A DNA stretch of 64,000 nucleotides from Verrucomicrobiota bacterium (GTDB taxonomy: Bacteria > Verrucomicrobiota > Verrucomicrobiia > Chthoniobacterales > UBA10450): assembly GCA_019244415.1 (NCBI GenBank), contig JAFASN010000100.1:1-64000 (forward strand), given 5' to 3'. The notes beneath the pieces were generated by a model that did no database searches, had not been told where the DNA came from, and was given only the letters and a program-made list of their open reading frames with translations. Below are positions 1 to 64,000 of this stretch, piece by piece. The first letter of the stretch is position 1. Each line of letters starts with the position of its first letter. A program made the position numbers and the translations under genes.

Positions 1-60
1 GTTATGCCACGCACTTCTCCGGCCCGGCGCCGCGCTCCCGCTCGCTCCAACTCTTCTCAT

Positions 61-156
61 GCGGCATCCCGAGCGAAGCGAAGCGGAGGCGAGGGATCCC
101 GCGGCGGAAGCGTAAAGGGTAGTTCACGGGATTCCTCGACTTCGCGCGGAATGACA
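61..156. repeat. Family A palindromic element, copy 1
   Basis: The left arm has CCCGAGCGAAGCG and the right arm ends GGGATTCCTCGACTTCGCGC then GGAATGAC. The arms are imperfect reverse complements of each other around a variable centre. The element lies directly against ppdK, whose ATG at 151 falls inside the terminal GGAATGAC of the repeat. Nine further copies occur in the window. Confidence 0.8.
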
Positions 157-2868
157 AAGAACAAGTACGTGTACTATTTCGGCGACGGCAAAGCCGACGG
201 CGATGGGAAGATGAAGCCGCTGCTCGGCGGAAAAGGCGCAAACCTGGCCGAGATGACGCGCATCGGTTTGCCGGTGCCTCCGGGATTCACCCTTTCCACC
301 GAAGTCTGTACTTACTTCTATGCGCACAAGCGGAGCTACCCCCCGGACATGCAGGCGCAGGTGGAGGAAGGCATTCGCCGCATGGAGAAAATCATGGGCA
401 CGAACTTCGGCGACCGCAATGCCATGCCGTTGCTCGTGGCGGTTCGGTCTGGCGCGCGCGATTCCATGCCGGGAATGATGGACACCATTCTCAATCTCGG
501 ACTCAACGATGAGACGGTGCTCGCTGTCGCGGAAGCGACAAAGAACGAGCGGTTCGCCTGGGATTGTTACCGGCGTTTTATCCAGATGTACGGCGACGTC
601 GTGCTCGGCGTGCAGAAACGGCCGGAGGAAGATCACGAGCCGTTCGAGACGGTGATCCAAGAGCTGAAGCACGAGCGTTATCACGAGGACATAGAGGACA
701 CCAAGCTAACGATTTCTGATTTGAAGCTGCTGGTGGAGCGCTTCAAAGCGCTGGTGAAAGAACGCACCGGCAAACAATTTCCTAACGACCCCTGGGCGCA
801 GCTCGAGGGCGCGATCGGCGCGGTGTTCGGCTCGTGGATGAATGACCGCGCCATTGTTTACCGGCGCAAGTACAACATCCCGCAGGAATGGGGCACGGCC
901 GTGAATGTGCAGGCGATGGTTTTCGGCAACACGGGAAATAACTCCGGCTCGGGTGTCGCGTTCACGCGCGATCCGGCGACAGGCGAGAAGGTTTTCTACG
1001 GCGAATTTTTGATCAATGCGCAGGGCGAAGACGTCGTTGCCGGCGTGCGTACTCCCGAACCCGTTGCCGATTTGAGGAAGCATCTGCCGAAAGCGCTGGT
1101 CGAGCTCGAGCGCATCCGTAAAATCCTCGAATCGCACTTCAAGGATGTGCAGGACTTCGAGTTCACCATTCAGGACGGCAAAGTGTTCATGCTGCAAACG
1201 CGCAATGGCAAACGCACTGGCCTTGCCGCCGTGAAGTTCGCCTGCGACATGGTGCGCGAAAAGCTGATCGACTGGGAAACGGCGATCCATCGCGTCCCCG
1301 CTGATCAGCTCGACCAGGTACTCGCGCCGGTCTTCGATCGCGCGTCGTTGAAAGGTGCGAAAGCAATCGCGACCGGTTTGCCGGCTGGGCCGGGCGCAGC
1401 TACCGGCAAGGTGTACTTCAACGCTGATCGCGCAGAAGCAGCCGCCGCCAAAGGCGAAAAGGTCTTGCTCATTCGGGTGGAAACGTCGCCGGAGGATTTG
1501 CGCGGCATGATTGCTGCCGAAGGAATCCTAACGGCGCGCGGCGGCGTCAGCTCGCACGCGGCACTGGTGGCGCGGCAGATGGGCAAGGTTTGCGTCTGCG
1601 GCGCGTCGGCATTGAACATCGATTATCGCGCCAAAACGATGAGCGTGGACGGGCAGGTCTTTCGCGAAGGCGAAGATTACCTGTCAATCGATGGCACAAG
1701 CGGAACTGTTTACGCCGGTCAGCTTCGCACCGCGCCCTCGGAGATTCTGCAAGGGCTGCTGCACGGCGACAAAGCGGCGCGCAAAACCGAGACGTTCCGG
1801 AATTTCAATCAGCTGATGGATTGGTGCGCGAAAGTCACGCGCATGAACGTGCGCACGAACGCGGACACGCCGGAACAGGTGGAGAACGCGGTGGCGTTTG
1901 GTGCGAGCGGCATCGGTCTGTGTCGCACCGAGCACATGTTCTTCGAAGGCGACCGCATCGACGCCATGCGCGAGATGATCCTCGCCCGCACACCTGAGGA
2001 CCGGAAGAAGGCGCTGCAGAAATTGCTCCCGTATCAAAAAGGCGATTTCGCCGGCATTTTCAAAGCCCTCAAAGGCAAGCCGGCCACGATCCGTCTGCTC
2101 GATCCGCCGCTTCATGAATTTCTGCCGCAGGACGAAGCGACCCGCCGCGAGCTTGCGCAGACGATCGATGTTTCACCAGACGAAATCGCGCGCCGTGTAC
2201 ATGAGCTGCACGAGTTTAATCCAATGCTCGGGCATCGCGGCTGCCGGCTCGGCATTTCCTACCCGGAAGTGACGGAGATGCAGGCGCGCGCCATCTTTGA
2301 GGCCGCTGCGGAAGTGCAGAGAAGCGGGATCAAAGTGCGTCCTGAAGTCATGATTCCGCTGGTCGGCTTCAAGAAGGAGCTGGACAACCAGGTCGAAATC
2401 GTAAAGCGCGTGGCGCAAGAAGTACAAGCGGAGAAGAAAGTAAAACTCAATTATCTCGTGGGTACTATGATTGAAGTGCCGCGTGGCGCCTTGACGGCCG
2501 ATGAGATTGCGGAAACAGCTGAGTTTTTCTCGTTCGGCACTAACGATCTCACGCAAACCGCGCTCGGCATGAGCCGCGATGACAGCGGTTCGTTCCTGCC
2601 GCATTACGCCGAGCTTGAAATCGTGAAGCGCAATCCGTTTGCCACCATCGACCAGAATGGCGCGGGACAGCTCATGGAGATCGCGGTTGAAAAAGGCCGG
2701 CGCACACGGCCCGACATTAAGCTCGGAATTTGCGGCGAACACGGCGGCGATCCTGACTCGGTGAAGTTTTGCGACCGGCTCGGGCTCGATTACGTGAGCT
2801 GCTCGCCATTTCGTGTGCCGATCGCGCGGCTGGCGGCGGCGCAGGCCGCTTTGGCTGCACAATCGTAG
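151..2868 (+). CDS. ppdK: Pyruvate, phosphate dikinase
   Basis: This cytoplasmic enzyme interconverts pyruvate, ATP and phosphate with PEP, AMP and pyrophosphate. The 905 residues from ATG 151 match the family length. The ATP-grasp domain opens with [10 protein letters not shown] near residue 26. The phosphohistidine domain carries [12 protein letters not shown], with the phosphorylated histidine at residue 469. The C-terminal PEP/pyruvate barrel has GTNDLTQ and the acid-base cysteine at residue 861 in ICGEHGGD. The frame stays open upstream to position 4, but those 49 codons are Arg/Ser-rich and come partly from the family A repeat, so I start at 151, where the conserved KYVYYFGDG begins. 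The ATG lies in the last bases of the repeat. sufS follows after 64 bases. Identification is secure; only the start is open. Confidence 0.96.
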
Positions 2869-2932
2869 CGAGCGCCCACCTGCGAAAAGCAGTGGAACGC
2901 GGCGCGACCGGCGCGCAGATTGCCGGGTGCAC

Positions 2933-4159
2933 ATGCCGGCGAAAACAGATTGGGCGCGTATCCGGGATGATTTTCCAATCCTGCAGGAGTGCGCGCACGG
3001 GCAGCCGCTAATCTATTTCGATAACGCGGCAACGACGCAAAAACCGCCGGCCGTTCTCGATGCGCTGCGCCGTTATTATGAGCACGACAACGCCAACGTG
3101 CACCGCGGGCTGCACGAGCTGAGCACGCGCGCGACGGAGGCGTACGAAGGTGCGCGTGAGCGCGTGGCTGAGTACGTCGGTGCGGCGTCAGCGAGCGAGA
3201 TCGTTTTTACGCGCGGGACGACCGAGAGCATTAACCTGGTCGCGCAATCGTGGGGCGGCGGTTTTCTCCACCGGGGCGACGTGATTCTCCTCACCGAAAT
3301 GGAGCACCACAGCAATCTGGTGCCGTGGCAGCTCATTGCCGCGCGCACAGGAGCGCGTTTGCGTTTCGTGCCGGTGAACGACGACGGAACTCTGGCGCTC
3401 GATCAGCTGGACGCGCTGCTCACGGGTGAGGTGAAGCTGTTTGCGTTCACGCATGTTTCCAATTCGCTCGGCACCATCAATCCTGCGCGCGAGCTGTGCG
3501 CCAGGGCGCGGGCGGCCGGTGTACTCACACTGTTGGACGCGGCGCAAAGCGCCGGACACATGCCGCTCGATGTGCGGCAAATCGGGTGCGATTTCCTCGC
3601 GTTTTCCGGTCATAAAATGTGCGGGCCGACTGGAATCGGCGCGCTTTACGCCCGCTCTGAGATTCTCGAGCAGATGCCGCCGTGGCACGGCGGCGGCGAG
3701 ATGATCACGAGCGTGACTCTCGAACAGAGCAGTTACAAAAAACCGCCGCACCGGTTTGAAGCAGGCACGCCAAATATTGCCGGCGCGATCGGGCTCGCAG
3801 CCGCCATTGAGTACATCGAGGGAATCGGGCGCGAAGCGATTTTCCAGCACGATTCGCAGCTCACGTCCTATGCGATGCAATGCTTGGCGGATATCCCGGG
3901 AATGCGCCTGCTGGGGCCGGCGGGCGAACGCGGCGCGATTGTCGGATTCGTGAGGGAGAACGCGCACCCGCATGATCTCACCACGTTCGCGGACCAGCAC
4001 GGGCTGGCGTTGCGCGGCGGCCATCATTGCAATCAGCCGTTGATGCGCCGGTTCGGATTGCCGGGGAGTACGCGCGCCAGTTTTTATTTCTACAACACGC
4101 GTGAGGAAGTGGAACGCATGGCAGACATTCTGCGGAAGGCCGCGCGATTTTTCGCATGA
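2933..4159 (+). CDS. sufS: Cysteine desulfurase, SufS type
   Basis: This PLP enzyme takes sulfur from cysteine and passes a persulfide to the Fe-S scaffold. It has 408 residues, close to other SufS proteins. The N-terminus has YFDNAATTQKP. The PLP lysine is residue 228 in FSGHKMCGPTG and the catalytic cysteine is residue 366 in RGGHHCNQP. The spacing matches group II desulfurases rather than IscS. I chose ATG 2933; the frame is open about 40 codons upstream but those overlap nothing conserved. Its stop overlaps the sufU start in an ATGA junction, so the two are translationally coupled. No sufB, sufC or sufD is visible here. Confidence 0.95.
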   Translation: MPAKTDWARIRDDFPILQECAHGQPLIYFDNAATTQKPPAVLDALRRYYEHDNANVHRGLHELSTRATEAYEGARERVAEYVGAASASEIVFTRGTTESINLVAQSWGGGFLHRGDVILLTEMEHHSNLVPWQLIAARTGARLRFVPVNDDGTLALDQLDALLTGEVKLFAFTHVSNSLGTINPARELCARARAAGVLTLLDAAQSAGHMPLDVRQIGCDFLAFSGHKMCGPTGIGALYARSEILEQMPPWHGGGEMITSVTLEQSSYKKPPHRFEAGTPNIAGAIGLAAAIEYIEGIGREAIFQHDSQLTSYAMQCLADIPGMRLLGPAGERGAIVGFVRENAHPHDLTTFADQHGLALRGGHHCNQPLMRRFGLPGSTRASFYFYNTREEVERMADILRKAARFFA

Positions 4160-4623
4160 ACCCCGAGCTGGAAGAGCTTTACCAGGAAGTTATTCTCGAC
4201 CACTCACGCCGCCCGCGGAACTTTGGCGAGCTCACCGACGCGACCGTGCGCGTGCATGGAGATAATCCGGCGTGCGGCGATGAAATCGATCTGGCGGTGA
4301 AATTCGCGGACGACGGAGCGTTCGAGCAGATCAAATTCACGGGGCAAGGCTGCGCGATCAGCCAGGCATCGGCTTCGATGATGACGCAGAAAGTGAAAGG
4401 CAAGACGCGCGATGACGCCGCGTCGATGTTGCGCGCGTTTCATGACCTTGTCACCCAAGGGGGCGATGACGAGCCGACCATGCTCGGGGATGTTCAACTT
4501 CTTCGCGGCGTGCGGAAATTCCCGCAGCGGGTGAAATGCGCGATGCTCGCCTGGCGCGCACTCGAGCAGGCGCTTGAGCAGCAAAACGGCGAAGCGACAG
4601 TATCGACGGAAGTGGAAACCTGA
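4156..4623 (+). CDS. sufU: Fe-S cluster assembly protein SufU
   Basis: This is a NifU/IscU-family scaffold or zinc-dependent sulfur-transfer partner of SufS, 155 residues long. The three ligand cysteines are visible in NPACGDE (with the conserved Asp), GQGCAIS and RVKCAML. The insertion containing LLRGVRKFPQR before the last cysteine is typical of SufU and absent from IscU, which fits the adjacent SufS. The start overlaps the sufS stop by four bases. The next gene is convergent and ends 24 bases downstream. Confidence 0.94.
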   Translation: MNPELEELYQEVILDHSRRPRNFGELTDATVRVHGDNPACGDEIDLAVKFADDGAFEQIKFTGQGCAISQASASMMTQKVKGKTRDDAASMLRAFHDLVTQGGDDEPTMLGDVQLLRGVRKFPQRVKCAMLAWRALEQALEQQNGEATVSTEVET

Positions 4624-4647
4624 GTACGGCGCGCACGGCGCAGCGGT

Positions 4648-7035
4648 TTAGAACTCGGCGTTTTTCCCCTTTTCAAAAGCGAGCCAGGCACTCCACGCGC
4701 GGTCCCATTTCCCGCTAGCTGCCCAGGCTTGCGCTTCGAGTAAATGAAAGTACGCCGGCACCGCGCCGCGATTGGTAAAATGACGGATGGTATCGAGCGC
4801 ATCGTCCACTTGGCCGCGCTGCATTTGCTGGCGGAAAAGTGAGTACCCGGCGGCGAGGCTATCTCGTTGATAAACGGCATCGCGCAATTGCTCGAACGAC
4901 TGGCCTGTTTGCAGCGGCGGAAACGCCGTTTCGCTGTCGTACTTTTGCATCAGCTCGCAGGCGCCGCGGAAATCGCCCGCGGCGGCGCGCGCCTTGGCCA
5001 CCGGACGCCAGGCAAACTGAATCCACTCTGGATGTTTGTTCACCGCCTCGAGCAGCGCCGCCGGATCACCGCGTTTGTCCCAGAGCTGGAAAAGCTCGCG
5101 TTTCTCTTCCGGCTTGAGTTGAAGAAGATCAGGATCGACGCCGAAGAATTTCGTAAAGGCAGGGCGAAACTCATCCGCACTGAGCTGTGCGAAATAAATC
5201 AGCGCCAGATCGTGCTCGGTCAGGGCAAGCTGTTCGATGACTTTGCGCGCGACCGGGTCCTGCAAAGTCGCGCGGTAGATGATGCTGCGGAAAACATCGC
5301 CACGAGCAGTACGCGCGCGATCGAGCGCGTCCCGCCAGGCGACCGCGGCAAGGTCAGGCCGGCGATGCAGCCAGGCGAAGCCCTCTTGCAAAGGCACGGT
5401 GTAAGAGTTCGGCTCGAGTACACGCGCGCGGCGAAAATCAGCAATCGCAGTCTCCGCCGGCGATCCCTGCGCCACTTCCGCGGCAGCACGGAGAAAGTAC
5501 AACTCCCAGTCGAGCGGCGCCCACGCCAGGGCTTCCGTCGTCAGCTTTATTGTCTCGGGAAAATTGCGTCCGCGGCTCGCCACGGCGGCAAGCTGCTTCG
5601 CGTTTCCCACGCCGACACCGCCTGGCAGCATGGTGTCGGCGCGCGCGGCGAACGTCCACGTGGCGCCGCTCACCAGCAGCAGAATTCCCAAGACGCGAAA
5701 AATTCCAGATGTGAGTACGGATTTCTGGATCTGGACCTGGCTCGGCCGATGGAGCGAAAGCCCGAGCAGAAACATCGCAGCGTAGGCTGTTCCGACGCGA
5801 TGGCCGGAGACATCGATCAGCCCGTGTACTGCGAATGCCAGCGCGCCGATGACGGCGGCGAGCCGAAAGCGCTGGTTAGTCCCCGCCTGCAACGGCAGCA
5901 CACGCCGTAACAGCAGCGCGGCGCCAGTAATGACGATCAGAATTGCCGGCCAGCCGAGCTCAGCCCAAAGCCAAAGCCAATCGCTTTCCGGATGAAGGGA
6001 GCGAGTGTTGGCGCGCGAGGCGTTGCGGAAGAGCGCGAACACCGGCTCGAAATTCCCGAGCCCAACACCAGCCCATGGCGAGGAGCGAATCATCCGCCAG
6101 GCATCACGGAAGATTAGCCAGCGGAAATCGGACGTCGGGTCGGCGCCGGCGAATTTTTGCAAATGGAAACGCGCGAGTGTTGCACCGCCGGTGAGCAACA
6201 GTGCCGTGAGCAGTAGCAGGATGAACGAGGCTGCGAGCGCGATCGGCAGGGCGGTGCGGCGGGTGGTTGAGCCGATCCGCAGCGCCACGCCCGCCACCCA
6301 CAACGCGGTGGCGGCAACCAAAAGCACAACACCGGCGCGCGAGAAATCGATGATGATGGCGGCGATGACAATCAGGAGCGCGATCGCCCAAAGAATCCAA
6401 GTGTTACGCCGGTAGCGGATCGAATCCTGGCCAGCGGCAAGGATGAGTACCGAGCTGACGCCGAAGAGGTCGCCCGTCTGGTTTCGGTTCGGAAACGGCC
6501 CGAAATTGCGCGCGTTAATCCAGAACGACGGGCTGTGCTGGGTCAGGTAGAGCAGGATACTAAGAGCAGCGATGAAGACGATGCCCCCGGCGAAAAGGCG
6601 CAACTGAAAACGCGCGACGCGCAACTCAAGCTGCTGCGCCGCGACGCGATAGAGCCAGCACATTCCCGCGAGCAGACTGACGAAACAACCGGCGGTGATC
6701 CAGGGTTGCGGCGAAAGCGTACTCGGCAGCGCGATGCCGAGGTCGCGGCTCATGGCTGTGCGCCATTGTGGAATGAAAAACCAGGCTTGCGGCAGGAAGC
6801 TGACGAGTGCGCAGACACCGAAGAGCAGGAAGATCAAATTCAGCCGCCAGCCGAGTGAGCGCCGCGGCGGCTGAACAAGGAGAAACGCTCCGAGTAGTGC
6901 GACGATAATCCCCTCGGCCCATTTCGCTGTCGCGCCGCCAAGGAACACGGCAAAGATCGGAAGCAGGGCGATGAAAAGGCTGCGCGCCCACTGGGCGGGT
7001 GTAACGCGGCGAATCGCAGGCTTGTCGTTAGGCAT
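4648..7035 (-). CDS. O-antigen ligase/polymerase-family membrane protein with TPR-like C-terminus
   Basis: A 795-residue polytopic inner-membrane protein. The first roughly 440 residues hold about a dozen hydrophobic segments and Wzy/WaaL-type features: a FPNRNQTGD segment, FSRAGVV, GVGLGNF and HPESDWLWLWAELGW. The remaining roughly 340 residues are soluble and Ala/Arg-rich with helical repeats resembling TPRs. Members of this family polymerise or ligate lipid-linked glycans in the periplasm. The divergent neighbour is a polyprenyl-phosphate sugar transferase that would start such a glycan, which supports a role in exopolysaccharide or LPS assembly. Whether it is a polymerase or a ligase cannot be told from sequence. 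Confidence 0.8.
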   Translation of the reverse strand: MPNDKPAIRRVTPAQWARSLFIALLPIFAVFLGGATAKWAEGIIVALLGAFLLVQPPRRSLGWRLNLIFLLFGVCALVSFLPQAWFFIPQWRTAMSRDLGIALPSTLSPQPWITAGCFVSLLAGMCWLYRVAAQQLELRVARFQLRLFAGGIVFIAALSILLYLTQHSPSFWINARNFGPFPNRNQTGDLFGVSSVLILAAGQDSIRYRRNTWILWAIALLIVIAAIIIDFSRAGVVLLVAATALWVAGVALRIGSTTRRTALPIALAASFILLLLTALLLTGGATLARFHLQKFAGADPTSDFRWLIFRDAWRMIRSSPWAGVGLGNFEPVFALFRNASRANTRSLHPESDWLWLWAELGWPAILIVITGAALLLRRVLPLQAGTNQRFRLAAVIGALAFAVHGLIDVSGHRVGTAYAAMFLLGLSLHRPSQVQIQKSVLTSGIFRVLGILLLVSGATWTFAARADTMLPGGVGVGNAKQLAAVASRGRNFPETIKLTTEALAWAPLDWELYFLRAAAEVAQGSPAETAIADFRRARVLEPNSYTVPLQEGFAWLHRRPDLAAVAWRDALDRARTARGDVFRSIIYRATLQDPVARKVIEQLALTEHDLALIYFAQLSADEFRPAFTKFFGVDPDLLQLKPEEKRELFQLWDKRGDPAALLEAVNKHPEWIQFAWRPVAKARAAAGDFRGACELMQKYDSETAFPPLQTGQSFEQLRDAVYQRDSLAAGYSLFRQQMQRGQVDDALDTIRHFTNRGAVPAYFHLLEAQAWAASGKWDRAWSAWLAFEKGKNAEF

Positions 7036-7184
7036 GAGGTGTCACGTGCACGCCAGCTGATGGTATGCGATTAGCTTTCCGATACGACAGCGTTTCGCAT
7101 GCCTGCCCCGTTATGATAGTGCCGACTCTTACACGAGTTGAAGGCGCGCCGTCAACGCGTACCCTGCGCCAGGGAGTTTAGACG

Positions 7185-8588
7185 ATGCTGACGCAGCGTT
7201 CCGAGGGCCTCCGCCGTCTCCTGCTTCTCTGCCAGATCCTGCTGGTGGCCGGGCTGTTCTGGTTTGGCGTCTGGGTCATGGTCACCTTCTACTCCGCCGG
7301 CGCGGACCTCACCTGGCGGCGGTACTCGATTTACTGCGTGCTCCTCGTACTGGGACTTACCCTGGAGTTTCTGGGCCGGGATAATTCGCGCGATTACCTC
7401 CTGCAAAATGAATTGCTGCGCCAGCACCGGCTCAGTTTACGCCAGACGTTCGCCAGCGTGGGCGCGCTCGTCATTTATCTCATCGCCACCAAGGACGGAT
7501 TCATCTCGCGCCTCTTCCTCTTCAATTTCGTGCCCTGGCTTTATGTCGTGCTGCTCTTCTCGCATCATTACCTCACTCCGTTTTTCGCCCGGCGCATCTT
7601 CAACGGCATTCGCGAGGAGAAAACGCTGCTCGTCGGCTCGCCCGCGCGCGCCCGGCAACTTCGTAACTGGCTGCGGCTGAAGTCGGAAATTGGTTTGCAC
7701 ACGACAGGATTAATTTCCGTGGACCATTCGTCTGTCCACGACACTAAGCTGCCTATTCTCGGCCAGCCGCACGATTTCCAGGCAGTCGTACGTGAGTACG
7801 GCATCACCCAGGTGATCCTGCTGGAATTTCCTCACGACGAATCGAGCCGCGCCATCATCGACGCATCCGATCAGCTCGGCATCCGGCTCATCATTCTGAG
7901 CGACCTCGAGGAAACGCTGCGCCACCCCGTGGTGCACTTCGAAGACGGCGGCTTCCGCTTCATCGCGCTACGGGAAGAGCCGCTGGAGAACCCGATGAAC
8001 CGTTTCCTTAAACGAACGATTGATATTTTCGCCTCAGCCCTCGTACTCATCTTCGTCTTTCCCCCGCTGGCGCTGATTGTCTGGCTCGCGCAACGGTTGC
8101 AATCACCCGGTCCGCTTTTGCATAAACAAATCCGCGCCGGCATTCAGAATCGCCGGTTCCTCATTTACAAATTCCGCACCATGCACGTCCATCATCACGA
8201 TGTCGCGCGGCAAGCTCGCGACCGCGACGAGCGCGTCTATCCCTTCGCGCGTTTGCTGCGCAAGCTCAGCATCGATGAAGTACCGCAATTCTGGAATGTG
8301 CTGCGCGGCGAAATGAGCCTCGTCGGCCCGCGACCGCACCTGCTCGAGCACAACGATCAATTCGCGAAGTTAATGGCCAGCTATCATGTGCGCACGTTCG
8401 TCAAACCCGGAATCACTGGCCTTGCACAGGTGCGCGGGTTTCGCGGTGAAGCGCGCAAAGGCAGCGACATCGAAGGCCGCGTGGCGTGCGACCTCGAGTA
8501 CCTGGAGAACTGGAATCTTTCCCTCGAGCTGGGCATCATTGTGCGCACCGTAGCGCAGGTCTTTCTGCCGCCACCGAGCGCGTACTAA
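7185..8588 (+). CDS. Polyprenyl-phosphate hexose-1-phosphate transferase (WcaJ/PssY-like)
   Basis: This membrane enzyme transfers a sugar-1-phosphate from a nucleotide sugar to undecaprenyl phosphate, the first step of an exopolysaccharide repeat unit. It has 467 residues: several N-terminal transmembrane helices (about 1-130), a nucleotide-binding-like central domain (about 140-260), then one membrane segment and a C-terminal Bac_transf domain. That domain shows KRTIDIFAS, FLIYKFRTM, the catalytic-type SIDEVPQFWNVL and SLVGPRPH. The 149-base gap to the divergent ligase-like gene should contain both promoters. Sugar specificity is not readable. Confidence 0.88.
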   Translation: MLTQRSEGLRRLLLLCQILLVAGLFWFGVWVMVTFYSAGADLTWRRYSIYCVLLVLGLTLEFLGRDNSRDYLLQNELLRQHRLSLRQTFASVGALVIYLIATKDGFISRLFLFNFVPWLYVVLLFSHHYLTPFFARRIFNGIREEKTLLVGSPARARQLRNWLRLKSEIGLHTTGLISVDHSSVHDTKLPILGQPHDFQAVVREYGITQVILLEFPHDESSRAIIDASDQLGIRLIILSDLEETLRHPVVHFEDGGFRFIALREEPLENPMNRFLKRTIDIFASALVLIFVFPPLALIVWLAQRLQSPGPLLHKQIRAGIQNRRFLIYKFRTMHVHHHDVARQARDRDERVYPFARLLRKLSIDEVPQFWNVLRGEMSLVGPRPHLLEHNDQFAKLMASYHVRTFVKPGITGLAQVRGFRGEARKGSDIEGRVACDLEYLENWNLSLELGIIVRTVAQVFLPPPSAY

Positions 8589-8674
8589 CCCAAGTACATC
8601 AGGCGACGCTTCGTTTGCCTTCTCTTTGAGCTCGCGGGTTGCGTTCGGGATTGCGCGCAGATACCCTCAGCGCG

Positions 8675-9565
8675 ATGGCAAAGTCGCCGCTCGGCAAAGG
8701 TCTTGGCGCGCTCATTTCGGCGCAGCCGCCGATTTCTCGGCGACCGGTTCCTTTGGACGATGGTGGGGAGCGGATTCTCGAAGTACCGCTCGACTCGGTC
8801 ACGCCCAGCCCGTTGCAGCCGCGCAAGGAGTTTGCCGCCGAAGCGTTACAGGAGCTGGTCGAATCAATTCGCCAACACGGCATCGTGCAGCCGCTGGTCG
8901 TTCGCGCGGTTGATGGCCGGCATGAGCTAATCGCGGGTGAACGCCGCTGGCGGGCAGCCCAGCAGGCGGGACTTGCGCGTGTGCCCGTACTGGTGCGCAG
9001 CGCGAGCGATCGCGATGTCCTTGAGCTTTCGCTGATTGAAAATCTTCAGCGCGCTGATTTGAACCCGGTCGAGGAAGCGCACGGTTACGCGCGACTGGCG
9101 AACGAGTTCGGACTGCGGCAGGAAGAGATCGCGCAAAAGGTGGGGCGCAGCCGCGCCGCGGTGGCAAACGCGATGCGGTTGCTCGACCTGCATCCGCAGG
9201 TGCAAACGTGGCTTACCCAGAACCTGATCTCCGTCGGCCACGCCAAGGTGTTACTCGGGCTGAAGGCACCGCAGGAACAGCTTGCCGTGGCGGAGACGAT
9301 TCTGCGCCGCAGCGCGACCGTGCGTGACGCCGAGCGAATCGTGGCGCGCCAGCTCGGCACAACCAAGCCGCGCCGCCGCCGCGCCAGCTCGCCCTCATTA
9401 AATAATGCGTCCGTCCAGCATTTGCAGGATCGATTGCAGGAACATCTCGGGACGCGTGTACTTTTGCACCACGGCGAAAAGCAGGGCCGGATGGAAATTG
9501 AATATTATGGCGCGGACGATTTGCAGCGCATCATTGAGGTGATGGGGGTGCGCACGGAGAGCTGA
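8675..9565 (+). CDS. parB: Chromosome-partitioning protein ParB
   Basis: This is a CTP-dependent DNA clamp that loads at parS sites for origin segregation. It has 296 residues from ATG 8675, which gives the classic MAKSPLGKGLGALI opening. A TTG 36 bases upstream is in frame but adds nothing conserved. The N-terminal domain has LDSVTPSPLQPR, and GERRWRAAQ corresponds to the CTP-binding GERRxRA motif. ENLQRADLNPVEEA and a helix-turn-helix (QEEIAQKVGRSRAAVANAMRLL) follow. A C-terminal dimerisation domain ends the protein after a basic linker. No parA is adjacent. A family A repeat begins 20 bases after the stop. Confidence 0.94.
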   Translation: MAKSPLGKGLGALISAQPPISRRPVPLDDGGERILEVPLDSVTPSPLQPRKEFAAEALQELVESIRQHGIVQPLVVRAVDGRHELIAGERRWRAAQQAGLARVPVLVRSASDRDVLELSLIENLQRADLNPVEEAHGYARLANEFGLRQEEIAQKVGRSRAAVANAMRLLDLHPQVQTWLTQNLISVGHAKVLLGLKAPQEQLAVAETILRRSATVRDAERIVARQLGTTKPRRRRASSPSLNNASVQHLQDRLQEHLGTRVLLHHGEKQGRMEIEYYGADDLQRIIEVMGVRTES

Positions 9566-9584
9566 TGCTGCGTTATTCTGGTTC

Positions 9585-9695
9585 TTATCCCGAGCGCAGC
9601 GAAGCGGAAATGCCAGTCCGGCTCGGACCGAGGAATCCCGGAATATAACCTTAAAGCTATCGCTGCGGGATTCCTCGACTTCGCTCGGAATGACA
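9585..9695. repeat. Family A palindromic element, copy 2
   Basis: The left arm is CCCGAGCGCAGCGAAGCGG, followed by an internal mini-hairpin AGTCCGGCTCGGACCG and a variable centre. The right arm is GGGATTCCTCGACTTCGCTC, then GGAATGACAG. It fills the gap between parB and the peptidase gene, and the peptidase ATG lies two bases beyond it. Confidence 0.85.
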
Positions 9696-9696
9696 G

Positions 9697-10608
9697 ATGG
9701 TAAAGTCGCGTGTGAGTAAAAGAGAGCGGCGCGTTGCTCGCCTGGGTATTCTCGTACTGCTCGTCGCGACGGCACCCGCACGCGGCGACAACGTCTGGGA
9801 AAAATTTTCCGGCGCGAACGCGTTTGCGCACGTCCAGAATGTGGTTGAAATGGGCCCGCGGCCGGCAGGCTCCGATGCGCTGGAAAAATCGCGCGGCTAC
9901 ATTCGCTCCGAACTGGAGAAAAGCGGCTGGCGCGTTACCTCACAGACGTTCACGGACAAAACGCCGCGTGGCGCGATGACCTTCGTGAATCTCGTCGCCA
10001 CATTTGGCGAGCACCCTGCGCCGTCATTTCTGCTCTGCTCGCATTACGACACGAAGACGTTTGATACCGTCCGCTTCGTTGGCGCGAATGACGGCGGCTC
10101 GAGTACCGGCCTGCTTATCGAAATGGGGCACGCCCTGGCAAGTGATCCGGCCCTGGCCGCGAAGGTTGAGCTTGTCTTTTTCGATGGCGAGGAGGCTTTC
10201 GAGGCCTTCACCGCGACTGATGGGCTTTATGGCAGCCGGCATTTCGCCGAGGAGCTGCGCGCCTCGGGAACGACGAAACAATTTCACGGAGGCATGCTGT
10301 TTGACATGGTGGGCAACAAATCGCTCGACATCACGCTGCCGCCGAATTCTCCCCCGGAGCTCACCCGCGCGATTTTCGCCGCGGCTGACGCGCTGAAACT
10401 GCGTGATCATTTCACCTATTTCCAGAGTGACGTGACAGACGATCACACGCCGCTGAATGCCGCGGGAATTCCCGTCATTGACCTGATCGACTTCGATTAT
10501 CCGCCGTGGCATACGCCCGAGGACACGCTGGATAAAATCAGCGCGCAGAGCCTGGAGATCGTCGGCCGCGTCGCCCTCTACGCGCTGGCCCGGCTGGAGC
10601 TGAAATAA
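9697..10608 (+). CDS. Secreted M28-family zinc peptidase or glutaminyl-cyclase-like protein
   Basis: The product has 303 residues with a basic N-terminus and a hydrophobic signal peptide ending near APARGD (about residue 30). Zinc-site features in order are SHYDTK, NDGGSSTG, FFDGEEAF and the terminal WHTPEDT. The order and the DDHTPLNAAGIPVIDLID segment resemble glutaminyl-peptide cyclotransferases as well as M28 aminopeptidases, so either activity is possible. It should act in the periplasm or outside the cell. The ATG at 9697 sits two bases after the family A repeat, so the repeat forms the entire untranslated leader. Confidence 0.83.
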   Translation: MVKSRVSKRERRVARLGILVLLVATAPARGDNVWEKFSGANAFAHVQNVVEMGPRPAGSDALEKSRGYIRSELEKSGWRVTSQTFTDKTPRGAMTFVNLVATFGEHPAPSFLLCSHYDTKTFDTVRFVGANDGGSSTGLLIEMGHALASDPALAAKVELVFFDGEEAFEAFTATDGLYGSRHFAEELRASGTTKQFHGGMLFDMVGNKSLDITLPPNSPPELTRAIFAAADALKLRDHFTYFQSDVTDDHTPLNAAGIPVIDLIDFDYPPWHTPEDTLDKISAQSLEIVGRVALYALARLELK

Positions 10609-10671
10609 GGCTGCGGAAGAGTATTGCCTTTCCCGGCAAAAAACGTTAAACGCATTCTGGATAAAAAGCCC

Positions 10672-11922
10672 ATGCCGCGCACGTTTCGAAAAAATGTTGG
10701 TGTACTTGGCCTCGGTATCATCGGCCGCCGCATCGCCGATCATCTGAGACATCAAGGTCTCTCCGTCTTCGTCTGGAACCGCACGCCGCGTCCGGTGCCG
10801 AACTTCGTCGGCTCGCCCTCCGAGCTGGCGCAGACCTGCAATTATCTCCAGATCTTCGTCTCCAATGACGACGCCCTCATGCGCATGATCCAGGTGATCA
10901 CGCCCTCTCTTACTCCGCGGCACGTGATTATCCCGCATGCCACCGTTTCGCCAGACACAATGCGCGAGGCTGCGGCTTTAGTACAACGGCGCGGGGCGCG
11001 GCTGCTGGAAGCACCATTTACCGGCAGCAAGATGGCAGCGGAAAAAGGGCAACTGGTGTACTACGCCGGAGGCGACGAGGAGACGCTGCGCGAAGTACGG
11101 CCGCTGCTGGAGGCAAGCAGCAAAGCCATTCTGCACATCGGTGATGTGGGTCACGCCAGCATCATCAAAGTCGCGACGAACCTGGTGACGGCGGCGGAAG
11201 TACAGGCAGCGGCGGAAGCGATGGGGCTGGTGCATTACGCCGGAATACCGCTGGAGAAATTTGCCGAGGCGATGAAGCACAACGGCAGCAACTCGGCGAC
11301 GCTGGAGATGAAGATTCCAGCGATCATGAACACGAACTTCGAGCCCCATTTCGCGGTCAAACACATGCTTAAAGACATGCAGATCGCCAACCGCCTCGGC
11401 CGGCAATTCGAGCTCGATCTCGGCATGGCCAGCGCCGCACGCGATCGTTTGCTCGATGAAGTGCGGCAGGGTCACGGCGAGGAGGATTACTCTTCCGTCT
11501 CGCGCGAATTTCTCCCTTTCGTGCAAAGCTCGAGCGCCGATCAGCTTCAGCCCGATTTATTCGCCCAGCTCGAGGCTGAAAGTACGCCAGCCGAGCCGCC
11601 GGATTTGCTCGAAGACGAAGAAGAACCGATGCCCGAGCCGGATTTCATCGAGCGGCAGATGGCGCAGCTGGAGCCGATCACCGTCGCGCAGCCGCATACT
11701 TACGGCGCGATCGAGCTGCCGCCGGCTGAACCGCTCGCGCCGCGGCACGAAGAGGAAGAGGTGGCCGAGATTACCCTTCCCGAGGCGCCCAAGCCATCGC
11801 GCGAAACCGCGCCTCCAGTGGCCGGGCCGCGCGAGCACGCTCCGAATCATCTTCACCCGCCGCCCGAAGAAAAACGAGGCGGCTTCTTCAGCCGCTTCCT
11901 CGGGCGCTCGGCGGATTATTAA
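10672..11922 (+). CDS. NAD(P)-dependent 3-hydroxyisobutyrate-dehydrogenase-family protein
   Basis: 416 residues from ATG 10672. A Rossmann fold begins with GVLGLGIIGRRIADHL. The substrate loop FTGSKMAAEKGQLVYYAGG and the catalytic lysine region IIKVATNLVTAAEVQAAAEA fit the 3-HIBADH/GLYR1 group of beta-hydroxyacid dehydrogenases. About 110 extra residues follow the normal family end near residue 300. This tail is Glu/Pro-rich, then basic, ending GGFFSRFLGRSADY, and looks disordered with a possible terminal amphipathic helix. An in-frame TTG 48 bases upstream is an alternative start. The substrate cannot be assigned. Confidence 0.82.
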   Translation: MPRTFRKNVGVLGLGIIGRRIADHLRHQGLSVFVWNRTPRPVPNFVGSPSELAQTCNYLQIFVSNDDALMRMIQVITPSLTPRHVIIPHATVSPDTMREAAALVQRRGARLLEAPFTGSKMAAEKGQLVYYAGGDEETLREVRPLLEASSKAILHIGDVGHASIIKVATNLVTAAEVQAAAEAMGLVHYAGIPLEKFAEAMKHNGSNSATLEMKIPAIMNTNFEPHFAVKHMLKDMQIANRLGRQFELDLGMASAARDRLLDEVRQGHGEEDYSSVSREFLPFVQSSSADQLQPDLFAQLEAESTPAEPPDLLEDEEEPMPEPDFIERQMAQLEPITVAQPHTYGAIELPPAEPLAPRHEEEEVAEITLPEAPKPSRETAPPVAGPREHAPNHLHPPPEEKRGGFFSRFLGRSADY

Positions 11923-11979
11923 GGTGGGGCAAACGTCCCGCTGGTCACGCCAGGCTTCCTCCACCTGCAAGCCTGAGAG

Positions 11980-12909
11980 ATGACTCGTCTTCCAGCAAAG
12001 CGCTGGCCCTCCGGCGTAATTTTCGATCTCTCGCGGCGTACTAAGCTCCGAGTCACTGGCAGCGACCGGATGCGGTTCATGAACGGACAAACAACAAATG
12101 ACGTCCGCAAGCTCACTGCCGGCGCAGCGCAGGAATCATGCGTCCTGAATGCGAAGGGCCACCTCGAAGCGCACTTGTTCCTCTTCGCCGCGGATGATGC
12201 GATTTGGATCGATGCCGATGAACAATTGCGCGAGCGTTTGCCGGCGCGGCTGGACCGCTATGTCATCGCCGATGATGTACTCATCGAAGATGTAACCGAG
12301 CAGTTTGCCTTGTTCCACGTACTCGGCGAAACGCCGGCGCAGTTGCCGGGGACATTTCACGTAAGCTCGACTCGCCTCGGGACACCCGGTCATGATGTGT
12401 GGTGTGAAGCGGCAGAGGCCAATTCGGTGAAACAGATGCTCACGAGCGATCAGGAGTTTCTCGACGACGCTGCTTTTGAAACAATCCGTGTGGAAAACGG
12501 AATTCCGCGCTGGGGCCGTGAGCTAACGCCGGAAATTATTCCGCCCGAAGCGAACCTGGAGGATCGCGCCATCGATTACGACAAAGGCTGTTACATTGGC
12601 CAGGAAGTGATTTCACGCATGAAGATGAGCGGGCAAACGCGGCAGCGATTGTGCGGTGTCATCGGCGACCGTCAGCTCACTGCGGGAATGGAGTTGCGTC
12701 ACATGGAGAGCAAACCCGTCGGGAAGATCACGAGCGCGATTTTTTCTCCCCGATTGCAAGCGCACATCGCCTTGGCAATGCTGAAGCGCGGTTTCACTGA
12801 GCCGAACACGGAATTGATTGTTGCTGGAAATGAACATCTGAGCGCGCGCGTCACCGCGTTGCCATTCAATTTTTCGCATGGCGAAGGTCACCCTCAGCCA
12901 CGTTTATAA
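11980..12909 (+). CDS. ygfZ: YgfZ/GcvT-domain folate-binding protein
   Basis: A 309-residue relative of the glycine-cleavage T protein. YgfZ proteins use folate to support repair or activity of certain Fe-S enzymes such as MiaB. The family signature is present as [11 protein letters not shown] with its conserved cysteine. [11 protein letters not shown] near the N-terminus and [12 protein letters not shown] are also typical. The 3' end overlaps the downstream ATPase gene by 32 bases. It adds to the Fe-S-related genes in the window (sufS-sufU, iscA-hscB). Confidence 0.9.
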
Positions 12910-14002
12910 GACTTATCCCGCCGAAAGGAAGGGTCCGAGCGTCACTGCGGTCGAGGATGTGAACCTCGAAATCGCTGACCGCGAGTTTGTGGTCCTGGTC
13001 GGTCCTTCGGGCTGCGGCAAATCGACGACGCTGCGCATGATTGCCGGTTTGGAGGAGATCTCGCGGGGCGACATTTACATCGGCGAGCGGCGCGTGAACG
13101 ACGTCGCCCCGAAAGATCGCGACATCGCGATGGTGTTCCAAAACTACGCGCTCTACCCGCACATGAGCGTTTACGACAACATGGCGTTCGGGCTGAAGCT
13201 GCGGAAGTACCCGAAGGCGGAAATCAAGAAACGCGTAGGCGATGCTGCGAGCATTCTCGGCATTGAGAACCTGCTCGATCGCAAGCCGAAGGCGCTCTCT
13301 GGCGGGCAACGCCAGCGCGTGGCGGTCGGCCGCGCCATCGTGCGGCAGCCGAAGGTGTTCCTGTTCGATGAGCCGCTCTCGAATCTGGACGCTAAGATGC
13401 GTGTGCAAATGCGCACGGAAATTACCAAGCTGCACGGGCGTTTACAGGCCACCATGATCTACGTCACGCACGACCAGGTGGAGGCCATGACGATGGGCGA
13501 CCGCATCGTCGTCATGAACAACGGGCGCGTGCAGCAGATCGATACGCCGCTGAAGCTTTATCACGAGCCGGAGAATGTTTTCGTGGCGGGATTTCTCGGG
13601 AGCCCGCCGATGAATTTCCTGCAAGGCGAAATCCGCCAGGCCCGCGGCGTACTTACCTTCAGGGAAAGCGGCGATGGCACAGTCGAGGTGCGGCTCGAGA
13701 GCCAGCCAGCGGCACAAGAACTTGCCGGTAAACCCGTTCTGCTCGGCGTCCGTCCAGAGGATATTGAGATCGCCGACCGTTCGCAACCGCTGAACGGAGC
13801 CGCGGTTTTCCCGGCCATCGTGGACATCGTGGAACCGATGGGCGCCGAGACGAACCTTTACCTCCAGACCGGCGCACACACGCTCGTCTGCCGAAGCCAG
13901 CGTTCGCTTGAGCATTCCGAAGCCGGGCGCCGGTTGCAATTCGCGCTGGACGTCAGCAAAGCGCACCTGTTCGATCCGCAGACCGGGAGGCGGATTGTTT
14001 GA
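12878..14002 (+). CDS. ugpC: Sugar/glycerol-phosphate ABC transporter ATPase (UgpC/MalK/MsmX type)
   Basis: 374 residues. Walker A is GPSGCGKS at about 42-49, the Q-loop is [17 protein letters not shown], the signature is [14 protein letters not shown] and Walker B is [12 protein letters not shown], with the switch histidine in [13 protein letters not shown]. The C-terminal third is a TOBE regulatory domain, including [11 protein letters not shown]. ATPases of this class pair with MalFG- or UgpAE-type permeases and are often encoded away from them and shared. No permease or binding protein is adjacent. The start lies inside the end of ygfZ, which suggests co-translation. Confidence 0.92.
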
Positions 14003-14196
14003 GCCGACGGAACCGAAACGACGCAGACAGGACAAACGCGTCATAAGTGGCTGGTTTGCTTCGTACTCACGTGGCGGCCACGAAGAGACGGTGAGGTAAG
14101 TACCGCGCTAAGCGCCTTTGGCGGCGCAGCTTCGAGCGATTTGTGTTGCATTTTTCCGCTCTCTACCGGTAGGCTTCAAAGCCCTGCCACCTTGAT

Positions 14197-14832
14197 ATGA
14201 ATCAAAGACTCTTGGAAGAAATTGGCCGAACCCAGCGGCTCGGGATTCTTAACGCTCTAAAGCGTAGCCGCGGCCTTTCGGTGAACGAGCTCGTGAGCAA
14301 AATGGGAATGAGCTACATGGGCATCAAACAGCATTGCCTCACTCTCGAGCGCGACGGTTACCTCGATACGTGGCGACGGCCACAGAAAATGGGCCGGCCG
14401 GAAATGGTGTACCGGCTGACCCGGCGCGCGCACGACCTCTTCCAGGCGGACAGCAACCGCTTCACCCTCGAGCTGCTCCAGTCGATCCACGAAATTCATG
14501 GCCCGAATGCGCCGGAGAAACTGCTCTACAATTTGTACGAGAGAAAAAGCGTCGCGCTCAAGGAAAAGGTGAAAGGGGAAACGGTGACCGACCGCGCCAG
14601 GGCTCTGGCCAAAATCCGCGACGCCGAGGGTTATATGTCCGAGTTCAAGATCGATGAGCAGGGACCGCAAATCTTGGAGTGCCACACGCCGCTGCAAAAT
14701 GTGCTCGATAAGTACCCGATCATCGGCCGGCTCGAGCAGCAGATGTTCGAGCAATTACTCGGCACGCCGGTGCGCCGCGAAGAAACGCGCAACTCCGGGC
14801 TGTACGAGTGCGCGTTTTATTTCTTGGCGTGA
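14197..14832 (+). CDS. SufR-like winged-helix transcriptional regulator
   Basis: 211 residues. The N-terminal helix-turn-helix (about 5-65) has LSVNELVSKMGMSYMGIKQHCLTLERDGYL, followed by GRPEMVYRLTRRAHDLF as in SufR/DeoR-type repressors. The C-terminal half has the SufR-like layout with ILECHTPLQNV and a final GLYECAFYF. Only the cysteines at these two places remain; the C-x-C pair that helps hold the Fe-S cluster in SufR is replaced by REETRN. It may sense something else or nothing. It lies 9.5 kb from sufS-sufU. A strong ribosome-binding site for the decayed glgE copy follows immediately, so the two were probably an operon. Confidence 0.72.
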   Translation: MNQRLLEEIGRTQRLGILNALKRSRGLSVNELVSKMGMSYMGIKQHCLTLERDGYLDTWRRPQKMGRPEMVYRLTRRAHDLFQADSNRFTLELLQSIHEIHGPNAPEKLLYNLYERKSVALKEKVKGETVTDRARALAKIRDAEGYMSEFKIDEQGPQILECHTPLQNVLDKYPIIGRLEQQMFEQLLGTPVRREETRNSGLYECAFYFLA

Positions 14833-14849
14833 CTCTGTAGAGGAGGTCT

Positions 14850-15081
14850 GTGACCGCCGGGGTTTCCGCTGCTGTCATCGAGCATTTGCCGCGGGTGATT
14901 GATGGCGGCCGTTATCCGGCAAAGCGAGGGCTGGGCGAAGACCCTCGTACCCAGCATCTTCAACGACGGCGGCACCGACAGCGCGAACCGCACTCAGCCG
15001 AGATTCCAGCTTCGTTCAGAGACGCAGCATCGGGGGCGTTTTGTTCGTGATGAGCGATGGCAGGGCCGCACACGGCGCTAA
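14850..15081 (+). pseudogene. Truncated, frameshifted copy of the glgE 5' end
   Basis: From GTG 14850, with AGAGGAGG a few bases upstream, the frame reads SAAVIEHLPRVIDGGRYPAK. This matches PTAVIENLQPLVDGGRYPIK at the start of intact glgE (17065). After GED an extra C near 14943 shifts the frame. The next frame continues with LVPSIFNDGG and later FVRDERWQGR, matching LVVEADIFKDG and FIDNDRWRGV of glgE. It stops with TAA at 15079-15081, exactly where the convergent cyclase gene ends. About 75 codons of the N-terminal domain remain. The divergence from the intact gene is substantial, so the duplication or replacement is not recent. Confidence 0.8.
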
Positions 15082-16919
15082 TCTTCCTTCATTATCTCGG
15101 CAATTTTCCCATACCGCGTAAGAGTACGAAGAGGCTCAAAATCTGAGTCATGCTTGAACCATTGCCGAAGATCAGATCCAAGACGCGGCAGTGACTTTTC
15201 CAGCAGGTCGAACGCCGTATCCATTTCGCCGAGCTTCACGTAACCGCAGGCGAGATTGTATTGCGCGAGGGGATCGTCCGGATCAATCGCCAGCGCGCGC
15301 GACATCCATTCTCTGGCCCGATCATTCTCGCCGAGCTCAAAGAGCGCAGCGATGCCTAAGTGTGCGGGTCGCGGGTCTTCCGCATGCAGGGAAAGTTCGC
15401 GCTCGGCTAGCTTCACTCCTTTGCGAGCCGCGTTTTTTGCGTCTTCATCGCGTCCGAGCGACCGGTAAATCTGAATCAACAGGCATTCGGATTGGTAATC
15501 CTCCGGGTTGATTTCAGCAGCGCGTTCAAACAGCGCGGCAGCGCGTTCCATGTTCCCTTGGGCGAAGTTGGCCCGAGCGTAGAGATAATGGCTCTCGAAA
15601 GAGTTTGGATCCAGAGCGATCGCTTTTTCGAATTCCGCTGCCGCGTCCTCACGTTGGTGCATGAGCGACAAGGCAGCGCCGCGCGAGGCATGCGCTTCTG
15701 CGAGCTTGTCGTCTAACGTCAATGCCTTCGCGCTATTTTCCAGAATCAGCTCAGTGGGAATATCTTCGCGACACCAAAGGACGAGGAAGGAATCGCAATC
15801 GGCCATTCCAGCGTAGGCGCGGGCATAAAGCGGATCTAGCTCGACGGCCCTCGCGAACATGAGGCGCGCGAGCTGAAAATAACGCTTCGATCTGCGATGA
15901 AAGAAGTCACGACCGCGCAGGTAGTAGGTGTAGGCCTCGACGTTGCCGGTAGGCGCCTGGGCAATATTCTTTTTCTCCTGCGGCAACAGTTTGACCTTGA
16001 GCTGCTCGACAATGGCGTGGGTGATTTCGTCCTGAATGGCGAAGATATCAGTCAGATCGCGATCGTAGCGATCGGCCCACACGTGCCCTCCGTCTCTTGC
16101 TGAAATGAGCTGCCCGGTCACACGCACGCGCGCGCCGGCTTTCCTGACGCTACCCTCAAGAATGAAATTCACTCCCAGCTCTTTGGCCGCCTCCTGCACC
16201 TTTACGGTCTTGCCTTTGTAAGTGAACACGGTGTTGCGCGCGATCACGAACAGGCCGGACACTTTCGACAAATCCGTGATCACATCCTCGGTGATGCCAT
16301 CGCTGAAGTACTCCTGCTCGGGATCCCCGCTCATGTTCACGAACGGCAGCACGGCAATCGAGGGCCGCTGCTTTGCCTCAGGCGATCCGGCGTCCACGCC
16401 CGCCGCGCGTTCAAGCGTGATGCTATAGACACGCACGGGCGTCTCGATGTTCTTCAACCGGCGCTCCCCCATGTCCGCAAAAGTCAGGTCAAGCCGATTG
16501 CCGACGTGATCGCGTACTGATTGCGAAACGGCGATCCCACCCACTGGCGCAATGCTCTCCAGCCGCGCGGCCACATTCACGCCATCGCCAAAAATGTCGC
16601 CTTCCTCCACGATGATGTCTCCAAGGTTCACGCCGATGCGAAATTCGATGCGCCCATTAGGCTCGCCGGCGTTGCGCGCGCGCATGGCGGATTGAATGTC
16701 CACCGCGCACGCCACCGCGCTCACCACGCTGGAGAATTCCACCAGCATCCCGTCGCCCGTCAATTTAACGATTCGCCCGTTGTGCTCGCTGATCTTCGGC
16801 TCCGCCAGACTCGTGCGCAGCATTTTCAGCCTGCCCATCGTGCCTGCCTCATCCGCGCTCATGAGCCGGCTGTAACCGGCGACATCGGCAGCCAGAATAG
16901 CGCTCAATCGGCGTTCCAT
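15078..16919 (-). CDS. Class III adenylate/guanylate cyclase with TolB-like and TPR domains
   Basis: 613 residues from ATG at 16919 (MERRLSAILAADVAGYSRLM). The cyclase domain (about 1-170) has the metal-binding Asp of AADVAGYS and a second in LTGDGMLVEF. A TolB/FlgO-like segment (about 190-330) has RPSIAVLPFVNMSGDPEQEY and ISARDGGHVWADRYDR. Four to six TPRs follow. This three-part architecture is common in Bradyrhizobium and other soil bacteria, where it is heavily duplicated. Upstream in-frame codons to 17093 would overlap glgE and are not family-like. The gene sits between a decayed and an intact glgE start, which suggests insertion. Confidence 0.85.
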   Translation of the reverse strand: MERRLSAILAADVAGYSRLMSADEAGTMGRLKMLRTSLAEPKISEHNGRIVKLTGDGMLVEFSSVVSAVACAVDIQSAMRARNAGEPNGRIEFRIGVNLGDIIVEEGDIFGDGVNVAARLESIAPVGGIAVSQSVRDHVGNRLDLTFADMGERRLKNIETPVRVYSITLERAAGVDAGSPEAKQRPSIAVLPFVNMSGDPEQEYFSDGITEDVITDLSKVSGLFVIARNTVFTYKGKTVKVQEAAKELGVNFILEGSVRKAGARVRVTGQLISARDGGHVWADRYDRDLTDIFAIQDEITHAIVEQLKVKLLPQEKKNIAQAPTGNVEAYTYYLRGRDFFHRRSKRYFQLARLMFARAVELDPLYARAYAGMADCDSFLVLWCREDIPTELILENSAKALTLDDKLAEAHASRGAALSLMHQREDAAAEFEKAIALDPNSFESHYLYARANFAQGNMERAAALFERAAEINPEDYQSECLLIQIYRSLGRDEDAKNAARKGVKLAERELSLHAEDPRPAHLGIAALFELGENDRAREWMSRALAIDPDDPLAQYNLACGYVKLGEMDTAFDLLEKSLPRLGSDLRQWFKHDSDFEPLRTLTRYGKIAEIMKED

Positions 16920-17064
16920 ACGGGTGGCGACGCTACTGGGCAGCACCGCCGGCGCTATTCTACAAGCAACTGCGAGGGATGTAAGAGCGAAATTCCGCGG
17001 CGATTTGCGTTGAAATAAACCGGCCATTTGCCTTTGCCTTAAATTCCTTTGAATTTGAACGCCC

Positions 17065-19044
17065 ATGCTTCGGGCGTTTCCCACCGCCGTCATCGAGAAC
17101 TTACAGCCGCTAGTCGATGGCGGTCGCTACCCGATCAAACGAGTCGTGGGCGAGGACCTCGTGGTCGAGGCAGACATTTTCAAGGATGGCCATGACGTGG
17201 TGGCGGCCGCGCTGAGATGGCGCTTGCTCGGCGAATCGCACTGGCACGAAACACCGATGCATTTCATCGATAACGACCGCTGGCGCGGCGTTTGCACGTT
17301 CTACGAGAACGCCACTTATGAGTACACCGTCGAAGCGTGGACGGACACCTTCGCCGCCTGGCAGCACGAGTTCTCCACCAAATTCAAAGCCGGTGTTACG
17401 CCGCTCGTCAGCGAGGCGCTCGAAGGCGCGGCGTTGATCGAGTATGCGGCCGGCCGAGCGCGTGAGCCCCATGACGCAGCTCGCTTGCGCGACATCGCGC
17501 AGGCCGTTCGCGCCAGCGCGGCCCCCGAAGTCGAGGCGCTCATTCACTCCGGCGAGCTCGAGGTGCTGATGAAAACCTACCCCGACCGTAGCGCCGCCAC
17601 GCAATGGGCGCCGGCGCCGCACGTCATCGTTGACCGACGCCGCGCGCGCACAGGCGCATGGTATGAGTTTTTTCCGCGCTCAGCCGAAGGCCTGCCCGAC
17701 CGCGGCTCGACCTTTCGCGAGTGCCTCGGCCGCGTCGATGACGCGAAGGCGATGGGGTTCGACGTCATCTATTTCCCGCCGATCCACCCTATCGGCACGA
17801 CCAACCGCAAAGGCCGCAACAATTCAATCAAATCCGAACCTGGCGATCCTGGCGTACCTTACGCCATCGGCAATCGCCATCTCGGTTTACCCAATGGCGG
17901 CGGACACAAGGACATTGAGCCCGCACTCGGCACGCTCGACGATTTCATCTGGCTCGAGAACGAAATTCGTGATCGCGGCATGGAGATCGCGCTCGATTTC
18001 GCCATCAACTGCTCACCCGATCATCCCTACGTCGCCGAGCACCCGGAGTGGTTCTATGCCCGGCCAGATGGCACCATCAAGTTCGCCGAGAACCCGCCCA
18101 AAAAGTACGAGGACATCTACCCGCTGAACTTCCGCTGCGGCGACTGGCAGGCGCTCTGGCAGGAGATGAAAAGCATCATCCTCTTCTGGGCCGAGCGCGG
18201 CGTGCGCATTTTCCGGGTCGACAATCCGCACACGAAGCCGGTGCCGTTCTGGGAATGGCTGATCGGTGAAGTACGGGCGGAATTCCCCGATGTCATCTTT
18301 CTTTCCGAAGCGTTCACCAAACCGAAAATGATGAAGGTGCTGGCGAAAGCGGGGTTCACCCAGAGCTACACCTACTTCACCTGGCGTACTTACAAAGCCG
18401 AGCTGATCGAGTACTTCACCGAGCTGACCCAGACGGAGATGCGCGAATACTTCCGCGGCAATCTCTTCACCAACACACCTGATATTCTCCCGTTTTTCCT
18501 CCAGGAAGGTGGCCGCCCGGCTTTCATGATTCGCGCCGTTCTCGCCGCCACGCTCTCCAGCACTTACGGCATCTACTCAGGGTTCGAGCTTTGCGAAAAT
18601 ACACCGCTGCCTGGCCGCGAAGAGTACCTCGATTCGGAAAAGTACCACTTCAAAAAACGCGATTGGAACGCGGCCGGAAACATCAAGGAGTACATCACAC
18701 GACTAAACCATATCCGGAACGAAAACCGCGCCCTCCATTTCTACGATAACCTCCGCTTTTACCACGCCGATAACGACAACATCCTCTTCTACGGCAAAAC
18801 CACACCCGCACGCGACAGCATCATCTTCGTCATCGTAAACCTCGACCCATTTCAGACGCACGATTCCTTCATCGATGTGCCGCTCGAGCTATTTGGCCAT
18901 GCCGAAAACGAGCCATTCATCGTCCACGATTTACTAAGCGACGAGCACTACACCTGGCGCGGCCGCCGCAACTACGTAAAGCTCGAGCCGCAAACCCGGC
19001 CCGCCCACATCTTCCGAGTACGGCGCCTCGAGCAGGTCCGATGA
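17065..19044 (+). CDS. glgE: Alpha-1,4-glucan:maltose-1-phosphate maltosyltransferase
   Basis: GlgE extends alpha-1,4-glucan with maltose from maltose-1-phosphate in the cytoplasm. The 659 residues fit the family. Signatures are YFPPIHPIGTTNRKGRNN, DFAINCSPDHPY and EHPEWF. The nucleophile is D386 in RIFRVDNPHTKP and the acid-base residue is E415 in FLSEAF. The N-terminal domain (1 to about 190), GH13 barrel (about 200-550) and C-terminal beta domain are complete. No treS, pep2 or glgB is next to it. The start is divergent from the cyclase gene across a 145-base gap. Confidence 0.95.
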   Translation: MLRAFPTAVIENLQPLVDGGRYPIKRVVGEDLVVEADIFKDGHDVVAAALRWRLLGESHWHETPMHFIDNDRWRGVCTFYENATYEYTVEAWTDTFAAWQHEFSTKFKAGVTPLVSEALEGAALIEYAAGRAREPHDAARLRDIAQAVRASAAPEVEALIHSGELEVLMKTYPDRSAATQWAPAPHVIVDRRRARTGAWYEFFPRSAEGLPDRGSTFRECLGRVDDAKAMGFDVIYFPPIHPIGTTNRKGRNNSIKSEPGDPGVPYAIGNRHLGLPNGGGHKDIEPALGTLDDFIWLENEIRDRGMEIALDFAINCSPDHPYVAEHPEWFYARPDGTIKFAENPPKKYEDIYPLNFRCGDWQALWQEMKSIILFWAERGVRIFRVDNPHTKPVPFWEWLIGEVRAEFPDVIFLSEAFTKPKMMKVLAKAGFTQSYTYFTWRTYKAELIEYFTELTQTEMREYFRGNLFTNTPDILPFFLQEGGRPAFMIRAVLAATLSSTYGIYSGFELCENTPLPGREEYLDSEKYHFKKRDWNAAGNIKEYITRLNHIRNENRALHFYDNLRFYHADNDNILFYGKTTPARDSIIFVIVNLDPFQTHDSFIDVPLELFGHAENEPFIVHDLLSDEHYTWRGRRNYVKLEPQTRPAHIFRVRRLEQVR

Positions 19045-19096
19045 TCCTAGTTGGGTATGACTTGCGCTCTGTCTGAAGTTTGATGCGGAGCTTTGG

Positions 19097-19906
19097 TCAG
19101 CTGCGTGTCAACTTACGCCAAGTCCGTCGCGCGAGAAGCGGTGCACCGAGCGTGAGCAACACGAAGGTGGATGGCTCCGGAATGATGGCGAGATTGTTAA
19201 AGAACAAGTCGTCCTGCGACAAGCCGCCATCGGTAGTCGCAGCATTGTAAACGTTGATGCCGGCCGCGATACCCTGGTAGCCGAAGCCAGGAATGCTCGA
19301 TTGCGTGCCGCTTAGCCCGCCGCTGCGGACGATCGTCCAAGTACCGCCGGCGAGACTTGTCTGGGTGATGTAAACGGTGAAAACGGTGTTCGGGTCGTAG
19401 GCCATGTTGAAAAGGTTGGTGGTGCCGCCGCCGGTATTGTTCACGCTGTAATCGTTCCCGCCGATGTTCAGATCGAAGATGTTGTTGCCGCTGGCATCGA
19501 CGACATCGAAACCTTTGTTGCCATTTCGATAGTTGACGGCGATCTGCATGGTGAACGTCTGGCCGATGAGAAGCTGGGAATCGAAGTACCGGACGGCATT
19601 CACATACGCGCCATTGTAACCGTAGAGGCCAAACGAAACGCCCGAGCTATTGATGTTGCCCCCGCTGTTTCCCGGCGCAAGCGTAGTGGAATCACCAATA
19701 AAGGCGCCGGCCGTGGTGGTTCCGGTCGGACCTGTCGTAATTACCCATGGAGTGAAGGTAGGTGCTCCGCCATCTTCGCCATTGAATGAGCCGGAGCCGC
19801 TGGGGCTATACCCTGGGTTAGCCGCGTTGTCAGAGCCTAGCGTGGCTGCTTGGACTGCTGGAATCCCGAACACTATTAAGGCACCAGCTACCAGTCTGAA
19901 CCACAT
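19097..19906 (-). CDS. Secreted PEP-CTERM sorting-domain protein
   Basis: 269 residues. A signal peptide (about 1-20, ending AVQA) leads into a Gly/Asn/Thr-rich beta-structured body. The C-terminus has the sorting signal: the motif IPEPSTFVLL, a short hydrophobic helix, then a basic end ARRTWRKLTRS. Such proteins are processed by exosortase and are usually tied to exopolysaccharide production. No exosortase is in the window. The body resembles no enzyme I recognise; a surface or matrix role is inferred. Confidence 0.85.
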   Translation of the reverse strand: MWFRLVAGALIVFGIPAVQAATLGSDNAANPGYSPSGSGSFNGEDGGAPTFTPWVITTGPTGTTTAGAFIGDSTTLAPGNSGGNINSSGVSFGLYGYNGAYVNAVRYFDSQLLIGQTFTMQIAVNYRNGNKGFDVVDASGNNIFDLNIGGNDYSVNNTGGGTTNLFNMAYDPNTVFTVYITQTSLAGGTWTIVRSGGLSGTQSSIPGFGYQGIAAGINVYNAATTDGGLSQDDLFFNNLAIIPEPSTFVLLTLGAPLLARRTWRKLTRS

Positions 19907-20072
19907 TGCGAATTGCGAGGCTAATCAGGATCGCCGAGGCGAGTCAAGCCTTCCCACGAACGAGACAATCGTTGGCGAGGTACAAACATCGTTTGAGCTT
20001 CGCTGCGCTCGGAATACGGAGCGGTTGTTGCTAAGAGGCGCGCTCCGTTTATCGTAAGCGCCAGTTCGCCGC

Positions 20073-20843
20073 ATGAAAAAAATCCTCTGGCTGTTTCTCG
20101 CTGCGGCCAGCGCTTCGCCGCTCCTCGCGCAATCGCCATCCCCCGGCCTGCCGCCAGACGTTCCGCACGCCCAAACGATCTTCGATGCCATGCGCTCGGC
20201 GGGGCCGGTGATGATCTTCCTCGTTCTGCTTTCCATCGTCTCGGTCATGCTCATCATCGTGTACTTTTTGACGATTCGGCGCGGCGCGATTGTCTCGCGC
20301 GGTTTCATGGCCACGGCGGATGCGCTGCTGCGCAAACGCGATTATCTCGGGTTGCTCGCGGTATCGAATCGCCACGGCGAAGCGGTTGCCCGCGTGGTTC
20401 AGCAGGTGCTCGATTTCACCACGAAGAATCCGAACGCTGATTTTGCCCAGGTGCGCGAGATCGCGGAGACGGAAGGCTCGCGCGTCGCTTCCAATCTCAA
20501 CAATCGCGTCACTTATCTGGCGGACATCGGAATGATTGCGCCGTTGCTCGGATTGCTCGGCACCGTCATTGGCATCATCAGCTCATTCGGTGCGCTTGGG
20601 GCGGACATTGGCAGCGCGCGTTACGTGGCGCTTTCACGCGGGATCAGTCAGGCGTTGTTTAACACTGCGGCTGGTTTAGCCATCGGTATCCCGGCGATGA
20701 TTTTCTACGCCTTTTTCCGCGGGCGTTCGCAGCGGTTGATTTCGGAGCTGGAGTCGGCCGTCACGCACATCGTCGCGCTGCTTTCGTTGCAGTTCAGCAA
20801 GCGGCAGGAGCGTTCGCCGGCGCTGCTGGAATCAGATTTTTGA
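20073..20843 (+). CDS. exbB: MotA/TolQ/ExbB proton-channel protein
   Basis: 256 residues. A cleavable signal-like N-terminus (ending about LLAQ) precedes three membrane helices: MIFLVLLSIVSVMLIIVYFL, the IGMIAPLLGLLGTVIGIISSF helix, and the FNTAAGLAIGIPAMIFYAFF helix. The latter two carry the family GLLGTVxG and TxAGLxxxIPA motifs. It would form the proton channel with the ExbD-like protein encoded 124 bases downstream, powering an outer-membrane process. The downstream TPR gene completes the operon. A family A repeat separates exbB from exbD. Confidence 0.92.
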   Translation: MKKILWLFLAAASASPLLAQSPSPGLPPDVPHAQTIFDAMRSAGPVMIFLVLLSIVSVMLIIVYFLTIRRGAIVSRGFMATADALLRKRDYLGLLAVSNRHGEAVARVVQQVLDFTTKNPNADFAQVREIAETEGSRVASNLNNRVTYLADIGMIAPLLGLLGTVIGIISSFGALGADIGSARYVALSRGISQALFNTAAGLAIGIPAMIFYAFFRGRSQRLISELESAVTHIVALLSLQFSKRQERSPALLESDF

Positions 20844-20848
20844 CGGCT

Positions 20849-20955
20849 GTCATTCTGAGCCGAGTGAAACGGAAATGCCAGTCCGGCTCGGACCGAACGT
20901 TGCGTCAGCTTCAAGGTTGCACGTCGCGATTCCTCGACTTCGCTTGGGATGACGG
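20849..20955. repeat. Family A palindromic element, copy 3
   Basis: It starts GTCATTCTGAGCCGAG, contains the AGTCCGGCTCGGACCG mini-hairpin, and ends with ATTCCTCGACTTCGCTTGG followed by GATGAC. It fills the intercistronic gap between exbB and exbD, so it is probably transcribed within the operon. Confidence 0.85.
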
Positions 20956-20967
20956 AGGTAAGTTGCT

Positions 20968-21375
20968 ATGAACTTTCGCGGCCGGGTCGCGACGCAACAC
21001 CCGGGCATTCAGCTGGCGCCGTTGGTGGACGTACTCATGCTGCTGCTGATTTTCTTTTTGCTGACGTGGAACGCGGCGCGCAACGAGAACGAGCTGGACG
21101 TGAAAGTACCGAAGGCGACGGCGGCGAAGGAGAAAGCGGCGCCGCCGGGCGATGTGGTGGTCAATGTTCGTACTGACGGCACCATTGTGGTGAACCGGCG
21201 CACGATGACTTCGCCGGAATTAAACGATTTGCTCAAGAATTTGGTCAAACTTTATCCCGAGCAGGCGGTGGTGATTCGCGGAGACGAAGGCGGCGCTTAC
21301 AAGAACGTGGTGAACGTACTCAATATTTGCAGCGAAGCGGGAGTGACGAACGTCGCGTTCGCCACCGCGAAATGA
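20968..21375 (+). CDS. exbD: ExbD/TolR-family protein
   Basis: 135 residues: a short cytoplasmic N-terminus, one transmembrane helix with the essential membrane-edge aspartate at residue 21 (LAPLVDVLMLLLIFFLL), and a periplasmic domain with VVNVRTDGTIVVN and VVIRGDEGGAY. This is the partner of ExbB. Its stop overlaps the ATG of the next gene (ATGA), indicating coupled translation. Confidence 0.92.
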   Translation: MNFRGRVATQHPGIQLAPLVDVLMLLLIFFLLTWNAARNENELDVKVPKATAAKEKAAPPGDVVVNVRTDGTIVVNRRTMTSPELNDLLKNLVKLYPEQAVVIRGDEGGAYKNVVNVLNICSEAGVTNVAFATAK

Positions 21376-23852
21376 AGCGCGGCATTGCCGCGGAGTTCGC
21401 GGGCGCGGGAAACGGAGCCTTCACTCTAAAATGCACCGCACTGGCGCTGCTTTCGACGTTGGGCACTGCTTTTGGCCAGGATGTGCGCCGGGCGCAGCCA
21501 GTCGATGAACCGCCCATCGCGCGTGCGCTTCCGGCAGACGACGACGCCACACCGCCACCCGCCGCGGCAGTGGAACCCGGGAGCGATAAGCCACCCGCGG
21601 ATGAACAACCGAGCGACAAACGTCAGCTCGATTATGCGAACGCGCTTTTCGGGCGCAAAATGTACGACCTTGCCATTCCTGAGTACGAGAAATACCTGAG
21701 CGATTATCCGACCGGAAAGGGGCGAGCGAACGCGTTGTTTGGCCTGGGCGAGAGCTATCGCGCAAGCGGGAAGAGCGGCTCGGCCCGGCTGAACTTTCAG
21801 AAGGTGCTGGACGACTATGGTGACAGCGAATTCGCCGGACCGTCCGCCTACGCCCTCGGGGTGATGGCTTTTTCGCAGAAGGATTACGGCATTGCGCAGC
21901 CGCTGTTCCATAAGGCGTCGATGAAATCGAAGGATGCGGCAGTAGCGTTATCGGCAAAATATTTCGAGGCGCGCTGCCTGGAAAACATGAAGCGCAATGA
22001 CGACGCTCTCGCGCTTTACCTGCAAGTGGCCGAGCAGAAAAGTGAGTACCGCGCTGACGCGCGCGCCACCGCAGGCGCAATGCTGCTGGCGCGCGGACGG
22101 CGCGCGGATGCGCTGAAGCAATATGAGGCGCTCTCGAACGAGGCGGAAAAGCCGGCCACGAAAGCGGAAGCAGCCGTGCGCGCTGGTCTTATCGCTACTG
22201 ATCTCGCCACAGCAGATCGCGGCAAGCTTAACAAAGAGCTGGTGGATAAAGCGCGCACCCTGCTCGATCGCGCACGTACTTCTCCCGAGGCCGGCAGGTG
22301 GAAAGGCATCGCGCAGGCCGGATTGCTGCGGCTGGACTATCAAAGCGGCCAGTTCGCGCAACTGGTCGCTGAGTACAAAAAATTCGCCGAGCAATTGCCG
22401 GATGAAGCGAAACCGGAAGCGATGTTGCTCGCGGGCAACGCGCAACGCCAACTCGGCCACACCGCCGAAGCCGAAGCACTGTACCGGCAGATCATCGACA
22501 AATTCCCGGGCCGCGAGGAAGCGAAGGAAGCGCGTTACCAGCGGCTGATCAATGTTTACAATTCCGATAGCCACGCCCTGATCGCCGAAGTCGATGAATT
22601 CCTAACGACGAACCCGGCGCCGGAACGGGCGGAGCAGGCGCGTTTGCTTAAGGCCGAAGCGCTTTACAAGCAGGGGAATTTTGCCGACGCCGCGCGCATT
22701 TACGAGCAGCTGCGCTCCTCGACTCTTGCGCCAAATTTGCGCGCGGAAGCTGCCTACAAACTCGGCTGGTGCGCGGTGCAAATAAAAGATCCGGCGCGGA
22801 TCATCGAAGCCTTCAGCTATTTCCTTAAAGCGTTTCCCGATTCACCCCAGGCCCCAGTCGCCCTGGTGCAACGCGCCACCGCTTACCAGCAAAGCAAGAA
22901 CGTGGACGCGGCGATAAGCGATCTCGATACGCTGCTGACGAAATTCCCCAAAGCGAAGGAGCGCGAGGGAGCGCTCGAGCAGAAGGCGCTGTTGCTCGGG
23001 GAACAAAATAAGCCGGCCGAAATGTCGAAGACATTCGCCCAATTGCTGAAGGAATTCCCGAAAACGCCGGCGGCAGCGCAGGCGAATTATTACATCGGCA
23101 AAGCGGCGTTTGACCTGAAAGAGTACAAGCGCGCGCTTGCCCCGCTGGATGCGGCACGGCGGCTGGACCGCGAACGCTATGATGAGCTCGCGACGGTGCG
23201 GATTATCCTGGCCGACTACTACCTGCATGATCGCCAGGGTGCGACGAGCGAAGTGGATGGTTTGCTGACGAAAAACCTCGGGAACCGTGTTCCGGCCGAG
23301 GTGCTGGAATGGCTCGGAATCGAGTTCTACAACGAGAAGAATTACGCGCTGGCGGAGAAATATCTCAGCGCCTTGTCTCGCCTGGATAATTCCGCGCAGA
23401 TCAAACCGGACTACTGGTTTTACCTCGGCGATGCCGCGACCAAACTGAAGAACTACGACGAGGCGGATAACGCGTTCACCCGTTACCTGCAAACCTCAAC
23501 CGATCCGGCGGGCAAAGCGAAAACGCTGCTGGCGCTTGGCGCGACCAAGATTGCGGCGCACAAAGCTGATGACGCGGAAAAAATCGCGACTGAGATCATG
23601 AGCTTGCAGCCGGAGGGAAAGGTGAATGCGGAGGCGCGCTTGCTCGCCGGCGATGTACAGTTTGAACGGCAGCATTTCGACGACGCCGGCAAAGCTTATG
23701 CCGGTGTGGCGTTGCTCTACGACGACCCGGCGATTACGCCGCGCGCGCTCGACAAAGCAGCCGAGGCGTATCGGCGCGCCGGCAAGACGGAAGAAGCCGA
23801 TCGCGTGGCGAAACAACTGCGTGATCGTTACCCGAACTACGCCGGAGGATAG
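21372..23852 (+). CDS. Periplasmic TPR protein of the exbB-exbD operon
   Basis: 826 residues from ATG 21372, which overlaps the exbD stop. A hydrophobic stretch ALALLSTLGTAFGQ acts as signal peptide, then a Pro/Asp-rich linker (about 40-80). The rest is a long solenoid of more than ten tetratricopeptide-like repeats with YxxALxxYxxLL-type pairs such as YDLAIPEYEKYLSDYP. It resembles YbgF/BamD-like and TPR proteins that accompany TolQR/ExbBD systems in Planctomycetes and Verrucomicrobia. A scaffold or coupling role in the envelope is inferred. It ends 29 bases before the convergent imuB fragment. Confidence 0.85.
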   Translation: MKRGIAAEFAGAGNGAFTLKCTALALLSTLGTAFGQDVRRAQPVDEPPIARALPADDDATPPPAAAVEPGSDKPPADEQPSDKRQLDYANALFGRKMYDLAIPEYEKYLSDYPTGKGRANALFGLGESYRASGKSGSARLNFQKVLDDYGDSEFAGPSAYALGVMAFSQKDYGIAQPLFHKASMKSKDAAVALSAKYFEARCLENMKRNDDALALYLQVAEQKSEYRADARATAGAMLLARGRRADALKQYEALSNEAEKPATKAEAAVRAGLIATDLATADRGKLNKELVDKARTLLDRARTSPEAGRWKGIAQAGLLRLDYQSGQFAQLVAEYKKFAEQLPDEAKPEAMLLAGNAQRQLGHTAEAEALYRQIIDKFPGREEAKEARYQRLINVYNSDSHALIAEVDEFLTTNPAPERAEQARLLKAEALYKQGNFADAARIYEQLRSSTLAPNLRAEAAYKLGWCAVQIKDPARIIEAFSYFLKAFPDSPQAPVALVQRATAYQQSKNVDAAISDLDTLLTKFPKAKEREGALEQKALLLGEQNKPAEMSKTFAQLLKEFPKTPAAAQANYYIGKAAFDLKEYKRALAPLDAARRLDRERYDELATVRIILADYYLHDRQGATSEVDGLLTKNLGNRVPAEVLEWLGIEFYNEKNYALAEKYLSALSRLDNSAQIKPDYWFYLGDAATKLKNYDEADNAFTRYLQTSTDPAGKAKTLLALGATKIAAHKADDAEKIATEIMSLQPEGKVNAEARLLAGDVQFERQHFDDAGKAYAGVALLYDDPAITPRALDKAAEAYRRAGKTEEADRVAKQLRDRYPNYAGG

Positions 23853-23881
23853 CGCAACCGATTCCGTGTTAGGGCGGCCGG

Positions 23882-24406
23882 CTACAACACCAGCGTTTCG
23901 ATCGGCAGTGGCGCGAGGAAATCGCTCGTACTTTTGATCTGCAAGACAGGTTTGGCCAAATGCGCCGCGAGAAAACTTGCGTCGGCGTTTTCGGCCACAC
24001 CTCCGCGCGCGACCAAATGACAGCGTGCCAGTGATTCAATCGTGCGCCTGAGTTTTTCTTCCAACTTTTGCCCATGCTTAAACTCGACCGTGCAGACGCC
24101 TGGCGCAGTCGCTTCCACGAAGGGCGAGAGAGTGAAGCCGTGATGTAACAGAATTTCGTTTACCTGTTGTTCCTGTTCGCGTGCACGCGCCTTGATGATG
24201 AGATGCAGACAACGCGCGAGCGCCTGGCTCGGAGCCATGCCCACGTGCACACCGGCAGCTTCGGCGGCTTCGTTAATTTGTAGTAACACGGCTTTGCTCG
24301 CGGCGTCGTCGAGCACAGCCAGCGGTTTGTCGCGCAGCTCGGGTTGATGCCGCGCCATGGCCTGCAAATAAAAATTCGGCAGCAGGATGGTGGCGAACAT
24401 GGCCAT
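23882..24406 (-). CDS. imuB: ImuB, N-terminal half (palm and fingers) of a split Y-family polymerase-like protein
   Basis: 174 residues beginning MFATILLPNFYLQAM, the usual ImuB/DinB-like opening. It contains INEAAEAAGVHVGMAPSQALARC and ends ...FLAPLPIETLVL with a stop. Complete ImuB proteins are about 450-500 residues and continue from this point into the thumb helix-hairpin-helix. That continuation is encoded 7.4 kb away on the other strand (31781-32863). The break is at the palm/thumb boundary. The frame is clean with no internal stops. It starts four bases after the imuA stop, so imuA and this half are one SOS-controlled transcript. ImuB is a non-catalytic adaptor linking ImuA, DnaE2 and the clamp; whether the halves reassemble is unknown. 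Confidence 0.85.
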   Translation of the reverse strand: MAMFATILLPNFYLQAMARHQPELRDKPLAVLDDAASKAVLLQINEAAEAAGVHVGMAPSQALARCLHLIIKARAREQEQQVNEILLHHGFTLSPFVEATAPGVCTVEFKHGQKLEEKLRRTIESLARCHLVARGGVAENADASFLAAHLAKPVLQIKSTSDFLAPLPIETLVL

Positions 24407-24409
24407 TTG

Positions 24410-25132
24410 TCATCGCGAACGAGGCGAAGAGCAGTCGAGGGATTTTGAAGAGGTTGCGCTGAAGGTTGAGCGACCAGATGCCGCAGCGTTGTTCGCGATC
24501 ACGGCGGAGCGACGCGGACGCAGCCGTACTTGCGCGAGTGCGTCATCCTTTTGTAAATCGGCGAGCTGCCATTGGTTTTCCAGCACGAGTTTGGTGCGCG
24601 CGCTGGGCACCAGATTATGCCGACTCATGACGAGAAATGCAGTGGGCGATAATTCCACCAGGCGTTGCAGCCGATACCAGCTTGTCGCCGGAATGCGCCG
24701 CAGCTCTTCCGCGGGATTGAGAACAAGATCAAGAATCACGAGAGAGAAATTGCCGTCGCGCAAAAGCAGATCAGTGGCTTTCATCGCTTGTGCTGCTGTC
24801 TCGCATCGTACCCAGAGCAAATGGGCGAGGGCCGCTGCGCTAATCGTTTGTACATCTAACGAATCGCGGCCGTCTGCGAGCGCGAGAAAAAAATGTTGCC
24901 GGCGCGCCACTTCGAGCAGGCAATGAATGAGCAAAGCCGAACCGGCGCTTGGCCGCGGCGTCGTCAGCTCGGTGATACTGCCTTTGGGCAAACCGCCAGC
25001 TCCATCAAAAACGTCGAGGCCGGTGAGGAATTCGCCGGGGCTTGCGGGTAACGCCGCCTGGCCGAAGCGCTCGGTAAGGACGTGGCGCAGCTCGACGATC
25101 TTGCGATTCGCTGCCATGGCGCAAACTGGCAT
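24410..25132 (-). CDS. imuA: ImuA, RecA-like SOS mutagenesis protein
   Basis: 240 residues (or 235 from the ATG at 25117, which follows the LexA box by 26 bases and matches the spacing of the other SOS start). The fold is RecA-like, as in SulA/ImuA: LTGLDVFDGAGGLPKGSITELTTPRPSAG at the start, FFLALADGRDSLD, and VILDLVLNPAEELRRIPATSW. The Walker A region is degenerate, as usual for ImuA. ImuA acts with ImuB and DnaE2 in error-prone translesion synthesis. imuB follows with a three-base gap. A LexA box lies just upstream. Confidence 0.85.
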   Translation of the reverse strand: MPVCAMAANRKIVELRHVLTERFGQAALPASPGEFLTGLDVFDGAGGLPKGSITELTTPRPSAGSALLIHCLLEVARRQHFFLALADGRDSLDVQTISAAALAHLLWVRCETAAQAMKATDLLLRDGNFSLVILDLVLNPAEELRRIPATSWYRLQRLVELSPTAFLVMSRHNLVPSARTKLVLENQWQLADLQKDDALAQVRLRPRRSAVIANNAAASGRSTFSATSSKSLDCSSPRSR

Positions 25133-25143
25133 GTGAACACGTT

Positions 25144-25159
25144 ATGTTCAAATGAACAT
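25144..25159 (-). promoter_or_regulatory. LexA operator upstream of imuA
   Basis: ATGTTC-ATTT-GAACAT read on the minus strand: perfect six-base arms with N4 spacing. It fits the TGTTC-N4-GAACA form I recall for Verrucomicrobia. It is 26 bases before the ATG at 25117. Two other copies precede lexA and the imuB C-terminal gene. Confidence 0.85.
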
Positions 25160-25392
25160 AAAATAATAGGTCACGAGTTTGCGCCCTGCTGGCTCGACAA
25201 CACCCAAGCGGCAAACGTTTTCTCAAATCGGAAACCCAGAAGCCGGAAACTGCTGCGATCCTCGAACAACCGTACTTAACTGCTCATCCCGGCGGTGAGC
25301 GACGGCGATTACAATACCGGCATCGCTCCGTCGCCTTTGTTTTTACCCCGCGGCTCGATTCACCTGCCGTACTTTCCTCGTCCGGCCGCGCT

Positions 25393-26037
25393 TCACGATT
25401 TGGCCGCTTTGCTCCGGGCAGGTGCTGTCACCGTACTTCGCTGCCGCCGAACCAGCGACACCATCACACCTTGAATGCGCAGATCATGCGCCGGATGCAG
25501 ATCTGGATATTCCGGGTTTTCCGCTTTCAAGTACGGCTGTCCCCGCTCGACCACGAACCGTTTCAAGGTCGTCTCGCCATCGATCAGCGCTGCGACGATG
25601 TCGCCGTTCTTCGCTTGTTTGCGGTCTTCCAGAATGACAATGTCGCCATCGAGAATGTGCGCGCCCACCATGGAATCGCCACGTACTTTCAGCGCGAAAG
25701 TACGGCCATTGCGCGAAACATTGGCCGAGCGCGCGTCGAGCGACACGTGCCCAAGCACCGTCTGTTCGGTAAGCGCAGCCATACCCGCCGGAATTTGCCC
25801 GTAAATGGGAATGTCGGTGATGCGTACTTTCTGCACCGGCGTGATGAGAGCCCGCGCTTTGCGCGCCTCGCGATCGAGGAAGCCTTTGCGCTCGAGGGTG
25901 GCGAGGTACTGCATGACCGAGGTCTGGCTGGCCAGGCCAAAGTGCTGCTGAATCTCACGCGTACTCGGCGTGACACCCTTTTCCCGCTGCTGAGATTGGA
26001 TGAAATCGAGAACGCTACGCTGCCGGTCGGTAAGCAT
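25393..26037 (-). CDS. lexA: SOS repressor LexA
   Basis: 214 residues. The N-terminal winged helix has TPSTREIQQHFGLASQTSVMQYL. The autocleavage Ala-Gly is at 84-85 (QIPAGMA). The catalytic dyad is Ser122 (RGDSMVGAHI) and Lys159 (TTLKRF). The C-terminal basic tail after residue 200 is slightly long. LexA represses SOS genes until RecA filaments trigger self-cleavage. Its own operator lies about 40 bases upstream, showing autoregulation. Between it and imuA are about 260 bases with no gene I can support. Confidence 0.96.
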   Translation of the reverse strand: MLTDRQRSVLDFIQSQQREKGVTPSTREIQQHFGLASQTSVMQYLATLERKGFLDREARKARALITPVQKVRITDIPIYGQIPAGMAALTEQTVLGHVSLDARSANVSRNGRTFALKVRGDSMVGAHILDGDIVILEDRKQAKNGDIVAALIDGETTLKRFVVERGQPYLKAENPEYPDLHPAHDLRIQGVMVSLVRRQRSTVTAPARSKAAKS

Positions 26038-26073
26038 TCGTCGAGAATATTGCCGCGAGCCAGGCCAGGGCGC

Positions 26074-26089
26074 AAGTTCAAATGAACAT
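26074..26089 (-). promoter_or_regulatory. LexA operator upstream of lexA
   Basis: GTTC-AAAT-GAAC on the plus strand (core 26076-26087), with the same N4 spacing as the other two boxes. It lies in the 53-base gap between the hscB-like stop and the lexA start, at the place expected for autoregulation. Confidence 0.85.
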
Positions 26090-26090
26090 G

Positions 26091-26585
26091 TCAGCCGGGC
26101 GGGTTCATCGTCAGGGCCGCTTCGTTCAAAATATCTCGCCAGCGTGTCAGGAATGAAAACCGGTGATACAACGCGTCCGCTTGCTGCTGCACGGCGGGAT
26201 CGCTGCTCCAGCGCTGATCAACATTCCAGAGCTCGTCGTTCGCCTTGTTAAACGCATGCTCGATGCGGCCGCTCAATAACGTGATCGCGTTCTGATTCCG
26301 GCTTTTGATTGCCGGTACGATCTCCATGAACAGTTCGACGAGATCTGGTGGAATATCGCTGGACGCGCTCGCAGGTACTTTGCCTTCGAGGGTAAGCAAA
26401 TGTTGCAAGCGCAGTTTGGGATCGCGAAGCGTGCGATAAGCGGCTGCGACTTCGGCGAAACCGGATGAGGACGGCGTCGCATCCGGGTGCGTGTCCCGCG
26501 CCAGTTCGTGGTACTTTGCCTCGAGTTGTTCCTGATCGAGCCACGGCCGCCGCGGCTGATCGAGTAAGGCGAAGTAATCAGTCAC
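26091..26585 (-). CDS. HscB-like J-domain co-chaperone
   Basis: 164 residues from GTG 26585, whose GTGA overlaps the stop of the preceding A-type carrier gene. The J domain carries HPD at residues 33-35 (ARDTHPDATP). The C-terminal helical domain resembles HscB, which delivers IscU to the HscA chaperone in Fe-S transfer. A longer GTG start at 26606 is possible but loses the coupled junction. Its place in a dus-iscA-hscB operon supports an Fe-S role; no hscA is visible. Confidence 0.75.
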   Translation of the reverse strand: MTDYFALLDQPRRPWLDQEQLEAKYHELARDTHPDATPSSSGFAEVAAAYRTLRDPKLRLQHLLTLEGKVPASASSDIPPDLVELFMEIVPAIKSRNQNAITLLSGRIEHAFNKANDELWNVDQRWSSDPAVQQQADALYHRFSFLTRWRDILNEAALTMNPPG

Positions 26586-26950
26586 GCCGCAAAACTCTCG
26601 CCGCACGAGCAGTGCGCGACGGCGTTTGGATTGGTCACTTTGAATCCGCCCTTTTGCAGGTTGTCGCTGAAATCCAGGAGCGAACCGCTGACGAAAAGCG
26701 CGCTTTTCGGATCAACCACCACGCGCACGTTGGCGGAATGGACGAGGATATCGCGCGGCATGGGACCATCCACCAAATCCATCTTGTACTGCAAACCAGA
26801 GCAACCACCGCCGATGACGGCGACGCGCAACGCGCCGTGCGGCCGGCCCTGCTTTTGCAAAAGGGAGGTCAAACGGTGTGAGGCGTTTTCCGTCACTTTG
26901 ATCAGCTTTTCGTTGCCGATCTTGATGCCGTGATTGAGTACGGTGTTCAC
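26582..26950 (-). CDS. A-type Fe-S carrier protein (IscA/ErpA/SufA family)
   Basis: 122 residues with GTG start. The three cluster-binding cysteines appear as GGGCSGLQY and the terminal CSCGESF. Such proteins carry [2Fe-2S] or [4Fe-4S] clusters to targets. The start overlaps the dus stop by three bases and the stop overlaps the hscB-like start (GTGA junctions at both ends), so all three are co-translated. Which subfamily it belongs to is not decidable here. Confidence 0.88.
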   Translation of the reverse strand: MNTVLNHGIKIGNEKLIKVTENASHRLTSLLQKQGRPHGALRVAVIGGGCSGLQYKMDLVDGPMPRDILVHSANVRVVVDPKSALFVSGSLLDFSDNLQKGGFKVTNPNAVAHCSCGESFAA

Positions 26951-27942
26951 GCGGCGAAAGCAGGCACAGAATTCCTGGCGAGATGTTCGTAGGCGACACG
27001 GCGGACGTCATCAATGGCGCAGACGTGCTGAAGTTTTTCACGCAGCGCCTTTGCCTCCGGCATATTGCGAGAGTACGCCATCAAACGGGAGCGCATGGCA
27101 CGCATGGCGGGATCTTCGGCGCCCCATGTTTCCACCTGCGCAATGCAATGATCTACGATGATTTGCCAGCGGATTTCGAGCGAGGGCCCAGGCAAAAGTT
27201 CACCGGATGTCAGGTAAGCTTTAATCTGCTGGAAAATCCACGGGGCGCTCATGGCCGCGCGCCCGATCATGGCGCCAGCAATGCTTGTTTCAGCGCGACG
27301 CCGCGCGACATCCTGAGCCGAAAACAAATCGCCATTGCCAATGACCGGCAGCGAAATTGATTGGGCGACTTCTCCGATCACGTGCCAGTCGGCTTCGCCC
27401 GAATAACCTTGCCCGCGTGTGCGTCCGTGCACCGCCAGCGCTGCGACTCCGCACTCCTGCAAAATTTTCGACACGGAGACGGCATTGATGGAAGTGGCAT
27501 CCCAGCCAATGCGAATTTTCGCCGTGACCGGGAGCGGCGCGGCGGCGCGCACGACTGCTCGAGTAACGCTGGCCAGGCATGCGCAATCCTTCAGCAAGGC
27601 GGACCCGCCATTCTTGGCGACCACTTTGTTTACGGGACAACCGAAATTCAGGTCGATGAAGTCGGGCGCGACCCAATCGATGACCTGCCGCGCAGCTTCG
27701 GCCATGTGCGTGGCGTTCGCGCCGAAAAGCTGCACACCGAGCGGTCGCTCGGCCGCGGAGAAATCGAGGTACTCGCGCGTGCGTTGGTTACGGCGAAAAA
27801 TGCCTTCAGCGGAAACGAATTCCGTGACGACGACATCGGCGCCAAAGCGTTTGCAGATTTGCCGGAATACCTTGTCGGTCACTCCGGCCATGGGCGCGAG
27901 ATAAAGCGGAAATGTTTGGGACGTGAACGGAATCTTCTTCAC
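26947..27942 (-). CDS. dus: tRNA-dihydrouridine synthase, DusB-like
   Basis: 331 residues from GTG 27942. This FMN enzyme reduces uridine to dihydrouridine in tRNA. Motifs are YLAPMAGVTDKVFR, the FIDLNFGCPVNKV loop with the catalytic cysteine, KIRIGWD, HGRTRGQGYSG and IGNGDLFSAQD. The frame runs on to an ATG at 28017, but that would overlap the upstream gene by 65 bases and adds a Ser/Pro-rich sequence, so I prefer the GTG ten bases after the upstream stop. It heads the iscA-hscB pair. Confidence 0.9.
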   Translation of the reverse strand: MKKIPFTSQTFPLYLAPMAGVTDKVFRQICKRFGADVVVTEFVSAEGIFRRNQRTREYLDFSAAERPLGVQLFGANATHMAEAARQVIDWVAPDFIDLNFGCPVNKVVAKNGGSALLKDCACLASVTRAVVRAAAPLPVTAKIRIGWDATSINAVSVSKILQECGVAALAVHGRTRGQGYSGEADWHVIGEVAQSISLPVIGNGDLFSAQDVARRRAETSIAGAMIGRAAMSAPWIFQQIKAYLTSGELLPGPSLEIRWQIIVDHCIAQVETWGAEDPAMRAMRSRLMAYSRNMPEAKALREKLQHVCAIDDVRRVAYEHLARNSVPAFAA

Positions 27943-27952
27943 GGCGCTGTAC

Positions 27953-28462
27953 TTAGGCTGCGGCGGCGGGCTGGAGTAGCTGGAGTACTTCGGCTTGGAC
28001 GCGTTCCAGATCATCAAGGCGCAATTGGGGATCGGGCACGATGAAAATGTCGCCGTTGCGGGCGTGCTCGTAAATAAGCAGCCGGCGGCCGTCCGCGTTT
28101 TCGGTCCTCACCGGCTTAAGGACACGTTTGCGCTCGAGCATCACCGCCAGGACGTAACTTGCGTGCGGCGGAGCATCCGGTTGCGCCAGCAGACGGCGGA
28201 AAAGGTCCTCGGCATTCTCTTGGGCGAGCGGCTCAGGTGGCGGCTCCGGCTCCGGCTCGAACTTGGATTTCCAAAATGAGAATGGCTGGATGTTATCGTT
28301 GCGATTTCGCCAGGCTTCCTCGCTCAGGTCTTCGCGACGGAAGCCATCGCCCTCGCGATGCAGCAGCGTGTAAAACGACTCGCCCGGTGCGAAGGCGCGT
28401 CCGGTGGCGGTGCAACTGTCCGACCGCGACTTGATCGGCCAATCATTCGCGAGCGGGTTCAT
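27953..28462 (-). CDS. Conserved hypothetical protein
   Basis: 169 residues, no named function that I recognise. The N-terminus has two Cys-/Gly-type short motifs (SDSCTATGRAF and GESFYTLL), then FSFWKSKF, a Pro/Glu linker, and a helical C-terminal half with SYVLAVMLERKRVL, LLIYEHARNGDIFIVPDPQL and a terminal Ala run. I recall similar proteins in Verrucomicrobia and Planctomycetes. It overlaps the lptF-type stop by four bases and precedes dus by ten, so it belongs to this operon. Confidence 0.75.
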   Translation of the reverse strand: MNPLANDWPIKSRSDSCTATGRAFAPGESFYTLLHREGDGFRREDLSEEAWRNRNDNIQPFSFWKSKFEPEPEPPPEPLAQENAEDLFRRLLAQPDAPPHASYVLAVMLERKRVLKPVRTENADGRRLLIYEHARNGDIFIVPDPQLRLDDLERVQAEVLQLLQPAAAA

Positions 28463-29595
28463 CGCGCGACAATACGGCGCGGGAGCAACGCGCGAAAGTC
28501 TGTAGCCTCCCGATTCGAGGCGCGCAATCGCAAGAGATAAAGCCCGAGCGCCCCAAACGCGATGACGGGCGCCCAGCCGGCGATCCAGCCCGGGATGCGA
28601 TCGCCTTCACCGAGCGCGAGAAAAAGATGAGTGGAAAAGTTCAGGGCAAAGATAAGAAGAATGGCGGTAGCGACGCTGGCGAGTACGCCCCGGCGAGAAA
28701 AGCCGACTCCGAGCGGCGCTGCGATCAGCGTCACGACCATACAGGTCCACGGCAGGGCGATGCGATAGTGCCAATGCGTGTAAAAAGGCGCGAGCAGCGC
28801 CGGCGGAAAGTCGGAATTGAAGGCCAGGTAATCGCGCAGTTCAGGCAGGCTCATCAACTCGGCACGCTCGTTTGCACTGTGCAGACGAAACGGCGTCTCA
28901 CTCCAATGGCGCACGACAAGCGTGGGGAGGAGTTCCTCCGTCGTAATGTTTCCCGCCTGGTCGTAGTGTACTACTTTTGCCTGCGTGAGTACCCAGCTGT
29001 GATCAGCCGCCTGATATTCGGCGCTCGCCGCCAGATAATTTGTGACGATGTGGTCGTGCGCGTCTTGCTGGAGCACCTGCACGTTCTGAAAGCGGTTGCT
29101 GTCGGTGCGAAAACTCTGGACAAACCAGGTGCGCGCGTCCCGCCGGTTCCGGAAAATCTGGCCCTCGACCACGCGGGCGGAATGGTGCTCGGGCGAGAAA
29201 AATGTCTTGCGCGCCATTTCCGCGTGCGGGGCGAGCGCGTAATTCAGGGCGAAAGAGCCGAGTGCCGTGAGCAGCCCGATGAGGAAGAGAGGCATCAGCA
29301 CGCGTGAAAGGGAAATGCCTGCTGTGAGCATCGAGACGATTTCATTCGCGCGCGACATGCGGCCGAGCACAAACAACAGCGCGAGCAAGAGCGAGACCGG
29401 CAGCAGGATGACAAGTATCTGTGGTACTTGCGTCCCGTAGTACTGAAGTACTCGTGGCAGCGTCACGTGCTCATCCAAAAACGTGGAGATGCTGTCGCTG
29501 ATATCGAAGATGAGCCAGATCGAAATGAAGCCGACGATGCAGTAGATGTAAGCCTGCATAAAATTGCGGAGGACGTAGCGGTCGAGCAGGTTCAC
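28459..29595 (-). CDS. LptF/LptG-family permease (YjgP/YjgQ)
   Basis: 378 residues with GTG start. It has six predicted membrane helices: one at about 10-30, two at about 55-125, a large periplasmic jellyroll domain (about 130-270), then three C-terminal helices. DRYVLRNFMQAY and QILVILLPVSLLLALLFVLGR are typical. Proteins of this family pair to form the permease of the LPS exporter LptB2FG. Only one is present here. The stop overlaps the next gene (ATGA). Confidence 0.88.
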   Translation of the reverse strand: MNLLDRYVLRNFMQAYIYCIVGFISIWLIFDISDSISTFLDEHVTLPRVLQYYGTQVPQILVILLPVSLLLALLFVLGRMSRANEIVSMLTAGISLSRVLMPLFLIGLLTALGSFALNYALAPHAEMARKTFFSPEHHSARVVEGQIFRNRRDARTWFVQSFRTDSNRFQNVQVLQQDAHDHIVTNYLAASAEYQAADHSWVLTQAKVVHYDQAGNITTEELLPTLVVRHWSETPFRLHSANERAELMSLPELRDYLAFNSDFPPALLAPFYTHWHYRIALPWTCMVVTLIAAPLGVGFSRRGVLASVATAILLIFALNFSTHLFLALGEGDRIPGWIAGWAPVIAFGALGLYLLRLRASNREATDFRALLPRRIVAR

Positions 29596-29599
29596 GGGG

Positions 29600-29690
29600 T
29601 GTATGATGTTTGATCTATGATTTCTGACTTGGAAGCGCGTGCTGACGACCGCCGCAAATCATACGTCAGGCATCAAAAATCATACATCCG
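29600..29690. other. Divergent intergenic region with imperfect dyad
   Basis: The 95 bases between the lptF-type gene and dinG are AT-rich compared with the rest. They hold repeated TATGAT/ATCATA words: GTGTATGATGTTTGATC on the left and AATCATACGTCAGGCATC and AAATCATACATC on the right. These form an imperfect dyad. It should contain both promoters. No LexA box is visible here. Confidence 0.45.
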
Positions 29691-31673
29691 ATGATTGCGC
29701 TGCGCGACAGTATCGGCTCCGGCTTTGTTGAGAAGAGCGAAACGATTTTCTCGCCCGGTGGTTTGCTGGCAAAAGCGCGCAACTTCGAGGTCCGGCCGCA
29801 GCAGCAGGCGATGGCGGGAGCAATCGCGCGTGCGCTCGAAGAAGAGCGGCATCTGGTTGTCGAAGCGGGAACCGGCGTTGGCAAATCGCTCGCCTATCTG
29901 GTGCCGTCGGTGCTGTTCGCGCTGGAGAAGAAGAAGAAGGCGATCATTTCAACACACACGATCAACCTTCAGGAACAGCTGCTTCACAAAGACATCCCCA
30001 TTCTGAAGAAAATCCTGCCCGTGGAATTCGAAGCCGCGCTGATGAAAGGCCGGCAAAATTATCTTTGCCCGCGGCGGCTCGAGCGCGCCTTGCAGCAACA
30101 AAACGAACTCTTCACTGGCCCCGAGCAGAACGAGCTGGAGCGAATCGCTCTCTGGGCGGCGCGGACAAGCGATGGCACGCTCAGTGATCTTGCCTTCGAG
30201 CCAGACGCCAAAGTGTGGACGCAGGTTTGCAGCGAGGCGCACATCTGCGCCAAGAAAACATGCGGACAAAACGATCGCTGCTTTTACCAGAACGCTCGGC
30301 GGAGGCTGCTCGCGGCCGACCTGCTCGTGATCAATCACACGCTGCTTTTCATGCTGCTGGCGAGCGTGGACGCGATGGAAGAACGCGAGAGCGGTTTTAT
30401 TTTTCCTAACGACTTCCTGATTCTTGATGAAGCGCATACGGTCGAGCAAACGGCATCGCGCCAGATCGGCATCGGCGTGTCCCAATACGGGCTGCGCGCC
30501 ACCGTGCAGCGGCTCTACAACGCGCGCACGAAAAAAGGATTGTTTACCATCACGCGCGACGCCGACGGCGTTCGCCTCGCGGCCGAGCTGGCGGATGAAG
30601 TGGACAGATTCTTCGAGTCGGTCGGCGCCCGCTGCGAGTTTCGCAAAGGTCGCGAGTTCCGGATACGCGCGCGCGAGCTGGTCAACGACACCATCACTGG
30701 CCGGCTGATTGCGCTGCAAGCGCGCGTCGGTGAAGTGGTGAAACGGCAGAGCGACGAGATGCTGAAAGCCGAATTGCAGGAACTCGGACGTCGTGTCGCC
30801 GACGCTCGATTCGGCATTGCCGCCTTTCTCGAGCAATCAGCGCGCGAGCACGTCTATTGGGTCGAGAAAACAGGCAAGCTCGGACAGCTTTTAACGCTGA
30901 ACGCGGCGCCGGTGGACATTGCGCCGGTACTAAGGCGAATGCTTTTCCGCGATGGATGCAGTTGCGTGATGACGAGCGCGACGCTCGGAGTAGGACGCAA
31001 GGATTTGGCGTATTTTCGCAATCGCGTCGGCGCTAACGACGTCCAGCCGCTGCAACTCGGCAGCCCGTTTGATTTCGAGCGGCAGATGAAAATGTTTGTC
31101 GTTAGGAAAATGCCGGACCCGCGCGATGCCGGCTACGACCAAGCGCTGGCGCACTGGATCAAACATTTCGTCGCGGAGACGGACGGCCATGCCTTTGTAC
31201 TTTTCACCAGTTACCGCGCCATGCAGCAGATCGCGTCGCAGTTCGAGAATTACTGTGGCGAACATGATTTGAATCTGCTCGTGCAAGGCGGCGGTTTGCC
31301 ACGAACGCGTTTGCTGGAGCAGTTTAAGAGCACGCCGCGCAGCGTACTTTTCGGTACTGACAGCTTCTGGATGGGTGTGGATGTTCCGGGTGACGCACTG
31401 CGCAATGTCATCATCACGCGACTGCCATTCGCCGTGCCGGATCATCCGCTGATTGAAGCAAAACTGGAAATGATCGAGGCGCACGGCGGTGATCCGTTTC
31501 GCGAGTACTCGTTGCCGGAAGCGATCTTAAAAATGCGGCAGGGGGTCGGACGATTGATCCGGACCAAGAGCGATCATGGCATCATCGTAGTACTGGACAA
31601 TCGCATTGTAACGAAGCCATATGGCCGGGCATTTATGGCAGCGTTGCCGAAATGTCCGGTGGAAGTTTTGTAG
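29691..31673 (+). CDS. dinG: DinG/XPD-family ATP-dependent DNA helicase
   Basis: 660 residues of a superfamily 2 Fe-S helicase. Walker A AGTGVGKS is at 59-66. The cluster cysteines lie in YLCPRRLE, ICAKKTCGQNDRCFY (residues about 125-205). The DEAH box is in LILDEAHTVEQ. Helicase domain 2 has SFWMGVDVPGDAL and the motif VI QGVGRLIRTKSDHG. DinG unwinds 5'-tailed duplexes, R-loops and D-loops, and is SOS-regulated in E. coli. I see no LexA box before this copy. It sits inside the putatively inverted segment. Confidence 0.92.
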   Translation: MIALRDSIGSGFVEKSETIFSPGGLLAKARNFEVRPQQQAMAGAIARALEEERHLVVEAGTGVGKSLAYLVPSVLFALEKKKKAIISTHTINLQEQLLHKDIPILKKILPVEFEAALMKGRQNYLCPRRLERALQQQNELFTGPEQNELERIALWAARTSDGTLSDLAFEPDAKVWTQVCSEAHICAKKTCGQNDRCFYQNARRRLLAADLLVINHTLLFMLLASVDAMEERESGFIFPNDFLILDEAHTVEQTASRQIGIGVSQYGLRATVQRLYNARTKKGLFTITRDADGVRLAAELADEVDRFFESVGARCEFRKGREFRIRARELVNDTITGRLIALQARVGEVVKRQSDEMLKAELQELGRRVADARFGIAAFLEQSAREHVYWVEKTGKLGQLLTLNAAPVDIAPVLRRMLFRDGCSCVMTSATLGVGRKDLAYFRNRVGANDVQPLQLGSPFDFERQMKMFVVRKMPDPRDAGYDQALAHWIKHFVAETDGHAFVLFTSYRAMQQIASQFENYCGEHDLNLLVQGGGLPRTRLLEQFKSTPRSVLFGTDSFWMGVDVPGDALRNVIITRLPFAVPDHPLIEAKLEMIEAHGGDPFREYSLPEAILKMRQGVGRLIRTKSDHGIIVVLDNRIVTKPYGRAFMAALPKCPVEVL

Positions 31674-31738
31674 CGGTTTCACCGCTCACCGCTCTCGCCG
31701 CTAGAGAGCCGGAGGGACAGTAAAAAAATGAAAGAGAT

Positions 31739-31754
31739 ATGTTCACTTGAACAT
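31739..31754 (+). promoter_or_regulatory. LexA operator upstream of imuB C-terminal gene
   Basis: ATGTTC-ACTT-GAACAT with perfect arms. It ends 26 bases before the GTG at 31781, the same distance as between the imuA box and its ATG at 25117. The eleven bases before the start codon are also similar (CAGATTTCGCC here, CAGTTTGCGCC at imuA). Confidence 0.85.
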
Positions 31755-31780
31755 GTTCGTGCTCTGGCTCAGATTTCGCC

Positions 31781-32863
31781 GTGGCTCTGTTGCTTTCCGC
31801 CGTCCCGCCGCGTTCCCCCAAAGAACTCGAGCGCGCTCGCGAGACCGAGCGCATTCTCGGCATTCTACACCAGTGGGGCATTCACACCGTCGGACAGCTC
31901 GCACGCCTCGATCGCGATGATCTGGCCGCGCGCCTTGGCACGCGCGCAGTAGAGCTTTGGGAACGCGCCAATGGCAAAGCCACTCGCGTACTCAAGCTTG
32001 TGTCACCACCGGAATCGTTTGTGGAGAGCTTCGAGTTCGAAAACGAAATCGAAACGAGCGAGCCACTCCTTTTCATGCTGCGGCGGTTTTTGCAACAGCT
32101 CGCCACGCGCCTCGACGCGATTTACCTCGTCGCCAACGAACTTCGACTGCGCATCATGTTTTCTAATAAGTTGTACTACGAACGCCGCTTCAAAATCCCG
32201 CAGCCGACCAATAGCGAAGAAGTGCTTTTCCGAATGCTGTACACGCATCTGGAAAATTTTACATCGAAGCACCCGATCATCGCGGTGGCATTGGAAGCGC
32301 AGCCATCGAAACCGGCACGCGAGCAATTTCAGCTTTTCGAAACCGCGTTGCGCGATGCGGCACAATTGCACGAAACGCTCGCGCAGCTCGTCGGATTACT
32401 CGGCGCCGAGCGCGTCGGCACGCCAGTACTGGAAGAGACGTATCGGCCGGATGCATTCCGGATGGAAGCATTCCGGTGGGAATTTTGTCATTTCCGGAGC
32501 GCTTCTTCCTGTCATTCTGAGCGGAGCGACGCGAAGTCGAAGAATCCCGCCATGTTGCCTTTACGTGCCGCAACGGGATTCCTCGACTTCGCTCGGAATG
32601 ACGCATGTCGCATTCCGCTGCGCCGATTTCGTAAACGGGCAAACGCCACCGTGTTGCTGGAAAACAATCGCCCGGCACACGTCCGTTCTGACGAGGTCAA
32701 AAGCTTGAGCGCGGCGAATGACGGGCCGTTTCCGCTTTCCGGCAACTGGTGGGACGAGCGCGCCTGGTCACGAGTGGAATGGGATGTGGAATTGCAGGGC
32801 GCAACTGTCGCGCGTTGTCACTGCGATGAACAGGGCTGGGCCATGGATGGAATTTATGACTGA
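31781..32863 (+). CDS. imuB: ImuB, C-terminal half (thumb, little finger, clamp-binding tail)
   Basis: 360 residues from GTG 31781. After about 25 residues that I cannot align to ImuB, it enters the thumb helix-hairpin-helix LHQWGIHTVGQLARL, then the little-finger-like region and a clamp-binding-type QFQLF. A C-terminal ImuB tail follows, with LSGNWWDERAWSRVEWDV. The palm/fingers half is at 23882-24406 on the other strand. About 30 residues (SCHSERSDAK ... FARNDA) are encoded by a family A repeat inserted in frame. Own LexA box upstream, dnaE2 88 bases downstream. No internal stops, so a functional split protein is possible; decay is the alternative. Confidence 0.8.
   Translation: MALLLSAVPPRSPKELERARETERILGILHQWGIHTVGQLARLDRDDLAARLGTRAVELWERANGKATRVLKLVSPPESFVESFEFENEIETSEPLLFMLRRFLQQLATRLDAIYLVANELRLRIMFSNKLYYERRFKIPQPTNSEEVLFRMLYTHLENFTSKHPIIAVALEAQPSKPAREQFQLFETALRDAAQLHETLAQLVGLLGAERVGTPVLEETYRPDAFRMEAFRWEFCHFRSASSCHSERSDAKSKNPAMLPLRAATGFLDFARNDACRIPLRRFRKRANATVLLENNRPAHVRSDEVKSLSAANDGPFPLSGNWWDERAWSRVEWDVELQGATVARCHCDEQGWAMDGIYD
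32511..32602. repeat. Family A palindromic element, copy 4, inside imuB
   Basis: It starts GTCATTCTGAGCGGAG and ends GATTCCTCGACTTCGCTCGG then AATGAC. Read in the imuB frame it has no stop codon and adds about 30 residues between EAFRWEF and the NATVLLENNRPAHV segment. The downstream frame is preserved. Confidence 0.88.
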
Positions 32864-32867
32864 ACGT

Positions 32868-32945
32868 CTATTACGAGTACGAATAATGAGTACGAGCGAC
32901 TCTTTGCCATGCTCGTGCTCCTGCTCGTAATCGTGCTCGAGGAAA
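32868..32945. other. Low-complexity dyad upstream of dnaE2
   Basis: The left part reads ACGAGTACGAATAATGAGTA then CGAGCG; the right part reads CATGCTCGTGCTCCTGC then TCGTAATCGTGCTCG. The right part is a near reverse complement of the left, so the transcript can fold into a loose hairpin between imuB and dnaE2. A related run, GACGAGTACGAGCACGAACA, occurs near 59655. Confidence 0.5.
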
Positions 32946-32951
32946 TGCGCG

Positions 32952-35900
32952 ATGTCCTACTGCGAATTGCACGCCGCCAGCGCCTTCAGCTTTTTGCGCG
33001 GCGCATCATCGCCTGAGCAGCTGGCGGAAGTCGCGGCGGAATTAGAATTGGCCGCCGTTGCGTTGCTCGATCGCAACGGCGTTTACGGATCGCAGCGTTT
33101 TGCCGTCGCGTGTGTCGAGCGAGGCATTCGCGCCATTCACGGCGCGGAATTAACCATGGAAGACGCGAGCGTACTTCCAGTAATTGTGGCATCGCGCACC
33201 GGCTACGAAAATCTTTGTTCGCTGCTCACGGAAGCGCATTTGCGCAGTGAAGTGAAAGGCGATTGCGCCGTGCGCTACGATGAGCTGCCACAGTTTGCAG
33301 ATGGATTAATCGCGCTTCTCGGCGCGTCGCAACTGCGTCCGGGGAGCGCACGCGACCCGCGTGCTGTTTGCGGCGACTCACCGCAAACTGCAAGGGAGAA
33401 GCGCGTTCGACGCGTCGCCCACCGGAGCAAGACAGTCACGTGCGCTCCCCAATCCGCGGAACGCTGCGCGCAGATTGTGATCGATGCTTTCGGCCGCGAA
33501 AACGTTCACGTCGAGCTCCAGCGGCATTTCCTGCGCGGCGAAGAACGCATTAATCGCGAGCTAATCGATCTCGCGTCGGAATTTCGTCTGCCGATCATCG
33601 CCAGCAACGGCGTTCAGTACGCCAGGCCGTACGGCCGCCAGGTACTCGATGTGTTCACCTGCATTCGCGAGCACACGCACCTCGATCTCGCCGGCAAGCT
33701 CCTCACCCAAAACGCCGAGCGCCATCTTAAATCCGACGGGGAAATGCGAGCCATCTTTCGCGATTTACCCGATGCGATCACCAACACCGAGGCGCTCGCC
33801 GATCGCGTCCAGTTCTCGTTAGAAAATATCGGCTACGAATTTCCCGAGTTCGACGTGCCGGATGGCCACACCATGAATTCATTCCTGCGCCGCATCGTAC
33901 TTTTCGGAGCGCAGCAGCGTTACGAATCGATCAGCAAACGCGTGAAACAGCAGCTCGAGTTCGAGCTCGCACTCATCACCAAACTCGGTTTCGCCGGCTA
34001 TTTCCTCATCGTCTGGGACATCGTGAATTTCTGCCGCGAAAACGACATCATGGTGCAGGGCCGCGGCAGCGCGGCGAACAGCGCCGTCTGTTTTTGCCTC
34101 GGCATCACGCCGGTCGATCCCATTTCGAATCATCTCGTCTTCGAACGTTTCCTCAACGAAAGCCGCAAAGGTTGGCCGGACATTGACCTCGATCTGCCCA
34201 GCGGCGACCGGCGCGAGCGCGTGATCCAAGAAGTGTACCGCCGTTACGGCAGACACGGCGCGGCCATGACCGCGAACGTCATTACTTATCGCGGCAAAAG
34301 CGCCGCACGCGAGATCGGCAAAGCGCTTAATTTTTCGCCCAGCATTCTCGACCGCTTCTCGCACCTGTTCGCCAGCGGCGATTTCCCGCACACGCTCGAG
34401 CTCGAGGCGCAGATCGAGCAGGCGGGTTTGCCGAAAGCGCATCCGCGCATGCCGGCGTTCGTCGGTTTATATCATGCTATCTATAGCCTGCCGCGCCACC
34501 TCGGCCAGCACAGCGGCGGCATGATTATTTGCCAGCACAAGCTGAGCAAATTCGTGCCGCTGGAGAACGCGTCGATGCCGGGGCGCGTGGTCGCGCAATG
34601 GGACAAGGACGATTGCGAAGACCTCGGCATCGTAAAGGTGGACCTGCTCGGCCTCGGCATGATGTCAGTGATGCAAGATGCGTTTGAGCTTTGCCGCGAG
34701 CGTGGCCGACCGCTTGATTTGGCGCACATCCCGAAAGACGACGCGCGTACATTCGAGATAATGCAAATGGCGGACACGATTGGCGTTTTTCAAATCGAGA
34801 GCCGCGCGCAAATGGCCACCTTGCCGCGGCTGAAGCCGAAATGTTTTTACGATGTCGTGATCGAAGTCGCGATCATCCGGCCGGGGCCGATCCAGGGCGA
34901 CATGGTGCACCCGTACTTAGCGCGGCGCGCGGGCAAAGAGCCGGTCACGTTTTTCGATGAACGATTACGTCCCGTACTTGAGCGCACACTCGGCGTGCCG
35001 TTGTTCCAGGAGCAGATGCTCAAGATCGCGATGATCATGGCTAATTTTTCCGGCGACGAAGCGGAGGAATTGCGCCGCGCGCTCAGCTTTCATCGTTCTG
35101 AGGAACGGATGAAGCGGGTGAGCGTGAAGCTGCGCGATGCCATGGCGCGCAACAACGTTGCGTCCGACGTGATCGACAAAGTACTGCACTCGATCACGTC
35201 ATTCGCGCTCTACGGATTTCCCGAGTCGCACGCCATCAGCTTCGCCATTCTCGCGTATGGCAGCGCGTACTTGAAAGCGCATCGCGCGCCGGAGTTTTAC
35301 GCCAGCCTGATCAACAATCAGCCGATGGGTTTTTATTCGCCGGCGACGATCGTGGTAGATGCGCGGCGACATGGAGTGAAAGTGAAGCCGGTGTGCGTGG
35401 CAAAATCGGAATGGAATTGCACGGTGTTATCCGATGACACAATCCGGCTCGGTTTTTGTGTGATGAATGGATTGAACCGCGAACACGCCGACGAGTTGGT
35501 GCGCGAGCGAAATGTGCAGCCGTTTCTTTCGCTGGAAGATTTCCGGCAACGCGTGCCGCTGACGAAAGACGAACTACGCGGCCTGGCGAATCTCGGGGCG
35601 CTGAATTGTTTCGAGGAACATCGGCGAAGTGCGATGTGGAAAGTAGAGGAAACGCCGCATGACGATCTGTGGGCACGCCGATCTCTGGGTAGCGCACGCG
35701 ACTCGCGTGCAGTTTGCGGCGACTCGCCGCAATCTGTGCGAAAGAGAAGCGTTCCGCGGGTCGCGGAACGCAGCACGCGAGGTCGCGTGCGCTCCCCGGA
35801 GTCGTGGTCGCACGCGATAGACAATGCGGCACCGCTAAGTCCGATGACCTTGCCCGAGCGCGTTAACGCAGATTACGCGCAAATGAATCTCACCACCGGG

Positions 35901-36257
35901 CCGCATCCGATGCAAATGCTGCGTTCGCGATTGCCCGATGTGTGGCGCGCGAGCGATCTGCCGCACGCGAAACACGGCTCGACCATTCGCATCGCCGGCA
36001 ACGTCATTTGCCGTCAGCGCCCCGGCACGGCGAAAGGTTTTGTCTTCATCAGCCTCGAAGACGAGACCGGCGTCTCGAACGCAATTGTCACGCCCGATCT
36101 CTTCGAGCGCACGCGTCTGCTCATCACCGAAGAACCATTCCTCGTAATCGAAGGCGAAGTACAAAACACCGATAATGTGGTACTGATTAAAACGGAGAAA
36201 ATCCTCCCGCTAACGAATCACGGCCTGCTCGGCTCCGAGTCGCACGATTTTCACTGA
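32952..36257 (+). CDS. dnaE2: Error-prone DNA polymerase III alpha subunit DnaE2 (ImuC)
   Basis: 1101 residues. An N-terminal PHP domain opens with YCELHAASAFSFLRGASSPE. The C-family palm has VQGRGSAANSAVCFCLGI and the catalytic Asp pair in WPDIDLDLPSG. A helix-hairpin-helix and OB-fold region end the protein. DnaE2 is the polymerase of the ImuA-ImuB-DnaE2 translesion complex. Two family B elements are inserted in frame, adding about 37 residues each: at about residues 130-167 in the PHP domain and about 912-949 before the OB fold. Without them the length (about 1027) is normal for the family. It follows the imuB C-terminal gene by 88 bases, with GAGGA before its ATG, and probably shares its SOS promoter. 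Confidence 0.94.
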   Translation: MSYCELHAASAFSFLRGASSPEQLAEVAAELELAAVALLDRNGVYGSQRFAVACVERGIRAIHGAELTMEDASVLPVIVASRTGYENLCSLLTEAHLRSEVKGDCAVRYDELPQFADGLIALLGASQLRPGSARDPRAVCGDSPQTAREKRVRRVAHRSKTVTCAPQSAERCAQIVIDAFGRENVHVELQRHFLRGEERINRELIDLASEFRLPIIASNGVQYARPYGRQVLDVFTCIREHTHLDLAGKLLTQNAERHLKSDGEMRAIFRDLPDAITNTEALADRVQFSLENIGYEFPEFDVPDGHTMNSFLRRIVLFGAQQRYESISKRVKQQLEFELALITKLGFAGYFLIVWDIVNFCRENDIMVQGRGSAANSAVCFCLGITPVDPISNHLVFERFLNESRKGWPDIDLDLPSGDRRERVIQEVYRRYGRHGAAMTANVITYRGKSAAREIGKALNFSPSILDRFSHLFASGDFPHTLELEAQIEQAGLPKAHPRMPAFVGLYHAIYSLPRHLGQHSGGMIICQHKLSKFVPLENASMPGRVVAQWDKDDCEDLGIVKVDLLGLGMMSVMQDAFELCRERGRPLDLAHIPKDDARTFEIMQMADTIGVFQIESRAQMATLPRLKPKCFYDVVIEVAIIRPGPIQGDMVHPYLARRAGKEPVTFFDERLRPVLERTLGVPLFQEQMLKIAMIMANFSGDEAEELRRALSFHRSEERMKRVSVKLRDAMARNNVASDVIDKVLHSITSFALYGFPESHAISFAILAYGSAYLKAHRAPEFYASLINNQPMGFYSPATIVVDARRHGVKVKPVCVAKSEWNCTVLSDDTIRLGFCVMNGLNREHADELVRERNVQPFLSLEDFRQRVPLTKDELRGLANLGALNCFEEHRRSAMWKVEETPHDDLWARRSLGSARDSRAVCGDSPQSVRKRSVPRVAERSTRGRVRSPESWSHAIDNAAPLSPMTLPERVNADYAQMNLTTGPHPMQMLRSRLPDVWRASDLPHAKHGSTIRIAGNVICRQRPGTAKGFVFISLEDETGVSNAIVTPDLFERTRLLITEEPFLVIEGEVQNTDNVVLIKTEKILPLTNHGLLGSESHDFH
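33341..33450. repeat. Family B multi-hairpin element, copy 1, inside dnaE2
   Basis: 110 bases bounded by GGGGAGCGCACG and its exact reverse complement CGTGCGCTCCCC. Inside are hairpins GCACGCG-ACC-CGCGTGC and GTTTGCGG-CGACTCA-CCGCAAAC plus a less perfect third. The encoded peptide begins GSARDPRAVCGDSPQ, the same frame as copy 2. It lies in the PHP domain region. Confidence 0.9.
35688..35797. repeat. Family B multi-hairpin element, copy 2, inside dnaE2
   Basis: Also 110 bases, from GGGTAGCGCACGCG to CGCGTGCGCTCCCC. Internal hairpins are GCACGCG-ACT-CGCGTGC, TTGCGGCG-ACT-CGCCGCAA and GCGTTCCGCG-GGT-CGCGGAACGC. Arms and loops vary together relative to copy 1 while pairing is retained. The encoded peptide begins GSARDSRAVCGDSPQ. 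Confidence 0.9.
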
Positions 36258-36387
36258 TTGATATCGTGCGCAATACGGCTGCGACTCAGCGAACTCTGCG
36301 CGTCCTGCACATTACCCCGAACGAGCACTTTCATCTCGCCCGGCAAACACCTGTTTCATCCGACCGCTATTGAATGATCAGAGAGCG

Positions 36388-37158
36388 TCACATCGGCGCC
36401 GCCGCAGCGACTTCGCGGCCGAGCAGCATGCCACGATACGCGAACTCGTTCTCACGAAGCGCCCTCGCATATGTGTCAAACCTGTCCGCCTGAAATGAGC
36501 CGCCATGCATCGGGTGGACCCAGGCTGGGCTGAGCTTCTGCACCCGATCGATAGCATCGCGGACCGGCGATTCATGAGCGAAAATGCCCGCCGCGCGATA
36601 CAGATCCAGCATTGGCACTGAAAGATCCTCGGTCACTATCGGCGGCTGGTCGGCTGGCTGAATGAACAGATCAGACGGAAACAAGCTTCGCGTTGTTTGT
36701 TCAAAAATCATCATTGAATCCCAATGATGAACGTGCGGCGTTTCGATGAATTGCAGAGTGTGCTTGCCCAGCACCAGCGTTTCACCGTCACGAAAGCCGT
36801 GCGCGCGCTCGGCCATTCCGAAGCCCGCAGCATTGAGCTGAATGGAGAGAAGAGAACCACCGAGTTCGCATTGCGGTGCAGCCTTCATGAAACGCTCCAT
36901 GCCGCCATTTTCGTCTCCTTCCCAATGCAACAAAATGATGCGGCTTAGTGTCGCCGGATCGAGCACCTCGCCGATTGCATTGCGCACATCATCGTACAGG
37001 TGATGCATGCCAGTGTGAATCAGCGCAGGTCGCTCATCCGCAATCAGGAATTGGTTGAAGGTGATACCGTATGGTTCCTGCCAGGTGGAGATGCGGTAAA
37101 TCCCGTCAACGATTTCATCGAGGCGTGTGGAGGCGGAGTTCATCACCGGAGTCATCAT
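36388..37158 (-). CDS. ODP-type metallo-beta-lactamase-fold protein (flavodiiron-like, no flavodoxin domain)
   Basis: 256 residues. The metal ligand pattern is HWEGDENGG (an H-x-E-x-D motif as in flavodiiron proteins, not the HxHxDH of hydrolases), with further ligands in ETPHVHHWDSM, FPSDLF and WVHPMHGG. This suggests an oxygen- or NO-reducing diiron centre or a related redox sensor. The flavodoxin domain that normally supplies electrons is missing, so a separate partner would be needed. The neighbours (dnaE2, gnd) give no hint. The 130 bases on the dnaE2 side hold nothing I recognise. Confidence 0.75.
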   Translation of the reverse strand: MMTPVMNSASTRLDEIVDGIYRISTWQEPYGITFNQFLIADERPALIHTGMHHLYDDVRNAIGEVLDPATLSRIILLHWEGDENGGMERFMKAAPQCELGGSLLSIQLNAAGFGMAERAHGFRDGETLVLGKHTLQFIETPHVHHWDSMMIFEQTTRSLFPSDLFIQPADQPPIVTEDLSVPMLDLYRAAGIFAHESPVRDAIDRVQKLSPAWVHPMHGGSFQADRFDTYARALRENEFAYRGMLLGREVAAAAPM

Positions 37159-37328
37159 TTAACTGATTTCGAAGTTGTACGAGTGGCGGAAGGCAATGCT
37201 ACTACAATCAAATCGATAGGTTTTCTGGATTTCAGCAGTCGGTGGTGTTCGGGCGGTATCGTGAAGCAGCACTGCGGCGCGCGTCTTCCACTGGAACCTC
37301 ACCGCGGCCGCTCTGCCAACAAGTCGCT

Positions 37329-38804
37329 TTACTCGCCCGCGTGCCGTTTGGAAGTTGGCTTTGGCGGCGAGATTTCCTGCGCGGGCGCATCGCCGAGCCA
37401 GTCGGTGTGGAAGATGCCGGGCTTGTCCACGCGCTCGTAAGTGTGGGCGCCGAAGAAATCGCGTTGCGCTTGCAGCAGGTTCGCCGGGAGGCGCGCCGAA
37501 CGATAACTGTCGAAGTACGCAAGCGACGCGCTGAACGCCGGCACGGCGACACCGTGCTCGACCGCGGCAGATACTGCATCGCGCCAGTTATTTTGTGTCT
37601 TGCCGATGATGTCACTAAAGTACGAATCGAAGAGCAGATTGTGGAGCGCTTTATCGCGCGCATAAGCATCGGCGATGCGGTTGAGGAATTTTGCCCGAAT
37701 GATGCAACCGCCGCGCCAGATTCGCGCGATGCCGCCGAAATCGAGATTCCACTTATAGCTGAGACTCGCCGCACCGAGCAGCTCCATTCCTTGCGCGTAG
37801 CTGATAATTTTCGAAGCATAGAGCGCGTCGTGTACTTGCTGGACGAGCTGCTTTTTATCGCCGGTAAACTTCGCGAGCTGCGGCTGGGGCAGAATCTTTG
37901 ACGCCTCGACGCGCTCATCTTTGCGTGAGGAAATCACGCGCGCTTCGACTGCTGCGTTAATCGTGGAGATGACGACTGACTGCGTGAGCGCGGATTGCAG
38001 TGTCCACAAACCAGTTCCTTTCTGGCCGGCTTTGTCGAGAATGACATCGACCAGTGGCTTGCCTGTATCCGGATCTATTTTGCGGAAGATTTCGCCGGTG
38101 ATTTCGATCAAATAACTCTCCAAGGCACCGCGATTCCAATCAGTGAAAATGTCCGCTAGCTCGTCAGCCGAGAGCCCGAGTACGTTGTTCATGATGGCGT
38201 AGGCTTCGCAGATCAACTGCATATCGCCGTACTCGATGCCGTTGTGCACCATTTTGACATAATGGCCGGCGCCATCTGGGCCGATGTACATACAGCACGG
38301 CTCGCCATCCACTTGCGCGGCGATTCTGGTGAAGATCGGCGCGATGATGTCGTAGCCTTCGCGCGAGCCGCCCGGCATGAGCGAGGGGCCCTTAAGCGCG
38401 CCTTCTTCGCCGCCGGAAACGCCGCAGCCGATGTAATGAATACCGCGCGCCTCGACTTCCTTGCAACGGCGTTGCGTGTCGGTGAAAAGTGAATTGCCGC
38501 CATCAATCAGCACGTCGCCTTCTTCGAGCAACGGCAACACTTCACCGATCACCTGATCAACCGGGCTGCCCGCTTTGATCATCATCATCGCTTTGCGCGG
38601 CCGCTTCAGCGCGCCGATGAACTCCTCGATCGTCTTTGTCGGCGTGATATTTTTCCCTTTCGCTCGCGTAGCGGCGAAGTTTTCTGTCACCGATGTGGTG
38701 CGATTAAACGCGGCCACGGAGAAGCCCTTTGATTCCATGTTAAGGACGAGGTTTTCGCCCATCACCGCGAGGCCAATGAGGCCAATATCCGATTGCGTCG
38801 TCAT
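37329..38804 (-). CDS. gnd: 6-phosphogluconate dehydrogenase, decarboxylating
   Basis: This enzyme oxidises 6-phosphogluconate to ribulose 5-phosphate and CO2 with NADP in the pentose phosphate pathway. 491 residues from ATG 38804. The NADP fold opens IGLIGLAVMGENLVLNM, the substrate loop has GCGVSGGEEGALKGPSLMPGG, and the catalytic lysine lies in YVKMVHNGIEYGDMQL. The C-terminal helical domain has RGGCIIRAKFL and ends with a basic Lys/His tail. An in-frame start 69 bases upstream adds a poorly conserved leader. It is divergent from moaE. Confidence 0.95.
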   Translation of the reverse strand: MTTQSDIGLIGLAVMGENLVLNMESKGFSVAAFNRTTSVTENFAATRAKGKNITPTKTIEEFIGALKRPRKAMMMIKAGSPVDQVIGEVLPLLEEGDVLIDGGNSLFTDTQRRCKEVEARGIHYIGCGVSGGEEGALKGPSLMPGGSREGYDIIAPIFTRIAAQVDGEPCCMYIGPDGAGHYVKMVHNGIEYGDMQLICEAYAIMNNVLGLSADELADIFTDWNRGALESYLIEITGEIFRKIDPDTGKPLVDVILDKAGQKGTGLWTLQSALTQSVVISTINAAVEARVISSRKDERVEASKILPQPQLAKFTGDKKQLVQQVHDALYASKIISYAQGMELLGAASLSYKWNLDFGGIARIWRGGCIIRAKFLNRIADAYARDKALHNLLFDSYFSDIIGKTQNNWRDAVSAAVEHGVAVPAFSASLAYFDSYRSARLPANLLQAQRDFFGAHTYERVDKPGIFHTDWLGDAPAQEISPPKPTSKRHAGE

Positions 38805-38866
38805 GCTTTTAGTATCTCGTTTCGGGTGCGCCCGATGGCTGGGCAGTAAACGAGCAAGTGCAGCGC

Positions 38867-39382
38867 ATGGCAAATTACCTTTGCGACGTGGCCTTAGTGG
38901 ACGGGCCGCTGGAGATCGCGCGTAAATCGGTCGGCGAAGGCGCTGTGGTCGAGTTCTTCGGTAACGTACGCCCGGTTGAGAATGGGCAACCGATCAGCGC
39001 GCTTGAGTACGATGCACATGCGCCCATGGCTGAGCATCAATTGCGGGTGATTGCGCGCGAAGCGGCGGAGAAGTTTTCGCTGCTGGCGGTGACTGTGCAT
39101 CATCGCATCGGCGCGGTACCGAGCGGCGACACGTCGCTAATCGTGCGTGTCGCGTCGGGGCATAGAGCGGCGGCCTTCGCAGCCAGCGGATGGATTGTGG
39201 ATGAACTGAAAAAGCGGGTGCCGATTTGGAAAACGCCGGTGTTCGTTGAGTCGGCGGCATCGTGTCACCCTGAGCGAAGCGCAGCGAAGCTGCCAGTCCG
39301 GCTCGGACCGAAGGATCCGGCGGAAGCTCCCTTGGAGGTTTCGCCACGGCGTTCCTCGGCGCCGCTCGGGATGACGCGATGA
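38867..39382 (+). CDS. moaE: Molybdopterin synthase catalytic subunit MoaE, with repeat-derived C-terminus
   Basis: 171 residues from ATG 38867. MoaE inserts dithiolene sulfur into precursor Z, using MoaD thiocarboxylate. Family motifs are VVEFFGNVRPVENGQ, LEYDAHAPMAE, VHHRIGAVPSGDTSLIV and KKRVPIWKTPVF with the active-site lysines. Normal MoaE ends soon after this; here about 40 further residues (SCHPERSAAK ... PLGMTR) are encoded by a family A repeat, which also supplies the sequence up to the stop. The stop overlaps the pgsA ATG. moaD and other cofactor genes are absent from the window. Confidence 0.9.
   Translation: MANYLCDVALVDGPLEIARKSVGEGAVVEFFGNVRPVENGQPISALEYDAHAPMAEHQLRVIAREAAEKFSLLAVTVHHRIGAVPSGDTSLIVRVASGHRAAAFAASGWIVDELKKRVPIWKTPVFVESAASCHPERSAAKLPVRLGPKDPAEAPLEVSPRRSSAPLGMTR
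39263..39376. repeat. Family A palindromic element, copy 5, at the 3' end of moaE
   Basis: It starts GTCACCCTGAGCGAAGC, contains the AGTCCGGCTCGGACCG mini-hairpin, and ends GCTCGGGATGACG. It is read through as the moaE C-terminus and reaches to within three bases of the pgsA start. Confidence 0.82.
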
Positions 39383-39960
39383 ACTGGGCCAATCGGCTTA
39401 CGCTCAGCCGGCTCGTACTCACCATCCTGTTTGTGGTCGCGCTCAGCTCGCCCTGGCGCTACGCTCACACCGTCGCCCTGGCGACGTTTCTCATCGCCGG
39501 GATCACGGATTTCTTCGACGGCGAAATCGCGCGCCGTCTCCAAACGGTGACAAACTTCGGCAAGCTCATGGATCCGCTAGTTGACAAGATCATGATCGCG
39601 GCGGCGTTCATTTCACTCGTGCCATTACGGGCGATCCCGGCCTGGGCGGCGACGGTAGTGGTAGGCCGCGATTTTTTGATTACCGGATTGCGTTTGATGG
39701 CGAGCGCGAAGGGTGAGGTACTATCGGCTGAGCGGCTAGGCAAACACAAGACCTCGTGGCAAATCATCACCGTGATTTTTTTCCTTACCCTTCTCACGGT
39801 GGCGGAATGGAGTCGGGAGAGCGTGGCGACGGCGTGGTGGCAACGCGCCTGGAATGATGCTGGCGCCGCGCTGGTCTGGCTCACGGTGGCACTCACGTTG
39901 TACTCAGGCCTCGGCTATGCCTGGCGTCACCGAGCTGTGGTGACCGGGACAGAACTGTAG
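39379..39960 (+). CDS. pgsA: CDP-diacylglycerol-glycerol-3-phosphate 3-phosphatidyltransferase
   Basis: 193 residues, a membrane enzyme making phosphatidylglycerophosphate. The CDP-alcohol phosphotransferase signature is complete: D47-G48 in FFDGEIARR, then G61, D65 and D69 in GKLMDPLVDK. Four to six hydrophobic helices are visible. Its ATG overlaps the moaE stop, so translation is coupled through the repeat-derived moaE tail. The 154 bases that follow up to yajQ hold nothing I recognise. Confidence 0.92.
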   Translation: MNWANRLTLSRLVLTILFVVALSSPWRYAHTVALATFLIAGITDFFDGEIARRLQTVTNFGKLMDPLVDKIMIAAAFISLVPLRAIPAWAATVVVGRDFLITGLRLMASAKGEVLSAERLGKHKTSWQIITVIFFLTLLTVAEWSRESVATAWWQRAWNDAGAALVWLTVALTLYSGLGYAWRHRAVVTGTEL

Positions 39961-40114
39961 GGCGCGGGTTAATTCATCGAGGCAACAGAGCGCGCCACGC
40001 CGAGTTGTAGCTCTGTACTTCAAAGGGAAACGATCGCTTGCTTCTCCGTTAGAAAATCGCGGCGCGTTTCAAGTAGAGAACGTTCCTCCGGTCTCTGCGG
40101 GATTGTGGTGAAAT

Positions 40115-40600
40115 TTAATCCCTGAAATTTTTAAAGTTCGTCGCCACGTCGAAATCCTTTCCGCGCACGAACTGAATCACGCTTTGCAGATCGTCCTTCT
40201 TCTTTCCGGTCACGCGAATCTGCCGGTCCTGCAGCGTACTCTGTACTTTGAACCCGCCGTCTTTAATCGCGCGAATGATCTCCTTCGCCTTGTCGCCTTC
40301 GAGCCCCTGCTTGATCGTCAGCTCCTGCCGTGCGTGACCGACTGATGAAATCTGTGGCTCAGCCTGATCGATGTTCCGCAAATCCACGCCGCGTTTCGAC
40401 AATTTGCCGGTCACGATTTCGCGCAATCCGCGCAGCCGGTTTCCATCCTCCGCCGTGAGCGTGATCTTGTCCTTTTCGTACTCAACGGCGGCGTTGCTCC
40501 CGCGGAAATCGAAGCGTGTCGCGAGTTCCTTCCGCGCCTGATTGAGCGCATTATCGATCTCCTGCTTGTCCACTTCCGAGACGATGTCGAACGACGGCAT
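40115..40600 (-). CDS. yajQ: YajQ-family nucleotide-binding protein
   Basis: 161 residues, full family length. It opens MPSFDIVSEVDKQEIDNAL, with ATRFDFRGS, and continues with RQELTIKQGLEGDKAKEI and a final DVATNFKNFRD. YajQ proteins have a double ferredoxin-like fold; some bind cyclic di-GMP and act as transcriptional co-regulators. No partner is obvious. It is co-oriented with the export operon to its right but separated from it by 49 bases. Confidence 0.93.
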   Translation of the reverse strand: MPSFDIVSEVDKQEIDNALNQARKELATRFDFRGSNAAVEYEKDKITLTAEDGNRLRGLREIVTGKLSKRGVDLRNIDQAEPQISSVGHARQELTIKQGLEGDKAKEIIRAIKDGGFKVQSTLQDRQIRVTGKKKDDLQSVIQFVRGKDFDVATNFKNFRD

Positions 40601-40649
40601 ATTTTGGCAACTTAGTAGATCAATAAAGCAAGCGCACTGCGGAAGAGAA

Positions 40650-41420
40650 TCACCAATTCAGCTGGGAAATCTGGATATTGCCATCACTTGCGCGCAGAGT
40701 GACTCTCGACAGCGCCGCTGGGCCGATGACTTCGTTAATCTCGCGCAGACCGCCGCGTTTGCGCTGCGCCATTTCGCTGAAATCGCTTGTCACTTTTCCA
40801 TGCGCACTCGCGGCGTGCAGCTCGAACGACGCGTCACCAGGAATGATGGCGCGCACATTTCCATTCACCACGGCAGCGTCGATTTTGATCGGCTGTTGCT
40901 CGACCCAGTCAAAGTACAGGTCAAGCCCGCCCTTTTGCACACGCAGTTGTTGATCGCAAAAACAGTTGTGCGCGGTCAACCGCCCGTTGCCGAGCGAAGC
41001 GTGAATGGCGGCGCCGCGCATTCCGTGGATGATCAGCTCGCCATTCGGCACGGTGACGGAGGCGAGCCGAGCCCGCTGCGGCACATTGATGACGTAATCG
41101 ATGGTGCCGGAGTGATCAGTCAGCGCCCAACGCGGCTTTGATGGGCCGACCGTGGCGATCGTAACGGCGTCGCCTGCGCGGCGTACTTCCACGCGCATGC
41201 TGTTGAGCCGCTCCGGCGAGAACGCCCGGCGGGTGGCCACGATCTGTATCTCGTTAGTCTCCGCACCGTAAATTTCAACCGACCCATCGATCGCTTGCAG
41301 CGACAGCGTGCCCGTCGGCGGAAGCGGCACGTCTTTCTCGATCGTATCTTCGAGCACGTCGCTTCCGCATGCGGCGCAAACGAGGCACAGCGGAAGCGCG
41401 ACCAGCAGGAATCTATTCAT
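40650..41420 (-). CDS. Putative lipoprotein of DUF4097-like beta-solenoid type
   Basis: 256 residues. The signal peptide MNRFLLVALPLCLVCAACG resembles a lipobox (Cys at about 18), though Cys rather than Leu sits at -3. The rest is rich in short beta strands and Gly/Asn turns (SVEIYG, GELIIHG, NGRLTAHN, NGNVRAI, SDGNIQIS), as in DUF4097 adhesin-like proteins. The start overlaps the permease stop by eight bases, so it is the last gene of the export operon. A surface or periplasmic accessory role is inferred. Confidence 0.75.
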   Translation of the reverse strand: MNRFLLVALPLCLVCAACGSDVLEDTIEKDVPLPPTGTLSLQAIDGSVEIYGAETNEIQIVATRRAFSPERLNSMRVEVRRAGDAVTIATVGPSKPRWALTDHSGTIDYVINVPQRARLASVTVPNGELIIHGMRGAAIHASLGNGRLTAHNCFCDQQLRVQKGGLDLYFDWVEQQPIKIDAAVVNGNVRAIIPGDASFELHAASAHGKVTSDFSEMAQRKRGGLREINEVIGPAALSRVTLRASDGNIQISQLNW

Positions 41421-43827
41421 GACGCAGCGCCACCATGGGATCCACCTTCATGGCGCGTCGTGCCGGCACCAGACTGGCCAGCAAGGCAGCGGCGCTCAGC
41501 ACAATCAAAACAATCCCATAGATCGAAACGTCATTTGCGCTGACGCCGTAAAGCAGGCTCTTCATCAAACGCGTCGCGGCGAGCGCGCCGATGAACCCGA
41601 TTACCAGGCCAAGGCTGACAATGCTGAAGCTTTGCCGCAAAATCATGTGCAGCATGTCGCGCCGCTGCGCACCGACCGCCATGCGAATCCCGATCTCCTT
41701 CGTGCGCTGCACCACAGTGTAGGCAATGACGCCGTAAATGCCGATCGCGGCGAGTACGAGCGCGACTCCGGCGAAGGCACCGAGCAGCGCCATATGAAAT
41801 CGCGGTTGCGCCAGTGTCGTGCCGATGAGCTCCTGCATGGGCTGCAATTTGGGCACGAAGACGTCGCGATCGAGTTGCACAATGGCGCTGCGCAACGCCG
41901 TATCGAGCCCGCTGACATTTGGCAGCGACGTGCGTAGTACTACGTTGAAACGACGGCTCGGCTCCTGCGCACCAGACACATAAAACTCCGGAATTGGAGC
42001 GACCGCGAGCGATTCGTGCCGTGTGCTGCCCACAACACCGATAATCTCGTACTCGATAAAGCCCTTTTCGGGATCGTCCAGCCGCAGATGCTGCCCGACT
42101 GGGTTTACATCGGGGAAAAATTTGCGCGCGAACGCTTCATTCAGCATCGCGACAAGCGGCGCGTCTTGCGAATCACGCGCGTCAAACATGCGTCCGGCAA
42201 GCAGCGGAATACGCATCGCGTGAAAATAATCGGCCGCGACGACGAGATGGGAAGCGTTCGGATGATTGCCAGGACCTGGATCTGGCCGGCCTTCGATCCA
42301 GAAGGATGAAGCGCGATCATTATTCGAAAAGGGCAAAGGGGCCGCCGCTCCGACTGATTCTACGCCTGGCAACGTGCGCAGTTTGGCGATGAGCGCATCA
42401 TAAAATGGCTGGAATTTCTCCGGCGTAGCAGAGTACTTAGCGGCGGGCAGAATCACTTCCCCGGTGACCACGTGCGAAGAGTCGAAGCCGGGATTTGTCG
42501 TGCGCAGATTATTGAAGCTTTTGATCAGCAACCCGGCGCTTGCCAGCAGCAACACAGAAAGGGCGACCTGCGAAACCACGAGCAGATTGCGCACTCGCCG
42601 TGACTCCGGTCCGGCGGCGCCCCGATTTCCCTCCTGCAATGACTCGTTGACGTTTGGCCGGGAAGCTTGCAAGGCGGGAATGGCGGCGAAGAGGAGCGTA
42701 CTCAGGATCGCGGCGAAAAGAGTGAACAGAATCAGCGCGCCATTAATCTGTACTTCATCGAGACGCGGCATGTCGCTGGGCCCAATCCAGCGCAACAGAT
42801 CGATGCCCCACGAAGCGACGACCAGGCCCGCCACGCCGCCGGCCAGTGCGAGCAGCAGACTTTCCAGCAGCAATTGCTGCATGACGCGAACACGGCTCGC
42901 GCCAAGTGCGGTGCGAATCGCGATTTCGCGCCGGCGTCCGGTCGCGCGCGCGAGCAGCAGATTTGCGACATTCGCGCAGGCAATGAGTAAGACGGCGGCA
43001 ACAGCCGCGACTAAGGTGATGAGTGCAGAGCGCACGTCGCCGACGACGTCGTCGCTCAGTGAAATGGCGAACGAAGTGCGGCCGGTATTTGTGTCGGGGA
43101 ATTGTTTTTCCAGTCGGCCGGCAATTGCTGCCATTTCTGCACTCGCCTGCCTCAAAGAAACGGCGGGCTTCAAACGGCCGACCAAGCGAAGAAAGTGTCC
43201 ACCGCGATTGTTGATTTCGGTCGGAACCAACGGGTGCAACGGCATGATGTAATCGACACGCTCCCCGACGGGAAAGCGGAAGCCCCGCGGCATGACACCG
43301 ACGACCGTGTACGGTCGCAGCGAGAGTCTAATCTGACGTCCGACGATATTGCGGTCGCCGCTAAAATCGCGCTGCCAGAGCTCATACCCGAGTACGACGA
43401 CGTGTGCGTCTTTGGAGTCTTCCTGGCGCGTATAGGCGCGGCCGAGGAATGGCTGCACGCCGAGTACTTTGAAAACATCGGATGTGACGGCCAGGCCGCG
43501 CAGCTCGCGTGATTCCCTGCCACTACCGAGTACTGCACCTGCAGCGACGTACGCTGCCAAACCGTGGAGCGTTTGGGATTGGTCGCGCAGATCGGCGTAA
43601 TCGGGAAAAGATTCCGTCTCGCGCTCGGATTCATTTGTGACCTTGCTCCAGACGGCGACTAACTCCTGCGGTTTGGGATACGGCAGCGGCCGCAGGAGTA
43701 CGGCATCGATCACACTGAAAACGGCGCTGTTCGCGCCGATGCCTAGCGCGAGCGTGAGAACGGCGATAAGGCTAAACCCTGGCGTTTTCGCCAGCATGCG
43801 AAAGGCGAGTTTGAGGTCGGAAATCAT
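41413..43827 (-). CDS. Orphan-type MacB/FtsX permease 5
   Basis: 804 residues. Layout: one helix after DLKLAFRMLAKTPGFSLIAVL, a MacB-type periplasmic domain (about 45-260), three helices, a second helix plus periplasmic domain (about 430-670), and three C-terminal helices ending ARRAMKVDPMVALRHE. This is the duplicated orphan permease arrangement described in Acidobacteria. It probably works with the ATPases upstream. It lies ten bases from permease 4 and overlaps the lipoprotein gene; these are the only two junctions in this part of the operon without a family A repeat. Confidence 0.88.
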   Translation of the reverse strand: MISDLKLAFRMLAKTPGFSLIAVLTLALGIGANSAVFSVIDAVLLRPLPYPKPQELVAVWSKVTNESERETESFPDYADLRDQSQTLHGLAAYVAAGAVLGSGRESRELRGLAVTSDVFKVLGVQPFLGRAYTRQEDSKDAHVVVLGYELWQRDFSGDRNIVGRQIRLSLRPYTVVGVMPRGFRFPVGERVDYIMPLHPLVPTEINNRGGHFLRLVGRLKPAVSLRQASAEMAAIAGRLEKQFPDTNTGRTSFAISLSDDVVGDVRSALITLVAAVAAVLLIACANVANLLLARATGRRREIAIRTALGASRVRVMQQLLLESLLLALAGGVAGLVVASWGIDLLRWIGPSDMPRLDEVQINGALILFTLFAAILSTLLFAAIPALQASRPNVNESLQEGNRGAAGPESRRVRNLLVVSQVALSVLLLASAGLLIKSFNNLRTTNPGFDSSHVVTGEVILPAAKYSATPEKFQPFYDALIAKLRTLPGVESVGAAAPLPFSNNDRASSFWIEGRPDPGPGNHPNASHLVVAADYFHAMRIPLLAGRMFDARDSQDAPLVAMLNEAFARKFFPDVNPVGQHLRLDDPEKGFIEYEIIGVVGSTRHESLAVAPIPEFYVSGAQEPSRRFNVVLRTSLPNVSGLDTALRSAIVQLDRDVFVPKLQPMQELIGTTLAQPRFHMALLGAFAGVALVLAAIGIYGVIAYTVVQRTKEIGIRMAVGAQRRDMLHMILRQSFSIVSLGLVIGFIGALAATRLMKSLLYGVSANDVSIYGIVLIVLSAAALLASLVPARRAMKVDPMVALRHE

Positions 43828-43837
43828 CCAGGGTTAA

Positions 43838-46270
43838 TTATTCGCTGCGCAGCGCGACGGCGGGATCAATCTGCGTCGCCCGACGCGCAGGAAGGAAGCT
43901 TGCGACAAGACAAGCGAGCAGGAGCAATAGTACAAGCCCGCCGTAGGTGGCCAGATCAAACGGGCTCACGTTCCAGATCAGAGTGCGAAGTACTCGCGTC
44001 GCGCTGAGGGCGCCGATGATCCCAAAGCCGATCCCTGCAGCCGCCAGGACAAATGCCTGACGCAAAACCAGCCGCAGCATGTCGCCGCGTTGCGCGCCGA
44101 GCGCCATACGGATGCCGAACTCGGTCGTGCGCTGCGCAGTGATGTAGGCGATGACGCCATACAATCCGATCATGGCCAGCGCGAGCGCCGCGCCGGCGAA
44201 CACCGCGAGAATTGTCATCGTAAAACGTCGGCTGTCGAGCGATGCGCCGACGATTTCCTGGAGCGTCTCGAATTTAAGCGGCACATCTGGATGCGTGGCA
44301 GCCGCGGCGCGGCGCATCGCCGTGATGACGCTGGAGCGATCGCCGTGAGCACGCAGCACAATCGTCCACTCGGCCGCGTGCAGTGGCCGTTGCACGTAGT
44401 TCACGTAAACGATGGCGGACGGTTCAGCGTCCAGGCTTTGGTCGCGTATGTCGCCGACCACACCGATGACGTGCAGCGGATGCAGATCGCCATCCATCCC
44501 GCCGAACTGCATCTCTTTCCCGATTGGATTTTCACCCGGCCAAACGCGACGCGCGAGCGTTTCACTGATTAACGCCACGTGCGGCGCATCCCGTCCATCT
44601 GCATCCTGAAAAACCCGGCCACGCAGCAGCGGGATTTTCATCGCGGAAAAGTAACCTGCGCTGGCTACGCGGAATTCGGCGTAGCGCGCCCGCGGCGTTC
44701 CCTTCGCCGCGGTGTAGCGCTGGATCAATTCATCGAGTGTAGCTGGCGGGTTTGGGCCGTCATTGATCAGGAATGCGCCGCTCGCGCCGCCGCCCATAAG
44801 GGGCAAATTGTCGATCCCGCCGACGGCGATTTCGCCGGGGAACGCTTGCAGCCGCTCCAGCAGCCGCCGGTATGCGTCGGCGTAGCGGCGCGCCACCTCC
44901 GGGTTTTCGCTCCACGGCTGCGAGATGGTCATCGCAATGACGCTCTGTGTTTGAAACCCCGGATTCACCTCGAGCAAGCGGCGGAAGCTTTTGCCCAGAA
45001 GACCGGCGCCGATCAGCAGCATCATGGTGAGCGCGACTTGCGCGATGATGAAGAAATTCCGCACGCGCGAATGGCCGGAAGTAACGGCGCGACCGCTTTC
45101 CTGGAGTTGCGTTTGTAAACGTTGCGGCGAGACGCCGAAAGCGGGCACGAACCCGAGCGCGACGCCGAGCACGAGTGCCATTCCGAGGGATAACGCTAGC
45201 GCGGCAGGATTCACCGCAATCGCCCCCACGTGCGGAAGATTGCCGTGGTAAATGCCGAGCACAGCGTCGATGCCCCAGGAGGCAAACAGGATTCCGAGCG
45301 CCGCGGCCGAGAGCGTCAGCAAAATTGTTTCACCCAGATGCTGCTTCGTGAGCGCCCAGCGCGAGGCGCCGAGTGCCGCGCGCACCGCCATCTCTTGCCG
45401 CCGCATTGCACTGCGCACGAGGAGGAGGTTGGCGACGTTGAAACACGCACTGACGAGAAGCAATCCAACCGCAGCGGAGAGGAGCCACAGCGCGCCGCGC
45501 ACATCTTTCACGAAACGCTCGCGTAAGGCGGTCAATCCGAAGCTCGCCGCGTCAGTTTCAGGTCCGTACTCGCGTTTTAACTGCGAGCCGATGGTGGCGA
45601 TCTCAGCGGCAGCCTGGTTTCGCGAAACGCCTTCGCGGATTCTTCCGATCACGCGAAAGTTGTGGCCGGTGCGCGAGTGACTTGGCGGATAAATGGCCCG
45701 CGGAAACCACACATCCACATTTGGCGGAAATGATGCGTCAGGCGGCAGGACGCCGATGACGGCAAAGCTGTGGCCCGCGCAGCGAAGCGTCGTACTTTCG
45801 AGATTGGCGCGACCGCCGAGAACGCGCTGCCAGAAGCCGTAACTGACCACCGCGCTGTCGGTTCCGGTTTGCGAGCCGAGCAACCGGCCTTTGAATGGCG
45901 GCACGCCGAGCACGCGAAAGAAGTCTTCTGAAACAGCCGAAACATCGACGCGCACCGGCTCGCTCCCGCCCGCAACGCCTTGGGTGTCAATGTTGTATTC
46001 GGCGAGCGCGCTGAAGCTCGTGCTCCTGCGGCGCAGATCATCAAAGTTCGGCTCGGCGAACGTCATCGCGTGGCCGTTCTCATCCAGTTCGCGTAACTCG
46101 ACGACGCGCTCCTGTTGCGGAAACGGGAACGGCCGCAGGAGTACCGCATCGATCACGCTGAAGATCGCGGTGGCGCAGCCGATGCCGAGGGCCAGCGTCA
46201 ATACCGCTGTCGCGGTGAATCCCGGCGCTTTCGCCAGCATCCGAAGCGCAAATTTAAGGTCAGTCATCAT
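43838..46270 (-). CDS. Orphan-type MacB/FtsX permease 4
   Basis: 810 residues from ATG 46270 (MMTDLKFALRMLAKAPGF), matching the start pattern of the sister genes. The open frame extends to 46456, but those codons are repeat-derived (HSERSRGIPRR) and overlap the next gene. The duplicated MacB_PCD/FtsX layout is complete and the end is ARRATQIDPAVALRSE. It is the most divergent of the five in the first periplasmic domain. A family A repeat lies directly before the start. Confidence 0.88.
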   Translation of the reverse strand: MMTDLKFALRMLAKAPGFTATAVLTLALGIGCATAIFSVIDAVLLRPFPFPQQERVVELRELDENGHAMTFAEPNFDDLRRRSTSFSALAEYNIDTQGVAGGSEPVRVDVSAVSEDFFRVLGVPPFKGRLLGSQTGTDSAVVSYGFWQRVLGGRANLESTTLRCAGHSFAVIGVLPPDASFPPNVDVWFPRAIYPPSHSRTGHNFRVIGRIREGVSRNQAAAEIATIGSQLKREYGPETDAASFGLTALRERFVKDVRGALWLLSAAVGLLLVSACFNVANLLLVRSAMRRQEMAVRAALGASRWALTKQHLGETILLTLSAAALGILFASWGIDAVLGIYHGNLPHVGAIAVNPAALALSLGMALVLGVALGFVPAFGVSPQRLQTQLQESGRAVTSGHSRVRNFFIIAQVALTMMLLIGAGLLGKSFRRLLEVNPGFQTQSVIAMTISQPWSENPEVARRYADAYRRLLERLQAFPGEIAVGGIDNLPLMGGGASGAFLINDGPNPPATLDELIQRYTAAKGTPRARYAEFRVASAGYFSAMKIPLLRGRVFQDADGRDAPHVALISETLARRVWPGENPIGKEMQFGGMDGDLHPLHVIGVVGDIRDQSLDAEPSAIVYVNYVQRPLHAAEWTIVLRAHGDRSSVITAMRRAAAATHPDVPLKFETLQEIVGASLDSRRFTMTILAVFAGAALALAMIGLYGVIAYITAQRTTEFGIRMALGAQRGDMLRLVLRQAFVLAAAGIGFGIIGALSATRVLRTLIWNVSPFDLATYGGLVLLLLLACLVASFLPARRATQIDPAVALRSE

Positions 46271-46276
46271 ACGTTG

Positions 46277-46369
46277 GTCATCCTGAGCGCAGCGCAGCGG
46301 AGTCGAAGGATCCCGTGAAGTTCCCTGCAACCTTCGCCGCGGGATTCCTCGACTTCGCTCGGAATGACA
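46277..46369. repeat. Family A palindromic element, copy 6
   Basis: From GTCATCCTGAGCGCAGC to GGGATTCCTCGACTTCGC then TCGGAATGAC. It fills most of the gap between permeases 3 and 4 and ends seven bases before the permease 4 ATG on the minus strand. Confidence 0.88.
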
Positions 46370-46412
46370 GAGGTGGCGCGCGCGCTGACAGAAATGGCGC
46401 TCGACATGACAA

Positions 46413-48872
46413 CTAACTTTCCCGCAGCGCGGCGATCGGGTTGGCACGCGCGGCACGCGCTGCCGGTACCCAGCAGGCGAGCAGTGCGATTACAGCTAAT
46501 AACATTGCGACCCCGCCAAACGTCGGCGGATCGAATGGCCGCACACCGTAAAGCAGTGTCTCGAGCAAACGCGTGAGCGCGAGCGCTGCTGCTAATCCGG
46601 CAATAACGCCGATGGCGGTGAGCCGCATTCCACCACCGACGATCAGGCGCAGCACGTCACTGCGTTGCGCGCCGAGCGCCATGCGGATTCCGATTTCCTG
46701 GCGGCGTTGTGCGACCGAATACGCCATCACCCCGTATATGCCGATGCCGGTGAGCAGCAGGGCGACGCCGGCAAAAGTCGCGAGCAGCAACGCATTGAAA
46801 CGCGGCCGGGCCAATGCTTTCGACATGTATTCATCGTAAAGCCGGACACGTACGAGCGGTACGTTGGCGTCCACCTTCGCCAGCTCCGCACGCACCGCTG
46901 AGGTGAGCGCGCCTGGCGCTGAGGTGTTCGTGCGGATCAGAATGGACGCAAACGGCAGCGGTAGTTGCGGGAGCGGCGCGTACATTTCCGGTGTTGGCTC
47001 CTGGCGCAGTGAACGGAACTTTACGTTGCCTACTACGCCGACGATTTCGCGCATGGGACCTTTCTCCTCAGGCCCAGTGCTGATGCCTGGCCGGATGCGT
47101 TTCCCGATCGGATCTTCACCAGGATAAAATTTGTCGGCGAAACTTTGGTTGATGATGATCACCTGTTTGGAATCGGGCCGATCGGCCTCATTGAAGACGC
47201 GACCTTTGATCAGCGGCACACCTTGGGTCGCGAAATAATCTGTGCTCGCCGCGCGCACGGCAGCCGTCGCCTGTTCGCCTTCGGGCTTTGGCGCGTCTTC
47301 TTTGTCGAAGGTGGTCACCATGTTCGAGCCACTCAGCGGCAGCGGTACGATGGTGCAGGCCGAGCGCACACCGGGCAGACCGCGCAGGCCTGGCAGCAAT
47401 TGATCGAAAAAGCGCACCACGTTTTCCGGTCTCGGATATGCCGCGTCGGGCAAGGTGACGAATCCGGTAAGCAGCCGATCGGTTTGCATTCCAGTATTCA
47501 CAGTCGCGAGCCGATGGAACGTTTGCAGGAGCAATCCCGCGGCCGTGAGCAGAATGAGCGCGAGGGCGACTTCGCCGCAGACAAGCGCGCTGCGCAGCCG
47601 ATGACGCGCGCCGCTCACAATCGAGCGGCCGCTTTCATTAAGTGAGCTGCGCAAATCAAGGCGCGAGGCCTGCATCGCCGGGGCGAGCCCAAACAAAATG
47701 CCGGTGAGCATCGAGATGGCGAAACTGAACACCAGTACTAATGCATCCAATCGGATTTCAGTGATGCGCGGAATGTTTTCCGGAATCAGCGTAACGAGCG
47801 CGTCCGTGCTCCAGAGCGCCAGCAGCAGACCAAGCAAGCCGCCCATTCCGGAGAGCACGATGCTTTCGACCAGGAGCTGACGAATAATGCGGGTGCGACT
47901 TGCGCCCATCGCGGTGCGCACCGCGATCTCTTTCGCGCGCACTGTCGCGCGGGCGAGCAGAAGATTCGCCACGTTAGCGCAGCCGATGAGCAGGACGCAG
48001 CCGACGGCGCCAAACAAAATGTAAAGCGCGCTCGCGACATCACCGACAAGGTCCTGGCGCAGCGGCAAAACACCGACAGTGAAGTTGCTGTTGCTGTCGG
48101 GAAATTGTTTCTCGAGCGCGGCGGCAATCGTGCGCAGCTCCGCGGTTGCCTGCGCGACGCTCACCCCCGGCTTCAATCGCCCAGTCGCGTGGTAGGTGTG
48201 GTTGCCGCGCTCCTCGTTCGCGGGTTTCCCGCCATCGGTCGGAAGAACGGAATCAGCCGCGACTGTCACGTAAGCTTCCGCCGGTTCAGTGTCGATCGGG
48301 TAGGAGAAATCTTTCGGCATTACGCCCACGATGGTGTGCGGGTGACCGTTCAGCGTGATTGTCTGACCGACAGCCGCCGGATCGCCTTTGAGCTGACGCT
48401 TCCAGAACGCGTAGCTGAGCACCGTGGTGTACTCACCGGGACCGCCGCCACTCGTCTCTTCTGCGCGGGTGAATCCGCGGCCGAGCATCGGCTTCACGCC
48501 AAGCACATCGAAAAATTCACCCGAAACTTGCTCGCCGCGCAGGCTCTGCGTCTGGCCCATTCCAGTAAGCGCGAGATTGGTATCGCGATGCACCGCCACG
48601 GATTGGAAACTGCGTGATTGCGCTCGGAAATCGCGGAAATCGGGGAAGCTAACGGATTTCAGGTCAGGCGAATGTTCGCGCGCATCTTGGGAACCAATGG
48701 CGACGAGCTGCTGCGGCTGCGGATACGGGAGCGGCTTGAGCAACACGGCATTGACCACGCTGAAGATGGCGGTGTTCGCGCCGATGCCGATGGCTAGCGT
48801 GAGAATGGCGACGGCGGCAAAGCCGGGCGCTTTCGCCAGCTGGCGAAAGGCGAATTTAAGGTCCGCGATCAT
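46413..48872 (-). CDS. Orphan-type MacB/FtsX permease 3
   Basis: 819 residues beginning MIADLKFAFRQLAKAPGFAAVAIL and ending ARAARANPIAALRES. It has the same duplicated layout as its neighbours: eight helices and two periplasmic domains. The FtsX-type segments ARATVRAKEIAVRTAMGASR and AQRRQEIGIRMALGAQRSDV are strongly conserved with permeases 1, 2, 4 and 5, which suggests local gene amplification followed by divergence. The conserved cytoplasmic loops are the expected contacts for the ATPase. Confidence 0.9.
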   Translation of the reverse strand: MIADLKFAFRQLAKAPGFAAVAILTLAIGIGANTAIFSVVNAVLLKPLPYPQPQQLVAIGSQDAREHSPDLKSVSFPDFRDFRAQSRSFQSVAVHRDTNLALTGMGQTQSLRGEQVSGEFFDVLGVKPMLGRGFTRAEETSGGGPGEYTTVLSYAFWKRQLKGDPAAVGQTITLNGHPHTIVGVMPKDFSYPIDTEPAEAYVTVAADSVLPTDGGKPANEERGNHTYHATGRLKPGVSVAQATAELRTIAAALEKQFPDSNSNFTVGVLPLRQDLVGDVASALYILFGAVGCVLLIGCANVANLLLARATVRAKEIAVRTAMGASRTRIIRQLLVESIVLSGMGGLLGLLLALWSTDALVTLIPENIPRITEIRLDALVLVFSFAISMLTGILFGLAPAMQASRLDLRSSLNESGRSIVSGARHRLRSALVCGEVALALILLTAAGLLLQTFHRLATVNTGMQTDRLLTGFVTLPDAAYPRPENVVRFFDQLLPGLRGLPGVRSACTIVPLPLSGSNMVTTFDKEDAPKPEGEQATAAVRAASTDYFATQGVPLIKGRVFNEADRPDSKQVIIINQSFADKFYPGEDPIGKRIRPGISTGPEEKGPMREIVGVVGNVKFRSLRQEPTPEMYAPLPQLPLPFASILIRTNTSAPGALTSAVRAELAKVDANVPLVRVRLYDEYMSKALARPRFNALLLATFAGVALLLTGIGIYGVMAYSVAQRRQEIGIRMALGAQRSDVLRLIVGGGMRLTAIGVIAGLAAALALTRLLETLLYGVRPFDPPTFGGVAMLLAVIALLACWVPAARAARANPIAALRES

Positions 48873-48904
48873 AAATAGCTAACGACTTATAGTTTCGACC
48901 GCTG

Positions 48905-48997
48905 CCATCGTGAGCGAAGCGAGGGACCCCACCGCAGGTCACGCCCTTCCGAACGTCTGTAAGGTTCCTCGCTGTCTGGTGCGGCTCGGAACGACAG
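48905..48997. repeat. Family A palindromic element, copy 7 (degenerate)
   Basis: The left arm is GTGAGCGAAGCGAGGGACCCC. The right arm GGTTCCTCGCTGTCTGGTGC then GGCTCGGAACGACAG has drifted more than other copies. It lies between permeases 2 and 3. Confidence 0.7.
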
Positions 48998-49005
48998 CGT
49001 CCGGG

Positions 49006-51510
49006 TTACTCATAGCGCAGCGCTACCATCGGATCCACGCGGGTGGCGCGGCGCGCGGGCAGGAAGCACGACAACGCAGCCACCAGCGTAAGCATCCCGC
49101 CAACGGCGAAGTAGATCGTCGGATCGAGCGGATTCACCTTGAAAAGAATCTGCTTGAGCGCTTCCGCAGCGACCACGCCGAAAAGCAACGCGACTCCGCC
49201 TGCGCCAAGCGCCAGCCCGATACCCAGCTGCCATGCGCCCTGGCTCAGCACCATTCGCAAAATGCGTCTCGCATCGGCGCCGAGCGCCATGCGGATGCCG
49301 AACTCCTGTGTGCGCTGATTGACGGAAAAACTCATCACGCCGTACAAGCCAACGCCAGAGAGGATGAACGCCACGATGCCGAAGATGGTGAAGAGCGTAG
49401 CCACGACGCGCTGGTTCGAGAGAATCTCGTTGTGGAATTGCGCGGGCGTGCCGGGGAAGTAAATCGGCAGATTTGAGTCCAGCTCAGCGACGGCTTTGCT
49501 CAGCGTCGGGCCGAGTGTATCGGCGCGCACGCCAGGCCGCGGCTTCACTACGAGCGTGGCAAACTGCGGCGCGGGTGTCGCGCCGAGCAGCGGCATGTAG
49601 AATCCTCCAGCTTCAGTCTGCTGGTCGAACGGTCCCTGCATCAACGTGTCCGGCACGACGCCGACGATGGTCCGCCACGGTTGTTCCTGGCCGGGATTAA
49701 AGATGCGCAGCTTGTGGCCGAGCGGGCTCTGATTGCCCCAGTGTTTGCGCGCGAAGCTCGCGTTCACGATCGCGACCGGCAGTTTCGCGTCGCTGTCGTC
49801 GATGGTGAAATCGCGGCCTTCGAGAATTCTGAGTCCAAGTGTGTTGAAGTAGCCGTCAGAGACAGATTCGAAGTTACAGCGCGGGCGATCGCGATCAGTC
49901 AGGTAACTTTGACCATCGAGTTCATATTGGCCGCCCGACGCGAAGGTCATGCGAAAGCGATCCGTCATCGCCGCGGATTGGAACTGCGGGTTTGAGCGGA
50001 GCGCACGCACGGCGCGTTTGAAGAATTCGCGGCGCGAATCTTCACTTGGATACACGCCTTCCATCAACGCGACGCGCGCGGCGAAGACGCTGTTCTCGTC
50101 GTAGCCGTAATCAAGCTTCATTTGGTTGCGGATCGATTTGATCTGCAACGTCGCCGCGATCAGCAGCGCCGCGGTGAGCGCGATTTGTCCGATGACGAGC
50201 ACGCGGGTGATGCCGTTGACGAGCCGACTGCTATTGCCGCGGCCGCCCTCTTTCATCGCTTCAGCCGCGTTGCTGCGCGAACTGAGGAACGCCGGCAGCA
50301 ACCCGGAAACAACCGTCGCGAACAGCGTAAGTACGAGCGTGAACGCGAGCACGCGGCCATCGATGTTGAATTGCCACCAATACGGCGGCGGGAACGGCGC
50401 GGCTTTGATCGCGCGCGCGAGCATGTCCACGCCCCAGAAGGCGATGAGTACGCCGGCGATCGCGCCGAACAAGGCCACGACGAGGCTTTCCGTCAGCATT
50501 TGTCTAACGAGACGCCAACGTGTGGCGCCGAGCGCGCCGCGGATGGCCAGCTCTTTCGCTCGCAGCGCAGCGCGGCCGAACTGCATGTTCATCACGTTCA
50601 CGCACGCGATGAGCAAGACCAGAATGACCGCCGCGAGCATCGCCCAGACGATCTGCTGAAGTTGCGGTCCGGTGAACGCCTTGAGCAGGGGCTGCACGCT
50701 GGCCGAGGTGAGATTCTTGTTCGTCTTCGGGTTGTCTGCCGCCATGTGCCGCGCGATCGCGATCACGTCCGCGTTCGCCTGATCGAGAGTCACGTCCGGT
50801 TTTAAGCGCCCCAGCACCGCCGGCGCCGCGCTGTTCGCGCCGAGCACGAGGTCACCGCGCGGCCGGGGTGGCCATTCGTTGTAAAGCGGCGTCCAAAGTT
50901 CCTCCGAGATCGGGAACTTAAATCCGCGCGGCATCACCCCAATGATCGTAGCGGGTTTGCCGTTGATGGTGACGTTTTGGCCGACGATGTTCGGGTCGGC
51001 CTCGAAGTCGCGTCGCCAAATTTCGTCGCTCAGGATCGCGGTCTTTGGTGCGCCGGGCTTGTTGTCTTCGGCAGTGAAATCGCGGCCGAGCGCGGGCGCG
51101 ACGCCGATGATCTTGAACAAATCTTCCGTCGTGTACGAACCGGTGTAGCGCTGCGGATTGTTGTGGTAGGTGACGTTGATCGTCGAGCCGCTAAGATAGC
51201 CCGCCATGGCGGAGAACGAATGCTGCGACGCCTTGATGTCTTCGTAATCCTGCGCCGTTGGGATGTTGCCGTTGCCGAAGTTGTTGTTTTGATCGCTCGC
51301 TTTCGGATCGATCAGCCCGACGCTGACCAGCTGCTCCGGATGGGGAAAGGAAAAGCCGCGAAGTACAATCGCATTTACCACGGCAAACTGAGTCATGGCG
51401 CCGCCGATTCCGAGCGCGAGTACTACCGTCGAGAGAAGAAGAAAAACTTTGTCCTTGAGCAGGACGCGCAATCCGACACGGATGTCTTGCGTGAATGAAT
51501 CGAGGATCAT
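49006..51510 (-). CDS. Orphan-type MacB/FtsX permease 2
   Basis: 834 residues, starting MILDSFTQDIRVGLRVLLKD, more divergent at the N-terminus than the others. The first periplasmic domain contains an Asn-rich patch (SDQNNNFGNGN). The FtsX loops RAALRAKELAIRGALGATR and NQRTQEFGIRMALGADARR and the ending ARRATRVDPMVALRYE are typical. It follows the second ATPase gene after a 143-base gap filled by a repeat. Confidence 0.9.
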   Translation of the reverse strand: MILDSFTQDIRVGLRVLLKDKVFLLLSTVVLALGIGGAMTQFAVVNAIVLRGFSFPHPEQLVSVGLIDPKASDQNNNFGNGNIPTAQDYEDIKASQHSFSAMAGYLSGSTINVTYHNNPQRYTGSYTTEDLFKIIGVAPALGRDFTAEDNKPGAPKTAILSDEIWRRDFEADPNIVGQNVTINGKPATIIGVMPRGFKFPISEELWTPLYNEWPPRPRGDLVLGANSAAPAVLGRLKPDVTLDQANADVIAIARHMAADNPKTNKNLTSASVQPLLKAFTGPQLQQIVWAMLAAVILVLLIACVNVMNMQFGRAALRAKELAIRGALGATRWRLVRQMLTESLVVALFGAIAGVLIAFWGVDMLARAIKAAPFPPPYWWQFNIDGRVLAFTLVLTLFATVVSGLLPAFLSSRSNAAEAMKEGGRGNSSRLVNGITRVLVIGQIALTAALLIAATLQIKSIRNQMKLDYGYDENSVFAARVALMEGVYPSEDSRREFFKRAVRALRSNPQFQSAAMTDRFRMTFASGGQYELDGQSYLTDRDRPRCNFESVSDGYFNTLGLRILEGRDFTIDDSDAKLPVAIVNASFARKHWGNQSPLGHKLRIFNPGQEQPWRTIVGVVPDTLMQGPFDQQTEAGGFYMPLLGATPAPQFATLVVKPRPGVRADTLGPTLSKAVAELDSNLPIYFPGTPAQFHNEILSNQRVVATLFTIFGIVAFILSGVGLYGVMSFSVNQRTQEFGIRMALGADARRILRMVLSQGAWQLGIGLALGAGGVALLFGVVAAEALKQILFKVNPLDPTIYFAVGGMLTLVAALSCFLPARRATRVDPMVALRYE

Positions 51511-51531
51511 GGTGTTACCTTTCTGTCATGC

Positions 51532-51643
51532 TGTCATCCTGAGCGCAGCGAAATGCCAGTCCGGCTCGGACCGGAGTCGAAGGATCTGCGGTGCTACCCT
51601 GAAGGTTGCGCAACGGGATCCCGCGGCTGCGCTCGGGATGACA
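51532..51643. repeat. Family A palindromic element, copy 8
   Basis: From CTGTCATCCTGAGCGCAGCG, with the AGTCCGGCTCGGACCG mini-hairpin, to GCTGCGCTCGGGATGACAG. It lies in the gap between ATPase 2 and permease 2. Confidence 0.85.
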
Positions 51644-51653
51644 GTGTTGTTAC

Positions 51654-52328
51654 TCATTTCACAATCCAGCCATCGCGCAGCTGGATGACGCGTTTGCCGT
51701 AGCCGGCGTTTTTCTCGGAGTGCGTGACCTGGATGATTGTCACGCCATCGTTATTGAGCTGCTGGAAAAGCTCCATGATCTGCTCGCCCTGGCTCGAGTG
51801 CAGATTGCCGGTCGGCTCATCGGCAAGGAGCAGCTTCGGTTTCGCGATAATCGCGCGGGCGACTCCGACGAGCTGCTGCTGGCCACCGGAAAGCTGGCGC
51901 GGATACAAATCTTTTTTCCCGACAATTTGAAAACGGTCGAGCGTATCGGCCACAAGCGCCGCCCGCTCGCTTTTGCTGTAACGCCGGTAGGAAAGCGGAA
52001 TATCCAGGTTTTCGTAAACGGTGAGATCGTCGAGCAGGTGGTATTGCTGAAAAACGAAACCGATTTGCTCGTTGCGAAGCTGGTTGCGTTCTTTGCCTTT
52101 GAGCCGGTGCACCGCTGTCTCATCGAGGTAGTACTCACCCGTCCAGCCGTGATCGTGCATGCCGAGGATGTGCAGCAGCGTCGATTTGCCAGCGCCGCTC
52201 GGCCCCATGACCGAAACGAAATCGCCTTCTTCGACGTCGAGAGTGAGGTCGCGCAGCACGTAAAAGTTCTCGCCGCGCGCCAGCGGATAAACGCGCTCGA
52301 GATGGCGCAATTGAATGAGCGGGATCAT
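51654..52328 (-). CDS. MacB/LolD-type ABC ATPase 2
   Basis: 224 residues. Walker A is [10 protein letters not shown], the Q-loop is [18 protein letters not shown], the signature is [14 protein letters not shown] (Leu replaces the usual Arg after QQQ), Walker B is [11 protein letters not shown] and the switch histidine lies in [11 protein letters not shown]. The start overlaps the permease 1 stop (ATGA), so the two are co-translated. It would energise the MacB/FtsX permeases for outward transport or mechanotransmission. Confidence 0.92.
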
Positions 52329-54796
52329 TGCTGGTGAGCGAGCGCGATCATGGGATCGGAGCGAGTGGCGCGCAACGCGGGGATGTAGCTGGCGAGTAGC
52401 GCCATGAGGCCGAGTGCCAGCGCTACTTCGGCAAAGGTGACGAGATCAAACGGGCCGATCTGGTAGAGCAACGCGCCCAATGCGCGGGTGGCGAACAGCG
52501 CCAGCACGAGGCCAGCGGCAGTGCCGATGCCGACGAGCTTGAGCGCATGATTGATGACGAGGGTGAGTACGTCGCGGCGTTGCGCGCCCAGAGCCATGCG
52601 GACGCCGATCTCGTGTGTGCGTTGCACCACGAGGTATGAAATCACGCCATAAATCCCGACCGCGGCGAGGAGCAACGCGATTCCGGCAAATACGCCAAGC
52701 AACACGACCGAGAGTTTGCGCGGCGCAACCGATTCACTAACCAGGTCATCAAACGTGCGGACGCGAGCGATCGGCAGGTCGGGATCGAACGTCTGCACTT
52801 CACGACGAATGGCGGCGGCAAGAGTACGCGGGTCCTGCGCACTGCGCACCACCAGAATCATATTCCGCCCGCTGCGCCCGGAACTCACCGCGCTCTGCGC
52901 GTGCGGCAGGTAGTACTCAGGCTCAGGATCGAGATCGAGCGCGCGATGCCGGATATTGCCGACGATGCCGACGATCGTCGTCCACGCCGGATTTTTCTTC
53001 GGGTCATCAAAGGTGATGCGTTTGCCGAGAGCGTCGCCGTTTGGAAAGTACTTGTGCGCGAATGCTTCGTTGATGATGGCAACGAGGGGCGCGTCGCTCG
53101 TGTCACTATTGCTAAAAAGGCGGCCTTTGAGCAGTGGCGTTTGCAGCACGCGGAAATAATCCGGCGTCACGCTGCGTACTTCCTCGTCCGGCGAAGGCTG
53201 ACCTTTGACGAGCACTTTGCCTTCGATGTCGAAAGAAGAGTCGCTGTTCGTTCCGCTCAGAGGCAGAATGTCGGCGCAGGCGACTGCCTGCACGCCCGGT
53301 AGTTGCGCCAGGCGGCGAATGATTTCCTGGAAGAAAGGCGCGATCGCTTTGTTATCGGGGTACTTCAAACTGGGCAGCGAAAGCTCCGCCGTGAGTACGC
53401 CGTGGGGATTGAATCCGGGCGAGACTTCTTGCAAACGCGCAAAGCTTTTCATGAGCAGGCCGGCGCTGACCAGCAACACCAGCGCGAGCGCGATCTCGGC
53501 GGCAACAAGCGAGCTACGCAGGCGATTACTCGCCGCGCCACTGGTCGAGCCGCGGCCGCCTTCCTTCAATGCTTCCGTGAGCTCTGGCTTCCTGCTCGCG
53601 AGCGCGGGGATAAGGCCAAAGAAAACGCCGGTTGTGATCGCAACGGCGGCGGTAAAGATGAGTACAGGAATGTCAACCGTGACCTGGCTCAAACGGGGAA
53701 TCGTTTGTGCGCCCACCCGCTTCAGCAGATCGAGCGCCCAGATGGACAACAGGACACCGAAGGCGCCGCCGGTTAGCGCGAGTACCACACTTTCACACAG
53801 CATCTGGCGCAGCAGCCGCCACGTGTGCGCACCAAGTGCAACACGGATCGCGACTTCGCGCTCGCGCGCGGTGGCACGCGCAAGCAGCATCGTCGCGAGA
53901 TTGGCACAGGCGATGAGCAGCACAAAGGCGACGGCGCCCAGCAGAATGCCGAGCCCAGTACGCATCCCGCCGACAATCTGATCGCGTAACGGATAAACCG
54001 TCGCGCCGAAACCGCCGCCATCGTAGTTCCCCGGATGCGAGCGGATAAACTCAGCGGTGATGGTGCTGATCTCCCCCTGCGCCTCCGCGCGCGAAACGCC
54101 GTCGCGCAAACGGCCGATCATTCCGTAGGAGCGGGAGCCACGCGCTTCGAGCTCGGGTTTGGTGAAGGCGATCGGTTTCCAGATATCGACGCGCTCGGCG
54201 AAACGATTTCCCTGTACACCGAAGAGCGGAATCGGAAACTCAAAGGTCGCCGGCATCACGCCGATGACGGTGAATGCGCGGCCATTTAACAGAATGGTGC
54301 GCCCGATGAGCCCAGGGTCAGAGTTGAAACGCCGTTTCCAAAATCGCGCGCTGATGACGACGCGGTCATCATGACCTTCGCCCTGTTCGTCGAGCGTGAA
54401 AGTACGGCCTGCGATAGGATCAACACCGAGCAGCGGAAACAGCGAAGGCGAAACCGCGGCGCCGGAGACGCGCTCCGGATTGCCTTCTCCGCCAACGTTA
54501 AATGCGGTGTAATCAAATGCCGCGATCTGCTCACAGCTGCGGATCGCCTTCTCGTAATCCAAAAATTCGGGCGCCGACACGGGGATTCGCTCCAGGCCCA
54601 TAGTGGCGAATTGCTCCCAGATAAGTACCAGCCTGCTCGCGTCGCGATAAGGCAGTGGGCGAATGAGGAGCGAGTTGACCAGGGTGAACACCGCGCTGTT
54701 CGCGCCGATGGCGAGCGCGACGGTGATCACTGCAATCGCGGTAAACGCTGGTGTTTTCAGCAGCGAGCGCAACGCAAACCTGAGGTCATTCAGCAT
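52325..54796 (-). CDS. Orphan-type MacB/FtsX permease 1
   Basis: 823 residues beginning MLNDLRFALRSLLKTPAF and ending [16 protein letters not shown]. The duplicated layout is complete: periplasmic domains at about 45-270 and 450-690. The central loop ARATAREREVAIRVALGAHTW and the C-terminal VQRTHEIGVRMALGAQRRDV are the FtsX-type coupling elements. It is translationally coupled to ATPase 2. A family A repeat separates it from ATPase 1. Confidence 0.9.
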   Translation of the reverse strand: MLNDLRFALRSLLKTPAFTAIAVITVALAIGANSAVFTLVNSLLIRPLPYRDASRLVLIWEQFATMGLERIPVSAPEFLDYEKAIRSCEQIAAFDYTAFNVGGEGNPERVSGAAVSPSLFPLLGVDPIAGRTFTLDEQGEGHDDRVVISARFWKRRFNSDPGLIGRTILLNGRAFTVIGVMPATFEFPIPLFGVQGNRFAERVDIWKPIAFTKPELEARGSRSYGMIGRLRDGVSRAEAQGEISTITAEFIRSHPGNYDGGGFGATVYPLRDQIVGGMRTGLGILLGAVAFVLLIACANLATMLLARATAREREVAIRVALGAHTWRLLRQMLCESVVLALTGGAFGVLLSIWALDLLKRVGAQTIPRLSQVTVDIPVLIFTAAVAITTGVFFGLIPALASRKPELTEALKEGGRGSTSGAASNRLRSSLVAAEIALALVLLVSAGLLMKSFARLQEVSPGFNPHGVLTAELSLPSLKYPDNKAIAPFFQEIIRRLAQLPGVQAVACADILPLSGTNSDSSFDIEGKVLVKGQPSPDEEVRSVTPDYFRVLQTPLLKGRLFSNSDTSDAPLVAIINEAFAHKYFPNGDALGKRITFDDPKKNPAWTTIVGIVGNIRHRALDLDPEPEYYLPHAQSAVSSGRSGRNMILVVRSAQDPRTLAAAIRREVQTFDPDLPIARVRTFDDLVSESVAPRKLSVVLLGVFAGIALLLAAVGIYGVISYLVVQRTHEIGVRMALGAQRRDVLTLVINHALKLVGIGTAAGLVLALFATRALGALLYQIGPFDLVTFAEVALALGLMALLASYIPALRATRSDPMIALAHQQ

Positions 54797-54801
54797 ACAG
54801 A

Positions 54802-54883
54802 GTCATCCTGAGCGCAGCGCAGCGGAGTCGAAGGATCCCGTTCCGCAACCTTGAAGGTGACTTCCACGGGATCAGGGATGACC
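54802..54883. repeat. Family A palindromic element, copy 9
   Basis: From GTCATCCTGAGCGCAGCGCA to GGGATCAGGGATGAC; the right arm is shortened. It lies between ATPase 1 and permease 1. Confidence 0.78.
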
Positions 54884-54910
54884 CAGAAAGCTGCGGCATC
54901 GTCATTGTGC

Positions 54911-55612
54911 TTACGCTGCGACGAGATTGTCTTCGACCACGCGCCCATCGAACAAATGTACCGTGCGATCGGCGTGTTGCGCGAAGCGAGCGTCGTGCGT
55001 GACCATGCAAATGGTCGCGCCGGCGGCGTGAAGCTCGCGCAGTAAATCCATTACCGCTTCGCCATTGCGCGAATCGAGATTTCCCGTCGGTTCGTCGGCC
55101 AGCAAAATCGCCGGCTTACCTGCGAGCGCGCGCGCCACGGCCACGCGCTGCTGTTGTCCGCCGGAGAGCTGGCTGGGTAAATGCTTTGCGCGATGTCCCA
55201 TGCCGACGCGTTCGAGCGCTTCCGTCACCGCCTGCTTGCGATCGTTTGCCGCCATGCCGCGGTAGGTGAGCGGCAGCTCCACGTTTTCGTAAACGGTGAG
55301 ATCGCCAATGAGATTAAAGCTCTGGAAAATGAATCCGATCTCGCGGTTGCGAATGCGCGCGCGCTCCGGAAACGAGAGATTCGCGACCTCGGTGCCTTTT
55401 AGCGAATAGCTGCCGCCGCTGGGCGTGTCGAGCAGTCCGAGGATCGAGAGCAGCGTCGATTTCCCGCAGCCGGACGGGCCGGCGATGGAAATGTATTCGC
55501 CGTCCCGGATGTCGAGGTAAATGCCGGAGAGCGCGTGCGTTTCCACCTCGTCGGTGAGAAACACTTTGGTGACTTCCTGGAGTTGGATGAGCGGGGTGTT
55601 GCCGTTGTTCAT
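54911..55612 (-). CDS. MacB/LolD-type ABC ATPase 1
   Basis: 233 residues. Walker A is [10 protein letters not shown], the Q-loop is [18 protein letters not shown], the signature is [14 protein letters not shown], Walker B is [17 protein letters not shown] and the switch histidine lies in [14 protein letters not shown]. It is closest to LolD/MacB ATPases and is the canonical partner of the HlyD-type adaptor encoded upstream. The ATG overlaps the stop of the four-helix-bundle gene, so the inserted gene became translationally coupled. Confidence 0.93.
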
Positions 55613-56019
55613 AGTCGGATTTCTGATGGCTGATTTCTGATGGCTGATTTGCTCGCGCCATTGTCGCGCGCTTTCCTCTGCGCGGAGATGTAGGTGGCGG
55701 CAAAGATTGCGGTCAGCTCGCCGGCTTCTTGTAGCGGCGGCTGAATTTTCCTGGAGGGCATGAGTTCGTCTTCAACGATTAGCTCGAGCCAAAGCGTTAC
55801 CTCGTCGGCTTCTTCTTCGGCGACTCCGATCTTCGCGATGAACTCTGCGCGTGATCTGCCGCGGCAAGCGGCGCGATAATTTGCTGCCACGCTCGTGCCG
55901 CTGCGAACCAGCTGCGAAGCAATAGCGCGGCCTTTTGGCGATTTTGGTAATGCATCAACCAGACGCATCACACGTAGCGCAAACTGCTTCGTTCGTTGTT
56001 TCAGTTCGTCGCGATCCAT
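55609..56019 (-). CDS. Four-helix-bundle (S23/intervening-sequence-type) protein
   Basis: 136 residues. The family pattern is LVDALPKSPKGRAIASQLVRSGTSVAANYRAACRGRSRAEFIAKIGVAEEEADEVTLWLELI abbreviated here as SQLVRSGTSVAANYRAA and ADEVTLWLEL. These small proteins were first met as ORFs in 23S rRNA intervening sequences and often stand alone; their function is poorly known. The last dozen residues ([13 protein letters not shown]) are encoded by a flanking inverted repeat, which has a matching copy just upstream of the gene. It interrupts the HlyD-ATPase operon, which looks like insertion of a small cassette. Confidence 0.85.
   Translation of the reverse strand: MDRDELKQRTKQFALRVMRLVDALPKSPKGRAIASQLVRSGTSVAANYRAACRGRSRAEFIAKIGVAEEEADEVTLWLELIVEDELMPSRKIQPPLQEAGELTAIFAATYISAQRKARDNGASKSAIRNQPSEIRL
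55618..55641. repeat. Family C inverted repeat, left copy
   Basis: A 24-base sequence built from the words GATTTCTGAT and GGCTGATTTC. It is the exact reverse complement of 56028-56051. It lies within the 3' end of the four-helix-bundle gene; the repeat pattern continues to about 55650. Confidence 0.88.
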
Positions 56020-56027
56020 TGGGTCAA

Positions 56028-56051
56028 ATCAGAAATCAGCCATCAGAAATC
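56028..56051. repeat. Family C inverted repeat, right copy
   Basis: Exact reverse complement of 55618-55641. It lies in the gap between the HlyD stop and the four-helix-bundle start. A 14-base piece, AAATCAGAAATCAG, of this arm recurs at 60615-60628 just before the PilB-like gene. Confidence 0.88.
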
Positions 56052-56057
56052 AGAAAT

Positions 56058-57389
56058 TCAGTTGAGACGTATTCTGTCGTGCGAATCCCACGCGCTCGTG
56101 TCCGAGAGGATCACTTGATCGCCCGGTTTGAGTCCGCTCAGGATCTCGATGGAGTTGACGGAGCTGCGGCCGAGTTTCACCGGCGTGCGCACGGCTTCGC
56201 TGCCGCCATCGACCAGCTTGAACATGCCGACGGTACTATTTTCCTGGCCAAAGGCGGGACGGCCTACGTAAACGACGTCATTTAGGCGCTCGAGTTCGAT
56301 GGTGCCGTCCACCGTCAGGTCAGGGCGCGCTCCCTTTGGTAGCTGGCCGTCAATTTGCGCATCCACTTTCACCGTGCCCTGCTCGACCGCGGGATCGACG
56401 CGGATGACATGCCCCGTCACGATGCCGTTGCGCGTGTCGATGGTCGCTTTCTCGCCAATCTGAATGTCTTTCGCCTGTGTCTCGGCGATTTTGATTTCGG
56501 CCTTGAGCTTCGTCGGATCAGCGACTCGCGCCAGATTATCGCCCACCTTCACTCGCTGGCCCACGTCCACTGGCAACTGCTGTAGAACGCCGTTCATCCC
56601 GGCTTTCACGTGCAGCGCTTCCACCTGCTCCAGCTTCAGCTCAGCCGCGGCTTTCGCCTGGTCAACCTCGGCCTGTTTCGAAGCGAGCTGCGGATCGATG
56701 GAATCGCGCGAAAAAATGAGCCGTTTTTGTTCAATGGCATCGCGGTTCGCCAGCTCGGATGCTTTTACCTGCGCCGTCTTATATTGCAGCTCGGCGACAA
56801 GGCCGTTCTTCTTCAGCTGCTCGTTCGTCTCGCTCTCCATCATCGCCTGCTCGTACTCAGCGTGTACTTGCGCAGCGTTCGCTTCCTGCGCCAGCAGCTC
56901 GCGTTGCAAGTTGGCGCGCAGCGTCGTCAGCTCGGCTTCTGCCGCTTTCGCTTTCGAATCGGCTTCGTGCGCGGCCTGCTCCAGCTCAGGGCTCGAGAGC
57001 AATAAAATGACGGTATCGGCGTCCACGTGCGCGCCGGGACGCACCAGGATTTTGTCCACACGACCTTCGGTGTTTGCCGGGATCCAGCGAATCTCCTCCG
57101 GCACCAGTGTGCCGAGTCCGCGTACTTCGCGCACCATCGGCCCGCGTTTGACCGTGTCGATCCAAACCGTGGAGCGGTCCACGCTCGGCACGGCCGGTTT
57201 TAGATGCGACAGCACGACCGTGATCAGGAGCAACGCCAGCGCGCCGCCCGCCGCGTACATTATCCGTCGGCGGCGTTTCTTTTTCGCGGCGCCCACCCGC
57301 GGAACGTCCATGCCTGAGCTCGACGGCGTAAAACCCGCCGGTCTCACAATGGTGGGTTGCGTGTGCTCTTCAGGTTTCGGTCGCAACAT
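56058..57389 (-). CDS. HlyD/MacA-type periplasmic adaptor
   Basis: 443 residues. A basic cytoplasmic N-terminus with KKKRRRR precedes one membrane helix (about 45-62). Then come a lipoyl-type half (GRVDKILVRPGAHVDADTVI), a long coiled-coil hairpin (about 135-265, rich in Ala, Glu, Gln, Lys), the second lipoyl half (VDVGQRVKVGDNLARVADP) and beta-barrel and membrane-proximal domains to the end. Adaptors of this class join a MacB-like ABC pump to an outer-membrane channel. No TolC gene is present. It is near the start of the 17 kb export operon. Confidence 0.92.
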   Translation of the reverse strand: MLRPKPEEHTQPTIVRPAGFTPSSSGMDVPRVGAAKKKRRRRIMYAAGGALALLLITVVLSHLKPAVPSVDRSTVWIDTVKRGPMVREVRGLGTLVPEEIRWIPANTEGRVDKILVRPGAHVDADTVILLLSSPELEQAAHEADSKAKAAEAELTTLRANLQRELLAQEANAAQVHAEYEQAMMESETNEQLKKNGLVAELQYKTAQVKASELANRDAIEQKRLIFSRDSIDPQLASKQAEVDQAKAAAELKLEQVEALHVKAGMNGVLQQLPVDVGQRVKVGDNLARVADPTKLKAEIKIAETQAKDIQIGEKATIDTRNGIVTGHVIRVDPAVEQGTVKVDAQIDGQLPKGARPDLTVDGTIELERLNDVVYVGRPAFGQENSTVGMFKLVDGGSEAVRTPVKLGRSSVNSIEILSGLKPGDQVILSDTSAWDSHDRIRLN

Positions 57390-57395
57390 TCGGGT

Positions 57396-57677
57396 TTACA
57401 GGCTGCCGATAGAGCGCAGAAAATCTGCGAGCGCGTGCACGTTGCTAAGTACCGGAATCGCCGCCGTGACGACGATCGCACCGAAGGCGAGCAGCTCGCT
57501 GCAAAATTCGCCGCGCGCTTCGTGGCGGAAGTACTCGCCGCTGATGTTGCGGAATGACGGCACCTCGTGCCGCGCGCAACCGCCGCGGAAATTCGGCAGC
57601 GCCGCGACGTGATAATTCGCGTCAAGGCGCGGGAACTGCCTGTTGTTGAGCTGATCTTTGGGACTGGTTGGTTTCAT
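57396..57677 (-). CDS. Small membrane protein at the head of the export operon
   Basis: 93 residues, not recognised. A polar N-terminal half (LPNFRGGCARHEVPSF, SGEYFRHEARGEFC) precedes a hydrophobic stretch LLAFGAIVVTAAIPVLSN and an amphipathic end. It stops seven bases before the HlyD ATG and is co-oriented, so it is probably the first gene of the operon. The frame is supported mainly by this position. Opposite-strand frames here look less natural. Confidence 0.6.
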   Translation of the reverse strand: MKPTSPKDQLNNRQFPRLDANYHVAALPNFRGGCARHEVPSFRNISGEYFRHEARGEFCSELLAFGAIVVTAAIPVLSNVHALADFLRSIGSL

Positions 57678-57868
57678 ATTTTCCTTTCATCCGTTGTGAT
57701 GCATTCGGCATCGCTGGCGGATTCAAAAAATTTTCTGGTGTTGCCGCGCCATATTGCAATGGCCGTGCCAACTCTCGGCGACGAAACGGAAGCCGCACGA
57801 TTACAACACTTTGCGATTTGTGAACTGACGAGCGTGCGGCGTTTGATGCACCGCGCATGGGATTCTGC

Positions 57869-57893
57869 CGTCCCGTTTTCGGGACGTCTTTTT
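57869..57893 (+). terminator. Intrinsic terminator in the leader of the beta-propeller gene
   Basis: A perfect seven-base stem CGTCCCG-TTTT-CGGGACG at 57869-57886 is followed by TCTTTTTG. It ends 17 bases before the ATG at 57911. Because it stands inside the leader rather than after a gene, it may attenuate this gene or end a small transcript from 57690-57868. Confidence 0.75.
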
Positions 57894-57910
57894 GTGCGCT
57901 ATGCTGCGCC

Positions 57911-58912
57911 ATGAAAAAATCGCTTTGGGCAATTTCGCTACTCGTCCTGGCAAGCGTAGCGCGCGCGGATGAGTACCAGTTCATCAAACAGATTCCGGTC
58001 GGCGGCGAGGGCGGATGGGATTACCTCGCGATTGATGGGCAGGCGCAGCGTCTTTACGTTTCGCATGCCAGCAAAATCATCGTGGTCGATTTAAACAACG
58101 GCAGCGTCGCGGGCGCAATCGCCGACACACCTGGCGTACACGGCTTCGCCATTGCGCCGGAGCTCGGGCGCGGTTTCTCCAGTAACGGCAGAGAGAACAA
58201 AGTGTCGGTCGTTGACCTGAAGACGCTTAAGACAATTTCGAAAATTGAGACCGGTGAGAACCCGGACGCGATCGTTTACGACTCAGGGCGGCACGAGGTT
58301 TATGCGTTTAATGGCCGCAGCGGGTCAGCGAGCGTGATCGATGCAAAGAGCGCGAAAGTCGTTGCTACGATTCCGCTCGACGGCAAGCCGGAGTTCGCTG
58401 CCGCCGATCCGGAAAGTGGACGCGTCTTCTGCAACATCGAAGACAAAAACGAGATTGCGGCGATCGACACGAAATCGCACAGTGTTGTCGCACGATGGCC
58501 GCTCGCGCCGGGTGAAGAGCCCAGCGGTTTGGCATTCGACGCCGCGCACCATCGGCTTTTTGCCGGCTGCGAAAACAAGCTGCTGGTGATGATGGATAGT
58601 ACCAACGGTAAAGTACTCGCGACCGCACCGATCGGCGCCGGCGTGGATGCGTGCGCGTTCGATGCCGAGAAGCAACTTGCCTTTGCCTCGTGCGGTGACG
58701 GCACGCTCACAATCGCCAGGCCGAATGGCGACAAGCTGGACGTTGCGCAAACAGTGCAAACTGAACGCGGCGCCCGCACCATGGCGCTCGACCCCGTCAC
58801 GCATCGTGTTTATCTCGCGACAGCGAAATTCGATCCAACGCAAAAAGACGAACGCGGCCGGCCAAAGATGATCGACGGTACTTTTCATCTGCTCGAGTAC
58901 GGGTCGAAATAA
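57911..58912 (+). CDS. Secreted YncE-like beta-propeller protein
   Basis: 333 residues from ATG 57911. A clear signal peptide (KKSLWAISLLVLASVARAD) is followed by about seven 40-residue blades with the YVTN/YncE pattern: RLYVSHASKIIVVDLNNG, EVYAFNGRSGSASVIDAKS, RLFAGCENKLLVMMD. Such proteins are periplasmic or secreted; YncE binds single-stranded DNA in E. coli, others have unknown partners. It is divergent from the export operon. The 5' leader contains an intrinsic terminator. Confidence 0.88.
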   Translation: MKKSLWAISLLVLASVARADEYQFIKQIPVGGEGGWDYLAIDGQAQRLYVSHASKIIVVDLNNGSVAGAIADTPGVHGFAIAPELGRGFSSNGRENKVSVVDLKTLKTISKIETGENPDAIVYDSGRHEVYAFNGRSGSASVIDAKSAKVVATIPLDGKPEFAAADPESGRVFCNIEDKNEIAAIDTKSHSVVARWPLAPGEEPSGLAFDAAHHRLFAGCENKLLVMMDSTNGKVLATAPIGAGVDACAFDAEKQLAFASCGDGTLTIARPNGDKLDVAQTVQTERGARTMALDPVTHRVYLATAKFDPTQKDERGRPKMIDGTFHLLEYGSK

Positions 58913-58925
58913 AGCGCGCGTCAGC

Positions 58926-59036
58926 GTCATTCCGAGCGGAGCGGAGCGCAGCGAAGTCGAGGAATCCCGTGGAGTTAACTTAGAGGCGAGACCTACCGGC
59001 TCCCTCGACTCCCACTTTGTTTCGCTCGGGATGACA
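58926..59036. repeat. Family A palindromic element, copy 10
   Basis: From GTCATTCCGAGCGGAG to TTTCGCTCGGGATGACATG. It follows the beta-propeller gene by 13 bases. The central part carries an extra GCGAGACCTACCGGC segment not seen in other copies. Confidence 0.85.
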
Positions 59037-59084
59037 TGCTTTGCGGGCGCGAAACGATTTTTCTTCTCAGCGTCCGAGGAATGT

Positions 59085-59090
59085 TATAAT
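59085..59090 (+). promoter_or_regulatory. Possible -10 element before the 59129 gene
   Basis: TATAAT in a strongly G+C-rich context (GAATGTTATAATTTCTAG), 39 bases before the ATG. No convincing -35 sequence is visible at the expected distance, although TTCTTC lies near 59061. Confidence 0.4.
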
Positions 59091-59128
59091 TTCTAGAGTG
59101 TTCCGCCGCTCCCTCATCGTCCCACTAC

Positions 59129-59572
59129 ATGAAAATTCGCCTCCTCCGCCAGCTCGGCATTTACCTCGCCATCGCGATCACTTGTTACTTCGTCGGCGCC
59201 TGCCGCCAGGCTGTTGTACTCAACCCGAAGGAAGACGATCTGATCGTACTCAACGGCTGCGTGGTTTCGGCCTGCAATTATCTGGCCGCAGTGAAGACGC
59301 AGCATTCGCTGGAGAAGAATTTCTGGGCCAAAATCATGCTCGTGCGCTACCAGGATCATCCTGCCGGTCACGCGTATTGCGTCTGGGAAACTGACGGTAC
59401 TATCTACGGCTACGATCGTAACGTCGGCGGGTTTCCGATTCCGGTTTACACGCACGATCCCAAATCGATCGCCAGCATTCTCGGGAAAGAATTATCCCGG
59501 CATCTGCACGATGACCTGGTGGTGAGTACCGCAGAGTTCGTCGAGCCGACGGCGAACGTGCGCAGGTTCTAA
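59129..59572 (+). CDS. Membrane-anchored protein with possible Cys-His-Asp hydrolase pattern
   Basis: 147 residues, not assigned to a family. The N-terminal hydrophobic segment (GIYLAIAITCYFVGAC) is a signal anchor or lipoprotein signal with Cys at about 25. The body has NGCVVSACNYLAAV, then PAGHAYCVWETDGTIYGYDRN. A Cys, a His before an aromatic strand and a following Asp are in the order of transglutaminase-like or papain-like enzymes. That is only an inference. It is preceded by a TATAAT box and a family A repeat and stands alone. Confidence 0.65.
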   Translation: MKIRLLRQLGIYLAIAITCYFVGACRQAVVLNPKEDDLIVLNGCVVSACNYLAAVKTQHSLEKNFWAKIMLVRYQDHPAGHAYCVWETDGTIYGYDRNVGGFPIPVYTHDPKSIASILGKELSRHLHDDLVVSTAEFVEPTANVRRF

Positions 59573-59713
59573 GCTGGCGCGCTTCTTCACGGAACATTAT
59601 CCCAGCCGCCCTGGTTCCTGCTTCGTGGGTTCCTGGGGATAGGTGCTGATTGCTGACGAGTACGAGCACGAACACGAGGGAAACCGGTACAAATCTAGCT
59701 TCGCTTGACTTTT

Positions 59714-60580
59714 GTGCTGGAACACACGCAGTCAGACGAGGCGCAGATTCTTCAAACGATTGATATGTTTGAGGTGATCACCCGGAGTAACCCGGATGAT
59801 TACCAGAGCTTGGAGATTCTCAAGGAAGCTTATGGGAAGCTGGGTCGCACAGAAGAGGCGCTGAAGATTTCGCGCAAGCTGGCGGAGGCGTACTTCAATG
59901 CGGGCTCTTACGGACTGGCGATGCAGGAGTTCGAGGCCTTGCTCCAGCAGCAGCCGAACTCGCCAGAAATCTTGTCGATGCTGGGCGAAATCGAGGGACG
60001 CCTCCAGGCGGCGAAAACGCCCGAGAGCGCGTTGATCGCCAAGGCGATTTACTCGCCGGACGAAGGCGCGCTGGTCGAGATCGAGAAAAAAGGCGAACAA
60101 TACAATCTCCAGGAACGCGGCGACGATCAGCTGGCGAAGTTCCTCATCGTCCAGCAGTTGTTTCCCGAGGAGGAGGTGACTGCGGGGCTCGAGACGGTGC
60201 AGCAGCTGAACAAGAACCTCGGTGCACAAACAGTGGCGGCGTCGCTCCTGGATAAGCTTTGCCGGCAGGATACGGACAAGCTCGACCGGGTCATCTCAGC
60301 ATTGATCGACCGGGCAAAGGCGGCGTTTATCCCGCTCGAGTACTACGATTTAGACCGGCAACTCGCGCGCTTGCTGCCGGATAATCTGACGCTGGGGCGC
60401 TTGTTTGTGCCGTTCGATCTGATCAGCCGCACAATCATGATCGCGTGCTGTAATCCGTTCGACACTGCCGGGCGGGCGGCGGTGCAGCAATCGCTCGATT
60501 ACACGGTGCAGTGGTACTTGGCGAGGCCGGGGGCGATTTTGAAGGTGCTGGGGGATGTGTACCGGCTCGGCGGCAAGTAA
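59714..60580 (+). CDS. TPR protein with GspE/MshE N-terminal-type domain
   Basis: About 288 residues. The start is uncertain: TTG 59705, GTG 59714 and ATG 59765 are all in frame and none has a good ribosome-binding site. The first half contains TPR-like helices (DDYQSLEILKEAYGKLGRTEEALK and a second repeat). The second half (about 200-288) resembles the N-terminal domain of PilB/GspE ATPases: LLPDNLTLGRLFVPFDLISR, then MIACCNPFDTAGRAAVQQ. The adjacent gene is such an ATPase, and this protein may regulate or anchor it. Confidence 0.75.
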   Translation: MLEHTQSDEAQILQTIDMFEVITRSNPDDYQSLEILKEAYGKLGRTEEALKISRKLAEAYFNAGSYGLAMQEFEALLQQQPNSPEILSMLGEIEGRLQAAKTPESALIAKAIYSPDEGALVEIEKKGEQYNLQERGDDQLAKFLIVQQLFPEEEVTAGLETVQQLNKNLGAQTVAASLLDKLCRQDTDKLDRVISALIDRAKAAFIPLEYYDLDRQLARLLPDNLTLGRLFVPFDLISRTIMIACCNPFDTAGRAAVQQSLDYTVQWYLARPGAILKVLGDVYRLGGK

Positions 60581-60637
60581 TCCGGACAGCAGAAGACGGA
60601 AAACAGCGATCGGAAAATCAGAAATCAGAGATTGTAG

Positions 60638-62362
60638 ATGGCGGTAAGAGCGAAAACTTTTGGTGAACGAGTAGCCGATCTGTTGATCGCGGACGGGCTG
60701 CTTTTGCCCACGCAACTCGAGGAAGCGGTCGGAATCCAGAAAACCGACGGCGGCCGGTTGCTGAAGATTTTAACCGACAAACAGTTCGTTACGGACCAGG
60801 ACATGGCGTTCTCCATGGCGCGCTGCCTGAACGTGCCGCCGGTGAACCTGGCCAAGCTGCGCATTCCCGAGGAAATCCTCTCGCTGGTGCCGCGCGATCT
60901 GGCCAAAGCGAACCGGCTGGTGCCCATCGCGCGGGTGAACGGCAAGCTCTTCGTCGCCATGGCCGATCCCACCAACGTGGTGGCGCTCGACGACGTGAAA
61001 CGCCGGGCGCAGCTCGACGTCGTACCGATGATTTCCACCGAGAAAGGCGTGGCCGATGCGCTCAGTGGAGTACACGGCGGCGCGGACATGGGCCAGGTGC
61101 TGCGACAAGTGGCGGGCGAGCTCGGCGACCCCGGAAACGTGGAAGTACAGCAGGCGAAGAGCGACGAGATCGATATCGACCGGCTGGCGACGGACAGCGA
61201 AGACGCGCCGGTAATCAAGATCGTGAACCTGATCATGGTGCAGGCGATCAGGGAAAAAGCTTCCGACATTCACATCGAGCCGTTTCAGAGAACGCTGAAG
61301 CTGCGGTTCCGTGTGGATGGCGAGCTGGTGCAGGCCGAGTCGCCGCCCAAGGCGCTGCAACTGGCGATTACCTCGCGCATCAAAATTCTCGCTGGCCTGA
61401 ATATCGCGGAACGGCGCGTGCCACAGGACGGGCGGTTCCGCATCAAGGTCTTGGGCAAGGAAGTAGATTTGCGTGTCTCGATTCTGCCCGTCGCTCATGG
61501 GGAGAAAATCGTCATCCGTATTCTGGATAAATCGGCGCTGACCGGCTCGATCGAGCAGATGGGAATGGACGAAGGAACGCTGGAGCGTTTCAAGCGTGCC
61601 ATCGATGCGCCGCACGGGATGATTTTAGTGACGGGGCCGACCGGTTCGGGCAAAACGACAACGCTGTACTCGGTGCTCCAGGAGCTGAATAATCCGCAGT
61701 ACAACATCGTGACGGTGGAGGACCCGATTGAGTACGAGCTGCCCGGGATCAACCAGGTGGCGGTACGTAACGACATCGGGCTGGATTTTGCATCAGCGCT
61801 GCGGTCGATTCTGCGCCAGGACCCGGACATCGTGATGGTGGGCGAAATTCGCGATAACGAAACGGCGGACATTGCCGTGAAAGCAGCCCTGACCGGACAC
61901 CAGGTGCTCTCGACCCTGCACACGAACGACGCGGCGGGGGCGATCACGCGACTTGATGACATGGGGATCGAGCCGTTCCTGATTTCGAGCTCGATTTTGA
62001 TGACGTGCGCGCAGCGACTTGTGCGGCGTATTTGCACGAACTGCCGCGAGGAGTACCGCCCGGAGCCGGAGATGTTCGCGCGGCTGGGCATAGAGGCGAA
62101 AAGCGACGTGACGTTTTACCACGGGAGCGGCTGTGACCGGTGCAAAGGCCGCGGTTACCTCGGCCGCACAGCCATTATCGAAGCGCTGCCGGTAAGCGAA
62201 GCAGTGCGGAGGTTGATCGTGAAACGGGCCTCCGCGGCGGTGATCAAGAACCAGGCGGTGAGCGAGGGGATGAAGACGTTGCGCATGGCGGGCTTGGACA
62301 AGGCCCTCGAAGGCGTAACCACGCTGGAAGAAGTGTGGCGGGTAACGGCGGAGGACCACTAG
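60638..62362 (+). CDS. pilB: Type IV pilus/type II secretion assembly ATPase (PilB/GspE)
   Basis: 574 residues. The N-terminal GspE/MshE-type domain is about 1-160. The ATPase core has Walker A TGPTGSGKTTT (about 331-341), the Asp box VEDPIEYELPGINQV, Walker B DIVMVGEIRDNETADIA and the His box LTGHQVLSTLHTNDAAG. A zinc tetracysteine follows: CTNC and CDRCKGRGYLGR. It would power pilus extension or secretion from the cytoplasmic face. The preceding TPR protein and the following Pro-rich protein are likely co-transcribed; a 14-base piece of the family C repeat lies just before the start. Confidence 0.93.
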   Translation: MAVRAKTFGERVADLLIADGLLLPTQLEEAVGIQKTDGGRLLKILTDKQFVTDQDMAFSMARCLNVPPVNLAKLRIPEEILSLVPRDLAKANRLVPIARVNGKLFVAMADPTNVVALDDVKRRAQLDVVPMISTEKGVADALSGVHGGADMGQVLRQVAGELGDPGNVEVQQAKSDEIDIDRLATDSEDAPVIKIVNLIMVQAIREKASDIHIEPFQRTLKLRFRVDGELVQAESPPKALQLAITSRIKILAGLNIAERRVPQDGRFRIKVLGKEVDLRVSILPVAHGEKIVIRILDKSALTGSIEQMGMDEGTLERFKRAIDAPHGMILVTGPTGSGKTTTLYSVLQELNNPQYNIVTVEDPIEYELPGINQVAVRNDIGLDFASALRSILRQDPDIVMVGEIRDNETADIAVKAALTGHQVLSTLHTNDAAGAITRLDDMGIEPFLISSSILMTCAQRLVRRICTNCREEYRPEPEMFARLGIEAKSDVTFYHGSGCDRCKGRGYLGRTAIIEALPVSEAVRRLIVKRASAAVIKNQAVSEGMKTLRMAGLDKALEGVTTLEEVWRVTAEDH

Positions 62363-62397
62363 AAGAAAAGCTGAATGCTGAAAGCTGAAACGCGGAG

Positions 62398-64000
62398 ATG
62401 AAGCTGCCTTTTGCTCAGTTATTCCAAAGAGCGAAGACGAAGGCTGGTTCGAAAGAGCCGAAGCCGGCGCCGGCGCCGATGCCGGTCGTCAGGAAAGCTC
62501 AGAGTGAACGGCTGGCCAAAACGGTTCTGCCAAGTGCCGCGAAACCGGAAACGACGCAAGCTGCCGACTTCCGATCGGAGAAGGGTGGCAACTCCGAAAC
62601 TTGCCCGACATTCGCGACGGAGCTGGCGCAAGTTTCCAACTTGCGTTCAGAGGAAGCTGGCAAGTCAAAAACCATTTCAACAGGCGCGGCGAAAATCTCG
62701 ATGGGGGGAGTCGCGACAAATCCCGCTCAGAATTTGCCTCCCGCGGTGGCAATTGCACTCGAGCCAAATGTCGAGCGCGCGATCTCGCTGCCGCTGGCGG
62801 ATGTCATCGCGCAAATGCCCGACGGTTACCTGAGGCCGCGCGAAGCGCTCGATGTGAACCGGCGCGTGTTACTGAAAGCGGCAGAGGTGGAGAAGGGAAT
62901 GGCGACGGGGCGGCCGGCCATCGCCGTCACGACTTTGTTTCAACAGGTGCCCGAGATATTCATGCACACCGTGCCCTCATCCGATGGCGCGATGGTCGCG
63001 CTGCCGTTCGATCGCGTCTTGAACGAATTGTCGAACCTCTCTTTGCGCAGCGACCAGGCGACCGAGCAGGCAGTGCCGCAGGTGGAAACGCCATTTCTCC
63101 AGGCCGCGCTGGAAGACACCGAGCGTTTCGGCACACCGTTGCCGGCGATGCGGGAAGGCGCTGAAAAAGAGGAGTTGCCTCCGGTGCGAGTTGAGCCGGC
63201 GAGTGCGGAGGCGTTTGCCGCGGCGGTACCGGAAGCGACGGAATTTGTGGCGAGGCCAAAGGCGCAAGCGAGCGATGCTGGAACGAGCGTTCCGGTTGGC
63301 CCATCTGAGTACGGCGCATGGAATTCATCTGAAGCTGCGGGTCTGGCAGAAAAGCGTCAGACGCAGGACTTGCCGGAGAGTACGGGGGCGATGCGCATTC
63401 CATTTACGCCACCGATCCCGCCGAGCGCTGGCGAGCAGGAGAAATTTGGGACGGGTGAGCCCGCGTTTCCGCGAGTTCCAGCCTCCAGTGGGCCGCCCGT
63501 TCCATCTGCTCCGCCGACTGTCGATGCACCGACACCGATCCCATTCAGTTTCCCCGCGCCGAGCGACGACGTCTGGAAGTACGCGGCAGAGCAGGCTGGT
63601 GCAGGTGGCAGCACCACGGGCCACGAGGAAATGGCCGAGCCATTGTCGATTTTAGCGGAATCAACCAAAGCCGAAGTACCGAGCTATCACGAGCCGATCC
63701 TTCAGTTGCCGCTCCGGCCGATTCTCGAGCGCTTGCCGCCAATGCAGCTCGGCGGCAACCCCGCCGCTGTGCCGGAACATGCGACGGTTTCATTCCCGGA
63801 GAGCGCGATTGCACCTCAGCTCGCCACCGGCAAAGTGACGGTAAGTCCAACCGCTCTCTACGCGGTGTTGTCGGAAGAGTACCGGCGCTTTTTCGTGCCG
63901 CATGCAGTCGACGCGCCCGTGGAACTGCCGCTGCGTGATGTGCTGGCAAATCTGCCAGGTGATGCGCTGAAGGTGCGCTCCGACCAGGAAGCACAAGCCG
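62398..64000 (+). CDS. Long Pro/Ala-rich protein with repeated LPLxxVLxxLP motif, truncated by window end
   Basis: The frame is open from ATG 62398 to the edge of the window, at least 534 codons without a stop, and GGAG precedes the ATG. The protein is mostly low-complexity Ala/Pro/Glu, but a short motif recurs: LPLADVIAQMPDGYL, LPFDRVLNELSNLSLRSDQ, LPLRPILERLPPMQL and LPLRDVLANLPGDALKVRSDQ. Segments between copies look disordered. It follows pilB by 35 bases. I recognise no family; a scaffold or surface role linked to the pilus/secretion ATPase is conceivable. Confidence 0.8.
   Translation, partial: MKLPFAQLFQRAKTKAGSKEPKPAPAPMPVVRKAQSERLAKTVLPSAAKPETTQAADFRSEKGGNSETCPTFATELAQVSNLRSEEAGKSKTISTGAAKISMGGVATNPAQNLPPAVAIALEPNVERAISLPLADVIAQMPDGYLRPREALDVNRRVLLKAAEVEKGMATGRPAIAVTTLFQQVPEIFMHTVPSSDGAMVALPFDRVLNELSNLSLRSDQATEQAVPQVETPFLQAALEDTERFGTPLPAMREGAEKEELPPVRVEPASAEAFAAAVPEATEFVARPKAQASDAGTSVPVGPSEYGAWNSSEAAGLAEKRQTQDLPESTGAMRIPFTPPIPPSAGEQEKFGTGEPAFPRVPASSGPPVPSAPPTVDAPTPIPFSFPAPSDDVWKYAAEQAGAGGSTTGHEEMAEPLSILAESTKAEVPSYHEPILQLPLRPILERLPPMQLGGNPAAVPEHATVSFPESAIAPQLATGKVTVSPTALYAVLSEEYRRFFVPHAVDAPVELPLRDVLANLPGDALKVRSDQEAQA

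Follow-up and report, generated by a model that had tools for sequence, protein, structure and literature searches.

In-frame REPINs in dnaE2 of a Verrucomicrobiota bacterium and a putative matching RAYT encoded within alaS

The two palindromic inserts in the error-prone polymerase gene dnaE2 of a Verrucomicrobiota bacterium (genome G000, a 3.15 Mb draft) are very probably REPINs that were moved by a RAYT and are tolerated as in-frame insertions in loops of the protein. The REPIN is a non-autonomous element of two inverted REP units; behind the GGAG or GTAG head of each unit come two hairpins, and their 3-nt loops start with the same base. The RAYT belongs to the HUH/Y1 single-strand transposases and has E. 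coli TnpA-REP as a relative; it would identify the folded single strand through head and loops, cut beside a pyrimidine dinucleotide (CT preferred) and then move the unit. In this genome, the ACT-type RAYT is encoded in frame within the sole alaS. Survivors would be those insertions that keep the frame and land in tolerant loops, where their translation as a flexible peptide (GSARDSRA..GDSP..) may explain how dnaE2, uvrA, metH and alaS hold inserts without being destroyed. In sister species, the same loops have been taken by other REP families. The parts of this mechanism that we infer are mobilisation of the REPINs by the RAYT, the route through single strands, the position of the cut and the neutrality of the peptides in DnaE2. 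REPs are defined as extragenic elements and RAYTs are regarded as domesticated genes that stand by themselves and have an unclear mode of spread; in the present group of soil bacteria, REPs and even the transposase are housed inside proteins.

The window, that is, the whole stretch of 64,000 nucleotides analysed from contig JAFASN010000100.1, contains dnaE2 as an uninterrupted open reading frame of 1101 amino acids for an ImuC-type error-prone polymerase (profile NF004225, 1177.5 bits at a cut-off of 939; Table 1). The best named matches of the protein come from genomes of soil Verrucomicrobia, with Candidatus Udaeobacter at 73%. Pfam delineates the PHP domain (residues 5-192), DNA_pol3_alpha, the finger, HHH_6 (808-893) and OB (1013-1084); site 1 is located inside the PHP domain and site 2 between the HHH_6 and OB matches, in agreement with the original prediction, which had placed the elements in the PHP domain and ahead of the OB fold. 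The pN/pS of DnaE2 is 0.11-0.31, with 0.11-0.12 for the core against three congeners when the inserts are excluded, and the PDIDLDL motif is retained; purifying selection outside the inserts together with the intact motif thus marks a working gene rather than a wreck.

Table 1. Features of the window (positions counted from its first nucleotide)
Feature	Position	Strand	Evidence or remark
dnaE2 with both elements in frame	32952..36257	+	NF004225, Pfam, pN/pS
REPIN copy 1, 110 bp, PHP-domain loop, ~aa 130-167	33341..33450	+	absent from outgroup DnaE2 and L060
Copy 1, 5' REP unit, hairpin 1, loop ACC	33348..33364	+	7/7 pairs
Copy 1, 5' REP unit, hairpin 2, loop ACT	33367..33387	+	8/9 pairs
Copy 1, inverted 3' REP unit, partly decayed	33404..33443	-	hairpin 1 4/7 pairs, hairpin 2 7/9 pairs
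REPIN copy 2, 111 bp, HHH/OB linker, ~aa 912-949, head GTAG	35687..35797	+	absent from L061-L063 and outgroups
Copy 2, 5' REP unit, hairpin 1, loop ACT	35694..35710	+	7/7 pairs
Copy 2, 5' REP unit, hairpin 2, loop ACT	35713..35733	+	8/9 pairs
Copy 2, inverted 3' REP unit, 4-nt loop ACCT in hairpin 1	35750..35790	-	7/7 and 9/9 pairs
imuB, adjoining dnaE2	31781..32863		one unrelated palindrome copy in frame
Unrelated palindrome, five copies	130-153, 9669-9692, 20928-20951, 32577-32600, 46343-46366		

Both inserts, 77-78% identical to each other, lie in frame at the places first proposed for them; the common length of 110 bases claimed there applies to copy 1, copy 2 being one base longer. Their ends are inverted (GGGGAGCGCACG / GGGTAGCGCACG), and folding gives z-scores between -4.8 and -8.8, a level that none of 200 shuffles attains. 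One common frame reads the two inserts (GSARDPRAVCGDSPQ and GSARDSRAVCGDSPQ), and the translations bear out the peptides predicted as GSARDxRAVCGDSPQ, the pattern from both copies being GSARD(P/S)RAVCGDSPQ. The TIRYT motif GGGGWSAS is absent from the ends, which read GGGGAGCG with C, not A, as the seventh base. A second, unrelated palindromic repeat with the arm CATTCCGAGCGAAGTCGAGGAATC occurs in five copies in the window where none is expected; its copy in imuB is read as the peptide CHSERSDAKSKNP.., and further in-frame copies of the repeat lie in UvrA and, in the congeners G007 and G010, at site 2 of dnaE2.

The family of the dnaE2 inserts extends well beyond this gene, as the search for further copies revealed: 54 BLAST matches correspond to about 27 positions in the own genome, and the family is found in 40 of 58 relatives, including all ten of the genus, the own and most other genomes being fragmented drafts. 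Its REP unit is composed of the head GGNAG and two hairpins with 3-nt loops, hairpin 1 of 7 bp and hairpin 2 of 9 bp, and two such units inverted around a spacer make up the full element of 102-140 bp. Under the REP head criterion of GTAG (or GTGG) positioned 0-2 nt before the stem, the head of copy 2 reads GTAG and stands one base ahead of the stem, that of copy 1 and most own units reads GGAG, and the heads in the T-loop sister family are mostly GTAG. In 78 of 176 units (only 44%), the head comes after a CT, which matches the CT cleavage by TnpA-REP proteins, some of which also require particular loop bases (PMC8266576).

Base pairing in the family is retained through sequence change. Among 27 distinct units of the own genome, 95.1% of the cells are paired, compared to 81.2% after shuffling, and 53 cells are changed on both sides, compared to 13.2 in the shuffles; hairpin 2 exhibits compensatory changes at seven of its nine pairs. 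Not one of 500 shuffles reaches any of these covariation measures, and sliding the partner destroys the signal. The earlier claim of pairing kept despite base changes is hence sustained at the level of the genome; the two dnaE2 copies taken alone support it weakly, with the 3' unit of copy 1 decayed. That the sites represent an ordinary variable loop of DnaE2, GC-rich and self-complementary by chance, can be considered refuted: the loop does vary among outgroups, but the same DNA recurs at about 27 positions of the genome and its stems covary. The suggestion of a structured RNA or DNA that moves stands for a structured DNA family. The RNA part lacks support, a search of Rfam with window positions 31000-37500 having returned no family match, and movement is deduced from the cognate RAYT and from empty sites. 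Neither a transposition event nor a polymorphism between strains was seen; the copies differ by at least 14%, except for a duplicated segment, and recent movement of the family is therefore unsupported by the sequences; owing to the diverged flanks, neither the exact junctions nor any duplicated target bases could be fixed. The exceptional segment is a REPIN that recurs nearly identically, flanks included, on two contigs (L004 and L037, on C122 and C44), either a segmental duplication or a mobile unit. An IS200/IS605-type tnpA is found close to the C44 copy; considered as a RAYT, it was rejected for scoring as IS200/IS605 instead.

The candidate transposase resides in the alaS reading frame of the same genome, where Y1_Tnp matches located a RAYT (profile NF047646, 81.5 bits at a cut-off of 80) that is flanked on both sides by ACT-loop REPs of the dnaE2 family. 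Contigs C22 and C96 each contain a part of this sole alaS; their ends overlap by 17 bp in frame, and the C22 part bears an additional in-frame REPIN. The RAYT is the only one of its clade in the genome, and just one ACT-type RAYT is known here. Within the 62 RAYT sequences analysed, drawn from this family and three other families of the order, the HUH histidines and the equivalents of W94, D100, R101 and R104 are present in all 62 and the catalytic tyrosine in 58. The structure model of the alaS RAYT (pLDDT 89) has E. coli TnpA-REP (4ER8) as its nearest fold, with a TM score of 0.74 by query; 4ER8 was also retrieved when the PDB was searched with a RAYT profile, and a sequence search of the PDB with one RAYT gave no match.

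Assignment of a transposase to its repeats is aided by the loops. Throughout all retrieved loci, the first loop base is equal in hairpins 1 and 2 of 90 out of 98 units, and the agreeing units are spread over A (21), C (24), G (22) and T (23). Mapped on the tree of the 62 RAYTs, the loop base of the flanking REPs changes 4 times, close to the minimum of 3 and compared to a shuffled mean of 19.7; the REPs upstream and downstream of one RAYT agree in 22 of 23 cases. Judged from these sequence relationships, the dnaE2 inserts are of the A (ACT) family, and the RAYT that matches it is the one in alaS of G000. RAYT columns 43, 68 and 89 track the loop base and are candidates for its recognition among clades that share descent. 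The series of A, C, G and T loops with matching transposases constitutes a natural set for testing how RAYTs choose their REPs.

At least 14 of the 27 positions in the own genome are inside verified genes and the rest are intergenic or unclear, a fraction based on retrieved loci and family models, with the loci found by similarity to one query. Besides the two in dnaE2, there are four in a fused tandem UvrA and, in AlaS, one REPIN and two REPs around the RAYT; the canonical UvrA, MetH, a FAD-oxidase/GlpC-like protein, HsdR and an integron integrase are further hosts. Hairpin 2 is read in the GDSP frame in 10 of 12 forward-read in-gene units (hand count; binomial 5e-4 at one third), which is moderate evidence of a frame preference given that the hypothesis was chosen after the fact. 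Extragenic placement, although part of the REP name, thus fails here, and it denotes a habit rather than a mechanism. The fused tandem UvrA (L214:4128-10754, contig C81) has 2208 amino acids and carries, all in frame, its four REP insertions as well as copies of the unrelated palindrome. Retention of the inserts for a benefit to the host, be it through altered activity of DnaE2 and UvrA (the mutator idea of PMC3733652) or through hairpins in the mRNA, could draw on the fact that several host genes serve DNA repair (dnaE2, two uvrA), a bias likewise found in PMC3733652; yet metH, alaS, hsdR, the FAD oxidase and the integron integrase are hosts as well, the peptide at a given site is not conserved between species and several congeners have no insert at given sites, all of which makes this explanation improbable.

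Published systems offer analogies to the REPIN-RAYT pair proposed here. Intragenic GTAG REPs were listed in 2013, many of them in DNA-repair genes and with DnaE2 and both uvrA of Opitutus terrae named (PMC3733652), and the dnaE2 inserts are therefore to be seen as a known kind in a new lineage. With the REPtron, the REPIN or GTAG-type REP plus RAYT (PMC3116915, PMC3733652, PMC8266576), they share inverted palindromic units around a spacer, a head tetranucleotide before a short-loop stem, a RAYT flanked by the same REP, the importance of loop bases and CT beside the head. They are distinct in having two same-loop hairpins per unit and mostly GGAG heads, in the RAYT being within a host gene and in at least 14 of 27 positions being in genes; in P. 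fluorescens SBW25, 14 of 1067 REP 16-mers overlap genes (PMC3116915). The O. terrae set resembles ours in its in-frame REPs in coding genes of a verrucomicrobium, DnaE2 and uvrA included; whole RAYTs in frame, separate loop families and turnover of families at one site across congeners set the present case apart from PMC3733652. The likeness to the RPEs of Rickettsia, noted in the original prediction, concerns the way of life only, namely palindromes translated within functional proteins, and the closest kind is REP/REPIN with RAYT. Relation to RPEs by descent would account for the same habit of in-frame palindromes in protein genes (PMC3733652), but is highly improbable: the element tracks the local RAYT in sequence, head motif and double-hairpin unit, no shared sequence is known, and RPE-4 and RPE-6 were grouped with CGTC repeats, which lack RAYTs (PMC3733652).

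The insertion sites were found empty in other genomes and differently filled in sister species. Outgroup DnaE2 proteins (L065, L067, L068, L071, L088) are without both inserts, L060 has none at site 1 and L061-L063 have no such insert at site 2. Within the genus, site 1 is occupied by the ACT family in G000, and by a GSAGCQPA family in G003, G004, G005, G007 and G010, while G008 and G009 have a GSARVSR family there. Site 4 of UvrA is empty in six congeners (EQL(T/N/S)RKRQR..) and filled with the ACT family in G000 and another family in G008. One might suppose instead a single ancient insertion per dnaE2 site that was later altered in place, by conversion or recombination between REP families or by loop mutation, seeing that nearly every species of the genus has something at site 1, that the right flank stays in register across families and that the families share their architecture and some stems. 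This is the less likely course, though one with a real chance of being correct, in view of three observations. Site 2 contains the same REP families in some congeners but the unrelated palindrome in G007 and G010; in recG of G004, a Q-type (G-loop) REP is nested within a V-type (T-loop) REP; and recG is without a RAYT in G000 and G001, its loop in congeners being either filled by one of two RAYT clades or empty, with the recG label changing nine times on the RAYT tree, at least five of these changes being forced by supported branches.

Residence of the transposase in a host gene extends beyond alaS in G000. A RAYT of this type is present in 56 of 83 genomes of the family at the search cut-off, and 54 of the 62 RAYTs are embedded in larger proteins (recG, 34; metH, 12 at two sites; alaS, 6; carB, 1; thrS, 1), as opposed to eight that are free-standing. 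Over the 45 codons ahead of the core, an in-frame ATG is found in only 7 of the 54 embedded but in 7 of the 8 free RAYTs; GTG or TTG codons are common, and an internal start may be possible. With a pN/pS of 0.09-0.19, similar to that of the flanking host gene, the embedded RAYT is under selection as a protein and is not a mere open frame. A RecG-RAYT model of middling quality (mean 65) has the RAYT folded at a pLDDT of ~70-83, the REP-encoded segments 366-418 and 560-588 below 50 and linker-like, and a RecG part that matches 1GM5. Assembly chimaeras were dismissed as the source, the same junctions occurring in many independent genomes and some contigs measuring at least 350 kb.

Across the phylum, RAYTs near the alaS one were detected in 7 of 289 genomes, all in frames of 730-1316 aa; the same alaS site is occupied in G165 and G254 and the same recG site in G286. 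Between G000 and G165, which belongs to another class, the RAYT is 68% and AlaS 51% identical, compared to 46% and 62%, respectively, between G000 and G018 of the same family. For the metH-B pair L209/L296, the dS is 0.47 in the RAYT and 1.2-1.3 in the host. The decoupling of RAYT from AlaS identity together with this gap in dS suggests that lineages have exchanged RAYTs at fixed sites.

The embedded RAYTs look to be new: whole and in frame in recG, metH, alaS, carB and thrS, they mostly lack a separate ATG, are conserved on a par with the host gene and re-occupy the same sites across classes. Our search of the open-licence literature, a weak basis for absence, yielded no account of in-frame RAYTs within recG, alaS or such genes; "a few unexpectedly long proteins" had been discarded as fusions or errors (PMC6006769). 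The RAYT clade may lead an intein-like life without splicing, in frame and mostly ATG-less in fixed loops of recG, metH, alaS, carB and thrS, hard to lose because a stop or frameshift kills the host gene, re-occupying the loops across classes and with REP ends shaped as a harmless linker. We offer this as a tentative idea that is somewhat more doubtful than probable. As with inteins bearing homing endonucleases, a nuclease domain is in frame in a conserved gene at the same sites across distant hosts. Unlike inteins, the sites are loops and not active sites, and the insert seems to be retained in the translated product. A Pfam scan of the alaS-RAYT frame returned AlaS domains and Y1_Tnp only, with no intein splicing domain. 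The recG, metH and alaS sites represent natural fusions that tolerate, and perhaps keep, a transposase domain. In these genomes, translated mobile DNA is part of protein models and domain annotation as well as of ancestral reconstructions.

Other RAYT clades (L165-L193) are mostly free-standing genes of ~150-290 aa, beside which a simple-pattern search found no REP of the present type. An RAYT-like domain is contained in a 916-aa frame resembling a restriction-modification protein (L200, contig C17 of G037), with another type of repeat around it. Eight genomes (L316-L322 and L324; G007, G009, G010, G013, G034, G064, G006 and G002) have a divergent RAYT-like domain in frame in carB, in the same part of the gene and near the position that the main-clade RAYT takes in G002 (L203).
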